NCBI RefSeq assembly: GCF_016917755.1
Contig: NZ_CP070326.1
Span: 186,001 to 250,000, forward strand
DNA from: Streptomyces noursei
Lineage (GTDB): Bacteria; Actinomycetota; Actinomycetes; Streptomycetales; Streptomycetaceae
Reading direction: 5' to 3'
DNA length: 64,000 nucleotides
Shown in pieces: positions 1 through 64,000 of the stretch. The notes beneath the pieces are model-generated. The model was not told the origin of the DNA and did not search any database. It was given only the letters and a program-made list of their open reading frames with translations. Made by a program: the position numbers and the translations under genes. Every line of letters begins with the position of its first letter. Position 1 is the first letter of the stretch.

Positions 1-1
1 G

Positions 2-664
2 CACTTCGACGCCACCGAGGGCTCCGTCCACATCGGCGGGGTGGACGTCCGCAGCCTGGACGCGGAGGCGTTGCGCCGCACCGTCGGCTTCGTCCCGCAG
101 CGGGCGTACCTCTTCTCCGGCACCGTCGCCAGCAATCTGCGGTTCGGCAACCCCGATGCCACCGACGCCGAGCTCTGGCACGCGCTGGAGATCGCGCAGG
201 CCCGGGACTTCGTACAGCTCCTGCCCGAGGGACTGAATGCGCCGATCACGCAGGGCGGCACCAATGTGTCCGGCGGACAGCGCCAGCGTCTGGCGATCGC
301 CCGCACCCTGCTGCGCAGACCGGCCGTCTATCTCTTCGACGACTGTTTCTCCGCGCTGGACTACGCCACGGACGCCGCGCTGCGGGCCGCCCTGGAACCG
401 GAGATCTCCCGGGCGACGGTGCTCACCGTCGCCCAGCGCGTCAGCACCGTCCAGCACGCGCAGCGCATCGTGGTCCTGGACGCGGGCCGGATCGCCGCCA
501 CCGGTACGCACCAGGAACTGCTGCGTACCAGTACGGCGTATCGGGAGATCGCCAGGTCCCAGCTCACCGCGATCACCACCGACCACTACGGCGACTCAGC
601 CCCGGACGCCGAAGCCACCACGACCCCTCAGGAGGCCGTCCATGGTCTCGGCGGACAGCTCTAG
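2..664 (+). CDS. ABC exporter, first half-transporter subunit (5' end outside window)
   Basis: Only the C-terminal nucleotide-binding part lies in the window, in frame from base 2. Visible: signature NVSGGQRQR, Walker B LFDDCFSALD and a switch-loop region VAQRVST. The catalytic Glu after Walker B is Asp and the H-loop His is Gln, so this subunit carries the degenerate ATP site of a heterodimeric exporter (as in the TM287/288 and BmrCD families). It overlaps the next ABC gene by 23 bases, and that gene carries the complementary set of intact and altered motifs. The substrate cannot be read from the sequence; drug or lipid export is typical of the family. Confidence 0.9.
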   Translation, partial: HFDATEGSVHIGGVDVRSLDAEALRRTVGFVPQRAYLFSGTVASNLRFGNPDATDAELWHALEIAQARDFVQLLPEGLNAPITQGGTNVSGGQRQRLAIARTLLRRPAVYLFDDCFSALDYATDAALRAALEPEISRATVLTVAQRVSTVQHAQRIVVLDAGRIAATGTHQELLRTSTAYREIARSQLTAITTDHYGDSAPDAEATTTPQEAVHGLGGQL

Positions 665-2450
665 CCGCGGGCGGCGCAGCCCCGCCCGCCACATGCTGGG
701 CCTCCTGCGACCGCACCGTGTCCTGGTTTCCGTGGCGGTCGCCCTCGGGATCGGCGGCGTCGCGCTCAACGCGGCGGGCCCGATACTCCTCGGCAGGGCC
801 ACCGACCTCGTCTTCGACGGCATCCGGCACAACCACGGATCCGGCGGAGTCGACTTCGACGCGATCGCCCGGGTGTTGCTGTTCGCGCTCGTGCTCTTCG
901 TCACCGCCTCCTTGCTCACCCTCTTCCAGGGCCGGCTGGTCTCGGCCGTCGTGCAGCGTGTGGTCTTCGCGCTGCGCCGGTCTGTGGAGGCCAAGCTCGC
1001 CCGCCTGCCGCTGCGGTACTTCGACCGCCACCCGGCGGGTGAGGTGCTCAGCCGGGTGACCAATGACGTCGACAACCTCCAGCAGACCCTCCAGCAGACC
1101 CTCAGCCAGCTGATCACGGCGGTGTTCTCCGTACTGAGCATGCTGGTGCTGATGCTCGTCATCTCGCCGCTGCTGGCACTGGTCATGCTGGCCTGTCTGC
1201 CGGTGTCGGTCGTGCTCACGGCCCGGATCAGCAGGCGCGCACAGCCGCGGTTCGCCCGTCAGTGGTCCGCGACCGGAGCGCTGAACGCCCACGTCGAGGA
1301 GGTCTACACCGGTCACGCGCTGGTCAAGGGCTTCGGGCGGCGCGAGCAGGCCGAGCGCGCCTTCGACGAGCACAACGAAGCCCTCTACCGCGCCGGCGCA
1401 CGGGCCCAGTTCGTCTCCGGCGCCATCGAGCCGTCGATGATGTTCGTCTCCAACCTCGGCTATGTCGTGGTGGCGGTCGTCGGCGCGCTGCGCGTGGTCG
1501 CCGGGACCCTGTCCATCGGTGACGTCCAGGCGTTCATCCTCTACTGCCGGCAGTTCAGCCAGCCGATCGTCGAGGTCGCCGGCATCGCCGCCCGCCTGCA
1601 GTCCGCCCTCGCCTCCGCGGAGCGGATCCAGGAGCTCCTGGACGCGGACGAGCAGCGACCCGACTCCGACCACCCCGCACGTCTCGACAAGGTCGGCGGG
1701 CATGTCGAGTTCGAGAAGGTCCACTTCCGCTACTCCCCCGGCACCCCGCTCATCGAGGACCTCTCCCTCACCGTCGAACCCGGCCGGACCGTGGCGGTCG
1801 TCGGTCCGACCGGCGCCGGCAAGACCACCCTGGGCAACCTCCTCATGCGCTTCTACGAGATCGACAGCGGGCGCATCCTCCTCGACGGCACGGACATCAC
1901 CGCCCTGACCCGCGAGGACCTGCGCTCCCACATCGGCCTGGTGCTCCAGGACGCCTGGCTCTTCTCCGGCACCATCGCCGAGAACATCGCCTACGGACGC
2001 CCCGACGCCACCCGCGAGGAGATCGTGGCCGCCGCCCGCGCCACCTGCGCCGACCGCTTCATCCGCACCCTGCCGGACGGCTACGACACCGTCCTGGACG
2101 AGGAGTCGACCAATATCAGCGCGGGCGAGAAGCAGCTCATCACCATCGCGCGGGCCTTCCTGGCCCGGCCCTCGATCCTGCTCCTGGACGAGGCGACCAG
2201 CTCCGTCGACACCCGCACGGAGGCGCTCATCCAACGCGCGATGCACTCGCTGCGCGCGGGCCGCACCAGCTTCGTCATCGCGCACCGCCTCTCCACCATC
2301 CGCGACGCGGACCTGATCCTCGTCATGGAAGGCGGCCGCATCGTCGAGCAGGGCACCCACGACCAGCTGCTGGCCGCCGCAGGGCCCTACGCCCGGCTGC
2401 ACACGGCCGTGGAGCACGGTGCCGGGCTGGAGGACGCGGCACCCCGTTGA
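642..2450 (+). CDS. ABC exporter, second half-transporter subunit (TMD-NBD fusion)
   Basis: About 602 residues with an N-terminal six-helix membrane domain (roughly residues 15-310) and a C-terminal ATPase domain. Walker A is GPTGAGKTT, Walker B LLLDEATSS with the catalytic Glu present, and the H-loop VIAHRLST is intact. The signature is altered to NISAGEKQ instead of LSGGQ. Together with the previous gene this gives one functional and one degenerate ATP site. The ATG at 642 was chosen because an AGGAG lies 8 bases upstream and because the frame upstream of it is out of phase with the preceding real gene. The membrane location and export direction follow from the fused architecture. Confidence 0.93.
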   Translation: MVSADSSSRGRRSPARHMLGLLRPHRVLVSVAVALGIGGVALNAAGPILLGRATDLVFDGIRHNHGSGGVDFDAIARVLLFALVLFVTASLLTLFQGRLVSAVVQRVVFALRRSVEAKLARLPLRYFDRHPAGEVLSRVTNDVDNLQQTLQQTLSQLITAVFSVLSMLVLMLVISPLLALVMLACLPVSVVLTARISRRAQPRFARQWSATGALNAHVEEVYTGHALVKGFGRREQAERAFDEHNEALYRAGARAQFVSGAIEPSMMFVSNLGYVVVAVVGALRVVAGTLSIGDVQAFILYCRQFSQPIVEVAGIAARLQSALASAERIQELLDADEQRPDSDHPARLDKVGGHVEFEKVHFRYSPGTPLIEDLSLTVEPGRTVAVVGPTGAGKTTLGNLLMRFYEIDSGRILLDGTDITALTREDLRSHIGLVLQDAWLFSGTIAENIAYGRPDATREEIVAAARATCADRFIRTLPDGYDTVLDEESTNISAGEKQLITIARAFLARPSILLLDEATSSVDTRTEALIQRAMHSLRAGRTSFVIAHRLSTIRDADLILVMEGGRIVEQGTHDQLLAAAGPYARLHTAVEHGAGLEDAAPR

Positions 2451-2591
2451 ACTCGCCCGCTCCCACGGCGGCTTCGGCCCTGTCGAAGGAGGCGAGTCGC
2501 ACCCGGTGCGCACCCGCCGTCGTCCCCGCCGGAGCGCCTCGCCGCCCTTCCCGCACGACCTGACGCAACGCTCGAAAGGATCCGATCCGCC

Positions 2592-3941
2592 ATGCCCGAC
2601 AGCCATGCCCTGAGCGAGTTGCTCGCCGCGATCAGCACACCCGACCGCGCGCCCGAGGACATCGCCGCGCTGCCCCTGCCCGAGTCCTTCCGGGCCGTGA
2701 CCGTCCACAAAGAGGACACCGAGATGTTCCGCGGCATGACCAGCGCGGACAAGGACCCGCGCAAGTCGCTGCGCGTAGACGAGGTGCCGGTGCCCGAACT
2801 GGGGCCCGGCGAGGCCCTGGTCGCGGTGATGGCCAGTTCGGTCAACTACAACACCGTGTGGTCGTCCATCTTCGAACCGATGCCGACCTTCGGCTTCCTG
2901 GAGCGCTACGGGCGCACCTCGCCCCTGGCCGCCCGCCACGACCTGCCGTACCACATCCTCGGCTCCGACCTGGCCGGCGTGGTGCTGCGCACCGGCCCGG
3001 GAGTGAACGTCTGGAAGCCCGGCGACGAGGTCGTGGCGCACTGTCTGTCGGTGGAGCTGGAGAGCGCGGACGGGCACGACGACACCATGCTCGACCCGGC
3101 CCAGCGGATCTGGGGCTTCGAGACCAACTTCGGCGGCCTGGCCGAGATAGCCCTGGTCAAGGCCAACCAGCTGATGCCCAAGGCCGCCCACCTCACCTGG
3201 GAGGAGGCCGCCGCGCCGGGTCTGGTGAACTCCACCGCCTACCGTCAGCTGGTCTCCCGCAACGGCGCCGGGATGAAGCAGGGCGACAATGTGCTGATCT
3301 GGGGCGCCAGCGGCGGTCTCGGTTCGTACGCCACCCAGCTCGCCCTCGCCGGCGGGGCCAACCCGGTCTGTGTGGTGTCCAACCAGCGCAAGGCCGAGGT
3401 GTGCCGGTCCATGGGCGCGGAGGCGATCATCGACCGCTCCGCCGAGGACTACCGCTTCTGGAGCGACGAGCACACCCAGAATCCGCGGGAGTGGAAGCGG
3501 TTCGGCGGCCGCATCCGGGAGTTGACCGGCGGCGAGGACGTGGACATCGTCTTCGAGCACCCCGGTCGGGAGACCTTCGGCGCCTCCGTCTACGTCACCC
3601 GCCGGGGCGGCACGATCGTCACCTGCGCCTCCACCTCCGGCTACCGTCACGAGTTCGACAACCGCTATCTGTGGATGCACCTCAAGCGCATCGTCGGCAC
3701 CCACTTCGCCAACTACCGCGAGGCATGGGAGGCGAACCGCCTCGTCGCCAAGGGGAAGATCCACCCCACCCTCTCCTGCACCTACCCGCTGGCCGACACC
3801 GCGCTCGCCGTCCACGACGTGCACCGCAACGTCCACCAGGGCAAGGTCGGCGTGTTGTGCCTGGCCCCGACCGAGGGCCTGGGCGTGCGCGACGAGGAGC
3901 TGCGTGCGCAGCACATCGACGCGATCAACCGGTTCCGCTGA
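2592..3941 (+). CDS. ccr: Crotonyl-CoA carboxylase/reductase
   Basis: 449 residues, the usual length for Ccr. It reductively carboxylates crotonyl-CoA to ethylmalonyl-CoA with NADPH and CO2, feeding the ethylmalonyl-CoA pathway and polyketide extender-unit supply. The CO2-binding residues known from the Kitasatospora enzyme are all present in the right spacing: Asn87 in VNYNTVW, Phe176-Glu177 in GFETNFGG and His371 in GTHFANYREAW. The Rossmann motif GASGGLGSYA is at about 238-247. A GAAAGGA stands about 10 bases before the ATG. The gene is not followed by other ethylmalonyl-CoA pathway genes here; it could serve primary acetate assimilation or act as a precursor enzyme for a cluster outside the window. 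Confidence 0.95.
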   Translation: MPDSHALSELLAAISTPDRAPEDIAALPLPESFRAVTVHKEDTEMFRGMTSADKDPRKSLRVDEVPVPELGPGEALVAVMASSVNYNTVWSSIFEPMPTFGFLERYGRTSPLAARHDLPYHILGSDLAGVVLRTGPGVNVWKPGDEVVAHCLSVELESADGHDDTMLDPAQRIWGFETNFGGLAEIALVKANQLMPKAAHLTWEEAAAPGLVNSTAYRQLVSRNGAGMKQGDNVLIWGASGGLGSYATQLALAGGANPVCVVSNQRKAEVCRSMGAEAIIDRSAEDYRFWSDEHTQNPREWKRFGGRIRELTGGEDVDIVFEHPGRETFGASVYVTRRGGTIVTCASTSGYRHEFDNRYLWMHLKRIVGTHFANYREAWEANRLVAKGKIHPTLSCTYPLADTALAVHDVHRNVHQGKVGVLCLAPTEGLGVRDEELRAQHIDAINRFR

Positions 3942-3979
3942 CCGCTCCCCCGGCCCCGCAGAGCCCCGCTGCTCAGCGG

Positions 3980-4010
3980 TGAAGGCCCGGTGGATGCCAC
4001 CGGGCCTTCA
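3980..4010 (+). terminator. Strong hairpin terminator after ccr
   Basis: A perfect 14-bp inverted repeat, TGAAGGCCCGGTGG and its complement, separated by only three bases, 39 bases after the ccr stop. No long T-tract follows, as is common in actinomycetes. The rest of the gap to 4163 holds the short tandem repeat listed below and no supported gene. Confidence 0.8.
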
Positions 4011-4080
4011 CTGCGTCCTGGCCCCTCCAGGATCTCGCCGAGTGGCGGCCGGTCCGCTCCGCACCCGACCGTCGTCTCCC

Positions 4081-4134
4081 GATCTCTTCGATCTCTTCGG
4101 TCTCTTCGGTCTCTTCGATCTCTTCGGCCTCCCC
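4081..4134. repeat. 9-bp short tandem repeat
   Basis: Five to six units of GATCTCTTC/GGTCTCTTC in direct order, the last unit diverged. The nine-base period keeps reading frame; on the minus strand it would encode a Glu-Glu-Ile/Thr repeat. No convincing gene runs through it. Confidence 0.85.
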
Positions 4135-4163
4135 CGTCTCCTCGGTTCGTTCAGCCTTTCTGC

Positions 4164-4460
4164 TCACGGTGGGCCATGGTGTACAGCACGGCGCTGACGG
4201 CCGGGACGGCGGCGCAGTCCGGCACGGAGAATACTCGGCAGGTCCGGTCTTATTGCGGCGCCGGGCGGGCCGAAGGCCAGCGTCCCGCACAGCAGGACGG
4301 CCGCCACGCACCAGGTACGCCAGCGCCTGCGCAGTTCGGCGTTGCGAACGGCCAGCAGCAGAAGGCCGGTTGCGGCGAGCGTGCCGCCGACGACCGGGAG
4401 GGCGCGTGTCACCTCGGGGGCCAGGGGCGATGTTAGGCATGTCAGGTCTGTCATGGTCAT
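4164..4460 (-). pseudogene. Remnant of a CdsA-like phosphatidate cytidylyltransferase
   Basis: The frame starting at 4460 reads like the N-terminus of the short streptomycete CDP-diglyceride synthase-like proteins: a start region TDLTCLTSPLAPEVTRAL, a first membrane helix around LPVVGGTLAATGLLLLAV, a basic turn and a second helix. Similarity appears to continue in other frames further downstream (an EYS segment near 4210 and AVLYTMAHREQK near 4180), so at least two frameshifts have occurred. The call rests on remembered family sequence and is tentative; the alternative is an unrelated small membrane protein. Confidence 0.35.
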
Positions 4461-4655
4461 CGCCTAGCGGTCCGGCGCCGTGACCGGTCGTTCAGGGCCA
4501 CCGGAGGCATCCGGTGCACCGGCGGTCCGGGTGGTACTCGGCCCGTCGCCGGGCGCGCCGGCACGGCAGCGCCCCGCGATCCGGCAGGCCCGCAGCACAC
4601 AGGTCAACAGGGACCCGGCGACCGCGGCGGGGAGGTACCAGCCCGTTGCCGGTCC

Positions 4656-5876
4656 TCAGTCGACGGGGCGGTCCCTCTCGGGTTCCAGGTCCAAGGTGGC
4701 CTGCGCGCCGCCCTCCGGCGGGTTCTCGTAGGTCACCTGGGCGCCCAGGACGCGGGCCTGTCCCATGACGATCGTCAGGCCCAGGCCGATGCCCGTGCCG
4801 CGCTCCCGGGCTCCCGTGCGGAATCGTTGCGGGCCCTGTGCCAGGAGGTCGGCGGGGAAACCGGGGCCGTGGTCGGATACGCGTACGGCGGTGCCGTCGA
4901 CCTCGATCGCCACCGGCGGGGCACCGTGCCGGTAGGCGTTGGTGACCAGGTTGGCCAGGATCCGCTCGACCCGGCGCGGGTCGGTCTCCACGACCTCGTC
5001 CGTGTGCACCCGTACATCGACCTCCTTCCCGGAGACGGCCGCGGCCCGGCGCGCCAACTCGCCCATCCGCACCGCCTCGCGCCGGGCCTGCTCGACGCCC
5101 GGCACGTCCAGCCGCGCCACCTCCAGTACGTCCTCGACCAGCCTGCGCAGTTGGTCCACGCCCCCGCAGACCAGCTCGGTCGGTCGACCGGGCGGAAGCA
5201 GGCCGACGGCCGTCACCAGGCCGGCCACCGGGGTGCGCAGTTCGTGGGCGATGTCGGCCGTGACCCGGCGTTCGGCCTCCAGCCGGCTGTTCAGGGCGTC
5301 GGCCATCGTGTTGACCGCCTCCCCGAGCCGGGCGATCTCGTCCTTGCCCTTGGGCTCGACGCGCGCCGTCAGGTCGCCGCCCGCGATCTGCTGCGCGGTC
5401 CGCGCCGAAGCGCCGATGCGCCGTCCCGTGGCCGCCGCCACGGCGATGCCCAACCCGCAGCCCAGTGCGACGGCGGCCGCGCCCGCGCCGAGCAGCTGTT
5501 GGTCCAGCTTCTTCAGGGCCTGTGCCTGCGGCGCGTAGGAGCGCCGTACGGCGAGGATGTCCCGGCCGCTGCGGGACGCCGCCCACATCACCGGGCCGTT
5601 GTGGTTCCCGGCGTCCTGGAGGTAGGTGGCCCGCACCGGTCGGTGGGTGACGGTCGCGCGCAGCGCCGCCGGCAGGTCCGGTGGGTCGACCAGCGCGTCG
5701 CTGTCGACGCCGGCGGCATGGTCCTCCAGTGCCTGGACGAGCTGGGCGTCGGCCGCGTGTGCCGCGTCCCCGTACTGCTGGTCGGCGGTGCGCTGGTGCA
5801 CCAGGAGCCCGATGAGCGCGGCGGTGACGGCGGCGGTTGCGGCGATGACCAGGGCGGTCTTGGTACGCAGTCCCAT
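4656..5876 (-). CDS. Sensor histidine kinase of a CseB/CseC-like two-component system
   Basis: About 406 residues. One membrane helix at 8-26, an extracytoplasmic sensor loop of about 100 residues, a second helix at about 129-150, a HAMP linker (GRRIGASARTAQQIAGGDLT), the H-box DIAHELRTP with phospho-accepting His211, then N-box LVTNAYRHG, DHGPGFP and GTGIGLGLTIV of the ATPase domain. The ATG at 5876 lies 5 bases after the response-regulator stop, so the two are co-transcribed with the regulator first. The order, sensor size and upstream secreted protein genes resemble the cseA-cseB-cseC arrangement that senses cell-envelope state in Streptomyces, but the secreted proteins here are not clear CseA homologues. 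Confidence 0.9.
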   Translation of the reverse strand: MGLRTKTALVIAATAAVTAALIGLLVHQRTADQQYGDAAHAADAQLVQALEDHAAGVDSDALVDPPDLPAALRATVTHRPVRATYLQDAGNHNGPVMWAASRSGRDILAVRRSYAPQAQALKKLDQQLLGAGAAAVALGCGLGIAVAAATGRRIGASARTAQQIAGGDLTARVEPKGKDEIARLGEAVNTMADALNSRLEAERRVTADIAHELRTPVAGLVTAVGLLPPGRPTELVCGGVDQLRRLVEDVLEVARLDVPGVEQARREAVRMGELARRAAAVSGKEVDVRVHTDEVVETDPRRVERILANLVTNAYRHGAPPVAIEVDGTAVRVSDHGPGFPADLLAQGPQRFRTGARERGTGIGLGLTIVMGQARVLGAQVTYENPPEGGAQATLDLEPERDRPVD

Positions 5877-5881
5877 GGCGG

Positions 5882-6583
5882 TCAGGGGTTGTTGGGCGGC
5901 GGTGTGGCCACCAGCTTGTAGCCGAAGCCGCGGACGGTCTCGATCCGGTCGCGCCCGATCTTCCTGCGCAGTCGTTGCAGGTGGACGTCGACCACCCGGC
6001 TGTCGCCGTCCCACGCGTAGTCCCACACCCGCTCCAGCAGGGCGGCCCGGGACAGCACCACCCCGGGCTCGGACGCGAACTCCAGCATCAACCTGCGCTC
6101 GGTGGGCGTCAGGTCCAGCAGTTGGCCCGCGCGGCGGATCTCCATGGAGGCCGTGTCCACCGTGAGGTCGCCGATCCGCAACAGGGATTCCTCCGCGGCG
6201 TTCGGCTCGGTCCCGGCGAAGTCGGTGGCCCGGCGCAGCGCCGAGCGGATGCGGGCGACGAGCACCGGCACGTCGTAGGGCTTGGTGAGGTAGTCGTCGG
6301 CCCCGGCCTCCAATCCGAGGACGACGTCCACCGGGTCGGTCCGAGCGGAGATCATCAGCACCGGCACCCGGCTCACCTCTCTGATGCGGCGCACCAGGCT
6401 GACCCCGTCGAGATGGGGCAGCATGACGTCCAGCACGGCGACGTCCGGTGCCCTGTCCCGGAACTGCGCCAGCCCGGCGAGCCCGTCGGAGGCGGTCCGC
6501 ACCTGGTATCCGTAACGCTCCAGCGACAGCTGCGTGGCCTCGCGCAGCAGCGGGTCGTCTTCCACGAGCAGCACGTCGGTCAT
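5882..6583 (-). CDS. OmpR-family response regulator, CseB-like
   Basis: 233 residues: receiver domain (acidic pocket VEDD at 8-10, phosphorylation site Asp52 in VLDVMLP, Lys in LTKPYD) followed by a winged-helix DNA-binding domain ending DVHLQRLRRKIG...VRGFGYKL. It is the cognate partner of the kinase just downstream and lies 21 bases after the lipoprotein gene. The receiver segment VVLGLEAGADDY and overall composition are close to CseB. Targets are not known; the promoter region of the operon (near 7654-7702) is the natural place to look for autoregulation. Confidence 0.92.
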   Translation of the reverse strand: MTDVLLVEDDPLLREATQLSLERYGYQVRTASDGLAGLAQFRDRAPDVAVLDVMLPHLDGVSLVRRIREVSRVPVLMISARTDPVDVVLGLEAGADDYLTKPYDVPVLVARIRSALRRATDFAGTEPNAAEESLLRIGDLTVDTASMEIRRAGQLLDLTPTERRLMLEFASEPGVVLSRAALLERVWDYAWDGDSRVVDVHLQRLRRKIGRDRIETVRGFGYKLVATPPPNNP

Positions 6584-6604
6584 CGGCTGGTCGGTCTCCT
6601 GCTC

Positions 6605-7060
6605 TTACGGTTCGGGGACGTACAGGTGCACGGAGCGCAGGTCTTCGCCCGTCTCGGCCGGGTTCGGGAGGTGCGCGGACCGCACGCTGGCGCGGGTGTA
6701 GTAGGAGACGTTCTCCCGGCGCTGCAGACCGGACAGTTCGACGGTGGCCGGATAGCCGGACTTCTCGCAGCCGGGGATGCACCACATGCCGCTCACCTCA
6801 CCGGTGGCCACGGCCTTCGGCTGCCCCCAGTCCCGCCACTTCAGATGGGACAGCGAGGTGAACTCGGTCAGGCCCAGGCGGGTGGGGCGGATCAGCGGGT
6901 GTCCCATGGTGTCGGAGACGTACACCGGGCCGGCGGCCGGGCTCCGCGTGGGAGCGGGGCCCTGGACCTGCGGCTGGTCCGGGCCGCCGCACCCGGTGAT
7001 GCCCACGGCCATCACCAGCGCCAGTGCGCAGGCCGTGACGATGGCCGTGGGTCTGTGCAT
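6605..7060 (-). CDS. Secreted lipoprotein paralogous to its upstream neighbour
   Basis: 151 residues. The signal peptide ends in a lipobox VGITGC, putting the lipidated Cys at residue 24, so the protein should be anchored outside the membrane. The mature part shares a pattern with the product of the upstream gene: LTEFTSLSHLKWRDWG and then ATGEVSGMWCIPGC correspond to LSEFTSIHQVDWKRWG and GTGQVTGTWCLDTC. Two Cys in WCxxxC could form a disulfide. No known domain is recognised. Position between the paralogue and the two-component genes suggests a role as ligand, sensor accessory or target of that system. Confidence 0.8.
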   Translation of the reverse strand: MHRPTAIVTACALALVMAVGITGCGGPDQPQVQGPAPTRSPAAGPVYVSDTMGHPLIRPTRLGLTEFTSLSHLKWRDWGQPKAVATGEVSGMWCIPGCEKSGYPATVELSGLQRRENVSYYTRASVRSAHLPNPAETGEDLRSVHLYVPEP

Positions 7061-7097
7061 CGGGATCCTTCGTACGCGTCGACGGTCGCGCCGGCGC

Positions 7098-7589
7098 TCA
7101 GCGGGTGGCGAGCGGGCGCTTGCCCTGCAGATCCTCGGAATCGTACGTCCCCTGCTGCCCGGCCAGCTTCAGGGTGAAGGCGGAGTACACCCGCTTGCCG
7201 TTGACGACCTTGGGGTCGGAGAGGCTTATGGTCGCCTTCAGCGGCTTGGTCAGGCAGGTGTCGAGGCACCAGGTGCCGGTGACCTGCCCGGTGCCGACGG
7301 CCTCTTTCGCGCCCCACCGCTTCCAGTCGACCTGGTGGATGCTGGTGAACTCGGAAAGCACCAGATCCCGCGGGCGGCGCTCGGCACGCCCGGTGTCGGC
7401 GTTCTCCTCACCGAAGTGGTTGATCACGTACGGGGTGACGGCCGTGCGCACGGCCTTCGCGGGGGCAGCGGGGACCGCGCCGTTCGCCGCCTGTGCGGTG
7501 GCGGACAGGCCGAGCGCGGCGGCACCGGCAAGGCCGGCCGCGAGGACCGCCCTCCTGCGGAAGGTGCTGGTCGTCGAGGTACGGTTCAT
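7098..7589 (-). CDS. Secreted protein, paralogue of the adjacent lipoprotein
   Basis: 163 residues from the ATG at 7589. An N-terminal signal with RRR at 11-13, a hydrophobic stretch VLAAGLAGAAALGL and a cleavage site near ATAQA-A indicates export, possibly by Tat because of the arginine cluster. There is no lipobox. The mature domain carries the same LSEFTS...W..WG...GTG.VTGTWC pattern as the next gene. It is the first gene of a probable four-gene operon running through the response regulator and kinase, with 37 bases to the next start. I do not recognise a named family. Confidence 0.8.
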   Translation of the reverse strand: MNRTSTTSTFRRRAVLAAGLAGAAALGLSATAQAANGAVPAAPAKAVRTAVTPYVINHFGEENADTGRAERRPRDLVLSEFTSIHQVDWKRWGAKEAVGTGQVTGTWCLDTCLTKPLKATISLSDPKVVNGKRVYSAFTLKLAGQQGTYDSEDLQGKRPLATR

Positions 7590-7653
7590 GGCTTCCTCGC
7601 TCCGTTGATGTCGCTGGTCATCGGTTGGCGCTCCAGAAGCTATGCCGAGCACT

Positions 7654-7702
7654 TCTCGACGATTCGTCACTTGTGTTGCAGCCGTGCATCGACGACTGTT
7701 AC
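7654..7702 (-). promoter_or_regulatory. Possible direct-repeat site in the promoter of the secreted-protein/TCS operon
   Basis: Two related segments lie 33 bases apart (about three helical turns): TCGACGATTCGTCAC at 7656-7670 and TCGACGACTGTTAC at 7689-7702. They sit 67-113 bases upstream of the first operon gene. This is what a response-regulator site could look like, but the match is partial. The rest of 7590-7867 shows nothing else. Confidence 0.3.
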
Positions 7703-7867
7703 ACGACCTACACACAGGACGGACCTCCCGGCCGGCATCGGGTCCTGCGGCGGTCCGGGTACGCATCGGCGTGATCGTCCGTCAGGCCCCGCCCCTCCAC
7801 CGGAGATCCGGCTGCCGTCCAGCCCCCGGCGGCACGCGGACCGGCAGGGCACGCGGGCGGCGGGAGG

Positions 7868-8074
7868 GGCGGCTCCACGCTGCTCTTCTTCACCGACGGG
7901 CTCTTCGAACATCCCTCGCACTCGGTCGAGACGGGAATGGACCTCCTGGCCGCCCTCGCCAGCGAGCACGCGGCGCTCCCCCTGCAGGACTTCGTCCAGG
8001 TCCTGGCCGACCACCACCCCAGCGACGGTCACGACGACATGGCCCTCCTCTCGCTCCGCACGCCGCACACCTGA
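7868..8074 (+). pseudogene. C-terminal remnant of a SpoIIE-type PP2C phosphatase
   Basis: Translating from 7868 gives GGSTLLFFTDGLFEHP..., then a stretch ending HHPSDGHDDMALLSLR before a TGA at 8072. LLFFTDGLFE and DGHDDMALL are the conserved C-terminal motifs of SpoIIE/RsbU phosphatases (YTDGLVE and DDxALL, metal-binding Asp residues). No catalytic N-terminal half is found upstream in any frame, so only about 68 residues survive. It has third-position GC like a recent gene. Bases 8075-8438 downstream contain only the terminator described next. Confidence 0.65.
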
Positions 8075-8363
8075 CACAGCGGCCGACCGCGTTTCCCAAC
8101 GGCGCCCGGCCACCGGGCAGACGGCCCACCACCCGGCTCGCCGCCGCGCGAAGCGCTGCGTGCGGTTTCTCAGCAATGCAGGAACGGGGCGTTCGAGCTA
8201 CTCATCGGCGCACGGGAATTCGCTGCGGATGGGGTTCCGTAGCGGCGAATGACGGGGCTAAAGGCATTGCGGGGATGGCGAGTTGGGGTATTGACGCCGA
8301 GGGGTGGGGAATCGCGCGCGGTGGTGGGCAGGTGGTGGCCGGATGTCGTGGTGCCTGGCGGCA

Positions 8364-8410
8364 AAAGCCGATGAGCCCGACCGGGGTGGCCGGCCGGGCT
8401 CATCGGCTTT
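8364..8410 (-). terminator. Hairpin terminator of the APC permease gene
   Basis: A perfect 16-bp inverted repeat (AAAGCCGATGAGCCCG and its complement) around a 15-base loop, 29 bases beyond the permease stop. On the minus strand the stem begins with AAAGCC. It sits between the PP2C remnant and the permease and should stop transcription from either side. Confidence 0.8.
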
Positions 8411-8438
8411 CCTTTGCCTCAGGGCGAGGTGCGGTCGG

Positions 8439-10076
8439 TCAGTGACCGCCCTCGTCCACGACCGCGACCTCCTCGATGTTCTGCTCGATCGCCTCGGCCG
8501 GGACCGCGGAGGCGAGGGCCCAGTAGTAGATGCCCACCGAGAACACCACGACGATCGCCATGTCCCACCACAGCGGGATGTGGCCCTGGCCGCCGAAGCC
8601 GCCCTGCCAGGAGATGACGCCCATGCCGACGAGGTACACGGGGAGCCACCGCGCGGCCTTCCAGTCCAGGCGCGGAGCGTTCGGCAGCTGCTTCTTGGTG
8701 GCGTACCAGGCGTAGCTGCCGAGCAGGACGTAGCCGATCACGATGGCCCAGCCGAGCCGCTCCAGGGTGGTCCAGCCGGCCCAGTAGATGATCAGGCTCG
8801 CCACGGCGAAGGACAGCGGCGCGATCACCTTGCCGCCGGGCAGGCGGTACGGACGCTGATGGTGCGGCAGACGGTCGCGGAACACACCGAATGCCAGCGG
8901 CGCACCGGCGTACATCAGGACGCTCGCCGAGGTGATGAAGGAGACCAGCTCCTGCCAGCTGGGGAAGGGCAGGAAGCAGATCACGCCGGTGACGAAGGAG
9001 ATGATCAGCCCGAACCACGGCACCCCGCGGCCGTCGGCCTTCTCGAACAGCCGGGGGGCGTAGCCGTTCTTGCTCAGGCCGTAGGAGATCCGCGAGGTGG
9101 AGGTGGTGTAGATCAGGCCGGTGCCACCGGGGGAGATGATGGCGTCCGCGTACAGGACCCAGCCCAGCCAGCCCAGCCCCACCACGGTGGCCAGACCGGC
9201 CCAGGGGCCGCTGATGCCGGCGTAGTCCAGCTTGGCCCACCCGTGCGCGAAGGACGCCAGCGGCAGCGCGCCGATGTAGACGATCTGCAGCAGGGTGTAG
9301 ATGACGGCGCCGATCACGACCGAGCCGATGGTGGCGCGCGGCAGGTCACGCTTGGGGTTGCGGCTCTCGCCGGCGAGCTGGATCGCCTGCTCGAAGCCGA
9401 GCAGCGCGAAGATGATGCCGCTGGTGCTGATGGCGCTGAGCACGCCCTTGGCGCCGAACGGGGCGAAGCCGTGCGAGGTGAAGTTGTGCGGGTGGAAGTT
9501 GGTCGCCGCGATGACGAAGATCGCCCCGAGGGGTACGGCGATCTTCCACCAGGTGGCGGCGCTGTTGGTATGGGCCAGCACCTTCACGCCCAGGAAGTTC
9601 ACCGCGACGAAGATCGCCATCAGGATGACCGCGACGATGAAGCCGCTGGCCGTGAGGGTTCCGTTGGCGTGTTGGAGGCTCTTGGCCCACGACCAGTGCC
9701 CGGCGTAGCCGATCATGGCTTCGACCTCGATCGGGGCCACTGTCGCCGCCTGGAGCCAGGAGAACCAGCCGAAGGACATGCCGGCCAGGCCGCCGAAGGC
9801 GTAGTGCGGGTAACGCGCGGTACCGCCGGCCACGGGGAAGAGCCCGCCGAGCTCGGCGTGTACCAGGGCCAGGAGCACGATCGCGACGGCGCCGATGCTC
9901 CAGGAGATGATCGCGGACGGGCCTGCTACGACTACGGCCTTCTGGGCACCGTAGAGCCATCCGGATCCGATGATGGAGCCGACCGAGGCCCACATCAGGC
10001 CGATCAGTCCTACATCCCTGCGCAGGCCGCCTGGTGGGCGTGCCTGCAGTGGCGTGATCTCGTCAACGCTTGCCAT
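8439..10076 (-). CDS. APC-family amino acid permease
   Basis: 545 residues with about 12-14 predicted membrane helices. Family hallmarks: an N-terminal GLMWASVGSIIGSGWL segment (the APC substrate-binding GSGW turn in helix 1), LVHAELGGLFPVAGGTARYP in helix 2-3 and GFEQAIQLAGESRNPKRD in helix 6. It should import amino acids or amines by proton or ion coupling. The substrate is not identifiable. It stands alone; its start is 423 bases from the divergent cyclase gene, with a leader hairpin in between. Confidence 0.9.
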   Translation of the reverse strand: MASVDEITPLQARPPGGLRRDVGLIGLMWASVGSIIGSGWLYGAQKAVVVAGPSAIISWSIGAVAIVLLALVHAELGGLFPVAGGTARYPHYAFGGLAGMSFGWFSWLQAATVAPIEVEAMIGYAGHWSWAKSLQHANGTLTASGFIVAVILMAIFVAVNFLGVKVLAHTNSAATWWKIAVPLGAIFVIAATNFHPHNFTSHGFAPFGAKGVLSAISTSGIIFALLGFEQAIQLAGESRNPKRDLPRATIGSVVIGAVIYTLLQIVYIGALPLASFAHGWAKLDYAGISGPWAGLATVVGLGWLGWVLYADAIISPGGTGLIYTTSTSRISYGLSKNGYAPRLFEKADGRGVPWFGLIISFVTGVICFLPFPSWQELVSFITSASVLMYAGAPLAFGVFRDRLPHHQRPYRLPGGKVIAPLSFAVASLIIYWAGWTTLERLGWAIVIGYVLLGSYAWYATKKQLPNAPRLDWKAARWLPVYLVGMGVISWQGGFGGQGHIPLWWDMAIVVVFSVGIYYWALASAVPAEAIEQNIEEVAVVDEGGH

Positions 10077-10100
10077 GAGGGGGGCCTTTCAAGACAGCTG

Positions 10101-10136
10101 GCCGAAAAGTTGCCTCAGAGTAGGGAGCTTTTCGGC
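10101..10136. promoter_or_regulatory. Inverted repeat in the leader region of the permease gene
   Basis: GCCGAAAAG at 10101-10109 pairs perfectly with CTTTTCGGC at 10128-10136 across an 18-base loop, 25 bases upstream of the permease start. It could be an operator or an RNA leader hairpin. The surrounding 10137-10498 is AT-richer than its neighbours and holds no supported gene. Confidence 0.4.
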
Positions 10137-10498
10137 TCCTGGAAATAGCCAGTGACGAAAAAGTTACTTTCCGCGAAAAATTCATGGCGGATACAAAGGT
10201 TCGACGCCACCACAAGACGCCTAAATATTCGACCAGTTGCGGCCGACGAGCCGGCCCGAGCGCCTGGTCAGCGGCATCCGGGCAGCCATTCATCCCACCA
10301 ATGAGGTGAATTCAATTTGGCGAAAACTTTGAGATGGCCCGCCAATGGCATTACTTTCCATCGCCTATGGTCGTCTGCTTCCGTTCGGCGAATTCCCCGG
10401 CGATCACATGCGGTGCGCCGCGCGGAGGGGACATGCTGGGGAAGGTGGCACGGTGCCGCCGGACGACGGTCCCGCCACCCTGGAGCGGTGAACGGCAG

Positions 10499-11467
10499 AT
10501 GACCGGCAACCCCAGCGACGCCCCGTCTCCCCCGCCGACCGGTGCCGGCAACGGGCCCGCCGTCTCGCGCCGGGAGTTCGACGCGCTCTTCGCCGCGGTC
10601 CGCACGTGGGGCCGCTGGACACCGGCCGACCGCGGCGCCTGGAACCGGGTGACTCCGGACCACGTACGGCGGGCCACCGCCCTGGTCCGGGACGGCACGG
10701 TGATCCCGCTGGCGCGCCCGTGGGACACGGCCGCCGGTCCGGACAACAGCAGGCCCGCGTTGCACTTCATGTCCGACCTCGGCGATGTCGAGGCCCCGGA
10801 GCCCACCACGCACAAGGACTTCCTCGCCGTCGACTATCACGGCAAGGCCGTCAGCCACCTGGACGCGCTCTCCCACATCGCCTACCGCGGACAGCTCTAC
10901 GACGGCCGCCCCGCGGGCGAACTCGTCGACTCCCAAGGCGCCCGGTTCGGGGCCGTGGCGGCGCTCGGCCCCCTGGTGACCCGGGGGGTGCTGCTCGACC
11001 TGCCGACCGTCGTGGGCAACGCGTGGCTGGAGCCCGCCCGAGCCGTGCACGCCGAGGACGTCGCCGCTGCGGAGCGGGCCTTGGGCGTGACGATCGGCGA
11101 CGGCGACGGGGTGCTGCTGCGGACCGGCAGCATGCGCCGCCGCCGGGAACGGGGCGCCTGGAACCCCGACGCGGCGAGCGCCGGCTTCCACGTGGACGCC
11201 CTGCCGCTGCTCGCCTCGCGCGGGATCGCCCTGCTCGGCGGCGACGGCGACAGCGATGTCCGGCCCTCGCCGGTCGAGGGCGTGCACTCTCCGGTCCACG
11301 CGCTCGCGATCGCGGCCATGGGGGTGCCGCTGCTGGACAACCTCGACCTCGAAGCGCTCTCGACTGCCTGTGCGGAAGCCGGCCGCCATGTCTTTCTGCT
11401 CCTGGTGGCTCCGCTGAACGTCCCTGGCGGCACGGGTTCGCCCGTCACCCCGGTCGCCGTTCTGTGA
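10499..11467 (+). CDS. Cyclase-family metal-dependent hydrolase
   Basis: 322 residues resembling the cyclase/kynurenine-formamidase fold (PF04199). The metal-binding region reads DYHGKAVSHLDALSHI, a variant of the family HxGTHxDxxxH motif in which Gly-Thr before the second His has become Val-Ser. Other typical segments are GVLLDLP, LRTGSMRRR and GGDGDSDVRPSPVEGVHSPVH. Members hydrolyse amides or act on small cyclic compounds; the substrate here is unknown. The ATG at 10499 is preceded by GGAGCGG; an in-frame ATG at 10433 is a possible alternative start. Confidence 0.82.
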   Translation: MTGNPSDAPSPPPTGAGNGPAVSRREFDALFAAVRTWGRWTPADRGAWNRVTPDHVRRATALVRDGTVIPLARPWDTAAGPDNSRPALHFMSDLGDVEAPEPTTHKDFLAVDYHGKAVSHLDALSHIAYRGQLYDGRPAGELVDSQGARFGAVAALGPLVTRGVLLDLPTVVGNAWLEPARAVHAEDVAAAERALGVTIGDGDGVLLRTGSMRRRRERGAWNPDAASAGFHVDALPLLASRGIALLGGDGDSDVRPSPVEGVHSPVHALAIAAMGVPLLDNLDLEALSTACAEAGRHVFLLLVAPLNVPGGTGSPVTPVAVL

Positions 11468-11604
11468 CGCCCCCGCCTCCCCTCTGACCAGCACCGTCCC
11501 CCGGAAAAGCCCTACAATCGGAGCGAACGGTACAGCTGCTCCGGGCAGACGACGGGAGGGTGACTGGCGGTCCTGCGGCACGTACCGCAAGGGAAGTGAT
11601 TCGG

Positions 11605-14445
11605 ATGGGGCTCGTGGGAATCGACCTCGGTCCCGCGCGCGCCCGTGACCAGTTCCTTCGGGGCGAGTCGGTCGACGCGGCCGTACGAAGCCCGATCTTG
11701 AATTCCTGGGAGCGCTCCCTCGCCCTGGGGCTCTCCCCGGCGGGATGCGCACTCCCCTACTGCTCCGACCTCGATCTGGAGGGCCGGCTCGTCCGCGCAG
11801 CCGAGCCGGTACTGGACCGACTGCAGGAGCTGTTCGCGGACCGGGACATGAACGTGTCCCTCGCCGATGGCCGCGGGGCCGTGCTGCAACGCCGTTTCGG
11901 CAAGCCGTCCCAGGTCAGACGGCTGGCCGCGATCCAGAGCGTCCCGGGCTATGTGTTCGCCGAGGAGTTCGGCGGGACCAACGGCATCGGTCTGGCGCTC
12001 GCGGAACGGCAGCTGATCAACGTCTACGGTGCCGAGCACTTCGCCGAACGCTCCCAGTCCAACGCCTGCTCGGCGATCCCGGTCCGGGACCTGCTCAGCG
12101 GTCGCATCGAGGGCGTGCTGTGCCTGGGCTATCCGCTCACCGACGTGGACGCGGCGCTGACCACCGTGATCCGCAAGGCGGCCGGCGCGATCGAACGACG
12201 CCTGCTGGAGCAGAACTCGACGCGGGAGCGCACCCTGCTCCAGGCATACCTCGATGCCAGGCACCGCACGCCGACCGGCAACGGTCAGCCGGGCGAGCTC
12301 ACCGAGAGCGTGCTGGACCGGCGGGACCAAATGATCCTCCAGGAGAAGGCCGCCGATCTGATCGCCCTGGCCCAGCGGGCGGCCATGGAAGTGCCCCTCC
12401 CCGGCGGGCGATGGGTGACCTTGCTCAGCCGACCGGTCACCAGCGCTTCCGGGGTCCAGGGCATCGCCATCGAAGCCGTCCTCTCCACGCCGCACCAGCC
12501 CGTCGCCGTCCCCGCCGTAACCGGGACCTTGCCCGAGACCTCACCCGGCCCCCCGGCGCAGCAAAGCCCCGAGCCCGCGCTCCCGCGGCTGTGGCCCGTT
12601 CCCGACACCGCAGCCCGGAGGGCGGCCACCACGACGCATCCGCCCGGGACCGCCGAAGCCGCCTCCGCGCACACGGCGAGCGGGCTGGTGCTGGTCGGCG
12701 AGCCGGGCGTCGGGAAGTACGCCGTGGCGGCCCGGCGGCGCCTGGAACTGCTCTCCGAGGCCAGCACCCGCATCGGCACCACCCTGGACGTGAGCCGCAC
12801 CGCCCACGAGCTCGCCGAGATGGCCGTCCCCCGCCTGGCCGACTTCGTCACCATCGAACTTCCCCAAGCGGTGCTGCGCGGCGACGAGCCGACCGACCCG
12901 CGCACCGGCCTCCACCGCGTCGTCCTCCACGGCTACCGCGAGGACTGCCCCTTCTACCCGGCCGGTGAGCCGATCAGCCTCCGGGCCACGACTCCCCAAC
13001 TCCGCTGCCTGGCCAGCGGGCGGTCGGTACTGGAACCGGAGCTGAGGACCGCCGCGGGCTGGATCGCCCAGGATCCCGGGCATGCCCAGCGGCTCCTCGA
13101 CCACAACGTCCACTCCCTGATAGCCGTTCCGCTCATCGCCCGCGGCATCGCCCTGGGCGTGGCGAGCTTCTACCGCTCGCGGGACCCCGCGCCCTTCGGA
13201 GACGACGACCGTTCGCTGGCCCAGGAACTCGCCACCCGCGCCGCCATCTGCATCGACAACGCCCGCCGCTACACCCGCGAACACAACATGGTGCTGGCGC
13301 TCCAACACAGTCTGCTGCCGCACAGCTTCCCCGAGCAGAACGCCGTCGAGGTCGCCCATCGCTATCTGCCCGCCGAATCCGGGGTCGGCGGAGACTGGTA
13401 CGACGTCATCCCCCTCTCCAGCAGCCGCGTCGCCCTCGTCGTCGGGGACGTCGTCGGCCACGGACTGCACGCCGCCGCCACCATGGGCCGACTGCGCACG
13501 GCGGCGCGCAACTTCGCCGAACTGGAGCTGGCCCCGGACGAGGTCCTCACCTGTCTCGACAACCTCGTGGCGCGCCTCGACCGGGACGAGGGCGGCGAGG
13601 ACGCCGACGGGATGACCCGCATCATCGGCGCGACCTGCCTGTACGCCGTCTACGACCCCACCTCCCAGCAGTGCTGCATGGCCCGGGCCGGCCATCCGCC
13701 CCCCGCGCTGGTGCACCCCGACGGCGCCGTCGCCTTCCCCGACCTGCCCGCCGGCCCGCCGCTGGGCCTTGGCGGCCTCCCCTTCGAGACCGTCGAATTC
13801 CACCTCCCCGAAGGCAGCCAGCTCGTGCTGTACACCGACGGGCTGGTCGAGGACCGCCGCCGCGACCTCGACACCGCCTTCGACCAACTGCGCCGGGCGC
13901 TCTCCCACCCGAACCGCCCGCCCGAGGACACCTGCGCGGAAGTCCTGCGGACGGTGGTGCCCCGCCGGCCCACCGACGACATAGCCCTCCTGGTGGCCCG
14001 TACCCACGCGCTGGACGCGCACCGGATCGCCACCTGGACACTCGCCTCCGACCCGGCCCTGGTCTCCGGCATTCGCGCCGCCGTGACGCGTCAACTGGCC
14101 GCATGGGGACTGGACGAGGTGTCCTTCGTCGCCGAACTGGTGCTCAGCGAGCTGGTCACCAACGCCATCCGCTACGGCACCGCCCCGATCCAGGTACGCC
14201 TGCTCTATGACCGCGCCCTGACCTGCGAGGTGTCCGACGCCAGCAGCACCGCCCCGCATCTGCGCCACGCGGCGACCACCGACGAGGGCGGCCGCGGTCT
14301 GTTCCTCGTCGCACAGCTCGCCCAGGCATGGGGCACCCGCTACACCGCCACCGGCAAGGTCATCTGGGCCGAGTGCGCCCTGCAGTTGGCCGGCGGGAGG
14401 CCCGACACCGTCGCGGCGTACTTCGACGACGTTCCCGCCCTCTGA
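11605..14445 (+). CDS. GAF / SpoIIE phosphatase / anti-sigma-type ATPase signalling protein
   Basis: About 946 residues from the ATG at 11605 (AAGGGAAG upstream). The first ~330 residues resemble the sensor half of AcoR/DhaR-type activators (SPILNSWERSLALGL, then FGGTNGIGLAL in a GAF domain). A linker holds GEPGVGK near residue 362. Then a second GAF domain, a PP2C/SpoIIE domain (GGDWYDV, GDVVGHG, YTDGL, DDIALL) and a C-terminal HATPase_c domain (LVLSELVTNAIRYG, EGGRGLFLV). It should dephosphorylate anti-anti-sigma factors and possibly phosphorylate them through its ATPase domain in response to a small-molecule or light/redox signal. No anti-sigma partner is adjacent. Confidence 0.88.
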   Translation: MGLVGIDLGPARARDQFLRGESVDAAVRSPILNSWERSLALGLSPAGCALPYCSDLDLEGRLVRAAEPVLDRLQELFADRDMNVSLADGRGAVLQRRFGKPSQVRRLAAIQSVPGYVFAEEFGGTNGIGLALAERQLINVYGAEHFAERSQSNACSAIPVRDLLSGRIEGVLCLGYPLTDVDAALTTVIRKAAGAIERRLLEQNSTRERTLLQAYLDARHRTPTGNGQPGELTESVLDRRDQMILQEKAADLIALAQRAAMEVPLPGGRWVTLLSRPVTSASGVQGIAIEAVLSTPHQPVAVPAVTGTLPETSPGPPAQQSPEPALPRLWPVPDTAARRAATTTHPPGTAEAASAHTASGLVLVGEPGVGKYAVAARRRLELLSEASTRIGTTLDVSRTAHELAEMAVPRLADFVTIELPQAVLRGDEPTDPRTGLHRVVLHGYREDCPFYPAGEPISLRATTPQLRCLASGRSVLEPELRTAAGWIAQDPGHAQRLLDHNVHSLIAVPLIARGIALGVASFYRSRDPAPFGDDDRSLAQELATRAAICIDNARRYTREHNMVLALQHSLLPHSFPEQNAVEVAHRYLPAESGVGGDWYDVIPLSSSRVALVVGDVVGHGLHAAATMGRLRTAARNFAELELAPDEVLTCLDNLVARLDRDEGGEDADGMTRIIGATCLYAVYDPTSQQCCMARAGHPPPALVHPDGAVAFPDLPAGPPLGLGGLPFETVEFHLPEGSQLVLYTDGLVEDRRRDLDTAFDQLRRALSHPNRPPEDTCAEVLRTVVPRRPTDDIALLVARTHALDAHRIATWTLASDPALVSGIRAAVTRQLAAWGLDEVSFVAELVLSELVTNAIRYGTAPIQVRLLYDRALTCEVSDASSTAPHLRHAATTDEGGRGLFLVAQLAQAWGTRYTATGKVIWAECALQLAGGRPDTVAAYFDDVPAL

Positions 14446-14624
14446 GCGGTGCCGCCGGGTGGACGGGCCACGCGGATGGCGCGGATGGGCCTCCGCCAAT
14501 CGGGACACCGCGCAACGGCCCCTCCGGCATGGAAGCCGAAGGGAGGACAACGGGAGCCGTAGCATGCGCCAATGCGGTGCCGGATGCCGGCAGTGCACCG
14601 AGCGGCCGATCCCCGGAGAAGTCC

Positions 14625-16160
14625 GTGCCCGACACTCCCGACCACAGCCCTCCCGCGCCCCGCGGCCCAGAGCCGCTGGTCCGGATCCGCGGCCTGAGCA
14701 AGCGGTTCGGCGGCACCCTCGCGCTGGACGCCGTCGACCTCGACATCCACTCCGGCAGCATCCTCGCCCTGCTCGGTCCCAACGGCGCGGGAAAGTCCAC
14801 CCTCATCAAGATCCTCGCCGGCGTCCACCGCGCGGACAGCGGCGAGGTGACCGTGGCCGGCCATCCGCTCGGCACCGAGGCGGCCACCCGCGCCATGTCC
14901 TTCATCCACCAGGACCTCGGACTGGTCGAGTGGATGACGGTCGCCGAGAACATCGCCCTGGGCGCCGGCTACGCCCGCCGCGCCGGCCTGCTGTCCTGGC
15001 GGCGGACCCGTGAGCGCTGCACCGAGGCGCTGGGCCTCATCGCCGCCCACCTCGACCCGCGCACTCCCCTCGCCGACCTCCCGCGGGCCGAGCGTTCCCT
15101 GGTGGCCATCGCCCGGGCGCTGTCCACCCGGGCCGGCGTCATCGTCCTCGACGAGCCGACGGCCAGTCTCCCGGCAGCGGACTGCGCCCGGCTCTTCGAC
15201 GTACTGCACGCGCTGCGCGACCAGGGGCACGCCCTGGTCTACGTCACCCACCGGCTCGACGAGGTGTACAAGGTCGCCGATGCCTTCGCCGTCCTGCGCG
15301 ACGGCCGCCTGGTCCGCCACGGCCCGCTCGCCGGCCACGGTCCGGCACAGCTGGTGCACGACATCGTGGGCCACGAACCCGGCGGCTACCGCCTCGCCCC
15401 CGCCACCGGCCGCACCGTCCTGAGCCTCGACCGCGTACGGACCGCCGACACCGCACCGGTCAGCCTGGAACTGCGCGCCGGGGAGATCCTCGGCATGGTG
15501 GGACTCACCGGCGCCGGGCACCTGGAGTTGGGCCGCGCGCTCGCCGGCGCCGGACGCCTCCTCGGCGGACGGGCCCTGCTCGACGGACGTCCCTACCGAC
15601 CGGGGTCGGTCGCGGCCGCGGTCGGCTCCGGGGTCGGCTTCGTGAGCAGCGACCGTCAGGAAGAGGGCTGCGCCACCGAGTTGACCGTGCGGGAGAACCT
15701 CCTGGCCAACCCACGGGCGAGGGGCCTGCCGGCCCTCCACTGGACCGGACCCCGGCGCGAGCGGGCCGAGGCCGACGCCCTGATGGCCCGGTTCGCGGTG
15801 TACCCCCGGGACAGCGAAGCGCCGATCTCCACCCTGTCCGGAGGGAACCAGCAGAAGGTCATGGTCGGCCGGTGGCTCGGGACCCACCGCAGACTGCTGA
15901 TCCTCGAAGAGCCGACGGCCGGGGTGGACGTCGGCGCCAAAACGGCGGTCCACCGCCTGCTCCGGGACGCGTTGGCCGACGGTCTCGCCGTCCTGCTGCT
16001 GTCCACCGACTTCGAGGAGGTCACCGACGTGTGCCATCGGGCCCTGGTGTTCGTCCGTGGGGCGGTGACGACGGAGCTGACCGGTGACGCCCTCACCGTC
16101 AGCGCCCTGACCCGGGCTTCCTCCGCCATGCCCGCGCTCACCGGGACCACGGGCCCGTGA
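14625..16160 (+). CDS. Sugar-type ABC importer, duplicated ATPase subunit (RbsA/MglA-like)
   Basis: 511 residues from the GTG at 14625, which has GGAGAA four bases away and gives the length usual for the family. Two ATPase halves: the first has an intact Walker A GPNGAGKST and Walker B VIVLDEPTAS; the second has the family's degenerate Walker A (GLTGAGHLELGR) but a good signature LSGGNQQK and LLILEEPTAGVDVGAK. It energises uptake of a pentose, hexose, nucleoside or similar ligand. Its stop overlaps the permease start by four bases (GTGA), indicating translational coupling. Confidence 0.92.
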   Translation: MPDTPDHSPPAPRGPEPLVRIRGLSKRFGGTLALDAVDLDIHSGSILALLGPNGAGKSTLIKILAGVHRADSGEVTVAGHPLGTEAATRAMSFIHQDLGLVEWMTVAENIALGAGYARRAGLLSWRRTRERCTEALGLIAAHLDPRTPLADLPRAERSLVAIARALSTRAGVIVLDEPTASLPAADCARLFDVLHALRDQGHALVYVTHRLDEVYKVADAFAVLRDGRLVRHGPLAGHGPAQLVHDIVGHEPGGYRLAPATGRTVLSLDRVRTADTAPVSLELRAGEILGMVGLTGAGHLELGRALAGAGRLLGGRALLDGRPYRPGSVAAAVGSGVGFVSSDRQEEGCATELTVRENLLANPRARGLPALHWTGPRRERAEADALMARFAVYPRDSEAPISTLSGGNQQKVMVGRWLGTHRRLLILEEPTAGVDVGAKTAVHRLLRDALADGLAVLLLSTDFEEVTDVCHRALVFVRGAVTTELTGDALTVSALTRASSAMPALTGTTGP

Positions 16161-17197
16161 CCCGCTCCCCCCGTCGCCCGCCGGGCCGCCGGTTCGGGCA
16201 CCTCCTCGGCGTCTACGGCCTCCTGGCCCTGGCCGCCCTGCTGTTCCTGGCCTTCTCCCTCGCCCTGCCCGACACCTATCCCACCTTGGACAACATCTCC
16301 GCGGTCCTGTCCAACCAGTCGATCCCGGCCGTCCTCGCGCTCGGCGCGACGATCCCCATCGCCACCGCCAAGTTCGACCTGTCCCTCGGCTACGGTCTGG
16401 GCCTCGCGCACGTGATGGTCATGCAGCTCATCGCCGTCGATGCCTGGCCATGGCCGCTCGCCTGCCTCGTGGTGGTGCTCGGTGGTGCGGTCGTCGGCGC
16501 CTTCAACGGCATGGTCGTCGAATTCGCCCGGATCGACTCCTTCATCGCCACCCTCGGCACCGGCAGCATCCTCTACGCCGTCACCGGCTGGGTCACCGAC
16601 GGGGCCCGGATCGTCCCCGGCCCGCACGGCCTGCCGGCCGCCTTCACCGACCTGTACGACTCCAGATTCCTCGGCCTGCCGGTGTCCGCCTGCTACGTCC
16701 TGCTCCTCACCGCCCTGTTGTGGCTGCTGCTGGAACGGCTACCGCTCGGCCGGTACCTCTACGTCATCGGCTCCAACCCCCGCGCCGCCGAACTGGTCGG
16801 CATCCCCACCCGGCGCTACGTCGTCCACGCCTTCGTCGGGTCGGGCCTGGTCGTCGGCATCGCCGGTGTCCTGCTCGCCGCACAGCAGCGGGTCGGCAAT
16901 CCCAGCGTCGGACTGGACTATCTGCTGCCCGCCTTCGTCAGTGCGCTGCTCGGCTCCACCACGATCAGACCCGGCCGGGCCAACGCGGTGGGCACTCTGG
17001 TCGCCGTCGTGGTCCTCGCCATCGGGCTCGCCGGCATCGGTCAGTTGGGCGCCCGCTTCTGGGCCATCCCGCTGTTCAACGGCGCCACCCTGCTCGTCGC
17101 CGTCGGCATGGCCGGCTACACCGCGCGCCGGCAGGTGCGACAGCGCCCGAAGGAACCTCCACGGGCTCTGCCCGACCCGCCCAAGGTCACCTCGTGA
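16157..17197 (+). CDS. Sugar-type ABC importer, permease subunit (RbsC-like)
   Basis: 346 residues with about 9-10 membrane helices, GTG start. Family features: the NQSIPAVLALGATIPI segment, FNGMVVEFARIDSFIATLGTGS (coupling region) and YVIGSNPRAAELVGIPTRRY, all typical of the BPD_transp_2 permeases. Coupled by 4-base overlaps to the ATPase before it and the binding protein after it. A single permease gene means it probably forms a homodimer. Confidence 0.92.
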   Translation: MTRSPRRPPGRRFGHLLGVYGLLALAALLFLAFSLALPDTYPTLDNISAVLSNQSIPAVLALGATIPIATAKFDLSLGYGLGLAHVMVMQLIAVDAWPWPLACLVVVLGGAVVGAFNGMVVEFARIDSFIATLGTGSILYAVTGWVTDGARIVPGPHGLPAAFTDLYDSRFLGLPVSACYVLLLTALLWLLLERLPLGRYLYVIGSNPRAAELVGIPTRRYVVHAFVGSGLVVGIAGVLLAAQQRVGNPSVGLDYLLPAFVSALLGSTTIRPGRANAVGTLVAVVVLAIGLAGIGQLGARFWAIPLFNGATLLVAVGMAGYTARRQVRQRPKEPPRALPDPPKVTS

Positions 17198-18411
17198 CCC
17201 CCGCCGGTCACCATCTCCCCACCCCCGCGCGAGGCGTCCGCGTGCCCGCGTCGCGCCGGCCCACCGTGGGCAGTGCCGTCGCCGTGTCGCTGGCGGCCGC
17301 CGTGCTCACCGGCAGTCTCGTCCTCGTCGGCTGCGAGCGCGGCGCGTCGGTCGGCGGTGGATCCGTCGCGCCGAGCCCGGCGCGACCCGGCTGTCCCGCC
17401 GCCCAGGCCCGCGCCGCAGCGGCCGTTGCGCAGGCCGAGCAGACCGCTCCCGCGGCGCCCGGTCCCGTCGACGGCCCCCGGGCAGCCGCCGGCAAGGACG
17501 TCGTCTACGTCGCGCAGACCATGACCAACCCCGGCGTCGCGGGCGCCGCCAAGGGGGTGCAGGAAGCCGCCCGGGCCATCGGCTGGAACCTCCGGGTGAT
17601 CGACGGCCAGGGCACCCCCACGGGCATCCAGGCCGCCTTCGACCAGGCCGTCGGCCTCCGGCCCGCCGGCATCGTCATCGGCGGCTTCGACCCGGACCTG
17701 ACATCGGCTCAGGTCGCCAGGGCCGCCGCGAACCACATCCCGCTCGTCGGCTGGCACGCGGTCGGCTCCCCCGGTCCGAGCCGACATCCCGCGCTCTTCA
17801 CCAACGTCACCACCAGGGTCGAGGATGTCGCGAAGGCCAGTGCGGACTGGGTCATCGCGCGTTCCCAAGGTCACGCCGGGGTGGTCGTGTTCACCGATGC
17901 CTCGATCCCGTTCGCCGAGACCAAGTCCACCCTGATCGCGAAGGAACTCGCCACCTGCCCCGGCGTGCGGGTGCTGACGGAGGAGAACATCCCGATCCCG
18001 GACAGCAGCAGCCGAACCCCACTGGAGGTCGCCTCACTCCTGTCGCGTTTCCCGGATGCCTGGACCCACTCGGTGGCCATCAACGACGTGTACTTCTCCG
18101 ACGCCGCCCCGGCCCTTCGCGCCGCGCTGCGAAAGGGCGGCGGGGCCCCCTTCAACATCGGTGCGGGCGACGGCGATCCGTCCGCGTTCCAGCGCATCAA
18201 CAGTCGGCAGTTCCAGGCGGCCACCGTGCCCGAGCCGTTCGCCCAACAGGGCTGGCAGATCCTCGACGAGCTCAACCGCGCCTTCGCCGGCGCGCCCGCC
18301 AGCGGATACGTCGCCCCCGTGCACATCGCCACGGCCGCCAACAGCCGGGGGGCGACGACCTGGGACCCGCCCGGGTACCGCGCGGCGTACCGGAGGATCT
18401 GGGGCAGGTGA
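17194..18411 (+). CDS. Sugar-type ABC importer, solute-binding lipoprotein
   Basis: 405 residues from the GTG at 17194. A basic start (SRRPTVGSAVA), hydrophobic core and lipobox LVLVGC place the lipidated Cys at residue 47. After a low-complexity Ala/Pro/Gly linker the mature domain resembles LacI-type periplasmic binding proteins (PF13407): MTNPGVAGAAKGVQEAARAI, then GIVIGGFDP and FNIGAGDGDPSAFQRI. It delivers the ligand to the permease of the same operon. It is more divergent than the permease and ATPase, so the ligand cannot be guessed. Confidence 0.85.
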   Translation: MTPAGHHLPTPARGVRVPASRRPTVGSAVAVSLAAAVLTGSLVLVGCERGASVGGGSVAPSPARPGCPAAQARAAAAVAQAEQTAPAAPGPVDGPRAAAGKDVVYVAQTMTNPGVAGAAKGVQEAARAIGWNLRVIDGQGTPTGIQAAFDQAVGLRPAGIVIGGFDPDLTSAQVARAAANHIPLVGWHAVGSPGPSRHPALFTNVTTRVEDVAKASADWVIARSQGHAGVVVFTDASIPFAETKSTLIAKELATCPGVRVLTEENIPIPDSSSRTPLEVASLLSRFPDAWTHSVAINDVYFSDAAPALRAALRKGGGAPFNIGAGDGDPSAFQRINSRQFQAATVPEPFAQQGWQILDELNRAFAGAPASGYVAPVHIATAANSRGATTWDPPGYRAAYRRIWGR

Positions 18412-18419
18412 GGGGCGTC

Positions 18420-18457
18420 GCCCGTGCCGCTCGCGGGGTTCGCGGAGCGGCACGGGC
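18420..18457. terminator. Bidirectional hairpin between convergent genes
   Basis: GCCCGTGCCGCT at 18420-18431 pairs perfectly with its complement at 18446-18457; four further CGCG bases also pair. It lies between the stop of the importer operon and the stop of the convergent small lipoprotein gene. Confidence 0.8.
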
Positions 18458-18468
18458 AACTGTCCCGA

Positions 18469-18702
18469 TCAGTTGCCGGAGTCGTCGGCGTTGCCGTTGG
18501 CGTCCGCCGAGGCGACGGCGTGCTGGGCGTCGTCGACCTTCTTCCGCAGCTGCGGGAGCTGGTCCTGCGGGGTGGCCGTGCTGCTGGTGGCCGGGGCCGC
18601 GCTGCCCGATGCCGACGACGGGGAACAGGCCGCCGTGGCGAGCAGGGGCATCGCGAGGGCCGCGGTCAGCAGGGCGGCGGGCAGGCCGCGGCGGCGGTTC
18701 AC
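18469..18702 (-). CDS. Small lipoprotein
   Basis: 77 residues, GTG start at 18702. A signal sequence (RRRGLPAALLTAALAMPLL) ends in the lipobox ATAAC. The mature part of about 50 residues starts Ser/Ala/Thr-rich and continues with a charged segment DQLPQLRKKVDDAQHAVASA that could be helical, ending in Asp/Asn repeats. Its start overlaps the stop of the upstream gene by four bases, so the two are coupled. No family recognised. Confidence 0.72.
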   Translation of the reverse strand: MNRRRGLPAALLTAALAMPLLATAACSPSSASGSAAPATSSTATPQDQLPQLRKKVDDAQHAVASADANGNADDSGN

Positions 18703-19133
18703 GAGGCCGCGGCCGACGTGCCGTTGTGGTGGGTGCCGCACCAGGTGGCGACCGCCTTGAGGTCGGTCTGCTTCTGCTTCAGCAGCGGCAGCAGCGTCTT
18801 GCGGGTGGTGAGGCGGTCGCCGAGGAACGTGGCGATGGCCTGGTGGTCGGCCTTCCTCGCGTTGGCGATGCGCTGCTCCAGGTACGTGATCGAGCCACGG
18901 GTGCCGGCGCCGGCCTCCATGCGCGTGATCCGCTTCTCGATCCGCTTCTCCAACTTCGGCACCCGACGGCACAGTGCCTTGGCACCATCGCCCTTCGGGC
19001 CCTTGGCGGTGGCGGTGGCGGTGGCTGCCGGCGCCGTGGTCTTTGCGGCGTACGAGGGGGCACCGGCCGCCACCGATCCCGCCAGGGCCAGGGCGGCCAA
19101 GGCCGCGGTCATCGTCGTCCTGCGTCCGCGCAT
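18699..19133 (-). CDS. Secreted helical protein, probable target of the adjacent two-component system
   Basis: 144 residues. Signal peptide with cleavage near APSYA-A, followed by a mature domain rich in Lys/Arg and Leu with heptad-like helices (LCRRVPKLEKRIEKRITRME and THLEQRIANARK-like segments) and one Cys at each end of the domain. I do not recognise the family. It is co-transcribed with the small lipoprotein. Its upstream region has the direct repeat TTGTGG-N5-TTGTG at 19221-19238 that recurs near two other genes around the two-component operon. Confidence 0.75.
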   Translation of the reverse strand: MRGRRTTMTAALAALALAGSVAAGAPSYAAKTTAPAATATATAKGPKGDGAKALCRRVPKLEKRIEKRITRMEAGAGTRGSITYLEQRIANARKADHQAIATFLGDRLTTRKTLLPLLKQKQTDLKAVATWCGTHHNGTSAAAS

Positions 19134-19220
19134 GTCTGTCTCCGATCGCTGTGCTCTGCGAAGGCCCGCTGCGCCAAGGGCGCGTGGTGGGCCGGGTGCG
19201 AGCGAAGGTAGGAGCCGACC

Positions 19221-19238
19221 TTGTGGTTTCTTTGTGAC
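19221..19238 (-). promoter_or_regulatory. Direct-repeat site, copy A
   Basis: TTGTGGTTTCTTTGTGAC on the plus strand; read on the gene's strand it is two CACAA half-sites 11 bases apart, about 88 bases upstream of the secreted-protein start. The spacing of one helical turn is typical of OmpR-family regulators. Closely matching copies occur at 22531-22548 and, more weakly, 19516-19533. Confidence 0.5.
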
Positions 19239-19242
19239 CGGG

Positions 19243-19455
19243 TCAGCTGCCGTGCGAGGTGTCGGTGGCGGGCCCTTCGTCGCGTACGCCGCTGCCGTCC
19301 TCGGCGATCAGGGCTCCGCACAGGGCGAGGGCCAGGGAGAGCAGGGTCGCGGCGAGTATGGCGACCACCGTGTCGGCCGTGCGGGCGACCGGTGGCCGGC
19401 CCCGGACCTCCTCGTGGCAGCGCGCGGTCGCGGTCTCCGTGGTCAGCACGGTCAT
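19243..19455 (-). CDS. Small membrane protein
   Basis: 70 residues from the ATG at 19455, with CACGAGGAGGACGT just upstream giving a strong ribosome-binding site. A polar first half (TETATARCHEEVRG) is followed by one membrane helix (TVVAILAATLLSLALALCGA) and a short acidic tail outside. It begins 47 bases after the kinase stop on the same strand, so it may be read through from that operon or from its own promoter, where a weaker direct-repeat copy lies. Function unknown. Confidence 0.6.
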   Translation of the reverse strand: MTVLTTETATARCHEEVRGRPPVARTADTVVAILAATLLSLALALCGALIAEDGSGVRDEGPATDTSHGS

Positions 19456-19502
19456 ACGTCCTCCTCGTGGCGTGAACGCCGCCGTTCCGCACAAGGAGCA
19501 CC

Positions 19503-20990
19503 TTAGGGACGGTATTTGTGGATTTCCTGTCGACGGTGGTGAGTGTCCGCCAGCCAGTCCCGGTGCGGTACCGCGGTACCGTCCGGGCCCGGGCGGGTGA
19601 GGGGGAAGGCGACCTCGATGCGGGCTCCTGGACCTCCCGGGGGCGTCCGCACTTCCAGGTGCGCGTGGTGCAGCTCGGCCTGCTGGGCGACCAGAGTGAG
19701 CCCGAGGCCGGACCCGGGGCTCTCGGCGCGTCGATGGAACCGTTCGAAGATCGTCTGCCGCTGCTCCGGCGGCACCCCGGGCCCCTGGTCGTCCACGGTG
19801 AGCACGGCCGCCGGGGCGCCCCCGTCGTCGGATGCCCGCAGGGCCACCGCGATGCGGACCCGGCCGTCGGCGGACCGGCCGTGTGCCAGGGCGTTGGCCA
19901 GGAGGTTGTCCACCAGCGACCGCAGCCCCGGCTGCCAGCCGTGCACCACCAGCCCCGTGGTGCACTCCGCCTGCACGTCCGCGTCGGGATGCGCGCGGCG
20001 GAAGTCGGCCACGGCGGCGTCCGTGAGCTCGGCAAGATCGACGGGGGCGAACGCGTCCGCCTCGACCAGGTCCCCCTGGGCCAGCGCCCGCAACATCACC
20101 AGCAGCCCCAGCACGCGGGCGTGGCCGCGCCGCAGGTCCTCCACCGTTTCCGCCCGGTCCTGGGCGTCGAGGTCCTGGAAGGCGTCGAGGATGTCCAGGC
20201 TGGTCTGCATGCTCGTCAGCGGCGTGCGCAGTTCGTGGGAGGCCGCGGCGGAGAAGGAGCGGGCCGTCGCCAGCGCCTCGGCGGTCCGGGCGGCCTGTTC
20301 GTCGTAGCGGGCCAGAACGGTCTGCACGGTGTGCGCGAGGTCGTCGACCTCGGTGATCCGGGTCGGGCGGTGTTCCAAACGGACGTCGCTGGTACGGGGA
20401 TCGAGACCGCTGGTGCGCCGCTGCAGCCGCCGCAGCGGCCGGGCGGCGCCGGCGGCCAGTGCCCAGGCCAGGCCCGCGGACGCCGGGGCGGCGAGCAGCG
20501 CGACGGTGACCACCCGGCCGCGCACGAGCTGGATCTGGGCCTGGTTGACGGAGTCGGGGGAGAACAGCCACAGCGTTCCCCGCACGCCCGGCTCCTTGCC
20601 GCTGATCCGCTGGGCCAGCACGCGCCAGGTTTTGCCCCGCGCATGGACGCTGACCGGCTTGCCGGGCGTCGTCGGCAGCCGTACGGACGGATCCGGCTGC
20701 GGGCCGTCCTGCACGGTACGGTCCGGTCCCTGCAACCGGATGCCGACGTCCAGGGCCGCGCTGTACAGCTTCCGTTGGCGGGCATGTTCGACCCGCGGGC
20801 GGTCCTGGGAGGCGGCGCGCAGCAGCCCCCGGGCAACCGCCGCCACGTCGTGGGCACGCTCGCTGAGCCGCTGGTCGGCCTGCGCGTGCAGGTCCCTGCT
20901 CACCAGGCCCACGAGCAGCCACCCCGAGGCCACCACCAGCAGCGGTACGACGGCGCCCACCACGAGCGCGATGCGGGTGGACAGCCTCAC
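19503..20990 (-). CDS. Sensor histidine kinase
   Basis: 495 residues, GTG start overlapping the response-regulator stop by four bases. Membrane helix at 8-30, an extracytoplasmic domain of about 125 residues, second helix at 160-180, HAMP linker, H-box AASHELRTPLTS with His252, then LLANALAHG, DDQGPGVP and GSGLGLTLV of the ATPase domain. It resembles MprB/VanS-type kinases. The C-terminus has a hydrophilic extension of about 30 residues rich in His/Arg beyond the ATPase domain. It pairs with the regulator encoded directly upstream. Confidence 0.92.
   Translation of the reverse strand: MRLSTRIALVVGAVVPLLVVASGWLLVGLVSRDLHAQADQRLSERAHDVAAVARGLLRAASQDRPRVEHARQRKLYSAALDVGIRLQGPDRTVQDGPQPDPSVRLPTTPGKPVSVHARGKTWRVLAQRISGKEPGVRGTLWLFSPDSVNQAQIQLVRGRVVTVALLAAPASAGLAWALAAGAARPLRRLQRRTSGLDPRTSDVRLEHRPTRITEVDDLAHTVQTVLARYDEQAARTAEALATARSFSAAASHELRTPLTSMQTSLDILDAFQDLDAQDRAETVEDLRRGHARVLGLLVMLRALAQGDLVEADAFAPVDLAELTDAAVADFRRAHPDADVQAECTTGLVVHGWQPGLRSLVDNLLANALAHGRSADGRVRIAVALRASDDGGAPAAVLTVDDQGPGVPPEQRQTIFERFHRRAESPGSGLGLTLVAQQAELHHAHLEVRTPPGGPGARIEVAFPLTRPGPDGTAVPHRDWLADTHHRRQEIHKYRP
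19516..19533 (-). promoter_or_regulatory. Direct-repeat site, weaker copy C
   Basis: TTGTGGATTTCCTGTCGA, about 60 bases upstream of the small membrane protein start and inside the last codons of the kinase gene. The first half-site TTGTGG is exact; the second is degenerate compared with copies A and B. Because it is also coding sequence, it could be coincidental. Confidence 0.3.
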
Positions 20991-21706
20991 GGCGTGTCCG
21001 TCGCCGCGTCCGGCTGCTGGTCGCGCAGGACGAAGCCCACACCGCGCACCGTGTGGATGATCCTGGGCCGCCCGTCCGCCTCCAGCTTGCGCCGCAGATA
21101 GCTCACGAACGTGTCCACGGCGTCACTGCGCACGTCGAAGTCGTACCCCCACACCCGCTCCAGCAGCTGGTCGCGGCTGAGGACCAGCCCCGCGTTGCGG
21201 GCCAGCACCTCCAGCAGTGCGAACTCCCGCCGGGTCAGCTCCCGCTGTCGACCGTCGAGACGGACGGTCCGCGCCGCCGTGTCCAGCACCAGTCCACCGA
21301 CCCGCACCGTGCCGGTGGCGGCGGGCGGCCGCCGGCGCAGCAGCGCGTGCAGGCGCAGCACCAGCTCGTCGAGGGCGAACGGCTTGACGAGGTAGTCGTC
21401 CCCGCCGGCCTGCAGGCCGGCCACCCGGTCCGCGACCTCGTCCAACGCGGACAGCATCAGCACCGGTATGTCATTGCCCTCGGTCCGCAGGCGCCGGCAC
21501 ACCGCGATGCCGTCGAGGTCGGGCATCGAGATGTCCAGCACCATGGCGTCAGGTGCCTGGGCCGCCGCCCGCTCCAGCGCGGCACGGCCGCCGTCCGCCA
21601 GATCGACGGTGAAGCCGTTCAATCGCAGGCCGCGGCCCAGCGAACGCCGGATCGCGGCGTCGTCGTCCACCACCAATACCCGTCCGGCACCGGCCCCGAT
21701 ACCCAT
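20987..21706 (-). CDS. OmpR-family response regulator
   Basis: 239 residues. The ATG at 21706 is used because a GGAGG lies just before it; a longer frame begins at 21730. Receiver domain with DDD at 14-16, phosphorylation Asp58 in VLDISMP and Lys in LVKPFA, then a winged-helix domain ending RVWGYDFDVRSDAVDTFVSY and HTVRGVGFVLR. Closest in pattern to MprA/TcrA-type regulators. Cognate to the kinase downstream. Direct repeats upstream of neighbouring genes are candidate binding sites; none was found before this operon itself. Confidence 0.93.
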   Translation of the reverse strand: MGIGAGAGRVLVVDDDAAIRRSLGRGLRLNGFTVDLADGGRAALERAAAQAPDAMVLDISMPDLDGIAVCRRLRTEGNDIPVLMLSALDEVADRVAGLQAGGDDYLVKPFALDELVLRLHALLRRRPPAATGTVRVGGLVLDTAARTVRLDGRQRELTRREFALLEVLARNAGLVLSRDQLLERVWGYDFDVRSDAVDTFVSYLRRKLEADGRPRIIHTVRGVGFVLRDQQPDAATDTP

Positions 21707-21813
21707 TCCGCCTCCGCTCACCGCCCACATCGACGCCCGCCATCATGCGCCACCGCCCCGCATCCGGGCAGCGCTGAGATGTCCTGGTGCGGCCGGCTGG
21801 TCGCGGCGGCGGC

Positions 21814-22455
21814 CTACGGTCCGGTCTGTTCGGGCGCGCGCCGGGGTCGCAAGGAGCGGGCGTCGCCTGTCATGGCGCGGCCGATGCCGGGCTCCCGGCG
21901 TTGTCCATCGCCGGAGCATGGACCGTGGTCCAGGGCATGCGGTGCGCCGCGGCCCTCGGTGCGGGGCGCGGGGGAAGCCTTCCAGCGCGCGGCCAGAACG
22001 CTGATCAGGACGAGCCCGATGGCCAGGGGAAGTTCGCAGCAGACGGCCATGACCACCGCGGTGAGATGGTCGCTGCCCTTGGCGGCGGTGGTGACGTCGA
22101 ACCAGGCGTCCAGCGCGAAGAGCATCGCGGTCGCCGAGGCGATGGGGCCCACTGCGGTGCGCCGGTACCAGGTCAGTGCGCCGGTGAGCAGCAGGCCGAC
22201 CACTTCCATGGCGTCCAGCCCGACCCAGGCGGTGTCCCAGTGGCGGACCCTGGCGTGGCTCTTCAGGGTCAGTCCGAGGATGACCATCCAGCCGATCAGG
22301 GCCAGTGCCACACTGAGCAGGCCCCACACCACCAGCCGTCGGGTGCCCGCACGCGAGACTCGCCCACCGCCTGCCTGCCCCGCTATGCCATGCGGGCTCG
22401 ACGGCCGGGTCCGTGCCGGTACCGCCGTCCTCATGAGACGGGAGAGAGCGCGCAC
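21814..22455 (-). CDS. Integral membrane protein, four helices
   Basis: 213 residues from the GTG at 22455, selected because AAAGGAGG stands four bases upstream. Four hydrophobic segments (near WGLLSVALALIGWMVILGL, AMEVVGLLLTGALTWY, ATAMLFALDAWFDVTTA and VVMAVCCELPLAIGLVLISV) form a compact membrane domain; the C-terminal 50 residues are basic and disordered. Such proteins occur in many Streptomyces without assigned function. Copy B of the direct repeat lies 76 bases upstream, which suggests control by the neighbouring response regulator. Confidence 0.75.
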   Translation of the reverse strand: MRALSRLMRTAVPARTRPSSPHGIAGQAGGGRVSRAGTRRLVVWGLLSVALALIGWMVILGLTLKSHARVRHWDTAWVGLDAMEVVGLLLTGALTWYRRTAVGPIASATAMLFALDAWFDVTTAAKGSDHLTAVVMAVCCELPLAIGLVLISVLAARWKASPAPRTEGRGAPHALDHGPCSGDGQRREPGIGRAMTGDARSLRPRRAPEQTGP

Positions 22456-22530
22456 GATGCCTCCTTTGGTGTGCAACGGACGGCCTGCCCATCCCTGCGA
22501 CACGATGCCCGGAGAGAGTAGCCAGCCACT

Positions 22531-22548
22531 TTGTGGATTCTTTGTGGA
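22531..22548 (-). promoter_or_regulatory. Direct-repeat site, copy B
   Basis: TTGTGGATTCTTTGTGGA, matching copy A at 15 of 18 positions with the same 11-base half-site spacing, 76 bases upstream of the four-helix membrane protein. The 270 bases between it and the MFS gene stop at 22816 hold no supported gene. Confidence 0.5.
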
Positions 22549-22815
22549 GCTGCCGACCTTACTGGCAGCCGGCCCGGGCCGACCGCCGGATGACGCGGTA
22601 CCGGACGTTCCGCAGTACAGGCATCATCCCCGACTGCTGTCTGTGCTCTGGACGGGAGGTGCGGCGGTTGCGGGCGGTCGGCCGGTCCTGGTCGGCCGCG
22701 ACGCGAAGACAACACGGCGGCCGGCGGCATCCGCAACCAACGCCTGGAACGCGCGCCGCGATCTCGCCGGCACAACCCAGCAGGCCCCCATCCACGCCAT
22801 CGCCGCCCGCTGGGG

Positions 22816-24006
22816 CTACACCCGCACGGACACCGAGCCGCGCCGCTGTGCCTCGTGCCTGCCCAGTGCCACGAGGGTCAGGGTCACGGTGACCGACCCG
22901 ACCGCCAGCACCGTCATCGCCGCGGCCGGGGACGTCAGTTGGGCCACCATGCCCGCGACGGCCGCGCCGACGCCCTGGAAGGTGGACATGCCGACGAAGT
23001 GCAGGCCGAGGGCTTGACCCGCGAGGTCGTCGGGGGTGAGCGACATCAGGCGTTCCTGCAGGACCAGGCTCGCGCCGAAGCCCACGGAGGCGACGGCGAC
23101 GGCCACAGCCGCCAACGTCACTCCCGGCCGTAGCACGAAGAACAGGTACGGAGCCGCCAGCAGCAGGCGCAGCGGGACCGCGAGGCGGGGGCGCAACGCG
23201 GGCGGTACCAGGCGGCCCACCGCCACGTCACCGACGAACATACCGAGCGCCGCGCACGCGAACAGCGTCCCGGCCGCCCCGGGGTCGTAGGAGATGTAGA
23301 GCGACTCACAGCCGACGACCAGGCCGTTGGGGATCCACAGGCCCAGGTAGGTGAGGCGGCGGGGGCGTGCGGACCACAGGAGGCCGTTGGTGCGCCAGGT
23401 CACCGAGACGGACGGGCGGCCGGAGGAGCGCGGTGGGCGGGCCGTGAGGCCCAGGCGGGTGGCGAGGGCCGACATCACGTACAGCGCCGCCGCCAGGAGC
23501 AGGCACGTCCGCGGGGCCAGCAGCGTCAGCAGCGCGCCGCCCGTCGCGAAACCGGCCACCTGCATCAGGCCCCAGAGCATGTTGAACACCGAACGGCCCA
23601 GGACATAGCCGTCTTTCGTGAGGATCTCGTTCAACAGTCCGGAGCGCGCTCCCCCGCCCAGGGACGCGACCAGTCCCTGGGCCAGGAGGACGGCGAAGAC
23701 CGCCGCGACCGGAAGGCCGGGCAGCGCCAACACCGCGGTACCGGCCGCGAAGGCGAGGGCGAGGCCGGACAGGATCGCGCGCGGGGGCAGGCGATCGGCT
23801 CCCGAGAGCAGGAACGCGGCGCCGAGCAACTGCGCCAGCTGCGGGCCGAACATGCTCACCGCCGACAGGAGCGGGGAGCCGGTGGCCCGGAAGACCAGCG
23901 TCCCGAGGGCCAGACCGCCGATCGTCTGCGCCGCGGCGAAGGCGGCGAAGGAGACCAGGAACGGGGTGAACTCCGGGGTGCGGAACAGGGTTCGGTAACT
24001 TCGCAT
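22816..24006 (-). CDS. MFS transporter
   Basis: 396 residues with about 12 membrane helices. The start at 24006 (MRSYRTLFRTPEFTPFLVS) is typical of streptomycete MFS exporters encoded next to ArsR-type regulators. Internal features include GARSGLLNEILTKDGYVLGRS and a helix-rich C-terminal half. The cytoplasmic loop usually carrying motif A is poorly conserved. Divergent from the ArsR-like gene, with only 66 bases between the starts and a palindrome inside that gap, so efflux is probably regulated by that protein. Confidence 0.88.
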   Translation of the reverse strand: MRSYRTLFRTPEFTPFLVSFAAFAAAQTIGGLALGTLVFRATGSPLLSAVSMFGPQLAQLLGAAFLLSGADRLPPRAILSGLALAFAAGTAVLALPGLPVAAVFAVLLAQGLVASLGGGARSGLLNEILTKDGYVLGRSVFNMLWGLMQVAGFATGGALLTLLAPRTCLLLAAALYVMSALATRLGLTARPPRSSGRPSVSVTWRTNGLLWSARPRRLTYLGLWIPNGLVVGCESLYISYDPGAAGTLFACAALGMFVGDVAVGRLVPPALRPRLAVPLRLLLAAPYLFFVLRPGVTLAAVAVAVASVGFGASLVLQERLMSLTPDDLAGQALGLHFVGMSTFQGVGAAVAGMVAQLTSPAAAMTVLAVGSVTVTLTLVALGRHEAQRRGSVSVRV

Positions 24007-24046
24007 GCGTGGGAGTCTCGGAGCGGCCCGGGGCCCGTGTTCACTG

Positions 24047-24064
24047 TTTCGCCGACACGCGAAA
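24047..24064. promoter_or_regulatory. Palindrome between MFS and ArsR-like genes
   Basis: TTTCGC-N6-GCGAAA, a perfect 6-bp inverted repeat that overlaps the ribosome-binding region of the regulator gene and lies 41 bases upstream of the MFS start. Well placed for an operator controlling both. Confidence 0.5.
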
Positions 24065-24072
24065 GGTCGTAC

Positions 24073-25056
24073 GTGCGCATGGGGTTGTGGCAGATCGACA
24101 CCGACACCCTCGCCCGCAGCCGGTTCGTGCTCTCTCCCTTCGCCGAGACCTTCGCGAGCCTGAAGCTGCTGCACGCGGGCATCGGCGCCCATCCGGGCGA
24201 GGCGTCCTGGCTGCGCGCGCACCTACCCGGCTACCGCGCGCGCCTCGCGGCCGACCCGGTGACCGCGCTGCTCGTGCGGGCGGCACTCGGCACGTCCTGG
24301 ATCGCCGACTTCGTCTGCCCCACCTCGTGCGTCGGGGAGAGCTTCGAGGAGACCGTGGCCCGAGTGCGGGCGGCCGGGGCCGGGGAGGCGCGCGCCAACC
24401 TCCGGGTGTCCCTGTGCGGCCCGCTCCCCGCCGCCCTGGAGCGCGACGACCTGCCCGAGCGGGCGACCGCGCTCCTGACGTACGTCTGGGAGGACTCCGT
24501 ACGGCCGTACTGGGAGCGTCGGCGGCGCGTCCTGGAGGCCGACGTCGTCGCGCGGACGGCCCGGGTGAGCCAGGGCGGTTGGGCAGCGGTGTTGGACTCA
24601 CTGCGGCCGGGGACGCGGTGGCTCGGGGAGAGCCGGTTCCAGGTCAACCTCAACGCGTATCCGCCGCGGGAGATCGCCGCCGGGGCAGAGCTGCTGTTCA
24701 TGCCCGTGACGCCACGGGCCGGGTGGGTGTCGTGGGAGGGACGCGAGCGGTACGCCGTCGTCTACTCGTGTCTCGGGGTGCTCGCCGAGGACCACGACCG
24801 GCGGCCCGTCCCGGCCGGGCTCGGGGCGCTCATCGGGACTGCGCGGGCCGGATTGCTGGTGCTGCTCGGGACTCCCCTGAGCACGACCCAGCTGGTCGCC
24901 GTGACCGGGCAGGGGCTGGGGTCGGTGGGACGGCATCTGCGGGTGCTGCTGGACGCGGGACTGGTGGAGCGGCGGAGGGCCGGGCGGTCGGTGCTGTACG
25001 TGCGGACGGCGGCCGGGGAGGTGCTCGTGGAGGCGTCCGGATCCGGCTGCCGCTGA
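24073..25056 (+). CDS. ArsR-type winged-helix regulator with long N-terminal domain
   Basis: 327 residues from the GTG at 24073 (AAAGG six bases upstream; an ATG six bases later is the alternative). The first ~240 residues form a domain found in streptomycete ArsR-like regulators that start MGLWQIDTDTLARSRFVLSP; the C-terminal ~80 residues contain the helix-turn-helix, with STTQLVAVTGQGLGSVGRHL as the recognition region and LVERRRAGRSVLYVRT as the wing. Divergent from an MFS exporter, so it probably represses efflux until a ligand binds the N-terminal domain. Confidence 0.85.
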   Translation: MRMGLWQIDTDTLARSRFVLSPFAETFASLKLLHAGIGAHPGEASWLRAHLPGYRARLAADPVTALLVRAALGTSWIADFVCPTSCVGESFEETVARVRAAGAGEARANLRVSLCGPLPAALERDDLPERATALLTYVWEDSVRPYWERRRRVLEADVVARTARVSQGGWAAVLDSLRPGTRWLGESRFQVNLNAYPPREIAAGAELLFMPVTPRAGWVSWEGRERYAVVYSCLGVLAEDHDRRPVPAGLGALIGTARAGLLVLLGTPLSTTQLVAVTGQGLGSVGRHLRVLLDAGLVERRRAGRSVLYVRTAAGEVLVEASGSGCR

Positions 25057-25192
25057 ACGGTAACCGGACCCGGGGGCCACTGGGGGGTCTTCGCCTGTCA
25101 CGCCCACAACAGGAGTGAGGCAACGGTGCGACCGGCCGACGAGCCGGGGTAATTCACGCGACAACTCCCTTGCTCCCATGCAAGGTTGGCGC

Positions 25193-25558
25193 ATGCTCGA
25201 TCACATCGCCATCCAGGTGAACGACGTCGCGGCCAGCGCCGCCTTCTACGATGCCGTGCTGGCCCCGCTCGGCGGCGAGCGCAAGAAGCAGTTCGGCGAG
25301 AACATCAGCTTCGGCGTCACGGGGCACCCGCTGTGGCTCGTCCCGGCACAGGGCTTGGAGGCCCCGCGCGAAGTCCACATCGCCTTCACCGCAGCCGACC
25401 GCGCCACCGTGGACGCCTTCCACGCCGCGGCCCTGGCGGTGGGTGCCGAAGTCCTGCACGCGCCCCGTCTCTGGCCCGAGTACCACGACTCCTACTACGG
25501 AGCCTTCGTCCGCGATCCCGACGGCAACAACATCGAGGCCGTCTGCCACTGTGCCTGA
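25193..25558 (+). CDS. VOC-family (glyoxalase-like) protein
   Basis: 121 residues, one full vicinal-oxygen-chelate domain with two beta-alpha-beta units. Candidate metal ligands: His4 in LDHIAIQV, His in REVHIAFTA and Glu in GNNIEAVCH. The DPDGNNIEAV ending is characteristic. ATG at 25193 chosen because AAGG lies eight bases before it and it begins directly at the first strand of the fold. The substrate is unknown; small VOC proteins act in detoxification or antibiotic resistance. Confidence 0.85.
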   Translation: MLDHIAIQVNDVAASAAFYDAVLAPLGGERKKQFGENISFGVTGHPLWLVPAQGLEAPREVHIAFTAADRATVDAFHAAALAVGAEVLHAPRLWPEYHDSYYGAFVRDPDGNNIEAVCHCA

Positions 25559-25595
25559 GTTCTCTCCGACAGACCGGCCTGCGGGGACGACGAAG

Positions 25596-25621
25596 GTGAG
25601 GGACAACAACGCCCCTCACCG
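25596..25621 (+). terminator. Hairpin after the VOC gene
   Basis: GGTGAGGG pairs with CCCTCACC across a 10-base loop, starting 38 bases after the VOC stop and touching the 3' end of the convergent GNAT remnant. Confidence 0.5.
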
Positions 25622-25894
25622 GGCAGCTGCGGCTCGCTCCGGCCGTCCACGGTGCTGGAACGACTCCGGCGCGAGGATCGACATCACCTCGGCGTCCACC
25701 CGCGTTGCGTACCCGTCACGTATCCGCGCTTCGTCGGGCTCCTCATCACCGTGACTGCCGGTCAGCCGCGTCACCTCCGCGTCGCGGAACATGGGCATCA
25801 GCGTGGGCACGTCATCCGCCGTGACGGGCCGCGGAACCCGGAGGCCGGAACGCCTCGATCGCGATCGGTCATTTCTGCGGTGTGTCCGGCCCAC
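25616..25894 (-). pseudogene. N-terminal fragment of a GNAT acetyltransferase
   Basis: The frame contains VPRPVTADDVPTLMPMFRD, AEVTRLTGSHGDEEP and a YATR segment, which match the first ~55 residues of RimJ-like acetyltransferases. The following acetyl-CoA-binding region is missing; the frame runs out after about 20 unrelated residues. It has no clear start or ribosome-binding site. Best read as a truncated gene. Confidence 0.45.
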
Positions 25895-25942
25895 GGGACC
25901 GCTGTCCTCCGCGTTCCTCTCCCTGCGGACGAGACGGGGGCA

Positions 25943-27277
25943 TCACTGGTGGTCACGGAGGAAGGCAGGGATCTCGTCGCGGGACGGATGGTTCGGCAAC
26001 GGTGCCGGCTTGCCTTGGAGGAACGCGGTGATGACGGCGGCTGCTCGGTCGTTGTTGTCGTCCAGACCGTTCCAGATGTGGTGCCCGACTCCGGGCATGA
26101 ACTGCGTGCGTTGGACGGCGGGGTCGTTGGCGAGGACGGCGGTCTCCCACTGACGGACCTGGGAGGAGCACTCGGCGATCATCAGCATCGCCGGAGTCCG
26201 AGAACGCCGCAGCTGCGGGGCGAGGGAAGGAGCGTCCTTCACCGTCTGCTGGATGCGGAGGCTGGCGGCGGGGCTGAAGGAGAAGTTCCGTGCGGTGTCC
26301 TCGGTCGGGATGCGGTGCGCATCGCGGGCGCAGTAGGCGGATGCGGTGTCGCTGCCGAGGTCGGCGGCGGTGAACGCGTTGTCACCCTCGGCCTGTCCGA
26401 CCAGCCCGGTGTCCGGGGTGAGGAGCCCGAGTCGCATCAGGCCGAATGCGACGGCGTACCGGGGGATGCCTGTCGACCGCGGGCCGGTCACGGTGGGCGC
26501 GAGCCCGCGGGCGGATGGTTGGCCCTGGTGCCCGGTGATCTGCGCGGTGGGGCCGTCCATCGGGCCGGGTTCGGCTATGACCGCCCGGTGCAGGCGTGCG
26601 GCGACGTCCGGATCGGCCAGGGCTCGCGTGAGCACGACCCCGCCCGAGGAGAAGCCGAGGATGTCGACCCTCCCCTTGCCCAGGCGGTCGACGAAGGCGG
26701 CGAGGTCACGGACCGACCTGGAGATCGAGTACTGCCCCATGGGAAGCAGGTCGCTCCGTCCGGCGCCGGCCGGTTCGTAGGCGTAGACGTCGTAGCCCTG
26801 ATGCGCCAGGAGTTGCAGGAACCGGTGGTCGAGCAGGGAGACGCCGCGGGCCGGTCCGCCGTTGAGGTAGACGAACGGTACGGGATGCCGGGTGCCTGGT
26901 TTCGCGGGCGGGTAGTGGTACACCGCGACCTGGCTGCCGGTGGGCAGGCGCCAGTGCTGGGTGGCCACGAAGGGCAGGGCGGGCGGGTACCGCCGGGCAG
27001 TGGGCACGGTCGGGATGCAGACCGACGCCGTCAACGCTGCCGCGACAAGCACCGGCAGGAACGGCAGGAGGCGCGACGCCCTGCGGCGACGCCGCCCCCG
27101 CCATAGTGCGGCGAGGCTCCCGACCCCAACGGCCGTCAACCATGCGGCGATCCCCGAGCCCGCCCCGTCCGTGACGACGATCGAAGCGAGGAAGACGACG
27201 ACCAGGGCGACGCCGGCGGCCAGTGCCAGGAGTAAGCGCCCGGCGAAACGGGCGAGACGCATGACGGAAGTGGGCAT
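25943..27277 (-). CDS. Membrane-anchored alpha/beta hydrolase
   Basis: 444 residues. Three N-terminal membrane helices (about 11-33, 42-58 and 70-88) precede an alpha/beta-hydrolase domain that should face outside. Motifs: VPFVYLNGGPARG (oxyanion HG-like strand), nucleophile elbow GFSSGG, and a catalytic His late in GVGHHIWNG. Proline iminopeptidase-like enzymes have the same core. Divergent from a TetR gene; a 26-base palindrome covers its promoter 24 bases upstream of the start, so expression is likely repressed by that regulator. Confidence 0.88.
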   Translation of the reverse strand: MPTSVMRLARFAGRLLLALAAGVALVVVFLASIVVTDGAGSGIAAWLTAVGVGSLAALWRGRRRRRASRLLPFLPVLVAAALTASVCIPTVPTARRYPPALPFVATQHWRLPTGSQVAVYHYPPAKPGTRHPVPFVYLNGGPARGVSLLDHRFLQLLAHQGYDVYAYEPAGAGRSDLLPMGQYSISRSVRDLAAFVDRLGKGRVDILGFSSGGVVLTRALADPDVAARLHRAVIAEPGPMDGPTAQITGHQGQPSARGLAPTVTGPRSTGIPRYAVAFGLMRLGLLTPDTGLVGQAEGDNAFTAADLGSDTASAYCARDAHRIPTEDTARNFSFSPAASLRIQQTVKDAPSLAPQLRRSRTPAMLMIAECSSQVRQWETAVLANDPAVQRTQFMPGVGHHIWNGLDDNNDRAAAVITAFLQGKPAPLPNHPSRDEIPAFLRDHQ

Positions 27278-27300
27278 GGCGGACGGACCCTCCAGGTTTC

Positions 27301-27326
27301 ATAACGCTGTTTCAAAACGACGTTAT
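27301..27326. promoter_or_regulatory. Operator for the TetR regulator
   Basis: Two nested inverted repeats share one centre: ATAACG/CGTTAT at the ends and GTTT/AAAC inside. It lies 24 bases from the hydrolase start and 23 bases from the TetR start, in a conspicuously AT-rich patch. This is the classic layout for a TetR protein controlling itself and its divergent neighbour. Confidence 0.8.
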
Positions 27327-27348
27327 CAAAGAGGGTAGGCTTCTCGAC

Positions 27349-27966
27349 ATGGGTAGGCCGAGAACGAACGACGAGACCGTGAAAGAGCGACTCGTGGAGC
27401 GCGCAACCGAGATGCTCGCCACCCACCCGCAGGAGTCGGTCACCGTCCGCGCCGTCGCCACGGCCGCCGATGCCTCGACAGCGGCGGTGTACTCCCTGTT
27501 CGGCGGGAAGGACGGACTGATCGCGGCGGTGCGCGACAGGGCCGTCGCCGGCCTGTTCCAGGCCCTGACGGCCGCGCCCACCTCCGAGGATCCGCTCGCC
27601 GACCTCTACGCACTGGCCGCCGCGTACCGCCGATGGGGAAGCGAACACCGTCACCTGTACGCGGTGCTGTTCGGCGGCGTGCAATCCTTCGAGCCGTCAG
27701 GAGCGGTCGGTACCCGTGACCCCGTCCAACCGCTCATCGCGGCGATCGACCGCGCCGTGACCGCGTCCGTCCTCGACGGCGAGGTGACATCGATCGCAGT
27801 CTCCGTCTGGGTGACGCTGCACGGGCTTGTGACACTCGAACTCACCGGGGCCCTCGACGCCTCCACGGCACGGGCCGCGTTCCCTTCGACGATCCACGCC
27901 ACGCTGCGCGGCTGGACGACCCCCGCGGTGTTCCGCAGCCTTCGCCACGACGAAGCCGCGCCCTGA
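27349..27966 (+). CDS. TetR-family repressor
   Basis: 205 residues. N-terminal helix-turn-helix (residues ~10-55: VKERLVERATEML, then VTVRAVATAADASTAAVYSL with the FGGKDGLI follow-on typical of the family), and a C-terminal ligand domain (WHG-type, with YRRWGSEHRHLYAVLFGG and VWVTLHGLVTLEL). The operator centred near 27313 and the divergent hydrolase gene define its probable regulon. Confidence 0.92.
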   Translation: MGRPRTNDETVKERLVERATEMLATHPQESVTVRAVATAADASTAAVYSLFGGKDGLIAAVRDRAVAGLFQALTAAPTSEDPLADLYALAAAYRRWGSEHRHLYAVLFGGVQSFEPSGAVGTRDPVQPLIAAIDRAVTASVLDGEVTSIAVSVWVTLHGLVTLELTGALDASTARAAFPSTIHATLRGWTTPAVFRSLRHDEAAP

Positions 27967-28269
27967 CAGGGGCCGCGACCACGTCCGTACAGGCACTTGG
28001 TGAGCGCCGCATACGGGGAATCCGCCCCTCAACGAACCGGCTGCCGAAGGCCCACCACCCATACCGCCGGCCGGCCTGTCGGATCAGCTTCGATGTTCGC
28101 AGCACCTCGATCGGCGACAGCGTCAGTTCGACCGCGTTCACCGCGGCGAGGCGATGCGGGCCACGGTGAGCGCGGCGTGTCGGACGCGGGGGTGGCGGCA
28201 GCCCGGACACTGCGCATCGACCGGCCAGGCACCTGCTTCCGCTCGTCCCCACCCCACCCTCGCCGCCAG
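27967..28269. other. Gap without a recognised gene
   Basis: Two convergent genes end here. No terminator-like stem longer than 8 bp and no supported reading frame was found. A minus-strand stretch near 28000-28140 has gene-like composition but matches no family I know. Confidence 0.4.
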
Positions 28270-30261
28270 TTACTGACCGTTCCCGCCCCGGGCGCGGCGC
28301 CAGGCGGATTCCGCGAGCAGGCGCAGGCCGTTGAGGCCGACGATGACGGTGGAGCCTTCGTGGCCCGCGACGCCGAGCGGCAGCGGCAGGGTGCCTGCCA
28401 GGTCCCAGACGACCAGGCCGGTGATGAAGGTCGCGGCGATGGCCAGGTTCTGCACGACCAAACGGCGGGCACGGCGGGAGAGTTGGACGACAGCGGGGAT
28501 GGTGGCCAGTTCATCGCGGACCACGACGGCGTCGGCGGTTTCCAGGGCGAGGTCGGAGCCGGCGCGGCCCATGGCGATGCCGGTGTGCGCAGCGGCCAGT
28601 GCGGGAGCGTCGTTGACGCCGTCGCCGACCACGAGCACCTTGCGCCCGGCCTGTTCCAACTCCCTGACGGCTGCGACCTTGTCCTGCGGCAGGAGCCCCG
28701 CGCGGACGTCGGTGATGCCGACCTCCCGAGCCAGGCGGGTGGCGGCCCGCGGGTTGTCGCCGGTGACCAGCGCCGGCGCGCGGCCGGTGAGGGTGGCGAG
28801 GGAGGCGACGGTGGCGGCGGCCTCCTCGCGCAGCCGGTCGGCGATGCCCAGCACCCCGACCGGGGTGTCCCCGACCTCGACCAGGACGGCGGTGTGGCCA
28901 TCGTCCTCCAGCTGGGCAACCACCGTTGCTGCTGCCTGGTCGGTTCGGGTCTTCAGCAGGCGGGCTGGGCTGCCGACCGCGACGGCCTTGCCCTCGACGG
29001 TGGCGGTGACTCCGCTGCCGGGGGCGGAGGTGAAGTCCTCAACCAGGGGGATGCGCAGGTCGCGGGTGCGGGCGGCGTCCACGATCGCGCGGGCCAGCGG
29101 GTGTTCGCTGGGGTGCTCGGCCGCTGCCGCCAGCCGTAGCAGCGCCTTCTCGTCCAGGTCGGAGCCGGCCAGCGGGCGGATGTCGGTCACCCGCGGGGTG
29201 CCCTCGGTCAGGGTGCCGGTCTTGTCCAGTGCGACCGCGTCGATCCGGCCGAGCTGTTCCATCACGACCGCCGACTTGACCAGCACGCCGTGGCGTCCGG
29301 CGTTGGCGATGGCCGAGAGCAACGGCGGCATGGTCGCGAGCACCACCGCGCACGGCGAGGCGACGATCATGAAGGTCATCGCCCGCAGCAGGGTGGGCTG
29401 CAGGGCGGCGCCGAACAGGAGCGGCAGGACGAACAGCGCGATCGTGGCGGCGACCATGCCGATCGAGTACCGCTGCTCGACCTTCTCGATGAACAGCTGG
29501 GTCGGCGCCTTGGTCTCGGAGGCTTCCTCGACCATGGCCACGATGCGGGCGATCACCGAGTCGGAGGGGTCGCGCTCGACCTTCACCCGCAGCGCGCCGG
29601 TGCCGTTCAGGGTGCCGGCGAACACCTCGTCCCCGGTCTCCTTCGCCACCGGCATGGGCTCGCCGGTGATGGTCGCCTGATCGACCTCGCTCGCGCCGTC
29701 CAGCACCTGACCGTCGGCGCCCACCCGCTCTCCGGGCCGCACCAGGATGATGTCGCCCACGCGCAGCTGCTCGGTACGCACCGCCTCCTCGGCCCCGTCG
29801 TCGCCCAGGCGGGTCGCGGTCGCGGGGGCGAGGTCGAGCAGGCCGCGGACGGAGTCCGCGGTGCGGGCGGTGGCGATCGCCTCCAGGGCGCCGGAGGTGG
29901 CAAAGATGACGATCAGCAGCGCACCGTCCAGTACTTGCCCGATCGCCGCCGCGCCCAGTGCCGCGACGACCATCAGCAGGTCCACGTCCAGGGTCTTCTC
30001 CTTGAGCGCCTGAAGGCCCGCCCAGCCGGGCTCCCAGCCGCCGGTGGCGTAGGTCAGGGCGAACAGCGGCCCCCAGGACCACGCCGGCGCCGCCAGCAGA
30101 TACAGCGGCAGGCCGACCAGGAAGAGCACCAGCGCCGCGGCCGCCCAGCGGGCCTCGGGCAGCGCGAAGATCCGGGTGCGGCGCCTGGGCGCCGCCGTAC
30201 CGCGCACGCCCGTCTCCCCGGCGGAGGCTGAGCGAGTGAGGGTGGCAGACGGGGTAGGCAT
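28270..30261 (-). CDS. P1B-4-type metal-exporting ATPase (CtpD/CoaT-like)
   Basis: 663 residues from the ATG at 30261. Phosphorylation motif DKTGTLTEG, actuator TGEP, hinge GDGVNDAPAL and HP motif EHPLAR. Metal class is indicated by the SPC motif in the fourth core helix (IVASPCAVVL) in place of CPC and by HEGSTVIVGLNGLRLL in the last helix; both are signatures of the P1B-4 group that exports Co(II), Fe(II) or related ions. There is no N-terminal heavy-metal-associated domain, as usual for this group. It stands alone, with a CATG-rich inverted element 61 bases upstream of its start. Confidence 0.9.
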   Translation of the reverse strand: MPTPSATLTRSASAGETGVRGTAAPRRRTRIFALPEARWAAAALVLFLVGLPLYLLAAPAWSWGPLFALTYATGGWEPGWAGLQALKEKTLDVDLLMVVAALGAAAIGQVLDGALLIVIFATSGALEAIATARTADSVRGLLDLAPATATRLGDDGAEEAVRTEQLRVGDIILVRPGERVGADGQVLDGASEVDQATITGEPMPVAKETGDEVFAGTLNGTGALRVKVERDPSDSVIARIVAMVEEASETKAPTQLFIEKVEQRYSIGMVAATIALFVLPLLFGAALQPTLLRAMTFMIVASPCAVVLATMPPLLSAIANAGRHGVLVKSAVVMEQLGRIDAVALDKTGTLTEGTPRVTDIRPLAGSDLDEKALLRLAAAAEHPSEHPLARAIVDAARTRDLRIPLVEDFTSAPGSGVTATVEGKAVAVGSPARLLKTRTDQAAATVVAQLEDDGHTAVLVEVGDTPVGVLGIADRLREEAAATVASLATLTGRAPALVTGDNPRAATRLAREVGITDVRAGLLPQDKVAAVRELEQAGRKVLVVGDGVNDAPALAAAHTGIAMGRAGSDLALETADAVVVRDELATIPAVVQLSRRARRLVVQNLAIAATFITGLVVWDLAGTLPLPLGVAGHEGSTVIVGLNGLRLLAESAWRRARGGNGQ

Positions 30262-30321
30262 CGAAGCGAGGTCCTTACGGAGACGGGCGGACGGCATCCA
30301 ACGCCACCACCGTACAGGAAT

Positions 30322-30349
30322 GCATGAACATGGTTTCATGTATTCATGT
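30322..30349 (-). promoter_or_regulatory. Putative metal-sensor operator upstream of the P1B-4 ATPase
   Basis: A short AT-rich element with ATGAACATG at 30324-30332 facing CATGTATTCAT (30338-30348), an imperfect inverted repeat. ArsR/SmtB-family sensors bind TGAA-type inverted repeats, and P1B-4 genes are often under their control. No sensor gene is adjacent. Confidence 0.4.
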
Positions 30350-31085
30350 GGGTCGGCCCCGGGCGACTACTTCATGCCGCACCACGACGATCACGTCCGC
30401 GAGCTCACGCGCAACGAGGTCGTCCTCGCGGTCGCCGGATGGCAGATCACAGACACGCACGGCGAGGTGCCGATATGTACCGGAAAGTCCGCGCCCCCTC
30501 TCCCTCTTGATGGGCGTTCGAGGCCCGCCGCAATCTGCCGCATATCGACGTTCCGCGAGCGGCGATCCATCCAACTGGACTCCGTGTCCCGAAAGTTGCC
30601 CGCCCTCGACTCGCGCGACGCCCCAGTCGCCCTGAGCAACGACCGCCCCGCCGCCGATTCGGGAGAAGCCCACAGCATGAGGCTTGGGCCCGTCGAGCGT
30701 ATGGTTGACATAAGTGAAGTTCCCCTGAGGGAACGGACACCCGGCTGAGTGCCTGGATATCTGGTGAAGGCTCATCGCGCCTCAGCCGCACATGCGGCTC
30801 GAGGGTCCCCGAGAGCGGCGTCCGGGCGGGATCGCCACGTCGACGCCGGGGGCAGAGGTGCGACCTCATACCGAGGCAAGGTCGCGTGCCAATGCCTGTC
30901 CGACTCGTCGTCCCCGTGGGTTCCCACCACGTGGGACGACTGGCAACCAGGGCTTTTCGGCGTTCCGGCGCACTCCCGGCTCATCGGAGATGGTGTCGTG
31001 CGTAGATGTGCACTGTCGGTCACGTCCCTGTGCGGCCTGCCCGGTCCGGGCACAGGACCCTTGGCAGATGGTCGATGGCGGGCTC
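30350..31085. other. Long gap without a recognised gene
   Basis: A plus-strand frame after 30373 (MPHHDDHVRELTRNEVVLAV) is gene-like for about 45 codons and then decays; I do not recognise it. A TTGACA at 30705-30710 and the inverted repeat GTTCCC/GGGAAC at 30719-30734 suggest a lost or unannotated promoter. Otherwise nothing supported; the following stretch is the decayed transporter. Confidence 0.35.
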
Positions 31086-31583
31086 GCCTGCGGGCCGACG
31101 GCGCTGGTGTCCCGGATGCGGGTCAGCGCCTTCCCTGTCACGACGGAGCCGCCGGCGTCCGGTCGACCGCTTCGGATCCCCACGGTGCCGGCGCTTCCCG
31201 TCAGCTCCGCGCTGCTCTCGACGGCGAGGGTTCCCTGGCGCGGGGCGTGATGGCGGCATGCCTGGGTGTCGGCGGCGTTGAACATCGGCGCCGTCCACTG
31301 CCTGCTGTCCGGGGCCGCCCACCACCCGTACGTCGGGCGTGACAGCCCTGGTGCGCAGGGGACAGCCGGCGATGGGCCGCGAAGCGGCGTCAACGACGCC
31401 CGGCACCGTGCCCACCAGGCGGTGGCGCCGCGCGGCAGGGTGGCCGGGCTCGCGCACACCGCGGTCACGGGGACGCTGTTCGCCTTCGCGCTCTGCTTCC
31501 AGGGCACCGGCCGAGTCCCTTCGTTACCGGTGTCTGTCCTGGGGTTCACCAGGCCACGCGCCGCGACCGTCCTCCGCGGGGTG
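31086..31583 (+). pseudogene. Decayed EamA/DMT-family transporter
   Basis: One frame reads through recognisable DMT landmarks: FPVTTEPPASGRPL (normally VVTTE.LP..RPL), PALPVSSALLSTARVPWRGA, then a TGA at 31248, then WRHAWVSAALNIGAVHCLLS (normally ALNIGAFFALLF). After a break the late helices appear as GLAHTAVTGTLFAFAL and LPVSVLGFTRPRAATVL. At least one internal stop, several substitutions at usually fixed positions and a missing middle show that it is non-functional. It ends about 150 bases before the NRPS start. Confidence 0.6.
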
Positions 31584-31735
31584 GAGCCCTGGCGCCCGAT
31601 TGACGCTGTGCCTGTCGACGTGCCTGTCGTCGTGGCCCTCATGTTCGCCGGGCCCAAGCAGGAATCGCCCCGGGCGGTGGCCGGAGAGCCGGCATCGGCC
31701 CCGTCCCCACAGTTCTCGGCCGGCAGAGGAAAACC

Positions 31736-34700
31736 GTGAAGACCGCACCGCATCGCGCACCGATCGACCACAGCGCCACGGGTTGCCTGCCCGGTCTGTT
31801 GAAGCAGCAGGTCGAGGCGCAGCCCGATGCCATCGCGGTGGTCTGCGGCGATCGGTGCCTGACGTACCGCGAGCTGGCGGATTCGGCCCGTCGGTTGGCG
31901 GTGTTTCTCGGTCAACTCGGTGCGGGCCTGGAGGCGAGCGTCGGGGTGTTCGTCGAGCCGTCCCTGGAGCTGATGGTCGGCGTGTGGGGCATTCTGTTCG
32001 CCGGCGCCGCATATCTGCCGCTGTCGCCGGAGTACCCGGAGGAGCGGCTGCGCTACATGATCGACGACAGTCAGACGCGCATCATCGTAACGCAGCGTCA
32101 CCTGGCGGCCCAGCTAGCCGAACTGGCCCCGGCAGGCACCCGGATCGTCACCCCGGCCGACGTTCGGAGCTGCTGTACCACGCTCGCCCCGGTGCCGGTG
32201 CGGTCGGACGCGCTGGCGTACGTCATCTACACCTCGGGCAGCACCGGCAGGCCGAAGGGCGTGATGATCGAGCACCGCAGCATCGCTTCCCAGATGCGGT
32301 CGATGCACGTCTACGGGTATCTGGGCCAGGACAACACCGTGTTGCAGAAGACGCCGATGAGTTTCGACGCGGCCCAGTGGGAGATCCTCGCCCCGGCCGT
32401 CGGCGGCCGGGTGGTGATGGGCGCACAAGGCATCTACCGGGACCCGCGGGCGCTGGTCGCCGCGGTCGTCAGGCACCAGGTGACCACCTTGCAGTGCGTG
32501 CCCACACTGCTGCAAGCGCTGTTGGACACCGAGGAGTTCGGCCGCTGCACCTCGCTGCGGCGGGTGTTCTCCGGGGGCGAGGCACTGTCGTGGCGGCTCG
32601 CCCATGCTCTGGCCGACGAGCTTCCGTGGGTTTCGCTGGTCAATCTGTACGGACCGACGGAGGCCACCATCAACGCCACCGCCTATCCGATAGACCGGGA
32701 CGCGGACGGTGACGGCACGGGCAGCGTGCCGATCGGGGCGCCGGTCGGCGACACCCAGTGCTTCATCCTCGACGCCAACCTGGCTCCGGTGGGCATCGAG
32801 GAGACCGGCGAGCTGTACATCGGCGGCACCCAACTGGCGCGCGGATACCTGAACCAACCCCAACAGACTCAAGAGCGCTTCATCATCTCGCCGTTCGCCT
32901 CCACCGAACGTCTGTACCGCACGGGCGATCTCGCGTACTGGTGCCCGGACGGCACCATCCAGTTCGCCGGCCGGGTCGACAACCAGGTCAAAGTGCGTGG
33001 CTGTCGCGTCGAGCTCGATGAGGTCGCCCTCGCCATCGAGGAACACATCTGGGTCCGGCGCGCGGCGGTGGTCGTCACCGACAACCGCCGCACCGGCTCG
33101 GCGAGCCTGGTTGCCTGTGTGGAGCTGAATCCCAAGGAAGCGGCGCTGATGGACCAGGGGAACCACGGTGCTCACCACCAGTCCAAGGCCAGTCGGCTCC
33201 AGGTCAGGGCGCAGTTGTCCAACCCGGGTCTGCGCCGCCGTGAGCAGCTCGCCGGCAGGACCGTGCTGGAGTTGCCGGGCGGACAGGAGACGTCCCGGCA
33301 GCGCAGAGAGGTCTTCGCCCGCAAGACCTACCGCTTCTACGACGGCGCCCCGGTCACCCGGTCCGCGCTGCTGGCCCTGCTCGCCGAGCGCGTGGTCTGC
33401 GGCCGGTCCCGAGGACTGGACGAGCTGACCTTCGCGGAACTGGGCGCGTTGCTGCGCTGGTTCGGTGCCTTCCACAGCGACCAGCGGCTGCTGCCGAAGT
33501 ACGCCTACGCCTCGCCGGGAGCCTTGTACGCCACGCAGCTGTACCTGGAAACCGGCGGCGGAGCAGCGGGACTTGAGGCAGGCACGTACTACTACCACCC
33601 CGTCGAGCACGCCCTGGTGCGGATCGGTCCCCCTTCCCATGGGTCAAAGGGCCTTCTGCTGGTCCACTTCCTCGGCTGCAGGCGAGCCATTGAACCGGTG
33701 TACAGGAACAACATCCAGGAAGTGCTGGAGGTAGAGGCCGGACACATGGTCGGGCTCTTCGAGCAGGTGCTGCCGGAGTACGGCCTGGCCATCGAGCCGC
33801 TGGCCCTCGACGGGTCCGTCAAGGCCCTCCTGGACGTGTCCGACGAGGACCACTACCTGGGCACGTTCGCCATCCGCCCCGCCGGTGGGGAACCGTGGCC
33901 CGACTCCACCGACCTCTATGTCCAACCCCATCCAGGACGCGTCGAGGACCTGCCTGCGGGCCAATACCACTACGTCGACGGTGAATTGGCGCGCATATCG
34001 GATGAACTGGTGCTGCCGAAGCATGTCATCGCGATCAACCAGCAGGTCTATCGGCGAGCAAGCTTCGGCATCACGGCCGTCAGCCGCGCCGACCAGCCGT
34101 GGCTGGAGTACGTGGTGCTGGGCAGGAAACTCCACCACCTGCAACGCAACGGTCTGCATCTGGGCCTGATGTCCTCGGGGTACAGCTCGAAGACGGGCCA
34201 TCCGCTGCCCGCCGCCCAGCGCATCGACGACATCCTGTCCTCCTGCGGCATACCTGTCGGCGCCTCGTACTTCATCCTCGGCGGTGCAGTCAGCGACGAG
34301 CAGCTCCGCAGCGAGGACATGCGCGAGGACACCGTCCACATGAAGGGACCGGCCGAGATCGTCAAGGACGATCTGATCCGCATCCTGCCCGACTACATGG
34401 TCCCCGACCGGGTCCTGGTGCTCGACAGGTTGCCGCTGACGGCCAACGGCAAGGTCGACGTCAAGGCGCTCACCGTCTCCGGTCAGGTGCGGTCGGCGGA
34501 CCGCACCACCCCCTACGTCGCCCCCGTCACCCGGCATGAGAAGTGGCTCGCCGAGGCGTGGGGCAGAGCCCTGAAGTACGACAACGTCTCGATCGAGGAC
34601 GACTTCTTCGCCTGCGGTGGCGACTCGCTCACCGCCGTCGAGCTGGTCCTGACGATCAACCGTCGGTTCGGCGCCCGACTCCCGCTGCAGGTCGTCTTCG

Positions 34701-35563
34701 AGCACCCGAGGCTGGCCGACCTCGCCGCCCGCATCGCCGACTGCACCGCCCGCCCGTCCTCCCGGCTGGTGTCACTGCACGGCGAGGGCGTCGGCCGGCC
34801 CGTCTTCTGCTGGCCCGGACTGGGCGGCTACCCGATGAACCTACGCCTGCTCGCACGGCAGGTGGGCACGGACCGCGCCGTTCACGGAATCCAGGCACAC
34901 GGCGTCAACGCCGGTGAGGAGCCCTACCCGACCATCCGGGAGATGGCCGCTGCCGACCTCGCCGAGATCCGGCGCGTGCAGGACGTCGGCCCGTACACCC
35001 TGTGGGGCTACTCGTTCGGCGCCCGGGTCGCCTTCGAGGCCGCATGGCAGCTGGAGCAGTCCGGCCAACTGGTGGACAACCTGCTGCTGCTCTGCCCCGG
35101 AAACCCGAAGGTGCACTACGCCAACACCCACCGCTACGGGCGTCAGGCGTCGTACGCCAACCCGGCGTACCTGACGATCCTGTTCTCCGTCTTCGCCGGG
35201 TGCGTCGCCGGGCCCCAGCTCGACCGGTGTCTGGCGGCGGCCTCCGACGAGGACAGCTTCGTCGCCTTCATCCACCGGCTGCTCCCCGCCCTGGACGAGC
35301 AGTTGATCCGCCGGATCACCCGCATCGTCGCGCGCACGTACGAGTTCCAGTACGACGGCCACGAACTGGCCGAACGACAGCTCCACGTACCGGTCACCGT
35401 CTTCAACGCCACCGGTGACGAAGGCTCGTTCATCGAATTCTGGTCCGGCTATCGCGCCGCACCTCCGACGGTGGTCAACCTCGACGCGGATCACTACAGC
35501 GTGCTGAGAGACGCCGGCGTCACCGAACTCGCCGCCGCCATCCACGTACGCCTGGGCGCGTGA
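31736..35563 (+). CDS. Indigoidine-synthetase-type NRPS (A-Ox-PCP-TE)
   Basis: 1275 residues, GTG start with AGAGGA upstream; BpsA/IndC enzymes are about the same size. Adenylation domain with A3 YTSGSTGRPKG (~164) and SGGEAL...NLYGPTEATIN. It is interrupted after about residue 470 by an FMN oxidase domain (KEAALMDQGNHGAHH, FARKTYRFYDG, AYASPGALYATQLYL, LMSSGYSSKTGHPLPAA) and resumes to A10 PLTANGKVDVKAL. A carrier domain follows with FFACGGDSLTAVEL (Ser964), then a thioesterase with GYSFGARV (Ser1093). In characterised relatives, L-Gln is activated, cyclised, oxidised and dimerised to blue indigoidine. A PPTase is needed but none is nearby. Convergent with the aminotransferase gene. Confidence 0.93.
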   Translation: MKTAPHRAPIDHSATGCLPGLLKQQVEAQPDAIAVVCGDRCLTYRELADSARRLAVFLGQLGAGLEASVGVFVEPSLELMVGVWGILFAGAAYLPLSPEYPEERLRYMIDDSQTRIIVTQRHLAAQLAELAPAGTRIVTPADVRSCCTTLAPVPVRSDALAYVIYTSGSTGRPKGVMIEHRSIASQMRSMHVYGYLGQDNTVLQKTPMSFDAAQWEILAPAVGGRVVMGAQGIYRDPRALVAAVVRHQVTTLQCVPTLLQALLDTEEFGRCTSLRRVFSGGEALSWRLAHALADELPWVSLVNLYGPTEATINATAYPIDRDADGDGTGSVPIGAPVGDTQCFILDANLAPVGIEETGELYIGGTQLARGYLNQPQQTQERFIISPFASTERLYRTGDLAYWCPDGTIQFAGRVDNQVKVRGCRVELDEVALAIEEHIWVRRAAVVVTDNRRTGSASLVACVELNPKEAALMDQGNHGAHHQSKASRLQVRAQLSNPGLRRREQLAGRTVLELPGGQETSRQRREVFARKTYRFYDGAPVTRSALLALLAERVVCGRSRGLDELTFAELGALLRWFGAFHSDQRLLPKYAYASPGALYATQLYLETGGGAAGLEAGTYYYHPVEHALVRIGPPSHGSKGLLLVHFLGCRRAIEPVYRNNIQEVLEVEAGHMVGLFEQVLPEYGLAIEPLALDGSVKALLDVSDEDHYLGTFAIRPAGGEPWPDSTDLYVQPHPGRVEDLPAGQYHYVDGELARISDELVLPKHVIAINQQVYRRASFGITAVSRADQPWLEYVVLGRKLHHLQRNGLHLGLMSSGYSSKTGHPLPAAQRIDDILSSCGIPVGASYFILGGAVSDEQLRSEDMREDTVHMKGPAEIVKDDLIRILPDYMVPDRVLVLDRLPLTANGKVDVKALTVSGQVRSADRTTPYVAPVTRHEKWLAEAWGRALKYDNVSIEDDFFACGGDSLTAVELVLTINRRFGARLPLQVVFEHPRLADLAARIADCTARPSSRLVSLHGEGVGRPVFCWPGLGGYPMNLRLLARQVGTDRAVHGIQAHGVNAGEEPYPTIREMAAADLAEIRRVQDVGPYTLWGYSFGARVAFEAAWQLEQSGQLVDNLLLLCPGNPKVHYANTHRYGRQASYANPAYLTILFSVFAGCVAGPQLDRCLAAASDEDSFVAFIHRLLPALDEQLIRRITRIVARTYEFQYDGHELAERQLHVPVTVFNATGDEGSFIEFWSGYRAAPPTVVNLDADHYSVLRDAGVTELAAAIHVRLGA

Positions 35564-35601
35564 ACCGCCCGGCGCCGGGGAGGTGCGCCCCGGCGCGGTT
35601 C
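35561..35601. terminator. Bidirectional hairpin between NRPS and aminotransferase genes
   Basis: GAACCG...GCGCCGGGG pairs with CCCCGGCGC-GGTTC around a short loop, occupying almost the entire 36 bases between the two convergent stops. Confidence 0.7.
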
Positions 35602-36850
35602 ACCCGCCGGCCAGCGCCACGGCGGATCGCTCCAGGGACCGCAACAGCCAGCAGACGTGGTCGGGTTCCAGGATCGCCGGCGGGGTCAGGCGGATCACCC
35701 TGCTGGCGTTGAGCGTGTACGAGGTCAGTACGCGCTCCCGGAGCATATGGGTCAGGAACAGTCCGGCCGGCGCTTCGGAGGTGAACTCGATTCCGATGAG
35801 CAGTCCGCGCCCGCGGACCTCCCGGATGAGGGTCGGGCCGGCGGCGGCGAGCGCGTCGGTGATCTGCGGCAGGAGCCGGCCCCCGAGTGTCCTTGCCTGT
35901 TCCACCAGACGGTCCCGCCGCAGCACGTCGATCGTCGTGGCCGCGGCCACGGCCGCGAGGGGGTTGCCGCCGTAGGTCGAGGAGTGGAGCAACGGGTCCT
36001 GGTTGAGCACTTCGTAGACCTCGGGTGTGGCCAAGGTCGCGGCAACCGGCACGACCCCGCCGCTGAGCACCTTCCCCGTCGTCAGCACGTCCGGGCGCAC
36101 CTCTTCCTCGTCGCACCCCCACCAGGATCCGAGGCGGCCGAGTCCGGACTGGATCTCGTCCATGGCGAGCAGGGCGTGGAACTCGTCGCACAGCTCCCGC
36201 ACCTGCCTGAGGTAACCCGTGGGAGGAAGGCGCACCCCGCCCTCGGCCTGTACCGGTTCCAGCAGCACGCACGCCCGCGTCGCGTCGCTCGCCAGTGCGG
36301 CCTTCAGGGCCTCCGCGTCGCCGAACGGGACGAACTCCACGCCCGGCAGCAGGGGTTCGAGACCGGCGCGGTATCGGTTGTTGCCCGTGGCGCTGAGCGC
36401 CCCCAACGTCTTTCCGTGGAAGCCGCCCTCGGCGGCGATCACTCGGCGGCAGCCGTTGGCGCGGGCGAGTTTGATGGCCAACTCGACTGACTCGGTTCCC
36501 GAGTTGACGAAGAAGGCGTACTGCAGGCCGGCGGGTGCCACCGAGGTCAGTGCCTGTGCCGCGGAGGCCACGTTCGGTTCGATCAGTGCACGCGTCGGCA
36601 GCGGGTGCCTGCCCAACTGTGCCGCGACGGCGTCGACGACGTCGGGGTGTCGGTGTCCCAGGAGGAACACCCCGTACCCGCCGCAGTCGAGGTAGGCGGT
36701 GTCCTCCTCGTCGTACACCAGGGCACCGGACGAACGCACCTCCAACGGCAGACCGAGCAGGGAGGCGATGCGGGAGTGGCCGCGATTGACGTGATCACGG
36801 AGGTGGTCGAGCGCGACCGCCCGCGCTCGCCCCTTCTCCGCCGGGCTCAC
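35600..36850 (-). CDS. Class III PLP-dependent aminotransferase
   Basis: 416 residues. The GTG at 36850 overlaps the stop of the upstream SDR gene by four bases and has AGGAG at the right distance. Landmarks of the ornithine/acetylornithine/putrescine aminotransferase class: FFVNSGTESVELAIKLAR, GGFHGKTLGALS, LLEPVQAEGG, AMDEIQSGLGR (PLP-binding Asp) and the Schiff-base Lys in LTTGKVLSGG, then SSTYGGNPLA. It would transfer an amino group to an aldehyde or keto acid. Coupling to a thioester-reductase-like gene suggests that the aldehyde comes from that enzyme. Confidence 0.92.
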   Translation of the reverse strand: MSPAEKGRARAVALDHLRDHVNRGHSRIASLLGLPLEVRSSGALVYDEEDTAYLDCGGYGVFLLGHRHPDVVDAVAAQLGRHPLPTRALIEPNVASAAQALTSVAPAGLQYAFFVNSGTESVELAIKLARANGCRRVIAAEGGFHGKTLGALSATGNNRYRAGLEPLLPGVEFVPFGDAEALKAALASDATRACVLLEPVQAEGGVRLPPTGYLRQVRELCDEFHALLAMDEIQSGLGRLGSWWGCDEEEVRPDVLTTGKVLSGGVVPVAATLATPEVYEVLNQDPLLHSSTYGGNPLAAVAAATTIDVLRRDRLVEQARTLGGRLLPQITDALAAAGPTLIREVRGRGLLIGIEFTSEAPAGLFLTHMLRERVLTSYTLNASRVIRLTPPAILEPDHVCWLLRSLERSAVALAGG

Positions 36851-37893
36851 CGTGCCGCTCCTGCCGCGTTGCGAGGGTGAAATCCGCTGACGTTCGCCCA
36901 TCTGTACATGGAGGCACGCAACGTCTTTACCTGGTCGGGCAGTTCCTCCACATCGCTGGGGAACGGACCGCGGTCGGCGACGTACGGGGTCAGCTGCTCG
37001 GCGAAGGTTTTGATCATCCTCCGGGTCGACGCCGGCACGGCCTCGAGGAACACCGGCACGATGAGCCGCTCGTACAGGTCCTCGTCGACGAAGCGGGTGG
37101 CGGGGACGGGGCGACCCAGTGCCGCCGCGGCGGCCTGGACCTCGTCGGCGATGTGGCCCACTTGCAGGGCGCGCGATCCGGCCGTCAACCACACTTCCGT
37201 CCGCTCGAACTCGTTCTCCAGGAGTTCGGCGATGCACTTCGCCACGACGTCCTGGGGAACGAAGTCGAGCAGCCGGGTGGGGTCCAGCGGGACGAGGGGA
37301 AGCTGGCCGCGCATCATCGCTCCCAACAGGTTGTGAAACCCCTGGTGTTTGGCGATGTGACCGGTTCGGGAGTCGCCGACGATGACCGAGGGCCGGACGA
37401 CGACCGCCGACAGGCCACTGGCCCGCACGACCTCCTCGGCCTGCGCTTTGCTCCTGGCGTACGCCGGTGCAGCCGATTGACCGCCCGCGCCCAGGGCGGA
37501 GAACGCACTGCTGATGTACACCAGTCGCGCCTCGGCCTGCCGGGCAAGTTCGACGATCCGCTCGGTGCCCGCGACATTGGTTTCGACCAGATCGGACTTG
37601 CCGTCGAAGCTGGTGTCGGCCGCGGCATGCACCACCACATCGATCACCGCGGAGAGTTCCTTGAATTCTGTACGGGACAGCCCCAGGCAGGGCCGTCTGA
37701 TGTCTCCGCACACCGTCTTCACTCTCGGCGCGTTCAACGCGGTCGCGTGGATGAGACATGTGACATTGTGCGTACCGAGATACGGCAACAGCGCACTTCC
37801 CACCACTCCGGTCGCGCCGGTGAAGAGAACGTTCAGCGAAGGCTTTTCCGGCCGCGGGTACGGATGTCGGTGCCCCTCCTCCATCTGCCACAT
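36847..37893 (-). CDS. Thioester-reductase-like SDR (extended, NAD-binding 4 type)
   Basis: 348 residues from the ATG at 37893, preceded by GGAAGGA; an in-frame GTG lies 33 bases upstream. Extended SDR with nucleotide motif FTGATGVVGSAL, DVVVHAAADTSFDG, ETNVAGTERIVELA and a YARSK catalytic pair preceded by ISSAFS. The pattern is that of reductase domains releasing carrier- or CoA-bound acyl chains as aldehydes, though simple epimerases share it. Translationally coupled to the aminotransferase gene; together they could perform reduction followed by amination. Confidence 0.85.
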   Translation of the reverse strand: MWQMEEGHRHPYPRPEKPSLNVLFTGATGVVGSALLPYLGTHNVTCLIHATALNAPRVKTVCGDIRRPCLGLSRTEFKELSAVIDVVVHAAADTSFDGKSDLVETNVAGTERIVELARQAEARLVYISSAFSALGAGGQSAAPAYARSKAQAEEVVRASGLSAVVVRPSVIVGDSRTGHIAKHQGFHNLLGAMMRGQLPLVPLDPTRLLDFVPQDVVAKCIAELLENEFERTEVWLTAGSRALQVGHIADEVQAAAAALGRPVPATRFVDEDLYERLIVPVFLEAVPASTRRMIKTFAEQLTPYVADRGPFPSDVEELPDQVKTLRASMYRWANVSGFHPRNAAGAAR

Positions 37894-38444
37894 GGGTGTT
37901 GTGTCCTTCCATCGGGAATTCTCCACGCGAGAACGGGCGTGCGGCGCGGGCCCGAGGCACTGAGAAGAGAGGGATACCCACGGTTCACCTCCAGCCGCAG
38001 AGGCGGCCGGAACACTATCGGACGTAGCGCACCGTTACTTCAGGAACCGAGGAACATGCTATGGAGGTGTCGGACAGGCCACCACCGGAGACGCCACCCG
38101 ACGCGACCGCCACACGGAATGTGCGCACCTCGCACACCCATATCCCGGAGCAGTGCTTTCCCTTCGTCCCGCCTGTCGCCAGTCGTCCGCCGGATGGCGC
38201 AAGACCGCAGCTCCCGGCAGGCGCACGCTCCTCTTCGGGTCCTAGCATGACGGCATGGCAACGTGTGGCGCTGTTCCCCGCGACAATGAGGAGTGCCGCC
38301 GCATCCGACAGGAAAGAAACCGTCCCATCGACCGCAATTCCCATGGGAACGTCGCGCCCGGTTTGCGTTGATCTCCCCGACTCGCGCCAGGCCGCCGAAG
38401 ATCATGCCTTCTCTTATCCGTGGCTCGGAAAGTTTGGGGGTGCA
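37894..38444. other. Divergent promoter region, no gene supported
   Basis: It separates the minus-strand SDR/aminotransferase pair from the plus-strand SRPBCC/acyltransferase pair. Open frames exist on both strands but none has a ribosome-binding site plus a recognisable product. No clear palindrome longer than 8 bp was seen. Confidence 0.4.
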
Positions 38445-38939
38445 GTGCGCGAGGTCCGCGTTGCTCTTCACATTCCCGGTGGACAGCCGAGGAAGGTATT
38501 CGACTCACTCTCGGATTTCGCCAGCTTCCCCCTGTATTCCGACGTCGTGCACTCCGTCTCCCTTACGGACGGCCCCGACCACGACCGGATCTCCACATGG
38601 GAAGTCGACTTCGCCGGCGGGATTCTCAAGTGGCGGGAACGGGACCGTCTGGACAAACCGCGTCTGCGGATCGACTTCGAACTCGTCGACGGTGACCTGC
38701 ACGCCCTTTCCGGTGGCTGGTCGATCGCGCAGCTCCCGGAGGGGAGCACGGTCCGGTTCGGCGCCCGCTTCGATCTCGGGGTACCCGGTATGGCGGATCT
38801 CCTGGAACCCGTCGCCGGCCGGGCCATGACGGACACCGTGACCAAGATGCTGCACGGGGTCTTCGGCCCGGACGCCGAGGTCACCGAGTGCCAGGACCGG
38901 TCCGTGGCGCCTTTGGAGGGCTGCGGTGACCAGCCCTGA
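38445..38939 (+). CDS. SRPBCC / polyketide cyclase-like protein
   Basis: 164 residues from the GTG at 38445 (GGGGG seven bases before). This start puts the first strand VREVRVALHIPGG at the N-terminus, as in other members; the frame is open for another 380 bases upstream but without family similarity. Typical pattern: VFDSLSDFASFPLYSD, WEVDFAGGILKWRERD, IDFELVDGDLHALSGGW. Such helix-grip proteins bind hydrophobic ligands or guide cyclisation or aromatisation. The next gene starts 14 bases before its stop. Confidence 0.75.
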   Translation: MREVRVALHIPGGQPRKVFDSLSDFASFPLYSDVVHSVSLTDGPDHDRISTWEVDFAGGILKWRERDRLDKPRLRIDFELVDGDLHALSGGWSIAQLPEGSTVRFGARFDLGVPGMADLLEPVAGRAMTDTVTKMLHGVFGPDAEVTECQDRSVAPLEGCGDQP

Positions 38940-40074
38940 ACGCACGGCCGTGGGCTCGGACACCCAATGGCAGGTCGAGGTGGCCGACAGTGTCTCCGAG
39001 ATCCCTGAGGATGTCTGGCGGAATCTCGCGCCTCCCGACGACCCGCTCTACGAATACGCGTTGTTCCAGGCCATGGAACGGACCGGGATCGGCCCGGATG
39101 CCTATCGATACCTCGTACTCCGACAAGGACAGCACGTAGGGGCCGTGTTGCCCACCTGCGTCTTCCGCGCACTGGCCCTCGAAGACGCATTGGGGAAACA
39201 GGGGCGAAAGGCGCTGCGGCCGCTGCACCGCATCATGGGAAGACCGCTGCGCGTCGGGATGTTGGTGTGTGGAAACCTCCTGGGAGAAGGGAGGGTCCTG
39301 CGTGAGCCCGGACTCCATGCGGCGGCCCCGCATCTGCTGGTGAAGGCGGTGCGACAACTGGCTGCGGCGGCAGGCACCCGGTGGACCGTGGTCAAGGACT
39401 TCCCGCAGACGGACATGGAGTGGCTGGGACCGGCCCTGGAAAGCGCAGGCTTCTTTCGCGCGCCGGGAATGCCCGACGCTCGGATCGCTCTGCACGCCAA
39501 GACCTTCGAAGAATTCATCTCGTCCCTGTCGAGGAACGGGCGGAGCACCGCCCGGCGCAATCTGGCGAGGTTTTCCGAGCACGACGACGCGACCTTCGAG
39601 GTGCGTGAGCGCTTCGATGATCTCGTACCGGCCATGATGCCGCTCTACGAAGCGGTACTCGACCGTGCGGAGAGCCGGCTGGACGTCTGGACACCGGAAT
39701 TCATGACCCTGCTCTCCACCGACCCGAGGATCTCGGCCAAGGCGATCACCTGCTGGCAAGGAGAGCGCCTGGTGGGGTTCCTCATCTGCCTCTTCGGTGA
39801 GAAGAACTCGGTCGCGTTCCGTATCGGCATCGATTACGCCTGCTCGCGTGAACTGCGGCTCTACCAGGTCACCTACTACCGCGGCATCGAGGAAGCCATT
39901 CGCTCGGGGATGACCGAGATCAACCTGACGCAGACCGCCTACGAGTCAAAACGCAGGATGGGGTGCCACCTCGTCCCCCTCGAACATGCCGTGACGCACA
40001 GCAACCGGGTCTGCAGAGCGATTCTCAAGCGGGTGTTCCCGATGGCGCTCAACCGGTCCGGAGAGCAGCCATGA
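38926..40074 (+). CDS. FemAB/BioF2-like GNAT acyltransferase
   Basis: 382 residues, GTG start with GGAGGG upstream, overlapping the SRPBCC gene by 14 bases. The protein shows a double-GNAT arrangement (PF13480-like): SRNGRSTARRNLARFSEHDD, then LVGFLICLFGEKNSVAFRIG and INLTQTAYESKRRMGCHLVP. Relatives transfer acyl or aminoacyl groups to amines in cell-wall or lipid biosynthesis. Its acceptor could be the amine made by the neighbouring reductase/aminotransferase pair, but this is inference from gene order only. Confidence 0.8.
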   Translation: MTSPERTAVGSDTQWQVEVADSVSEIPEDVWRNLAPPDDPLYEYALFQAMERTGIGPDAYRYLVLRQGQHVGAVLPTCVFRALALEDALGKQGRKALRPLHRIMGRPLRVGMLVCGNLLGEGRVLREPGLHAAAPHLLVKAVRQLAAAAGTRWTVVKDFPQTDMEWLGPALESAGFFRAPGMPDARIALHAKTFEEFISSLSRNGRSTARRNLARFSEHDDATFEVRERFDDLVPAMMPLYEAVLDRAESRLDVWTPEFMTLLSTDPRISAKAITCWQGERLVGFLICLFGEKNSVAFRIGIDYACSRELRLYQVTYYRGIEEAIRSGMTEINLTQTAYESKRRMGCHLVPLEHAVTHSNRVCRAILKRVFPMALNRSGEQP

Positions 40075-40116
40075 GCCGGCGGGCCTGAACCGACGGGCCC
40101 GCCCCACCGGCTGACT

Positions 40117-40449
40117 GTGAAGGCCGCGGAGTGCGACCGGCCAGTGCCCGTGCGGCCGACGCCCGTTCATGCGGCCGGGAGCAGGCCCGCCGCGGGTACC
40201 CGTGCCTGGGACGGGACGGCTGGAGGTCAATCCCTTTCCGCCGACGCCGGAATCCCGTACAGCGGGACGGTCACGTGCCTGCTGGAGCGTACCGATGGCT
40301 CGACCGTCCGGCTCGGCAGCTTCCGTCTGCACGGGGGGGACGGCTACTGGGGCGGTCCGGCCTCCTTGAACGCCGCCACGCTGTCCCACGTCCGCCTGAC
40401 CTCGGCCGACGGTCACGATCTGGCAACCGCGCGCTTCAGCCCACGGTGA
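40117..40449 (+). CDS. Hypothetical protein, possibly a 5'-truncated gene
   Basis: 110 residues with a GTG start at 40117 that lacks a convincing ribosome-binding site. The last 65 residues (YSGTVTCLLERTDGSTVRLG, then FRLHGGDGYWGGPASL and ATARF) form a compact all-beta unit seen at the C-terminus of some larger streptomycete proteins, possibly regulatory membrane proteins. The first 45 residues are low-complexity. It may be the tail of a gene whose front has been lost. Confidence 0.4.
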   Translation: MKAAECDRPVPVRPTPVHAAGSRPAAGTRAWDGTAGGQSLSADAGIPYSGTVTCLLERTDGSTVRLGSFRLHGGDGYWGGPASLNAATLSHVRLTSADGHDLATARFSPR

Positions 40450-40478
40450 CCTGCACAGACACAACGGCCCTCGGACGC

Positions 40479-40527
40479 CCTGGCTCCTGTCGCCCGCGTG
40501 CCTGGAGTGCGGACGACAGGAGCCAGG
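40479..40527. terminator. Hairpin terminator next to the IS insertion
   Basis: A perfect 14-bp inverted repeat, CCTGGCTCCTGTCG and its complement, around a 21-base loop, 30 bases after the hypothetical gene and 16 bases before the insertion element. Before insertion it probably served the convergent ZIP gene as well. Confidence 0.75.
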
Positions 40528-40542
40528 TGGCACGCCTGGGAA

Positions 40543-40566
40543 CCTAGCTACTTGCTCCTGAAGAAG
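40543..40566 (+). repeat. Left terminal inverted repeat of the IS
   Basis: Starts CCTAGCTACTTGCTCC and differs from the right end only at position 21 (G versus A). Confidence 0.88.
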
Positions 40567-40645
40567 TATGGGACGTCGCTGGGTTGTCCTTTGGGGAGAG
40601 CTGGTGGGGGCTGTCTCTTGGCCGCGATAGTGGAGGCGGGTCGTT

Positions 40646-42028
40646 GTGGCCGGGGGTGGGGCGGTGTTGCGTGTCGCGGGAGTGCAGGATCCCTGGTGGG
40701 AGGTGCTGCCGGAGCAAGCTCGACAGATGCCCTCCGAGTTGGCCAGGATCGATGCGTATCTGGACGACGAGCGGTTCATCGCCCCCTGGCGCGGGGTATT
40801 CGCCGAGCGTCTGGGGCGGCCGTCGATCCCGGTCGAGACGCTACTTCGGCTGCTGTATCTCAAGCACCGCTACCAGCTCGGCTACGAGACGCTGTGCCGG
40901 GAGGTCGCCGACTCGTTGAGCTGGAGGCGGTTCTGCCGGATCCCACTGACGTCCCCGGTCCCGCACCCGACCACCTTGATCAAGCTGATGCGCCGCAGCG
41001 GAACGCAGACCGTCGAGCAGCTCAATGCCGCGCTGCTGGGCAAGCTGGTCGAAGACAAGCTGCTGCGATGCCGCAAACTGCGCATCGACACCACGGTAGT
41101 CGAAGCCGATATCGACCACCCCACAGACGCTGATCTGCTGGAGCACGGGGTGCGCGAGCCGGGCCGGCTGGTGCGGCGGATCAAGGCTGCGGGCGCGGCA
41201 AGGCGCACGTCCTTCCGGGATCGCAGTCGATCTGCGGGGCGCCGGCTGAAGGAGATCTCGCGTACGCTGCGGCGGCGCACCGGGCAGGCGCTGGGTGAGA
41301 TCGACCGGCTCACCGGTGAGATCGCGACTGTGGCTCGTGCGACCCTGCGGGACGTGGCTGCGGTGGAGCGCAATGCTCTGCGTGCGCTGGGCAAACGGCC
41401 TTCGGGACGGCTCGCGCATCTGGTGGGTGCGCTGGCCGAGACTGCGGCAGGCACCCGCCGGCTGCTGGAGCAGACCGCTTTGCGGCTGGCGGGCATCCGC
41501 ACAATCCCTGACCGGCTGGTTTCGTTGGCCGACCCCGATGCCCGGCCGATCCGCAAGGGCAAACCCCAGCACCCCACCCAGTTCGGCTACACGGCACTGG
41601 TGGCCGAGGACGAACGCGGCTTCGTCGTCGACCACCAAGTCCAACGTGGGAACCCACCCGACGCGCCGCAACTGGTTCCCTCCGTGGAGCGTGTCACCAT
41701 GCTGACCGGCCGCCCACCGGGCACGATCGTCGCCGACCGGGGCTTCGGTACCGCGGCCAACGACCAGTCCCTGACCGAACTCGGCGTCCAGCGGATCGGT
41801 CTCCAACGCGCTGGAAGACCCGGCAAGGCACGACGTGAACACGAACGAAGTCGCCCGTTCCGGCGCATGCGCAACTGGAGAGTCGGGATCGAGGCCCGCA
41901 TCAGCCATCTCAAGCGCAGCTTCGGCTTCCGCCGCACCCGCCTCCGCCGCCTGACCGGCGCCCAGACCTGGGCCGGACTCGGGATCTTCGCCTACAACCT
42001 CCACCGGATGACCACCCACAGCCGGTGA
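40646..42028 (+). CDS. DDE transposase
   Basis: 460 residues. N-terminal DUF772-type domain (ETLLRLLYLKHRYQLGYETL, then CREVADSLSWRRFCRIPL), a first acidic residue in RIDTTVVEADID, a basic middle insertion of about 130 residues, a second Asp in GTIVADRGFGT and a Glu in WRVGIEARISHLKRSFG. This matches IS5/ISNCY-like elements with a large insert between the first and second catalytic residues. The frame is intact from end to end, so the element is probably active. GTG start; later starts are possible. Confidence 0.88.
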   Translation: MAGGGAVLRVAGVQDPWWEVLPEQARQMPSELARIDAYLDDERFIAPWRGVFAERLGRPSIPVETLLRLLYLKHRYQLGYETLCREVADSLSWRRFCRIPLTSPVPHPTTLIKLMRRSGTQTVEQLNAALLGKLVEDKLLRCRKLRIDTTVVEADIDHPTDADLLEHGVREPGRLVRRIKAAGAARRTSFRDRSRSAGRRLKEISRTLRRRTGQALGEIDRLTGEIATVARATLRDVAAVERNALRALGKRPSGRLAHLVGALAETAAGTRRLLEQTALRLAGIRTIPDRLVSLADPDARPIRKGKPQHPTQFGYTALVAEDERGFVVDHQVQRGNPPDAPQLVPSVERVTMLTGRPPGTIVADRGFGTAANDQSLTELGVQRIGLQRAGRPGKARREHERSRPFRRMRNWRVGIEARISHLKRSFGFRRTRLRRLTGAQTWAGLGIFAYNLHRMTTHSR

Positions 42029-42099
42029 GGCAGGGACCAACGGCAGACCGGCGGCCAGGGCGCCATCCAACCGCACCGCCCCCGCCACCAGCCCAAACC

Positions 42100-42123
42100 C
42101 TTTTTCAGGAGCAAGTAGCTAGG
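42100..42123 (-). repeat. Right terminal inverted repeat of the IS
   Basis: Complement of the left end with one mismatch. Its last bases CTAG provide the TAG stop codon of the ZIP transporter gene on the minus strand. Confidence 0.88.
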
Positions 42124-42943
42124 CACCCGCTGCCGTGACGACGGCGTCCGTGGCGAAGCCGAGCAGCAGGCCGACAAGGATGCACCAGGTCGTGAGGATC
42201 TTCTGTCCGCTCCTGCGAGCCACCGCCAGCAGTTCGATGACGACGTAGAGGATCGAACCCGCGGCCAGGCCGAGGAAGGCGATCGAGAGGGTGTCGTTGA
42301 CCAGGTGCTGGCCGACGATGGTCCCCAGGAAGGTGGGACCGCCGCCGATCAGACCGAGCCCGAGCAGCGTGAGCCAGGAAGGCCGTTCGCCTTCGGCGGC
42401 CAGCGGCGCGACGATGCCGAAGCCCTCGGTGGCGTTGTGCAGTCCGAACCCGACGATCAGCAGGACGGCGAGGGAGAGTTCGCCCTGGGCGGCGGAGTTC
42501 CCGATGGCCAGCCCCTCGGCGAAGTTGTGCAGGCCGATACCGGTGGCGATCATCAGCGCGAGCGAGCCCGCCTGGCTGCGGTTCTTCCGGGGCAGCTCGG
42601 TGGTCACCGCGCCCGGGTCCGCCGACTGTGCGGTGGCGGCCCGGCGGCGGCCGAGCCAGCTGTCGTAGTGCACGAGGCCGGCCAGTCCGATCGTCAGGCC
42701 CACGGCCAGCGTGCCGCCTCCGGTCGCGACCGTCTCCCAGTCGTGTTTGCCCAGCGCGGTGTCGATGGGGTCCCAGGCATGGGTCAGAACGTCCCAGACA
42801 AGGAAGGTCAGGATGCCGATGGCCACCGCGTTCAGCCCTGCCTTGAGGCGGGGTGTGGGAGTGCGCAGGCGGCCGAGGGGAAGTCCGAGATAGATGGTGA
42901 AACCTGCGATAGCTCCCAGAAGGGCGATATGCGCGCTGGACAT
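42119..42943 (-). CDS. ZIP-family divalent metal transporter, 3' end altered by the IS
   Basis: 274 residues, about eight membrane helices. Metal-binding motifs HNFAEGLAIG in helix 4 and HNATEGFGI in helix 5 are intact. The stop codon is formed by the terminal repeat of the adjacent insertion sequence, so the original last residues have been lost or replaced; the last helix (CILVGLLLGFATDAVVTAAGA) looks complete and the protein may still work. GGAGA precedes the ATG at 42943. A DtxR-type box 42 bases upstream suggests control by iron or manganese. Confidence 0.88.
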   Translation of the reverse strand: MSSAHIALLGAIAGFTIYLGLPLGRLRTPTPRLKAGLNAVAIGILTFLVWDVLTHAWDPIDTALGKHDWETVATGGGTLAVGLTIGLAGLVHYDSWLGRRRAATAQSADPGAVTTELPRKNRSQAGSLALMIATGIGLHNFAEGLAIGNSAAQGELSLAVLLIVGFGLHNATEGFGIVAPLAAEGERPSWLTLLGLGLIGGGPTFLGTIVGQHLVNDTLSIAFLGLAAGSILYVVIELLAVARRSGQKILTTWCILVGLLLGFATDAVVTAAGA

Positions 42944-42984
42944 GGGGTCTCCGCTCTGACGTGCACGGGGGAAGCGCACAGAAC

Positions 42985-43009
42985 GTAAGGCAGGCAAGCC
43001 TTGCCTAAC
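42985..43009 (-). promoter_or_regulatory. DtxR/DmdR-type iron box before the ZIP gene
   Basis: The core AGGCAAGCCTTGCCT (42992-43006) is a perfect 7-1-7 palindrome; on the gene's strand it extends to TTAGGCAAGGCTTGCC, close to the actinobacterial iron-box consensus TTAGGTTAGGCTNACC. It is 42-66 bases upstream of the ZIP start. The remaining 43010-43331 shows no supported gene. Confidence 0.7.
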
Positions 43010-43331
43010 AACCCAGGGGGCCGGACTTCAAGAAAGCTTGGGAAACCCATTACGGAGGTATCGCGTGTCTGTTTGAACCTGGTGGGCCGCGCCTTGACTC
43101 CGGTGGCCGGGCACGGCGAGCGTGCGACACGGCCCAGCAGGTGCGGGCGAGCACTCCAGGCAACGGTCCCAGGCGAGGCGAAACCAGGCTCGTCGCATTT
43201 CGGGCGGAGTCCGGAGTGGGGCTCGTGCCGAGCAGATCGTGACCGACGCGCACCGCTGCGTCCAGGTCACGCCGGCGGACGTTTCAGCGGGCGCAAGACC
43301 CCCATCGCGTAGAGGAGATAGGAGTTGGGAG

Positions 43332-43997
43332 ATGGGGGCCGGCCAGCAGTGGGCATCGGGTCGATACGATCACCGCGTGCGTAAGGACATCCCACTCGAC
43401 CTCATCGTGGTTGCACCCGATCCCGCCTGGGCGCGCCGGGCCGAGGACCTCGCGGACGCGCTCTATGTGTCGCTTCAGCCGCTCGCGGTCCACGTCGAAC
43501 ACATCGGCAGCACGGCGGTGCCCGGCATGGCGGCCAAACCCGTCCTCGATCTCCAGGTCAGTGTCCGCGACCTGAAGGAGGTGGTGGGCGCGTTCGACGA
43601 AGCGCTTGCCGGCCACGGCTTCGTGCGCGCTCCCTACCGGCAGGACCACGTTCCCGCGGGCAGTGACGACGATCCGGCGCGGTGGGCGAAGCGGCTGTGG
43701 ACCCGGCGCGGTTCCCCGGATCCGGACGTCAACCTCCATGTCCGTGTGGTCGGTTCCCCCAACGAGCGACTGGCGCTCCTCTTCCGTGACTGGTTGCGTG
43801 CCCATCCCGAGGCGGTGCCGGCCTACGCCCGTTTCAAGCAGCTGCTGGCCGAGGCCGTTGCGGACCTCGCGACCTACGCCGACGTCAAGGACCCGGTGGT
43901 CGACCTCGTGGCCACCGTCGCCGAGCCCTGGGCCCGGGCGACGGGGTGGCAGGCGTCGACCACCATGACGGTCCGGCCCGCCGCACGCCGCTCCTGA
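43332..43997 (+). CDS. GrpB-domain (UPF0157) nucleotidyltransferase-like protein
   Basis: 221 residues from the ATG at 43332 (GGAG seven bases upstream; a GTG at 43377 is possible but has no ribosome-binding site). The GrpB hallmarks are present: VEHIGSTAVPGMAAKPVLDL near the N-terminus, NLHVRVVGSPNERLALLFRD, and a C-terminal helical KQLLAEAVADLATYADVK. Members are distantly related to nucleotidyltransferases; the biochemical role is unproven. Confidence 0.88.
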   Translation: MGAGQQWASGRYDHRVRKDIPLDLIVVAPDPAWARRAEDLADALYVSLQPLAVHVEHIGSTAVPGMAAKPVLDLQVSVRDLKEVVGAFDEALAGHGFVRAPYRQDHVPAGSDDDPARWAKRLWTRRGSPDPDVNLHVRVVGSPNERLALLFRDWLRAHPEAVPAYARFKQLLAEAVADLATYADVKDPVVDLVATVAEPWARATGWQASTTMTVRPAARRS

Positions 43998-44090
43998 CCG
44001 CGTGGCACCGTGCGGCCCTGCGCGCCGACGCGCCGGCGGTGCCGCCTCCTGACGTACTCGTTCGGGTTGACCTGCTCGTCCGGGTGGATT

Positions 44091-44420
44091 TCAGGCGGAG
44101 GGTCCGGGGCCGGCCTGCGTGGGGGAAGCCGCCGGCGCGGGCTCGCCGGCCGGGTGGACGGGCTCGGCGCGCCCGGTGGCCGGGCTGCCGGGCGCGGCGT
44201 GGATGGTGCGCGGCTCCGGTTCCGGCGGGGTCGGGGGGCCGGGCTGCTGGGGGGCGGTCGGGGCGCCGTCCTCCTTCATGGCCTTGGCCTCGCTCTTGAG
44301 GATCCGCAGTGATTTGCCCAGTGCGCGGGCGCTGTCCGGCAGTTTCTTGGAGCCGAAGAGGACGATCACCACGATTGCCACGATCAGCAGGTGCCATGGC
44401 TCCAGTCCGTTGCGCAGCAT
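44091..44420 (-). CDS. tatA: TatA-like twin-arginine translocase subunit
   Basis: 109 residues. A short N-terminal membrane helix ([14 protein letters not shown]) followed directly by the amphipathic [20 protein letters not shown] helix that defines TatA/TatE, then a long Pro/Ala-rich hydrophilic tail. TatA oligomers form the passage for folded proteins with twin-arginine signals. It is not with tatC, so it is likely an additional copy. Divergent from the LCP gene, 141 bases apart. Confidence 0.9.
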
Positions 44421-44561
44421 CGCCGCCGCCTCTCTCGCTCGTCGGAGTCATCGGCCGGCGGGCCGGACTCCGCATTTCACTTGCTATATTGCGCAACTGT
44501 ACAACCCTGGTCGAGGGTGAGCCCTCTTCCCTGCAAGAACCGCACGGACAAGGGCGCACAC

Positions 44562-46127
44562 GTGACACGCAGCCTCGAAGAGCGAACCAGGACCCGCGCT
44601 GACGGGCCCGGCCGGAGGCGGCGGCGCAGCGACGAGCCCGGGCGGGGGCGGCGCCGCCGCAAGCGCAGCAAACTGCGGTTAGCCGCCGCGTTCACGCTCT
44701 CCGTCCTCGCCCTGCTCGCCGTCGGGGCCGGGTGCGTCTACCTCCAGCTGAACGGGAACATCACCACCTTCGGCGCGGACGGGGTGAGCGACAACCGGCC
44801 CGCCGCGGGCGCCGGCGGCAGCAACGTGCTGGTCATCGGCTCCGACTCGCGGGCGGGCGGCAACAGCAGGTTCGGTGGCGGGGAAGGCGACGTGGGGCGC
44901 TCCGACACCGCGTTCCTGCTGCATGTCTACGGCGACAGCCAGCACGCGGTCGCCGTGTCCCTCCCCCGCGACACCCTGGTCGACATCCCGCCCTGCAAGC
45001 TGCCGGGCGGGACGTGGACCCAGTCGCAGCACAACGTCATGTTCAATGCCGCGTTCACCGTCGGGCAGACGGCGAAGGGCAATCCCGCCTGTACGCAGAA
45101 CACGGTCGAGAGGCTGACCGGTCTGCGCGTGGACCACACCGTGGTCGTCGACTTCGAGGGTTTTTCAAGGATGACCTCCGCCGTCGGCGGTGTGCCCGTG
45201 TGCCTGCCCAAGGACATCCGTCAGGGCGATCTCAACCCCAACCGCGCCGCGCCGGGGAAGGTCATCTTCCCCAAGGGACCGCAGACGGTCTCGGGGCAGC
45301 GGGCCCTGGACTACGTGCGCATCCGACACGGCATCGGCGACGGCTCGGACATGGGGCGGATCAAGCGTCAGCAGGCGTTCGTCTCCAGCCTCATCAAGAA
45401 GATCAAGTCGCAGGGGGTGAACCCCTCGACGCTGCTGCCGCTGGCGAACGCCGCCGCCGAGTCGATGACCGTCGACCCGGGACTGGGCACCGCGAACAAA
45501 CTGATCTCGTTTGCGATGTCGCTGAAGGACATCGACCTGCACAACACCAAGTTCGTCACCATGCCCTGGCGCTACCAGGGCGCACGGGTCGCCATCGTGC
45601 ACCCGGACGCGGACGCCCTGTGGGCGGCGCTCAGGGCGGACCGCACCATCGACGGCGAGGACGCCAGCGGCAGGTCCCGCCACGGGAAGCACGGTGCGCA
45701 CGGGAAGAGCTCGGCCCGGTCCGCGAGCACCGGTGCCCCGGTGTCCGGAGCGGGCATCAGCGTCGTGGTCTACAACGGCACCCGGGTCGCGGGGCTGGCC
45801 GCGAGCGCCGCGGACGAGCTGAAGACCGTGGGCTTCACCGTCACCGGCACCGCCACCGCCCCGTCCCAGGACCACGCCACCACGGTGATCGCCTACGGAC
45901 CGGGGCGGTACAGCCAGGCACGCACGCTCGCGCGTCTCTTCGCGGGCGCCGACGTCCAGCAGGCCACCAGCTCCGGCGCCCCCGGCATCAGCGTCACCCT
46001 CGGCCAGTCATACGCGAACGACCCGCACGCCGGCGCGTCCGACGCCTCCGGCCACGTGCCCTCGGCGGTGTCGGACAAGGTCCGCTCCGCCGACGACAAC
46101 CCCTGTTCCAACCTCTCGTACGGATGA
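44562..46127 (+). CDS. LytR-CpsA-Psr (LCP) family protein with LytR_C domain
   Basis: 521 residues from the GTG at 44562 (AAGGG upstream). A highly basic cytoplasmic N-terminus, one membrane helix at about 42-63, then the extracytoplasmic LCP domain: NVLVIGSDSRAGG, RSDTAFLLHV, VSLPRDTLVDIP, GGVPVCLP and ALDYVRIRHG. A C-terminal LytR_C domain (about 390-480, GISVVVYNGTRVAGLA) follows a Ser/His-rich linker. LCP enzymes transfer lipid-linked glycopolymers such as teichoic acids to peptidoglycan. Confidence 0.92.
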   Translation: MTRSLEERTRTRADGPGRRRRRSDEPGRGRRRRKRSKLRLAAAFTLSVLALLAVGAGCVYLQLNGNITTFGADGVSDNRPAAGAGGSNVLVIGSDSRAGGNSRFGGGEGDVGRSDTAFLLHVYGDSQHAVAVSLPRDTLVDIPPCKLPGGTWTQSQHNVMFNAAFTVGQTAKGNPACTQNTVERLTGLRVDHTVVVDFEGFSRMTSAVGGVPVCLPKDIRQGDLNPNRAAPGKVIFPKGPQTVSGQRALDYVRIRHGIGDGSDMGRIKRQQAFVSSLIKKIKSQGVNPSTLLPLANAAAESMTVDPGLGTANKLISFAMSLKDIDLHNTKFVTMPWRYQGARVAIVHPDADALWAALRADRTIDGEDASGRSRHGKHGAHGKSSARSASTGAPVSGAGISVVVYNGTRVAGLAASAADELKTVGFTVTGTATAPSQDHATTVIAYGPGRYSQARTLARLFAGADVQQATSSGAPGISVTLGQSYANDPHAGASDASGHVPSAVSDKVRSADDNPCSNLSYG

Positions 46128-46284
46128 GCTTCGAGCACCGCCGTGCAGAGGTGTCACAGCGAGGAACGCGATCCGAACGACGAGGGTGAGACATGACACT
46201 GAGTCAACTCGACTTTGTATCAGTAGATTTGGCGAGGTCGCAGGAGTACGGCGGCCACATCGACGGAGGGGGAGGTCTTCTGTA

Positions 46285-48228
46285 GTGCGTGCGAGACTAC
46301 GGGACCGGTTGCGATACTGGTTCGACGGCACGATGGACCGGGGGACGCCGGCCCTGATCGGCTGGCTGGGCCTGGCCTCGGTCGCGCTGATCGCCGTGGT
46401 GACCGTGTTGGTGGTGGTCTTCACCGACTCGGACACCGAGAAGAACGGCGGTTGGCCGGGCGTGGCCTGGATGAGCCTGCTGCGTACCCTCGATCCCGGC
46501 ACGATGGGCGGCGACACCGGTGGGCCGGTGTTCCTGGGCCTGATGCTGACGGTGACGATCGGCGGGATCTTCATCGTCAGCGCCCTCATCGGTGTGCTGA
46601 CCACCGGCCTCGAAACCAGGATCCAGGAGTTACGCAAAGGCAAGTCACGGCTGATCGAGCACGGGCACACCATCGTGCTCGGCTGGTCGGAACAGGTCTT
46701 CACGGTCATCGCGGAGCTGGTGGAGGCCAACCAGAGCCAACGGCGCTCCTGTGTGGTGATCCTCGCCGACCGCGACAAGTTCGCGATGGAGGACGAGATC
46801 CGCCGACGGATCCCGGAGACCGGCCGCACGCGGGTGATCTGCCGCTCCGGAAGTCCGCTCCAGCGTGCCGACCTGGAACTGGTGAGCCTGGACGCGGCCA
46901 AGTCCATCATGGTGCTGCCTCCGGTCGGGGACGACAGCGACACCGACGTCATCAAGGTGCTGCTGCTCCTCAACAGCCGCCGCTGGAAGGGGGCCCGCCC
47001 GAACATCGTGGCGGCCGTGCAGAACTCCCCGAACCTGGCGGCGGCCCGACTGGCCGCGGGCGACGACGCGCTGGTGATCGACGCCGACGACATCGCCGTC
47101 CGCCTCATCGTGCAGTCGCACCGGCAGTCCGGCCTGTCCACCGTCTTCGACGAACTGCTCAGCTTCGTCGGCAACGAGTTCTATCCGTACGCCGCGACCG
47201 CGCTGGCCGGCGCCACCTACGGGCAAGCCCTCAACCGCTTCGACCTCGGCATTCCGGTCGGCCTGCGCAGGGCCGACGGCGAGACCCTCATCAACCCCCC
47301 GATGGGCACCGTCATCGGCCGCGACGACCAGGTGCTCGTGGTCGCCGAGGACGACATCCTCATCCGGCTGGCAGACACCCGCCCGGACATCGTCGAGCCG
47401 GCGATCGCCCCGCCCGCCGACCGGCCGCCGGTCTCCGACCGCACCCTCGTCATCGGTTGGAACTCCCGGGGCGCCAAAATCATCAGGTTGCTGGACCGCC
47501 TGGTCGAGCCCGGTTCACTGATCGACATCGCGGCCTCGCGGCGCCCCGCCGACGACTTCCGGGACCAGCTGGAGAACCTCACGGTGGGATACAAGCCCTG
47601 CGAGCCGACCCTCCGGCCGTCCCTGGAGTCCCTGGGCCTGGACCGCTACCGCCACATCATCGTCCTCACCGACGACGACATCGCCCCCGAACGCTCCGAC
47701 GACCGCACCCTGGTGACCCTGCTCCACCTGCGCGACATCGCCCTCCGGTCCACCCATCCGTACTCGATCGTCACCGAGATGAACAGCGACGCCAACCGCG
47801 AGATCGCCCAGGTCACCAAGGCGGACGACTTCATCGTCAGCACCAAGATCATCAGCCTTCTGCTGACCCAGCTGACCGAGGACCGCGACCTGCACGCCGT
47901 GTTCACCGACCTCTTCGACCCGGAAGGTTCGGAGATCTACCTCAAGCCGGCCACCAGCTATCTCACCCCGGGCACCACGGCGAACTTCGCGACCGTCATC
48001 GAGGCCGCCCGGCAGCGCGGAGAGACCGCCATCGGCTACCGGCTCGCCCGGCGCAGCGACGAACCACCGGCCTACGGGGTCGTCCTCAACCCCTCCAAGA
48101 CCGCGCCGCTGTCGCTGGGCGAGGGCGACACCATCGTGGTGCTCGCCGAGGACGGCCGGGTGACGGCGAACATCCCCGGCCCGAGGGGCGCGTGCAGCAA
48201 GTCGACACCGAGGCGACCACGGCCGTAG
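46285..48228 (+). CDS. CASTOR/POLLUX-like ion channel with RCK-type domains
   Basis: 647 residues, GTG at 46285 with GGAGG upstream. Two membrane helices (about 25-50 and 85-107) flank a pore-like loop WMSLLRTLDPGTMGG, unlike the TVGYG filter of potassium channels. Two Rossmann-like regulatory halves follow (HTIVLGWSEQVFTVIAEL and TLVIGWNSRGAKIIRLL). This is the layout of the plant CASTOR/POLLUX nuclear ion channels and their bacterial homologues. Ion selectivity is not clear from sequence. No partner is encoded nearby. Confidence 0.85.
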   Translation: MRARLRDRLRYWFDGTMDRGTPALIGWLGLASVALIAVVTVLVVVFTDSDTEKNGGWPGVAWMSLLRTLDPGTMGGDTGGPVFLGLMLTVTIGGIFIVSALIGVLTTGLETRIQELRKGKSRLIEHGHTIVLGWSEQVFTVIAELVEANQSQRRSCVVILADRDKFAMEDEIRRRIPETGRTRVICRSGSPLQRADLELVSLDAAKSIMVLPPVGDDSDTDVIKVLLLLNSRRWKGARPNIVAAVQNSPNLAAARLAAGDDALVIDADDIAVRLIVQSHRQSGLSTVFDELLSFVGNEFYPYAATALAGATYGQALNRFDLGIPVGLRRADGETLINPPMGTVIGRDDQVLVVAEDDILIRLADTRPDIVEPAIAPPADRPPVSDRTLVIGWNSRGAKIIRLLDRLVEPGSLIDIAASRRPADDFRDQLENLTVGYKPCEPTLRPSLESLGLDRYRHIIVLTDDDIAPERSDDRTLVTLLHLRDIALRSTHPYSIVTEMNSDANREIAQVTKADDFIVSTKIISLLLTQLTEDRDLHAVFTDLFDPEGSEIYLKPATSYLTPGTTANFATVIEAARQRGETAIGYRLARRSDEPPAYGVVLNPSKTAPLSLGEGDTIVVLAEDGRVTANIPGPRGACSKSTPRRPRP

Positions 48229-48317
48229 ACCGGGCCTGGAAGCCTTCGAGGCCCGCGCCATGATTTCTTTGGTTGCGCAACTGACGACATATTGGCGCGG
48301 GCGGACGTTCGACGGCG

Positions 48318-48527
48318 GTCGGGCGCCCGGACGGCGACGCCCTGCCCCTGGAGGAGATCCGCAACGCCCTGGACCCGAGGGCCGAGTTGGCCGCGGTCAT
48401 GGAAGCGGTCCGCCGCCCGGCGGATGCCACCGCGGCGCCTGAAGCAGCGGCGCCCCGAGTGAACTTGACGAAGGACGCACAAGGCACACCGCCCAGGCAC
48501 CCGCCCGTGGACATCGACGCGACGTAG
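48318..48527 (+). pseudogene. Coding remnant, C-terminal fragment of unknown gene
   Basis: A plus-strand frame of about 70 codons (GRPDGDALPLEEIRNALDPR, AELAAVMEAVRRPADA) with strongly biased GC-rich third positions, ending at a TAG at 48525. There is no start or ribosome-binding site, and the preceding bases are AT-richer, suggesting a truncated gene. I do not recognise the family. Confidence 0.4.
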
Positions 48528-48552
48528 CCTCCCGCTGCGCCGCCCACCGGGT

Positions 48553-49230
48553 TCAGAGCGCCGTTGCGGTGGGGTCGCACAGGTAGCCGTCCGGCGTCGT
48601 GGTGATGATGGCTCCGTAGCGGGTTCCGAGCTTCTGCCGCAGGGCGGTGACGTGCCTGGCGAGGGTCTGCCGGGCATAGGGGGCGGACTGTTGCCAGACG
48701 AGTTCCATCAGCCGGTCGTGGCTGAAGAACTGCTGCGGGTGGGCGATGAGGTGAGCGAGGAGTTCGAACTCCATACCGGTCAGCCGGACCCGCCGTCCGT
48801 CGACGGAGACACAGCGGCAGCCCAGGTCGACCACGAGGTCGTGCACGGTGTGGACGGGTGCCTGGGGCGTGTCGGTGCGGTCGCAGTGGGCTGCCTCGTG
48901 TTGGTCCAGGTGCCAGTGCAGGCTGCTGACGGCGGGCTCCAGCCACACCAGCGAGAGGAGCTGGGTCAGGGCGGCGGTGACCGGCCCATGGGTGGCGAAG
49001 GCGGCCTCCAGATGAGTCGTGTCGGCCGTGCCGCTCCGGCCGGCCAGGTCGGTCAGCTGGATGTCCGGACCGGTGAACGCCTGGGCGAGCCGGGCCCGAA
49101 CGCGTGGCGCGGCCGGGGTGTCGCACTGCACGTGCGCGACACCGCGCCGCGTGCCGTCTCCGGTGGTGTTCGGAGAGACTGCGGCAAGCCTCTCGACGGA
49201 GTTGAGCAGCAGGTTGGTGGGGAAAGACAT
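48553..49230 (-). CDS. OmpR-like winged-helix protein without a receiver domain
   Basis: 225 residues. The C-terminal ~85 residues form a Trans_reg_C winged helix: RRVRLTGMEFELLAHLIAHP, FSHDRLMELVWQQSAPYARQ, then TLARHVTALRQKLGTRYGAI and DGYLC. The first 130 residues are not a response-regulator receiver and match no domain I know; no Asp phosphorylation motif is seen. Its activity may be set by another ligand. Three 13-base direct repeats at 50165-50206, upstream of the small genes on the same strand, are a possible binding target. Confidence 0.82.
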   Translation of the reverse strand: MSFPTNLLLNSVERLAAVSPNTTGDGTRRGVAHVQCDTPAAPRVRARLAQAFTGPDIQLTDLAGRSGTADTTHLEAAFATHGPVTAALTQLLSLVWLEPAVSSLHWHLDQHEAAHCDRTDTPQAPVHTVHDLVVDLGCRCVSVDGRRVRLTGMEFELLAHLIAHPQQFFSHDRLMELVWQQSAPYARQTLARHVTALRQKLGTRYGAIITTTPDGYLCDPTATAL

Positions 49231-49271
49231 CGTGGCTTCTCCTTTGCGCCAAGGGCGCTGGGTCGACGGGG

Positions 49272-49538
49272 TCAGGACGTCCGGCGCCAGACTGCTTCGA
49301 TGTGGCGCCGGCCGTCGGGGCCGGTCACCGTGTGCCAGTGGGCGCGCAGATGGTGTCCGCGCCGGGCGCCGGTCCCCGTCGAGGGGGCCGTCCCTTCAGC
49401 GGAGAGGGCCTGCAGGACGGTGTTGTCGAGGGCGCCGTCGGCGATCCGCCGGGAGGCTCGGGCCAGCACGGCGAACGCGGCTGCGAGGGCCGCGCGGCGC
49501 TCGGGGCGGCGGATGGCGAGGGTGGTGAGGACGGACAT
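49272..49538 (-). CDS. Small hypothetical protein
   Basis: 88 residues, ATG at 49538 with GGAGGTG upstream. The first half is basic and helical (IRRPERRAALAAAFAVLARA), the second His/Arg-rich with WHTVTGPDGRRHIEAVW. No family recognised. It ends 41 bases before the winged-helix gene on the same strand and probably shares its transcript. Confidence 0.6.
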   Translation of the reverse strand: MSVLTTLAIRRPERRAALAAAFAVLARASRRIADGALDNTVLQALSAEGTAPSTGTGARRGHHLRAHWHTVTGPDGRRHIEAVWRRTS

Positions 49539-49692
49539 GGGGACACCTCCGTGAGGCCACGCGTGCCGAAGCCGTGGGCACGGCCGGGCAGCGGTGAAGG
49601 GGTGTGGTTTCGGGAATGCCGCGGGCCGTTGCGGCGGCGAGCCCGCAGGGTGCCCCGGGCGGCGGCGGTGAGGTGACCGTCGCCCGGGGACG

Positions 49693-49825
49693 TCAGTGGG
49701 GGACGGCGAGCTGCACGATGCGGACGATCACGAGGACCATCGCGGCCAGCAGGTAGGTGCGCAGGGCGGCCAGGCCGATCTTGAACGGGTGGGGTGGTGG
49801 TGCTGGTGATGGTCAGGTCGGTCAT
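49693..49825 (-). pseudogene. Small single-helix membrane protein with an apparent frameshift
   Basis: The ATG at 49825 has a good GGGAGG and codes for TDLTITSTTT. Then, after a C-rich ACCACC run near 49790, the meaningful sequence continues in the +1 frame as HPFKIGLAALRTYLLAAM, VLVIVRIVQLAVPH and a TGA at 49693. The second part is a clear membrane helix. Together they would make a 44-residue protein. The frameshift may be a mutation, a sequencing error in the C-rich run, or programmed. Confidence 0.45.
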
Positions 49826-50164
49826 GGCAGCCTCCCGGTCCCCCGTCCGGGGGAGGATTGGGGCACGCAGCAGCGATCCCCCTGCGAGCGGGCAGCACGA
49901 GAACCCGAGGCGGCGTGGTGCCGCACGGGTGACGTACGAGGTCTGTGATGCGCGGACGCGCAGGGGAGGTGGTTACCGCGTACCGGAGGTCAACGAGGAC
50001 AGGTGGGTACGGGGCCGACTGCGGCCCGGACTACTGCAATGATCATCCATGTCTCTCGCCTCCTCCCGGCTGGGGCGCCCGAGCGCCGTGACGGACCGGC
50101 AAGGAGCGGACCGGGCCGCACGCGGCCGGCTCACCCCAACTCGTCAGAGCTTTGGCACTCCACG

Positions 50165-50206
50165 GCGTAACCCCCTTGGCGGGGTAGCCACTTGGGGTCA
50201 CCCCTT
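50165..50206. repeat. Three imperfect 13-bp direct repeats
   Basis: GCGTAACCCCCTT (50165-50177), GGGGTAGCCACTT (50181-50193) and GGGGTCACCCCTT (50194-50206). The last two abut, the first is three bases away. They lie upstream of the minus-strand small genes that precede the winged-helix gene, and may be a binding site for an OmpR-like protein. Confidence 0.45.
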
Positions 50207-50330
50207 AGGCCGGGGAGACCTGTCCTGACCCTGGGCGTCTCTCGACGTCGTGGGGTCAGTGGCCTGTGTCCGTGAAGACGCCTCACCGAACGAGGTGCCC
50301 TTCGTAAACCTCTACGAGTGTGCACTCTAC

Positions 50331-50346
50331 TTGCATATCGACGCAA
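50331..50346. promoter_or_regulatory. ArsR-type operator, copy 1
   Basis: TTGCATATCGACGCAA: TTGC and GCAA half-sites eight bases apart, with interior AT and A at the positions also conserved in the other two copies (50412 and 54471). Confidence 0.6.
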
Positions 50347-50411
50347 CTACTTGGCGCAACCTTGACTGGCCCCCGGAGGCAACGGAAACCACGCAACCAC
50401 CCCTTCCATAT

Positions 50412-50427
50412 TTGCACATTGATGCAA
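50412..50427. promoter_or_regulatory. ArsR-type operator, copy 2
   Basis: TTGCACATTGATGCAA, a perfect TTGCA/TGCAA inverted repeat with the same 16-base pattern as copy 1, 81 bases downstream of it and upstream of the ABC transporter genes. Confidence 0.65.
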
Positions 50428-50519
50428 TAACGGGCACACTTCTCGCGTCCAGGCTCCTCCCCCACGGACGGGCCCCAGGGCCCCAGGGCCCGAGCAACCG
50501 GCGCCGAAGGGAGGCAGCC

Positions 50520-50567
50520 ATGGGCGACGACCCACCCAGTCCGCGCTGCCTCGCCGGCAACCGCTGA
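50520..50567 (+). CDS. Short leader peptide frame before the ABC transporter
   Basis: ATG at 50520 with a full GAAGGGAGG ribosome-binding site five to eight bases upstream, encoding only 15 residues (MGDDPPSPRCLAGNR) before a TGA. It lies between the operators and the permease start, as a leader peptide or upstream ORF would. One Cys and several Pro codons are present, but no terminator/antiterminator pair was identified. Confidence 0.4.
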   Translation: MGDDPPSPRCLAGNR

Positions 50568-50787
50568 CACCCCATCACGCCCAGGACCGCCCCGCCTTCC
50601 GACCCTCGCCCGGTGCCGCCCGGCGGCAGCGCCGCGCCGGCCTCGCGCGACGTGGCGCGGGCGTTGCGCGCCCGCCTGGCCCGTCCCCACTACCGGGGCG
50701 CATTTCCCTCACTCGCGCCGCCGGCGTGCCCGCCCGGGGCGCCGTGCGAGAGCATCGATGTCCACCGTGCGGTCGGAGGTTGCTGTC

Positions 50788-52545
50788 ATGTCGTCGTTCC
50801 GGACCAGTCCCGCCGTCTCGCGGAAGTCGCTGCCGTCGCGGCTGGCAGGCCGGATGTCCCGTATGACCTGGGTCGACATCGCGGTGGCGGCCGCGGTGCT
50901 GGTCCTGCTGTACATGACCGTACGGGTGGGCCAGGGCACCACCGTCCGCTTCTCCACCAGCCAGTCCGCCAAGATCGACACCGACCCCTGGCAACTGCCC
51001 TACTACGCCGCGCGCAGTCTGCTGCGGATGTGCGTCGCGCTCGCGCTCTCCACCGTCTTCACCTTCGTCTACGCCCTGGCAGCCGCCCGCAGCAGGCGCC
51101 TGGAACGAATCCTGATCCCGGCCCTGGACATCCTCCAGTCCGTGCCGGTGCTCGGCTTCCTCACCGTGGCGGTGGCCGGATTCGTCGCCCTGTTCCCCGG
51201 CTCGATGCTGGGTCTGGAGTGTGCGTCGGTCTTCGCGATCTTCACCTCGCAGGCATGGAACATGGCCTTCGGGTTCTACCACTCGCTGGCCTCGCTCCCC
51301 CGCGAACTGGACGAGCTTTCCCGCTCGTTCCGCTTCACGCGGTGGATGCGCTTCTGGAAGGTCGAGCTGCCGGCCGGGGCCATCGGGCTGGTGTGGAACG
51401 GGATGATGAGCTTCGGCGGCGGCTGGTTCTTCCTCGTCGCCTCCGAGGCCATCAGCGTCGGCAACAAGAACTTCGCGCTCCCCGGCATCGGCTCCTACGC
51501 GGGCGCGGCCATCATCGACGGCGACCTCGGCAAGGTCGGCTGGGCCATCTTGGCCATGACCGTGATGGTCGTCGGGGTCAACTTCTTCTTCTGGCGACCG
51601 CTGACCGCCTGGATCGAGAAGTTCAAGTACGAGCAGTCCGAGGCCAGCGAGATCCAGCGCAGCGTCATCCTGGACTTCCTGCGCCGCTCCCACTGGCCCC
51701 ACCTGCTCGGACCCCTGCTGCGCCCGCTCGGGCGCGGCCTGGCCCGGGCGGGGCGGATCTTCGGCATCGACGACCGGCCCCTGACCGTTTCCCCGCGCCA
51801 CCGGCGTACCGGCGACATCGCATTCGCCGTCGTCGCGGGCGGCCTGATCCTGTGGGGGCTGGCCGACCTCCTGGGCTATCTCCGCGATCGAAGCGGGCTG
51901 GGGGTCTTCGGGGAACCGTTGCTGCTGGGCCTGGCGACCCTGGCCAGGGTGATCGTGGTCGTGGTGGGGGCCACCCTCGTCTGGGTGCCCATCGGGGTGC
52001 ACATCGGCTTCTCACCGAGACTGACCCGCATCGCCCAGCCCCTGGTGCAGGTCCTGGCGAGCTTCCCGGCCAACTTCCTCTTCCCGCTCGCCGTGTGGTT
52101 CTTCCTCAGGACCGGGCTCTCGCTCGATGTGGGCGGTGTGCTGCTGATGGCCCTGGGCGCCCAGTGGTACATCCTCTTCAACACCATCGCGGGAGCCATG
52201 TCCATCCCCACCGACCTCCGCGAGGCCATGGACGACCTGGGCGTCCGCGGTTGGCAGCGGTGGCGACGGCTGATCCTGCCCGGGATCTTCCCCTCGTACG
52301 TCACCGGCGGGATCACGGCCTCCGGCGGTGCCTGGAACGCCTCGATCGTCTCCGAGATCGTTCCCTTCGGGACCACCACCCTGACCGCCACCGGCCTGGG
52401 CGCCTACATCTCCCACGCCACCGCCGACGGCAACTATCCGCGCCTGCTCGCGGGCGTGGCCGTGATGAGCCTCTACGTCGTGGGGCTCAACCGCCTCTTC
52501 TGGCGCCGACTCCACCGGCTCGCGGAAACCCGCTACACCACCTGA
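50788..52545 (+). CDS. NitT/TauT-type ABC importer, fused double permease
   Basis: 585 residues from the ATG at 50788, which has GGAGG eight bases upstream (an ATG 30 bases earlier lacks one). Two BPD_transp_1 domains in tandem, each with about six helices and an EAA-like coupling loop: LDELSRSFRFTRWMRFWKVE in the first and LREAMDDLGVRGWQRWRRLI in the second. Importers of nitrate, sulfonate, bicarbonate and related anions have this type. No solute-binding protein gene is adjacent. The ATPase follows 45 bases later; control by the ArsR protein downstream is likely. Confidence 0.9.
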   Translation: MSSFRTSPAVSRKSLPSRLAGRMSRMTWVDIAVAAAVLVLLYMTVRVGQGTTVRFSTSQSAKIDTDPWQLPYYAARSLLRMCVALALSTVFTFVYALAAARSRRLERILIPALDILQSVPVLGFLTVAVAGFVALFPGSMLGLECASVFAIFTSQAWNMAFGFYHSLASLPRELDELSRSFRFTRWMRFWKVELPAGAIGLVWNGMMSFGGGWFFLVASEAISVGNKNFALPGIGSYAGAAIIDGDLGKVGWAILAMTVMVVGVNFFFWRPLTAWIEKFKYEQSEASEIQRSVILDFLRRSHWPHLLGPLLRPLGRGLARAGRIFGIDDRPLTVSPRHRRTGDIAFAVVAGGLILWGLADLLGYLRDRSGLGVFGEPLLLGLATLARVIVVVVGATLVWVPIGVHIGFSPRLTRIAQPLVQVLASFPANFLFPLAVWFFLRTGLSLDVGGVLLMALGAQWYILFNTIAGAMSIPTDLREAMDDLGVRGWQRWRRLILPGIFPSYVTGGITASGGAWNASIVSEIVPFGTTTLTATGLGAYISHATADGNYPRLLAGVAVMSLYVVGLNRLFWRRLHRLAETRYTT

Positions 52546-52590
52546 CCTCCCCGGCGAAGCCACCACCGCCCGAACCAGCGAGGACGTCCC

Positions 52591-53961
52591 ATGCTCCTGA
52601 GCACGCTGCGCAACCTCCGCGCCCGCCGCACCACCGCCGCGTGCCGGCCGGCGAGAGCAGCCGACGGCGACGTCCTGCTCACCGCCGAGGCCGTCACCAA
52701 GTCCTACGCGGGCGCCGACGGCGAACTGCCCGTGCTCTCCGGTATCGATCTCACCGTCCGCGCCGGCGAGATCGTCGCCCTGCTCGGCAAGTCCGGCTCG
52801 GGCAAGTCCACCCTGCTGCGCTGCCTGGCCGGCCTCATCCCGCCCAGCACCGGCACCGTCACGTACCGGGGCACGCCCCTGACGGGCGCCAACCCGGGCA
52901 CCGCCATGGTCTTCCAGACCTTCGCACTGCTGCCCTGGCTCACCGTCCAGCAGAACGTCGAGCTCGGCCTCGAAGCGCGCGGCGTCCCGGCAGACCGGCG
53001 CTCCGAGGCCGCCCTCCAGGCCATCGACCTCATCGGCCTCGACGGTTTCGAGACCGCCTACCCCAAGGAGCTCTCCGGCGGCATGCGCCAGCGCGTCGGC
53101 TTCGCCCGCGCCCTCGTCGTCGAACCCGACGTCCTGATGATGGACGAGCCCTTCTCCGCGCTCGACGTCCTCACCGCCGAGAACCTCCGCGGCGAGCTGA
53201 TGGAGCTGTGGGAATCGGGCCAGTTCCCCACCCGCGCCATCGTCGTGGTCACCCACAACATCGAAGAGGCCGTCCTCATGGCCGACCGCATCATCGTGCT
53301 CGGCTCCCGTCCCGGCACCATCCGGGAAACCTTCGACGTCGCCCTCGATCGCCCCCGCGACCGCGACTCCACCGGCTTCGAGGACCTCATCGACCGCGTC
53401 TACCGCACCATGACCGGCCGCCCCAAGGAAACCCGCCTCCCGGGCCGCACCGAAGCCCTCGAATCCGAAAAGCGGACCGTCGGCAACACCCCGCTGCCGC
53501 AAGCCAGCGTCGACGGTCTCTCGGGTCTCGCCGAGATGGTCGCCCACCGCGGCGGCGCCTGCGACCTGGCCGACCTGGCAGAGGAGCTGGGTCTCGAAAT
53601 CGACGACGTTCTCCCCCTCGTCGACTCCCTCGAACTCCTCGGCCTCGGCAAGATCAGCGAGGACGATCTCGTCCTCACCGAACGGGGCACCGCGTTCGCC
53701 GGCGCCGACGTTCAGCACTCCAAGGAGATCTTCGCCGAGGGCGCGGCCGACCTCCCCCTCGTCCGGCTCATCGCCACCAGCCTGCAACAGAATCCCGACC
53801 GAACCCTTCGGGCCGGCTTCTTCCGGGACCTGCTCGCCCACCACTACACCAGCGAACAGGTCGACCAGCAGTTGGAGACCGCCACCGACTGGGGCCGCTA
53901 CGCCGAGCTCTACGCCTACGACGCAGGCCCCCGCGAATACCGCCGGGTCGAACCGGACTAG
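52591..53961 (+). CDS. NitT/TauT-type ABC importer, ATPase with C-terminal AAA-associated domain
   Basis: 456 residues. ATPase domain (about 28-290): Walker A GKSGSGKST, Q-loop VFQTFALLPWLTV, signature LSGGMRQRVGFARAL, Walker B VLMMDEPFSALD and VTHNIEEAVLMADRI. The remaining ~140 residues (GLSGLAEMVAHRGGACDLAD... FFRDLLAHHYTSEQVDQQLE) form the AAA-associated C-terminal domain (PF09821) often fused to this subgroup. That domain may sense a ligand or hold the complex together. Partner of the fused permease upstream. Confidence 0.92.
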   Translation: MLLSTLRNLRARRTTAACRPARAADGDVLLTAEAVTKSYAGADGELPVLSGIDLTVRAGEIVALLGKSGSGKSTLLRCLAGLIPPSTGTVTYRGTPLTGANPGTAMVFQTFALLPWLTVQQNVELGLEARGVPADRRSEAALQAIDLIGLDGFETAYPKELSGGMRQRVGFARALVVEPDVLMMDEPFSALDVLTAENLRGELMELWESGQFPTRAIVVVTHNIEEAVLMADRIIVLGSRPGTIRETFDVALDRPRDRDSTGFEDLIDRVYRTMTGRPKETRLPGRTEALESEKRTVGNTPLPQASVDGLSGLAEMVAHRGGACDLADLAEELGLEIDDVLPLVDSLELLGLGKISEDDLVLTERGTAFAGADVQHSKEIFAEGAADLPLVRLIATSLQQNPDRTLRAGFFRDLLAHHYTSEQVDQQLETATDWGRYAELYAYDAGPREYRRVEPD

Positions 53962-54018
53962 GGCGTGTCCGCAAAGTCCCGTCGTCCGCCCGGAGGGCAG
54001 GACGTTGCGGACACGCCC
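53961..54018. terminator. Bidirectional hairpin after the ABC operon
   Basis: GGGCGTGTCCGCAA at 53961-53974 pairs perfectly with its complement at 54005-54018 across a 30-base loop, between the convergent ABC ATPase and arsR genes. Confidence 0.75.
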
Positions 54019-54065
54019 TGGTCCGGCCAGCGGCCGCGAACCGACCGCCGAGCGGCGGCCGCTGC

Positions 54066-54482
54066 TTACTGCTCGGCCACGGGCCGCCGGGCCCGCACCG
54101 GGCGAACCGCCCGTATCGGCTGCTCCGCGGTGGCGGCCTCCACCGCCTCGTCCGCGGCACCGGTCACCCCGCCTCCGGACGGCGCCGACGCCACCAGGGC
54201 CGCCTCCTCCAGCAGCCCCCGCACATGCGGTCCCGCCGCCCGGTAGTAGATCCGTGTCCCCTCACGGCGGGACACCACCAGCCCCGCCGCCCTCAGCTTG
54301 GCAAGGTGCTGGGAGATGGCGGCCACATGGGCGCCCGCCATCTCCGCCAGGCTCCCCACCGGAAACTCCTGTCGGCTCAACGCCCACAACAGCCGGTAGC
54401 GCGTCGGATCCGCCACCGCCTTGAGAACCGCGATCGCCCGCTCCGCACCGGCTGAATCCCACGCCCCGACTTGCGCATCCAT
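54066..54482 (-). CDS. ArsR-family repressor
   Basis: 138 residues. Winged helix: AVADPTRYRLLWALSRQ, VGSLAEMAGAHVAAISQHLA (recognition helix) and KLRAAGLVVSRREGTRIYYR (wing). No Cys and no evident CxC or His/Asp metal site, so the ligand may be non-metal. A disordered C-terminal tail of ~40 residues follows. A 16-base operator overlaps its own start codon, which implies autoregulation; the same pattern occurs twice upstream of the convergent ABC transporter. Confidence 0.92.
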   Translation of the reverse strand: MDAQVGAWDSAGAERAIAVLKAVADPTRYRLLWALSRQEFPVGSLAEMAGAHVAAISQHLAKLRAAGLVVSRREGTRIYYRAAGPHVRGLLEEAALVASAPSGGGVTGAADEAVEAATAEQPIRAVRPVRARRPVAEQ

Positions 54483-54486
54483 GCAA
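54471..54486 (-). promoter_or_regulatory. ArsR-type operator, copy 3, over the arsR start codon
   Basis: TTGCGCATCCATGCAA, sharing TTGC-N8-GCAA plus interior AT and A positions with copies 1 and 2. A bound repressor would block arsR translation initiation region and promoter clearance. Confidence 0.6.
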
Positions 54487-54779
54487 ACACCCTAACCCGG
54501 TCCGCGGCCGCCGGGCAGGCCAACGGCGCCCTTGATCCCTCGCCCTCGCTACGGCAGACCACACCACCCCCGTCAACGTGGTGTCACGGCCTGCTCATCG
54601 CTCTCCGGTGCCCGGACCCGGACCAGTCGACAAATCGGCAGACGGCTCGGTGTTCACACGAAAGACATGCGGCGGAACGCTCCACACACGTCTTCGTGTC
54701 ACACATCAGGGTTGCAGGGTTGCGCAGTTGGGCAAGTGTCTCCCACGTTGGCCCATAGCTCGTATCAAGGAGGTCATAG

Positions 54780-55100
54780 GTGACGGGGGGCGGGATGCCG
54801 TCGACAGGCAGCACCAATCTGCACGTCGGAGCGGCCGTGGCAGAGATCGAGGGCTTGTACACCGCGCTGCGCAGCGCGCGCAACGAGCGTCATCGGGAAC
54901 GCATCCTGGCAGACCTTGCCCAGGCCGGTCGGCGCCTCACCGCTCTCACACAACCACCGCAGGGCACCCGGGGAAGCGTCCGGCCGCGTTCGCGCTGGGA
55001 GCGCCGGCGCCTTCTGGCGGCGCGCGGCGCCGACCTGGTGGCGGCGTTCGCCACGGGCGACGGCTGGAGGCACCTGGCCCGCTCCAAGGGCAGGGCGTAG
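54780..55100 (+). CDS. Small hypothetical protein with helical N-terminal half
   Basis: 106 residues. The GTG at 54780 has an ideal AAGGAGGT seven bases upstream, which makes the gene convincing. Residues ~15-55 (VAEIEGLYTALRSARNERHR ERILADLAQAGRRL) look like a coiled-coil pair; the rest is basic, including RSRWERRRLLAARGADLVAA. No family recognised. The 54483-54779 gap upstream holds no other supported gene. Confidence 0.6.
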   Translation: MTGGGMPSTGSTNLHVGAAVAEIEGLYTALRSARNERHRERILADLAQAGRRLTALTQPPQGTRGSVRPRSRWERRRLLAARGADLVAAFATGDGWRHLARSKGRA

Positions 55101-55242
55101 CGGCGAGGTTCCGCTCCGACGGGGAGGCGTTGTCGGTGCCCGAAGCAGCGCGTACGGGCGTGCAGTCAGTGGTGGTTGTCGAGCAGACGCCCCTCCCCTG
55201 CCGGAGCCTGAGGCGGTGTCGACTGCCGCCCGGACAGCCCGC

Positions 55243-55274
55243 GGTGGGCATAGGTGGGCATAGGTGGGCATAGG
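55243..55274. repeat. 10-bp tandem repeat
   Basis: Three exact copies of GTGGGCATAG in a row, just downstream of the stop of the convergent fetB-like gene. Confidence 0.85.
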
Positions 55275-55294
55275 CGAACGGAGCTGGGTGTCCG

Positions 55295-56086
55295 TCATAC
55301 GCGTTCCCGCCGGGGCTCGGTGGTGAGGGGGCGCAGCCGGTGGGCGTCGTCGAACAGGGCGTGTTCGGCCAGGCGGCCGGCGGTGAGCGAGGCGAGGGCG
55401 GCTGCGGCGAGCAGCATGTACATCACGACGATCTGGTAGCGGATGGCGGTGAACGGGTCCACGCCGGCGAGGATGAGGCCGGTCATCGCGCCGGGCAGGC
55501 TGATCAGGCCGACGGTCTTGGTGGAGTCGACGGCCGGGATCAGCGCGGTGCGCAGGGTGGTGCGCAGGTAGGGCGCGAAGGCGTCGGTGGCCGGCAGTCC
55601 GAGGGAGAGGCGGGCCTCGATGGCGGGCCGCGCGGTGCGGGCTTCGTCCCGCAGGCGAATCAGGACCAGGGCGGTGGCCTGCATGGCGCCGGAGACGACC
55701 ATGCCCCCGACGGGGATCACCACCCGGGCCTGGGCGGCGATCACGCCGAGGGCGAGCAGGGCGCCGAGCGTCGCGGCGGCCCCGGCGGCGATCGCGGCGG
55801 TGGCGATGGGCAGCGCGCGGGGCAGACCCCGGGCGCGGCGGGCGGCGACCTGGCCGGCGACGAGCACCATCAGGGCGAGCCAGCCGCTCGCCCCGACCAG
55901 GCCGGTGTGCTGGAAGACCAGCAGCAACACTGCTCCCACGGCGGCCAGTTGGACGCCGGCGCGGGTCGCGGCGATGGCGATGTCACGGGCCAGGCGCAGC
56001 CGACCGTGCCAGGCCACCGCCACGGCCAGCAGGACCAGTGCGGCCGAAGCGGCGACTCCGGCCCAGGTGGGGACGGCGGGGTTCAT
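55295..56086 (-). CDS. fetB: FetB-like ABC permease (UPF0014)
   Basis: 263 residues, about seven membrane helices. The UPF0014 signature is clear: RAGVQLAAVGAVLLLVF, PVGGMVVSGAMQATALVLIR, EARLSLGLPATDAFAPYLR, LRTALIPAVDSTKTVGLISL and PGAMTGLILAGVDP. FetAB was characterised in E. coli as an iron exporter that protects against oxidative stress. Start overlaps the stop of the ATPase gene by four bases. Confidence 0.9.
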   Translation of the reverse strand: MNPAVPTWAGVAASAALVLLAVAVAWHGRLRLARDIAIAATRAGVQLAAVGAVLLLVFQHTGLVGASGWLALMVLVAGQVAARRARGLPRALPIATAAIAAGAAATLGALLALGVIAAQARVVIPVGGMVVSGAMQATALVLIRLRDEARTARPAIEARLSLGLPATDAFAPYLRTTLRTALIPAVDSTKTVGLISLPGAMTGLILAGVDPFTAIRYQIVVMYMLLAAAALASLTAGRLAEHALFDDAHRLRPLTTEPRRERV

Positions 56087-56763
56087 GACTCCTCCTTGAG
56101 GTAGTCGATGTCCGCGGCGGCTCCGTGGGCCACCGGTCTCCCGGCCCGCAGCACCAGGACCTCGTCGGCGATCCGGCGGGCCTGGGCGATGTTGTGGCTG
56201 GCCAGGATGACGGTCAGCCCTGCGGCCACCAGGCGGCGCACCGTTTGCTCGACGGCTTTGGCGCTGGCCGCGTCCAGCGCGGAGGTGGGTTCGTCCAGCA
56301 GCAGCACCTCGGGGCCGACCGCGAGCGCCCGGGCCAGGCAGAGGCGTTGGGCCTCGCCGCCGGACAGCCCGGCCGTCTGGCGGGTGAGCATGGCGGCGGG
56401 CAGGCCGACCTGCTCCAGCAGCGTCCGCGCCTGGCCTTCGGCCAGGTCGGGGCGGCCCACGCGCAGTTCGTCCGGGACATGGTCAGTGAGCAGGACCGGC
56501 TGCTGTCCGACCAGCCCGACCCGGCGCCGCAGGGCGAGGACGTCGCCGTCGGCGAGGGGGCGGCCGTGGAGGCGCACCTGGCCGGCGGTGGGTTCCTCCA
56601 GCCGGTTGAGCAGCCGCAGCAGGGTGGACTTGCCCGCCCCGGACGGTCCCATCAGCGCGGTGCACACCCCCGCGGAGAGCCGGCAGGTCACCTCGTCCAG
56701 CAGCACCGCACGACCACGCCGCACGGTCACCTGATCCAGCGCGAACAGCTCGTCTGGGGCCAT
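56083..56763 (-). CDS. fetA: FetA-like ABC ATPase
   Basis: 226 residues. Walker A GPSGAGKST, Q-loop LVGQQPVLL, signature LSGGEAQRLCLARAL, Walker B VLLLDEPTSALD, H-loop LASHNIAQ. The ATG at 56763 begins MAPDELFALDQV, a normal start for a stand-alone ATPase. It pairs with the FetB-like permease through a 4-base overlap. No iron box was seen in the 180 bases upstream. Confidence 0.9.
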   Translation of the reverse strand: MAPDELFALDQVTVRRGRAVLLDEVTCRLSAGVCTALMGPSGAGKSTLLRLLNRLEEPTAGQVRLHGRPLADGDVLALRRRVGLVGQQPVLLTDHVPDELRVGRPDLAEGQARTLLEQVGLPAAMLTRQTAGLSGGEAQRLCLARALAVGPEVLLLDEPTSALDAASAKAVEQTVRRLVAAGLTVILASHNIAQARRIADEVLVLRAGRPVAHGAAADIDYLKEES

Positions 56764-56945
56764 CGTCTGCCTTCCTCCTCCACCTGGTGGATCCGACGGC
56801 GGATCGAGGCATCCTTCCTGCCCGGCCTTCGATGAAAACCCAGACCGGCGGTCCGGGTGATGTTGCTGATCGGGATTCCGCCTGCCGGACCTGCGACGGT
56901 TCTCCTCCCGGCCGGCCGCTGCCGGCTGGAGCGGCGCGGGCGGTT

Positions 56946-56970
56946 GGCCTGTGGCGGGATGACACAGGCC
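56946..56970 (-). terminator. Hairpin after the SRPBCC/AKR operon
   Basis: GGCCTGTG pairs with CACAGGCC around nine bases, directly after the SRPBCC stop at 56976. Confidence 0.6.
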
Positions 56971-56975
56971 CTGGG

Positions 56976-57398
56976 TCAGCGCGTCTGGATTGCCGCGGCC
57001 AGGGCGTCGAGGCCGTCCCGGTAGATGCCTGCGAAGAGGGCTTCGGCCTCCTCGTCGCTGACGCCCTCGGGGACGAAGCGTCCGCTCCACTGGACCTCGG
57101 CGGCCTCCGGCCTGCCGGGCAGGGCGTGGACGCGGAGAGTGGAGAGGTAGCCGGTGACGGGGAACGGGGCCTGCAGGATGGCGTAACTGTAGGAGCGCTC
57201 CTGCAGGTTGTACGCCGTCAGCTGCTCGATGATGACCTCGCCGTCGGCGTTGGTCAGCCGGCGCGCCCGGCCGCCCTGCTCGGAGAGGCTCTCCGGGATG
57301 TAGGGCAGCCAGTCGGGCAGGGAGTGGAAGCCGCCGATCAGGTTCCAGACCACCTCGGGGGAGGCATGGACGACGCGGCTCACGGAAGTGGATGCCAT
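56976..57398 (-). CDS. SRPBCC family protein
   Basis: 140 residues, ATG at 57398. Full helix-grip fold pattern: ASTSVSRVVHASPEVVWNLI, GGFHSLPDWLPYIPES, RRLTNADGEVIIEQL, YSYAILQAPFPVTGYLSTLR and a C-terminal helix YRDGLDALAAAI. It would bind or process a hydrophobic small molecule. It lies 50 bases downstream of an aldo/keto reductase gene and is probably in the same transcript. Confidence 0.88.
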   Translation of the reverse strand: MASTSVSRVVHASPEVVWNLIGGFHSLPDWLPYIPESLSEQGGRARRLTNADGEVIIEQLTAYNLQERSYSYAILQAPFPVTGYLSTLRVHALPGRPEAAEVQWSGRFVPEGVSDEEAEALFAGIYRDGLDALAAAIQTR

Positions 57399-57448
57399 GG
57401 TGGGGTCCTTCGTGCGCGGGGTTGGGGTGTTGCGGGGGGCCGGGCCGG

Positions 57449-58462
57449 TCAGGCGCCGGCCGGGAGCGGGGCGGCCGGGTCGAGCAGGCCGGTCTCCCGC
57501 AGGTCGTGCCAGAAGGCGGCGGGGATCTCCTCGCGCAGGGCGCCGAGGTCCTCGGCGATGCGGGAGGGGCGGGTGGCGCCGGGGATCGCGGCGGCGGTGG
57601 CCGGGTGGGCGAGGACGAACTGCAGCGCGGCCGCCTTGACGGACACGCCGTGCCGCTCGGCCAGTTCCCGGATGCGCCGGACGGTCTCCAGGATGTGGGC
57701 CGGGGCTTCCTGGTACTCGAAGTGGGTACCGCCGGCCAGGACCCCGGAGCTGTAGGGACCGCCGACGACCATGTCGACGCCCTGCTCCTGTGCCGCGGGC
57801 AGCAGCCGCTGCAGCGCCTGACGGTGGTCCAGCAGGGTGTAGCGGCCGGCCAGGAGGAATCCGTCGGGGCGCGGCTCGTCCAGGGCGAGGGTGAGCTCGA
57901 CGGGCTCCACACGGTTGACGCCCAGGCCCCATGCCTTGATCACGCCCTGGTCGCGCAGGTCGTCCAGGACCCGGAAGGCGCCGGTGCGGGCGGTCTCGAA
58001 CTGGGCGAGCCAGCGGTCGCCGTGGAAGTCCTGGGCGATGTCGTGCACCCAGACGATGTCCAGCCGGTCGGTGTTCAGCCGCTTGAGGCTGTCCTCGACG
58101 GAGCGCTTGGTGGCGTCGGCGCTGTAGTCGTCGGTCATCTTGTTGGGTCGGCCGTGCTCGAAGAGGCCGCCCTTCTCGCCCAGGTCGCGGGTGGCGGGAT
58201 CCTCGACCTCGTCGTGGATGACCCGGCCGACCTTCGTGGACAGGACGAAGGAGTCCCGCGGCTGTTGGGACAGCAACTCGCCGAGTCGCATCTCGGCCAG
58301 GCCCGCGCCGTAGAACGGGGCGGTGTCGTAGTAGCGGATGCCCTGGTCCCAGGCGGCCTGCAGGGTGGCCTGCGCCTCGTCCTCGGGGATGGCGCGGAAC
58401 ATGTTGCCCATGGGGGCGGTGCCGAAGCCCAGCGAACCGGGCAGCAGGTGGATGAGGCTCAT
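57449..58462 (-). CDS. Aldo/keto reductase (aldose dehydrogenase-like)
   Basis: 337 residues, TIM-barrel AKR. Active-site residues: Asp and Tyr in YYDTAPFYGAGLAE, Lys in VLSTKVGRV, His in VWVHDI. NADP-binding segment near IPGATRPSRIAEDL. Resembles the D-threo-aldose/pyridoxal dehydrogenase group. First gene of a probable two-gene operon with the SRPBCC gene. Upstream lie repeats TACTTGCAAACG and TACTTGCATACG similar to those at the marR promoter. Confidence 0.9.
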   Translation of the reverse strand: MSLIHLLPGSLGFGTAPMGNMFRAIPEDEAQATLQAAWDQGIRYYDTAPFYGAGLAEMRLGELLSQQPRDSFVLSTKVGRVIHDEVEDPATRDLGEKGGLFEHGRPNKMTDDYSADATKRSVEDSLKRLNTDRLDIVWVHDIAQDFHGDRWLAQFETARTGAFRVLDDLRDQGVIKAWGLGVNRVEPVELTLALDEPRPDGFLLAGRYTLLDHRQALQRLLPAAQEQGVDMVVGGPYSSGVLAGGTHFEYQEAPAHILETVRRIRELAERHGVSVKAAALQFVLAHPATAAAIPGATRPSRIAEDLGALREEIPAAFWHDLRETGLLDPAAPLPAGA

Positions 58463-58529
58463 CAGGGGTTCCCTTTGTGTGTGGGTGGTGGCCGCCCGGC
58501 GCCTCCCCCCACGCGCCCTTTCGCAGCCT

Positions 58530-58571
58530 TACTTGCAAACGAAGGTACTTGCATACGCTGATTGATGCAAG
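58530..58571 (-). promoter_or_regulatory. Repeat/palindrome cluster upstream of the AKR gene
   Basis: TACTTGCAAACG (58530-58541) and TACTTGCATACG (58546-58557) are direct repeats 16 bases apart. The second also forms an inverted repeat with ATGCAAG at 58565-58571 (CTTGCAT...ATGCAAG). Similar elements at 62212-62240 suggest the MarR protein binds both. Confidence 0.55.
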
Positions 58572-58637
58572 CGCGCACTAAGGGTGCACGGAAGCAGTGC
58601 CGAGCGTGCTCCCAGGCCGGCGCGAACTGCGCAAACG

Positions 58638-58683
58638 CCCTGTGGCCGGGCCGTCCGCCGTGGAGGGCGGCCCGGCCACAGGG
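58638..58683 (-). terminator. Hairpin terminator of the SDR gene
   Basis: CCCTGTGGCCGGGCCG pairs perfectly with its complement over 16 bp around a 14-base loop, 20 bases after the SDR stop. Confidence 0.8.
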
Positions 58684-58702
58684 TGGGAAGCCGGGGCCCG
58701 GC

Positions 58703-59497
58703 TCAGGGCAGGATGGAGTCGACGTAGCCGCCGTCGACGCGCACGGCGCCGCCGGTGGTCGCGGAGGCGTGGGGCGAGGCGAGGTAGACGACCAGGTTGG
58801 CGATCTCCTCGGGCTCGATGAGGCGCTGCAGCAGGGACTGTGGGCGGTACTTGACCATGAACTCGTGCTGCGCCTCGTCCCAGGGCAGCTCGTCGCCGAC
58901 GAGCTCGCGGACGAACCCTTCGACGCCGCCGGTGTGGGTCGGTCCGGCGATGACGGAGTTGACGGTGACCCCGGTGCCGGCGGCGTCCTTGGCGAACCCG
59001 CGGCTGACCGCGAGCAGCGAGGTCTTCGTCATGCCGTAATGGATCATCTCGGCGGGGATGACCACGGCCGAGTCGCTGGCGAGGTTGAGGACGCGCCCCC
59101 AGCCCCGTTCCTTCATGCCGGGCAGATAGGCGCGGATGAGGCGGACGGCGGAGAGGACGTTGACCTCGAAGTAGCGGCGCCACTCGGCGTCGTCGATTTC
59201 CAGCGGTGGGGCGGAGCCGAAGATCCCGAGGTTGTTGACGAGGATGTCGACCGTCGGCACGGCCTCCAGTACGGCAGCGGTGCCCCGCTCCGTCGCCAGG
59301 TCGCCCACGGCGCCGATGACGTTGTCACTGCCGGAGTCGGCACTTACGGTGCGGACGGCGCCCGCGACGCGCTCCTCGCCGCGGCCGTTGACGGCGACGT
59401 GGGCACCCGCGCGGGCCAGGCCGGTGGCGATGGCGTGGCCGATGCCCTGGGTGGAGCCGGTGACCAGAGCGGTACGGCCGGAGAGATCGATCTGCAT
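58703..59497 (-). CDS. Classical SDR oxidoreductase
   Basis: 264 residues. Cofactor motif TGSTQGIG at 14-21, NNLG in place of NNAG, catalytic Ser in NLASDSAVV and YGMTK for Tyr-Lys, then NSVIAGPTHTGG. C-terminal SPHASATTGGAVRVDGGYV is usual for NAD(P)-dependent FabG-like enzymes. Substrate unknown. Separated from the next upstream AKR gene by its own hairpin, so transcribed alone. Confidence 0.9.
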   Translation of the reverse strand: MQIDLSGRTALVTGSTQGIGHAIATGLARAGAHVAVNGRGEERVAGAVRTVSADSGSDNVIGAVGDLATERGTAAVLEAVPTVDILVNNLGIFGSAPPLEIDDAEWRRYFEVNVLSAVRLIRAYLPGMKERGWGRVLNLASDSAVVIPAEMIHYGMTKTSLLAVSRGFAKDAAGTGVTVNSVIAGPTHTGGVEGFVRELVGDELPWDEAQHEFMVKYRPQSLLQRLIEPEEIANLVVYLASPHASATTGGAVRVDGGYVDSILP

Positions 59498-59547
59498 GAA
59501 GCGTTCCCCTCTTCGAGGCTAGGGAGCTGCTGCGAAGGCGTGCGCGC

Positions 59548-59584
59548 CCCGGAGCGCCCATCCTGTGTGGACGGGCGCTCCGGG
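59548..59584 (-). terminator. Hairpin terminator of the second AKR gene
   Basis: CCCGGAGCGCCC pairs perfectly with GGGCGCTCCGGG around 13 bases, 12 bases after the stop. Confidence 0.8.
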
Positions 59585-59595
59585 ACCGTTCGGTG

Positions 59596-60420
59596 TCAGT
59601 TGAGGGTGTCGGGGTCCGGGCCGGTGCGCAGCCCCCGGTCGAGGCCCGCGAGGGCGGCCAGGTCGGCGTCGATGAGCGCGAAGCCGAAGACGTCGAGGTT
59701 CTGCCGGATGCGCTCGGGGGTGACGGACTTGGGGATCACGATGTTGCCGGTCTGCAGGTGCCAGCGCAGGACGACCTGCGCCGGGGTTACGCCGTGCGCT
59801 GCGGCGATTCGCACGATCGCCTCGTCCCCGAGGACCGCGCCCTGCGCCAGGGGACTCCACGCCTCTGTGGCGATGCCGTGCTCGGCGTGGAAGGCGCGCA
59901 GCGCGGTCTGCTGGAGGCCGGGGTGCAGCTCCACCTGGTTGACCGCCGGGGTGATGCCGGTGTGCTCCAGGAGCCGCTGCAGGTGCGGGATCTGGAAGTT
60001 CGAGACGCCGATGGCGCGGGCACGCCCGTCGGCCAGGATCTTCTCCAGCGCCCGGTAGGTCTCCACGTACAGGTCGCGGGCCGGGGTGGGCCAATGGATG
60101 AGGTACAGGTCGACGTGGTCGAGGCCGAGCTTTTCCAGCGAGGCGTCGAAAGCGGCCAGGGTCTGGTCGTGGCCCTGATCTGCGTTCCACAGCTTGGTCG
60201 TGACGAACAGTTCCTCGCGGGGCAGGCCGGAGGCGGCGAAGGCCTTGCCGACACCGCGCTCGTTGCCGTAGATCGCGGCGGTGTCGATGCTGCGGTAGCC
60301 GGCCTCCAGGGCGCCGGCGACCGCGGCGGTGGTCTCCTCGTCGGGTACCTGGAAGACGCCGAAGCCCAGCTGCGGCATGGTCACGCCGTTGTTGAGCGTC
60401 ACGTTCGGTACGGAAGTCAT
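59596..60420 (-). CDS. Aldo/keto reductase (2,5-diketo-D-gluconate reductase-like)
   Basis: 274 residues. Active-site Asp and Tyr in SIDTAAIYGNE, Lys in FVTTKLWN, His in YLIHWP; AKR signature GVSNFQIPHL and the late IPKSVTPERIRQNLDVF cofactor motif. Typical of the AKR5 group of NADPH-dependent carbonyl reductases. Preceded on the same strand by the GlcG/HbpS-like gene 44 bases away, so the two may be co-transcribed. Confidence 0.92.
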   Translation of the reverse strand: MTSVPNVTLNNGVTMPQLGFGVFQVPDEETTAAVAGALEAGYRSIDTAAIYGNERGVGKAFAASGLPREELFVTTKLWNADQGHDQTLAAFDASLEKLGLDHVDLYLIHWPTPARDLYVETYRALEKILADGRARAIGVSNFQIPHLQRLLEHTGITPAVNQVELHPGLQQTALRAFHAEHGIATEAWSPLAQGAVLGDEAIVRIAAAHGVTPAQVVLRWHLQTGNIVIPKSVTPERIRQNLDVFGFALIDADLAALAGLDRGLRTGPDPDTLN

Positions 60421-60464
60421 CGGGGGCCTTTCTTCGGTGCTGTTGTGCCAGGGGACGGGGTGGG

Positions 60465-60881
60465 TCACAGGGCCCGGAGGGCGGTCCGGGCGAAGCCGTG
60501 GTCCTGCTCGGGGGCGCCACCGCCGAGGCCGAGGGCGCCGACGAGCTGCCCGTCGCGGTGGATCGGGACGCCGCCGGCGATGAACAGCAGGGGCTTGTCC
60601 AGCGCGGTGGGCAGGGAGTGGAAGGGCCCGTCCGGCTTGACCAGGTCGACCAGGTCGGCCGTCGGCGCGTTCAACTGCAGGGCGGTGTACGCCTTGGCCG
60701 TGCTGGTTTCGCCGGAGATCAGCACGGCGCGCTCGTCACGACGGAAGGCCAGCAGGTTTCCGCCGGCGTCGAGGACGGTGATGCTGACGGGGACTCCCGC
60801 CTCCTCGGCGGCGCGGCGGGCGGCCAGGACGAGGGTGTCGGCGTCGGTGGCAGTCAGCGGGGCCACGGTGGTGGTGCTCAT
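60465..60881 (-). CDS. GlcG/HbpS-like (DUF336) protein
   Basis: 138 residues. Landmarks: AARRAAEEAGVPVSITVLDA, GGNLLAFRRDE, STAKAYTAL and GGVPIHRDGQLVGALGLGG, all of the heme-degrading/binding GlcG-HbpS family. HbpS itself is a secreted redox sensor partner in Streptomyces, but this protein has no signal peptide and should be cytoplasmic. Neighbouring oxidoreductases suggest a role with oxidised or reactive small molecules. Confidence 0.88.
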   Translation of the reverse strand: MSTTTVAPLTATDADTLVLAARRAAEEAGVPVSITVLDAGGNLLAFRRDERAVLISGETSTAKAYTALQLNAPTADLVDLVKPDGPFHSLPTALDKPLLFIAGGVPIHRDGQLVGALGLGGGAPEQDHGFARTALRAL

Positions 60882-60942
60882 GGGAACTTCCTTGCATCGA
60901 TGGGGAGGGGACTCGCGGCCGGTGTGGCGCGGGTACGGGGGA

Positions 60943-62151
60943 TCAGGAGCGGACGGCTCCGACCGCGACGGGAGCGGAGCCGTGGTCGGCGGCCGTGGTG
61001 GTGCGGGGGCGCCGCAGTTCGAGCCGGTGCGAGAGGACGGCCAGCACCAGAGCGGCGGCGGCCAGGACGGCCCCGACGGCGTTGGGCGCGGCATAGCCGA
61101 GGCCGGCGGAGATCACCAGGCCGCCGAGCCAGGCAGACAGGGCGTTGCCCAGGTTGAAGGCGCCGATGTTGGCCGCCGAGGCCAGCGTCGGCGCGCCGTG
61201 GGCCTGGTCCAGGACGCGCTTCTGCAGCGGCGGGACGGTGGCGAAACCGAGCGCGCCGATGAGGAAGACGGCGACCACGGACGCGGGCTTGCCGGAGGCC
61301 AGGAAGGTGAACAGCAGCAGGACCAGCGCCAGGCCGCCCAGGGCGGTGTAGAGCATGGGCATGAGCTTGCGGTCCGCGAAACGGCCGCCGATGAGGTTGC
61401 CGGCCACCATGCCCAGCCCGAAGACCACCATCAGCCAGGTGACGGAGGATTCCGCGAAGCCGCCGACCTCGGTCATCATCGGCGCGATGTAGGTGATCGC
61501 GGCGAACACGCCTCCGAAGCCGAGCACCGTCATCGCCATGGCCAAGATGACCTGGGTGTTCTTGAAGGCGGCGGCCTCGTGCCGCAGTTGCACACCCGCC
61601 GGCTTGGGCACGTCGGGTACGAGCTTGGCGACGCCGGCCAGGCCGAGTACGCCGAGGGCGGCGACGATCAGGAAGGTCACCCGCCAGCCGGCGCTCTGGC
61701 CCACGTACGTGCCCAGGGGCACGCCGACGACGTTGGCCACGGTCAGGCCGGTGAACATCATCGAGATGGCGCCGGCCTTCTTCTCCGGCGCCACCAGTTC
61801 GGCGGCGACGACGGAGCCGATGCCGAAGAAGGCACCGTGGGCCAGCGAGGCCACCACGCGGCCGATCAGCATGACGGCGAAGACCGGGGCGACGGCGGAG
61901 ATGAGGTTGCCGAGGATGAACAGGCCCATGAGCAGCATGAGCATGTTCTTGCGGGAGATCCTGGTACCGAGGACGGTCATGATCGGTGCGCCGATCATGA
62001 CGCCGAGGGCGTAGCCGGTGACCAGGAAGCCGGCCGTCGGTACGGACACTCCGAGGTCCGCTCCGACCTGGGGCAGCAACCCCATGATCACGAATTCCGT
62101 GGTGCCGATTCCGAAGGCCCCGATGGCCAGGGCCAGCAGTGCGAGCGGCAT
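60943..62151 (-). CDS. MFS exporter (AraJ-like)
   Basis: 402 residues, 12 predicted helices. The start MPLALLALAIGAFGIGTTEF and VIMGLLPQVGADLGVSVPTA are hallmarks of the AraJ/chloramphenicol-resistance type MFS exporters; motif C-like GVPLGTYVGQSAGWR in helix 5 indicates export. Divergent from marR with 168 bases between. MarR-controlled efflux of an aromatic or electrophilic compound is the likely use. Confidence 0.92.
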   Translation of the reverse strand: MPLALLALAIGAFGIGTTEFVIMGLLPQVGADLGVSVPTAGFLVTGYALGVMIGAPIMTVLGTRISRKNMLMLLMGLFILGNLISAVAPVFAVMLIGRVVASLAHGAFFGIGSVVAAELVAPEKKAGAISMMFTGLTVANVVGVPLGTYVGQSAGWRVTFLIVAALGVLGLAGVAKLVPDVPKPAGVQLRHEAAAFKNTQVILAMAMTVLGFGGVFAAITYIAPMMTEVGGFAESSVTWLMVVFGLGMVAGNLIGGRFADRKLMPMLYTALGGLALVLLLFTFLASGKPASVVAVFLIGALGFATVPPLQKRVLDQAHGAPTLASAANIGAFNLGNALSAWLGGLVISAGLGYAAPNAVGAVLAAAALVLAVLSHRLELRRPRTTTAADHGSAPVAVGAVRS

Positions 62152-62211
62152 GACGAGGGTCCTTTGACGTGCCGAGAAAAAGATGCGCAAGCGCCTTACA
62201 AGCTCCAACAA

Positions 62212-62240
62212 TAGTTGCGTACGCCGACTAATGGCAAACG
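62212..62240. promoter_or_regulatory. Direct repeats in the MFS/marR divergent promoter
   Basis: TAGTTGCGTACG (62212-62223) and TAATGGCAAACG (62229-62240), 17 bases apart, each resembling the TACTTGCAAACG/TACTTGCATACG pair before the AKR gene. A TATAGT at 62245-62250 could be the marR -10 box, so a bound repressor would overlap that promoter. Confidence 0.5.
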
Positions 62241-62319
62241 CGGGTATAGTGGAGTGTGTGATAGGGGCAGGTCTCCTGCCGGTGCCTCCGCTTGCACGAC
62301 CCGACCCAGGGAGCCGCTC

Positions 62320-62787
62320 ATGACCGCCACCGACCCGGCGATGACCGCACTGGCGCACAGCTGGTCGGCGCTCTCACTGCTGCACGGACGCATCGAGGCC
62401 AGCGTCGAACGCGCGCTGCAGACCGAGCACCGGCTGAGCGCACGCGAGTACTCGCTGCTGGACGTGCTCAGCCGCCAGCACGACGGCGAGGGCGGACACC
62501 TGCAGATGCGCCAGGTCGCCGACTCCGTCGTCCTGAGCCAGAGCGCCACCACACGACTGGTGACCCGGCTGGAGGACCGCGGGCTGCTCTCGCGCTACCT
62601 GTGCCCCACCGACCGTCGCGGCATCTACACCGACGTCACCGACGACGGTCTGCGCCTGCTGGAGGAGGCCCGCCCCACCCACAACACCGCCCTGCGCAAG
62701 GCCCTGGACCAGGCAGCCACCGAGCCCGTGCTCGCGCCCCTGGTCCGCGCCGTCCACCAACTGCAGGGCGACATCCCGCCGGCATGA
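62320..62787 (+). CDS. MarR-family repressor
   Basis: 155 residues, ATG at 62320 with CAGGGAG upstream. Winged-helix pattern: LSAREYSLLDVLSRQ, LQMRQVADSVVLSQSATTRL (recognition helix), VTRLEDRGLLSRYLCPTDRR, then the wing GIYTDVTDDG. One Cys in the wing (LCPTD) could sense oxidants or electrophiles. Probable regulator of the divergent MFS exporter and of the redox cassette. Confidence 0.92.
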   Translation: MTATDPAMTALAHSWSALSLLHGRIEASVERALQTEHRLSAREYSLLDVLSRQHDGEGGHLQMRQVADSVVLSQSATTRLVTRLEDRGLLSRYLCPTDRRGIYTDVTDDGLRLLEEARPTHNTALRKALDQAATEPVLAPLVRAVHQLQGDIPPA

Positions 62788-62869
62788 CACCCCGCCGCGG
62801 GTGAAGCGTGGACGCCTCGGCGGCACCCCCACCCCGTCGAGCGCCCGGCGCCCTTCCTCCTGCCTCTCC

Positions 62870-63310
62870 CTACCGGAGGGCGACGGTGCCGACTCCGTGC
62901 CGGACGACACCCTCCCGCTTCGAGAGGGGTGCGAGAGCCCGACGACAGACCACGGGCCGGTTGATGAACGCGCCGCCGTTGTGCCGCATCAGGTCGCACA
63001 ACCCCTCGTCGAAGCCCTCGAACCTGCCGAGCGGATGGGCGCGCACGGCCTCGGTGTCGGCCAGGTCGACGCCCTGGCGCCAGTCGAGCGGGCCGCGGAA
63101 GCCGATGCGATCGAAGGGTCCGGCGGCACGCAGGCCCACCAGGCCGGTGTCGTCACGGATGTCGAGGGTGCCCCCCTGCGAGCGGGAGTCGGGGTTGGCC
63201 TCGCGCTCGAAGACGGCGACGGGAATGCCGCGCTGCTGCAGCGTGCGGGCGCAGACGAAGCCGCCGAGGCCCGCCCCGACGATCGCGATGCGGCGGGTGG
63301 TGGAGGACAT
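62870..63310 (-). pseudogene. Truncated FAD-dependent monooxygenase
   Basis: 146 residues instead of about 390. The start is normal (MSSTTRRIAIVGAGLGGFVC with the GxGxxG dinucleotide motif, then EREANPDSRSQGGTLDI). After residue ~85 it jumps to sequence resembling a later part of these enzymes (LGRFEGFDEGLCDLMRHNGG) and stops without the DG and GDAAH motifs that complete the FAD site. An internal deletion and loss of the 3' end have removed function. Confidence 0.7.
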
Positions 63311-63763
63311 GGTGGCCCTCCGACCGGAGAAGGGGTGGGTGGGGGCAGCGGCGGACGGTAGCGCGTCCAGGCCGACGGCGAGCAGCTCGTGCCCTGAGCC
63401 GCGCGAAGGTCCGGCTTGGCCCCGTCGCACTCGGGGAGGCTCCTGCGACCAGGGGCAGGCGGGCGCCCTCGCGGTCGCCTCGCGCCGGGGCGACTTCCGC
63501 AAGGCAGCAGCGCCTTCACGCGGGCGGTGTCACCGACCGGAGTCCTTCCGAGGCGGTCCCGGAAGGGCTTTGTGTGCTGCCGCTGGTTCATAGGTGGCGA
63601 GGTCAGCCACGGGGCTGGCGCCGGGGCCACCCATCTTCCCTTCGCCGATCGCCGCAACAGACACGGCTGTTGCGATGGGAGTTACCGGTGTGTCCCGTAG
63701 CGAAGGCCGTCGAGGAGCGGGTCGAGGAGGCGGCCGGCTCGTTCACGTTGGGCGGGAGCGCCG
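63311..63763. other. Gap without a recognised gene
   Basis: Between the two truncated oxidoreductases. Frames on both strands have no recognisable product or ribosome-binding site. It may hold debris from the rearrangement that broke both neighbours. Confidence 0.4.
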
Positions 63764-64000
63764 GTGACCAGTGCGACGCCAGAGAGCCGGGACCGCGTGA
63801 TCACCGTCACCAGCGTGGGCGGCGGCGTGGGTCAGCCCTTCAACGAGGCGTACTGCGCGGCCAAGTTCGCCGTCGAGGGCTTCATGGAGTCCCTTGCCCC
63901 TGTCGCCGCCACCGTCGGCGTCGACGTCGCCGTGGTCGAACCGGGCGCGGTGGCCAGTGAGTTCGTCGCCAACCTCGGCCTGGACGTCGACGCCCTGCTC
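63764..64000 (+). pseudogene. 5'-truncated SDR oxidoreductase (continues beyond window)
   Basis: The frame opens at a GTG at 63764 with GGGAG nearby, and within 11 residues enters the middle of a classical [23 protein letters not shown], catalytic YCAAK, then [20 protein letters not shown] and [12 protein letters not shown]. The N-terminal half with the TGxxxGIG cofactor motif is absent upstream in every frame, so the protein could not bind NAD(P). The 3' end is outside the window. Confidence 0.65.

What the first reader, a model, noticed from the sequence alone, without database searches (positions are those of the whole stretch)
31736..35563. Indigoidine-synthetase-type NRPS without the usual indigoidine partners
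The A-Ox-PCP-TE enzyme has all catalytic motifs and the size of BpsA/IndC, but no IndA-type pseudouridine glycosidase, IndB-type phosphatase or PPTase is nearby. Instead it faces a reductase/aminotransferase pair and an SRPBCC/acyltransferase pair. It may make indigoidine alone, or its glutamine-derived product may be modified into something not described.
Basis: partly seen in the sequence, partly recalled or inferred. Interest (0 to 1): 0.8.

Follow-up and report, generated by a model that had tools for sequence, protein, structure and literature searches.

The report
Indigoidine enzyme with fatty-amine genes
A Streptomyces enzyme of the kind that makes the blue pigment indigoidine sits in a conserved five-gene block with genes whose relatives are thought to turn fatty acids into amines, so the bacterium may make an oily, modified form of the pigment.

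Summary
Window 31736-35563 (+) encodes a complete A-Ox-T-TE synthetase of the BpsA/IndC kind, with the glutamine code DAWQFGLIN, the FMN-binding Arg, the carrier Ser and the TE Ser. No IndA, IndB or phosphopantetheinyl transferase gene was found in the window, and the genome has no IndA-family match. Lacking IndA is common: it lies near only 41 of 121 relatives examined.

The neighbours are not incidental. NRPS, class III aminotransferase, thioester reductase, SRPBCC protein and FemAB-like transferase form one 8.4-kb block, about 84% identical in DNA and in the same order in three other Streptomyces whose flanks differ from the window's. All five genes show purifying selection.

Reductase, aminotransferase and SRPBCC are homologous to a module of azoxy (azodyrecin-type) clusters, where the published proposal is that a long-chain amine is made from a fatty acid. 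Here the module lacks the N-hydroxylase found near it in all ten such loci I examined.

Best reading: an alkylamine is joined to the glutamine-derived ring, giving an N-alkylated indigoidine-type pigment. Such a pigment is known from Shewanella violacea; my searches found no paper on its genes. Enzymes and synteny are shown; the product is inferred. New variant of a known kind.

The parts
31736..35563 (+). Indigoidine-synthetase-type NRPS, A-Ox-T-TE, 1275 aa
35600..36850 (-). Class III PLP aminotransferase (AT3), 416 aa; GTG start overlaps the TER stop (GTGA)
   Evidence: 50% identical to the AT3 of azoxy-type cluster L210
36847..37926 (-). Stand-alone thioester reductase (TER, NAD_binding_4), up to 359 aa; exact start uncertain; TGxxGxxG and YxxxK present
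   Evidence: 36% identical to the L210 TER
37927..38444 (.). Divergent intergenic region with a short stretch (about 38010-38085) conserved in four strains; possible shared regulatory region
   Evidence: alignment; no sigma-70-like promoter or terminator found
38445..38939 (+). SRPBCC / Polyketide_cyc protein, 164 aa (start corrected from 38061)
   Evidence: 37% identical to the L210 SRPBCC
38926..40074 (+). FemAB-like / Acetyltransf_6 (GNAT) transferase, 382 aa
   Evidence: homologues beside VlmH-like genes in L196, L197, L198 and a VlmH-like fragment in L219
31622..40078 (.). The five-gene block conserved as a unit (limits of the DNA match to Streptomyces sp. CT34)
   Evidence: GC 0.675 against 0.72 and 0.70 in the flanks
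30637..31600 (+). Decayed EamA-type permease remnant upstream of the NRPS; a full-length open homologue is present in relatives L119, L120, L126

Best explanation
The five genes are one small biosynthetic gene cluster. The NRPS loads L-Gln, cyclises it through its TE to 3-aminopiperidine-2,6-dione and oxidises that with its FMN Ox domain, as shown for IdgS (inferred here). TER reduces a fatty acyl thioester, probably acyl-ACP, to a fatty aldehyde and AT3 transaminates it to a primary alkylamine, as shown for TamH and proposed for Ady2/Ady4 (inferred here from homology and gene make-up). No N-hydroxylase is present, so the free amine is used. The alkylamine then becomes attached to the glutamine-derived ring, perhaps by exchange at a 3-imino group helped by the SRPBCC and/or FemAB-like protein (speculative), and two units couple to an N-alkylated indigoidine-type pigment. 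My odds: Gln-specific indigoidine-type NRPS 0.95; one functional cluster 0.85; TER+AT3 make an alkylamine 0.7; that amine ends up on the indigoidine ring 0.45.
For: NRPS intact with Gln code and catalytic residues. The block recurs in Streptomyces sp. CT34 (L116), MspMP-M5 (L117) and BHT-5-2 plasmid p1 (L195) at 83-85% DNA identity, same order and strands; outside it the only DNA match of these three to the window is the decayed permease region. BHT-5-2 was returned by separate NRPS, TER and FemAB queries. dN/dS (Nei-Gojobori) is 0.15-0.48 over the five genes. The carriers fall in one five-member NRPS clade (SH-aLRT 100). Of 12 TER loci fetched outside the window, 10 have AT3 next to TER and all 10 have a VlmH-like gene within 4 kb; 9 also have SRPBCC. 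L210, one of them, also encodes LPG_synthase_C, flavin reductase and a PF04072 methyltransferase, in line with azodyrecin clusters, where Ady2 and Ady4 are proposed to turn a fatty acid into the aliphatic amine (PMC9379638, passages). TamH is an experimental precedent: C12 acyl-ACP to aldehyde to amine (PMC9594044, passages). An alkylated indigoidine, 5,5'-didodecylamino, exists in Shewanella violacea (PMC3180183, passages). The upstream permease of outgroups is decayed or undetected in this clade, which fits a changed product but does not show it.
Against: No product or expression data. TER is only 35-42% and AT3 47-54% identical to the homologues in those ten loci, so substrates may differ, and the Ady2/Ady4 step is itself a proposal. 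TamH's reductase domain is described as of the acyl-ACP-reductase family; its homology to this TER was not tested. The FemAB role is unknown, and both structure models were too poor to use. S. albospinus, in the same clade and as close as the carriers (85%), keeps the NRPS without the cassette, so the NRPS can stand alone. None of the 40 relatives fetched has any of the four neighbours, and only 2 of 80 named loci do. Whether Shewanella violacea has a comparable locus could not be checked.
Confidence: 0.45

Rival explanations
1. Two co-located but chemically separate pathways: the NRPS makes plain indigoidine, and the four other genes make an N-acylated alkylamine or similar lipid.
For: BpsA/IndC alone is reported to suffice for indigoidine (PMC3992020, passage); S. 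albospinus has the NRPS without the cassette; FemAB, SRPBCC and TER homologues occur together without an indigoidine-type Ox domain in L196, L197 and L219.
Against: The block keeps its gene order in four strains in three flank contexts. No close relative of the cassette was found away from this NRPS: best non-own TER 46% and FemAB 40-42% in the genomes searched, and the single plasmid record at 60-80% also holds the NRPS.
Confidence: 0.22
2. The FemAB-like enzyme condenses the alkylamine with a glutaminyl donor (Gln on the NRPS carrier, or Gln-tRNA), giving an N-alkyl glutamine amide or N-alkyl glutarimide rather than a 5-alkylamino indigoidine.
For: FemAB homologues sit beside VlmH-like genes in L196, L197 and L198, where no VlmA-like gene was found, hinting that FemAB may take VlmA's place; VlmA is a tRNA-utilising enzyme (PMC9379638, passage).
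Against: The same VlmA query also missed L199, L200, L206 and L208, which have no FemAB, so the hint is weak. The NRPS keeps an intact TE and Ox, which would be idle for a simple amide. The FemAB match is to the broad Acetyltransf_6 family and its donor is unknown.
Confidence: 0.15
3. TER and AT3 act on the NRPS-bound glutaminyl thioester itself, giving a Gln-derived amino-aldehyde or diamine that cyclises to a reduced piperidine.
For: Reductive release followed by transamination is known chemistry (a coelimycin TR-aminotransferase analogy is mentioned in PMC9594044); TER matches the thioester-reductase model TIGR01746, below its cut-off (105 of 213 bits).
Against: The NRPS has its own intact TE, and homologous modules sit in clusters of the azodyrecin type, whose proposed amine comes from a fatty acid.
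Confidence: 0.1
4. Decaying or silent remnant of a transferred cluster.
For: Lower GC than the flanks, an IS element 0.46 kb downstream, a decayed permease upstream.
Against: All five frames open, dN/dS 0.15-0.48, motifs kept.
Confidence: 0.05

Closest known systems
BpsA / IndC / IdgS indigoidine synthetases (e.g. the enzyme on plasmid pSA3239 of Streptomyces lavendulae CCM 3239, WP_030237949.1)
   Same: A-Ox-T-TE architecture, FMN Arg, carrier Ser, TE Ser; 57-58% identity in the Ox domain
   Different: The pSA3239 locus has an IndA-type glycosidase, EamA transporter, uracil phosphoribosyltransferase, tautomerase, alkene reductase and PRPP synthase; the window has only a decayed EamA remnant and an alkylamine-type module instead
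Azodyrecin/valanimycin-type azoxy clusters (L204, L205, L207, L210, L211 by gene content)
   Same: Linked TER, AT3 and SRPBCC genes
   Different: Window lacks VlmH-like, VlmA-like, flavin reductase and LCM homologues and has an NRPS instead. The label VlmH-like for the acyl-CoA-dehydrogenase-type protein is from recall and gene context
TamH (tambjamine) and PigE (prodigiosin)
   Same: TamH couples a thioester reductase and a class III transaminase to make an alkylamine (PMC9594044, passages); AT3 matches the PigE model, below its cut-off (332 of 850 bits), and PDB 4ppm
   Different: TamH is a fusion protein, here the genes are separate; TamH's reductase is described as an acyl-ACP-reductase type; different pathways
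Shewanella violacea violet pigment, 5,5'-didodecylamino-4,4'-dihydroxy-3,3'-diazodiphenoquinone-(2,2')
   Same: An alkylated indigoidine, the kind of product predicted here (PMC3180183, passages)
   Different: A Shewanella product; I found no paper on its genes and could not test homology

Membership tests
Indigoidine synthetase (BpsA/IndC/IdgS) | A domain with Gln specificity code | tested here: met
   DAWQFGLIN read from the alignment, equal to the published signature; position mapping recalled
Indigoidine synthetase (BpsA/IndC/IdgS) | Ox domain inserted in the A domain, FMN-binding Arg kept | tested here: met
   Arrangement; R529 = IdgS R539; 118 of 120 conserved Ox columns kept
Indigoidine synthetase (BpsA/IndC/IdgS) | Carrier Ser and TE Ser | tested here: met
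   GGDSL and GYSFG, S1093 = IdgS S1102
Indigoidine synthetase (BpsA/IndC/IdgS) | Produces indigoidine from L-Gln | not testable with these tools
   Needs expression with a PPTase
Indigoidine cluster with IndA/IndB | IndA-type glycosidase and IndB-type phosphatase linked | tested here: not met
   (IndB: one HAD-type query taken from L060)
Azoxy (valanimycin/azodyrecin) cluster | VlmH-like N-hydroxylase and VlmA-like transferase | tested here: not met
   No match in the window. No VlmH-like match in the genome (the tool warns that an empty answer alone shows little; the same query matched 13 of 16 fetched loci by tblastn). VlmA in the rest of the genome not tested
Azoxy (valanimycin/azodyrecin) cluster | VlmO/VlmB pair | not tested
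   No query was run
Alkylamine-forming TER + class III aminotransferase module | Adjacent TER and AT3 with SDR and PLP motifs | tested here: met
   (motifs recalled)
Alkylamine-forming TER + class III aminotransferase module | Converts fatty acyl thioester to amine | not testable with these tools
   Biochemistry needed

The most novel reading that the evidence does not exclude
This is the first recognised gene cluster for a lipidated (N-alkylated) indigoidine: an indigoidine synthetase combined with a fatty-amine module of the azoxy type without its N-hydroxylase, giving a hydrophobic, possibly membrane-associated redox pigment like the didodecylamino-indigoidine of Shewanella violacea, with the small-molecule exporter lost on the way.
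Probability: 0.33. Interest if true: 0.75.

Novelty: new variant of a known kind. Interest (0 to 1): 0.6.

Why it matters
Indigoidine is used as a reporter and bio-dye, but I found no paper describing genes for its natural alkylated relative. If the reading is right, five small genes would give a genetic route to oil-soluble indigoidine dyes, and would show a fatty-amine module shared between azoxy and pigment pathways. The prediction is easy to test because the product should be coloured.

Tried and rejected
Early reading dropped: after (none of 40 same-genus relatives had the neighbours) I took the neighbours to be unrelated. The plasmid searches and the named loci overturned that.

Structure predictions of the FemAB-like and SRPBCC proteins had mean pLDDT 45 and 42 from three sequences each; no fold search was run on them. 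A profile search of the FemAB alignment against PDB sequences found nothing credible. Promoter/terminator scan of the divergent region: nothing. Paper searches whose listings showed no gene cluster for an alkylated indigoidine: 2 of 2 listed; 20 of 50 listed; 6 of 6; 20 of 86; 15 of 1,174; mostly unrelated chemistry. Strain names: (20 of 38 listed); the CT34 genome note has no mention of indigoidine or pigment (term search). Weak AT3 matches (29-32%) in named loci L186, L123 and L175 were taken as unrelated aminotransferases and not examined.

An entry in my notebook says the A-domain code is identical across 39 of 40 relatives; that is too strong. In one search five rows have Y for F at position 299, one has V for L at 322, and two have V for I at 330. 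One row (L064) lacks the A domain in my gene call and was not read.

Rows left out: of 42 full-length non-own places, 40 were fetched (G266 and G291 were not). The 121 loci counted include about ten that are the same locus twice; those were dropped from the tree (112 of 122 rows). Of 39 TER places outside the window, 12 were fetched: seven of the eight best and five others. L206 ends inside AT3, so SRPBCC could not be seen there.
Full report
The observation. The reading frame at 31736-35563 (+) is a 1275-residue A-Ox-T-TE synthetase. Its adenylation code, read from an alignment with relatives, is DAWQFGLIN, matching the DAWQFGLINK signature published for the S. albus indigoidine enzyme (PMC3992020, passages); the mapping of code positions is from recall. 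The FMN-binding Arg and TE Ser tested by mutation in IdgS (PMC10989907, passages) are present as R529 and S1093. Of 371 strongly conserved columns 366 are kept; the five departures are S189, I319, V420, A538 and D861. The window genome has no other match to the Ox domain at E 1e-10, no IndA-family gene and six PF01648 hits, none in the window.

Is the lack of partners unusual? No. Among 121 indigoidine-type loci (40 from same-genus genomes, 80 named, one plasmid; about ten of them counted twice) an IndA homologue lies in the fetched stretch of 41 and an EamA permease in 33. The enzyme family occurs in many gene settings.

The neighbours belong to it. None of the 40 same-genus loci has the reductase, aminotransferase, SRPBCC or FemAB genes. 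But Streptomyces sp. BHT-5-2 plasmid p1 was hit by the NRPS, TER and FemAB queries run separately, and two of 80 named loci, Streptomyces sp. CT34 and MspMP-M5, carry all four neighbours. Window 31622-40078 matches CT34 over 8527 aligned bases at 84.6%; MspMP-M5 matches 31723-40064 at 84.6% and BHT-5-2 the same stretch in two pieces at 84.1 and 83.5%. Outside the block the only DNA matches of these three to the window are in the decayed permease region, and window gene calls outside the block have no match in them (8 to 15 kb of flank seen on each side). MspMP-M5 and BHT-5-2 share flanks with each other, so the four strains show three contexts. All five genes show dN/dS of 0.15-0.48.

History. 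In a 112-row tree (quick method, SH-aLRT only) the four carriers and S. albospinus form a clade with support 100; two further relatives, G090 and NBRC 110611, branch just outside. S. albospinus, G090 and NBRC 110611 lack the cassette at this locus. One gain followed by a loss in S. albospinus is the simplest account, but branching among window, S. albospinus and CT34 is weakly supported. An EamA permease frame is full-length just upstream in the outgroups L119, L120 and L126; it is broken into pieces in the window and S. albospinus and was not detected upstream in the other five of the seven rows. The block has lower GC than its surroundings.

What the cassette is. TER, AT3 and SRPBCC are homologous (36, 50 and 37%) to three linked genes in L210. 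Around them L210 encodes LPG_synthase_C (PF09924), an acyl-CoA-dehydrogenase-like protein (here called VlmH-like, from recall and context), a flavin reductase and, further off, a PF04072 methyltransferase. PF09924 (VlmA) and PF04072 (Ady1) are named in the account of azodyrecin-type azoxy clusters (PMC9379638, passages). That paper proposes that the dehydrogenase Ady2 makes an aldehyde from a fatty acid and the transaminase Ady4 turns it into the aliphatic amine. Of 12 TER loci fetched outside the window, AT3 lies next to TER in 10, SRPBCC is present in 9 of these, and a VlmH-like gene in all 10; the other two (L201 and the window genome's second TER, L203) have none of the three. A VlmA-like gene was seen in six (L202, L204, L205, L207, L210, L211). 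The window has no VlmH-like or VlmA-like gene, and the genome no VlmH-like match (the tool warns that an empty answer alone shows little). TamH gives an experimental precedent for thioester to aldehyde to amine (PMC9594044, passages). The FemAB-like protein is rarer: outside the window five genomes had a match at E 1e-15 or better. In the four at about 40% identity a VlmH-like gene, or in L219 a 54-residue fragment of one, lies beside it; the fifth, at 27%, has none.

Mechanism. Shown here: an intact Gln-type indigoidine synthetase, a conserved five-gene block, and homology of three genes to a module of azoxy-type clusters, without its N-hydroxylase. Following from known families: Gln to 3-aminopiperidine-2,6-dione to the oxidised ring; acyl thioester to aldehyde to amine. 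Inferred: the amine joins the ring, giving an N-alkylated indigoidine-type pigment. Speculative: which of SRPBCC or FemAB helps that step, and whether exchange at an imino group is the route. The didodecylamino-indigoidine of Shewanella violacea (PMC3180183, passages) shows that such products occur in nature.

Novelty. Searches for alkylated indigoidine, its genes, or indigoidine with amine chemistry listed no paper that describes such a cluster; three of the five listings were capped, and most subscription papers are absent from the library. The parts are all of known families; the combination is new to me. I file it as a new variant of a known kind.

Limits. The chain length, the acyl donor, the FemAB reaction and the product are unknown. 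Structure models were unusable. The cassette is known in four genomes only, and the genome searches overlap in the genomes they sample.

Noticed in passing
window 40538-42128: An IS element of about 1.6 kb with 29-nt terminal inverted repeats (90% complementary) around a DUF772/DDE_Tnp_1 transposase at 40646-42028, 0.46 kb downstream of the block.
   Followed up: partly
whole genome (G000) and genomes G191, G090, G023: No PF04227 (pseudouridine glycosidase/IndA family) match at all, whereas 36 of the 39 other indigoidine-NRPS genomes searched have at least one, in 24 of them only away from the NRPS.
   Followed up: no
L196, L197, L198, L219: A cluster type with a FemAB-like transferase beside a VlmH-like gene (a fragment in L219); in L196/L197 also SRPBCC, class III aminotransferase, ketosynthase, TER and P450, and no match to the VlmA query: possibly an azoxy or hydroxylamine pathway with FemAB in VlmA's place.
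   Followed up: partly
G000:C1:1429770-1430567: A second stand-alone TER homologue (39%) in the window's genome, without a matching AT3 or SRPBCC gene in the 20 kb around it.
   Followed up: partly
window 38010-38085: Stretch in the divergent TER/SRPBCC intergenic region strongly conserved among four strains, a candidate operator or promoter.
   Followed up: no
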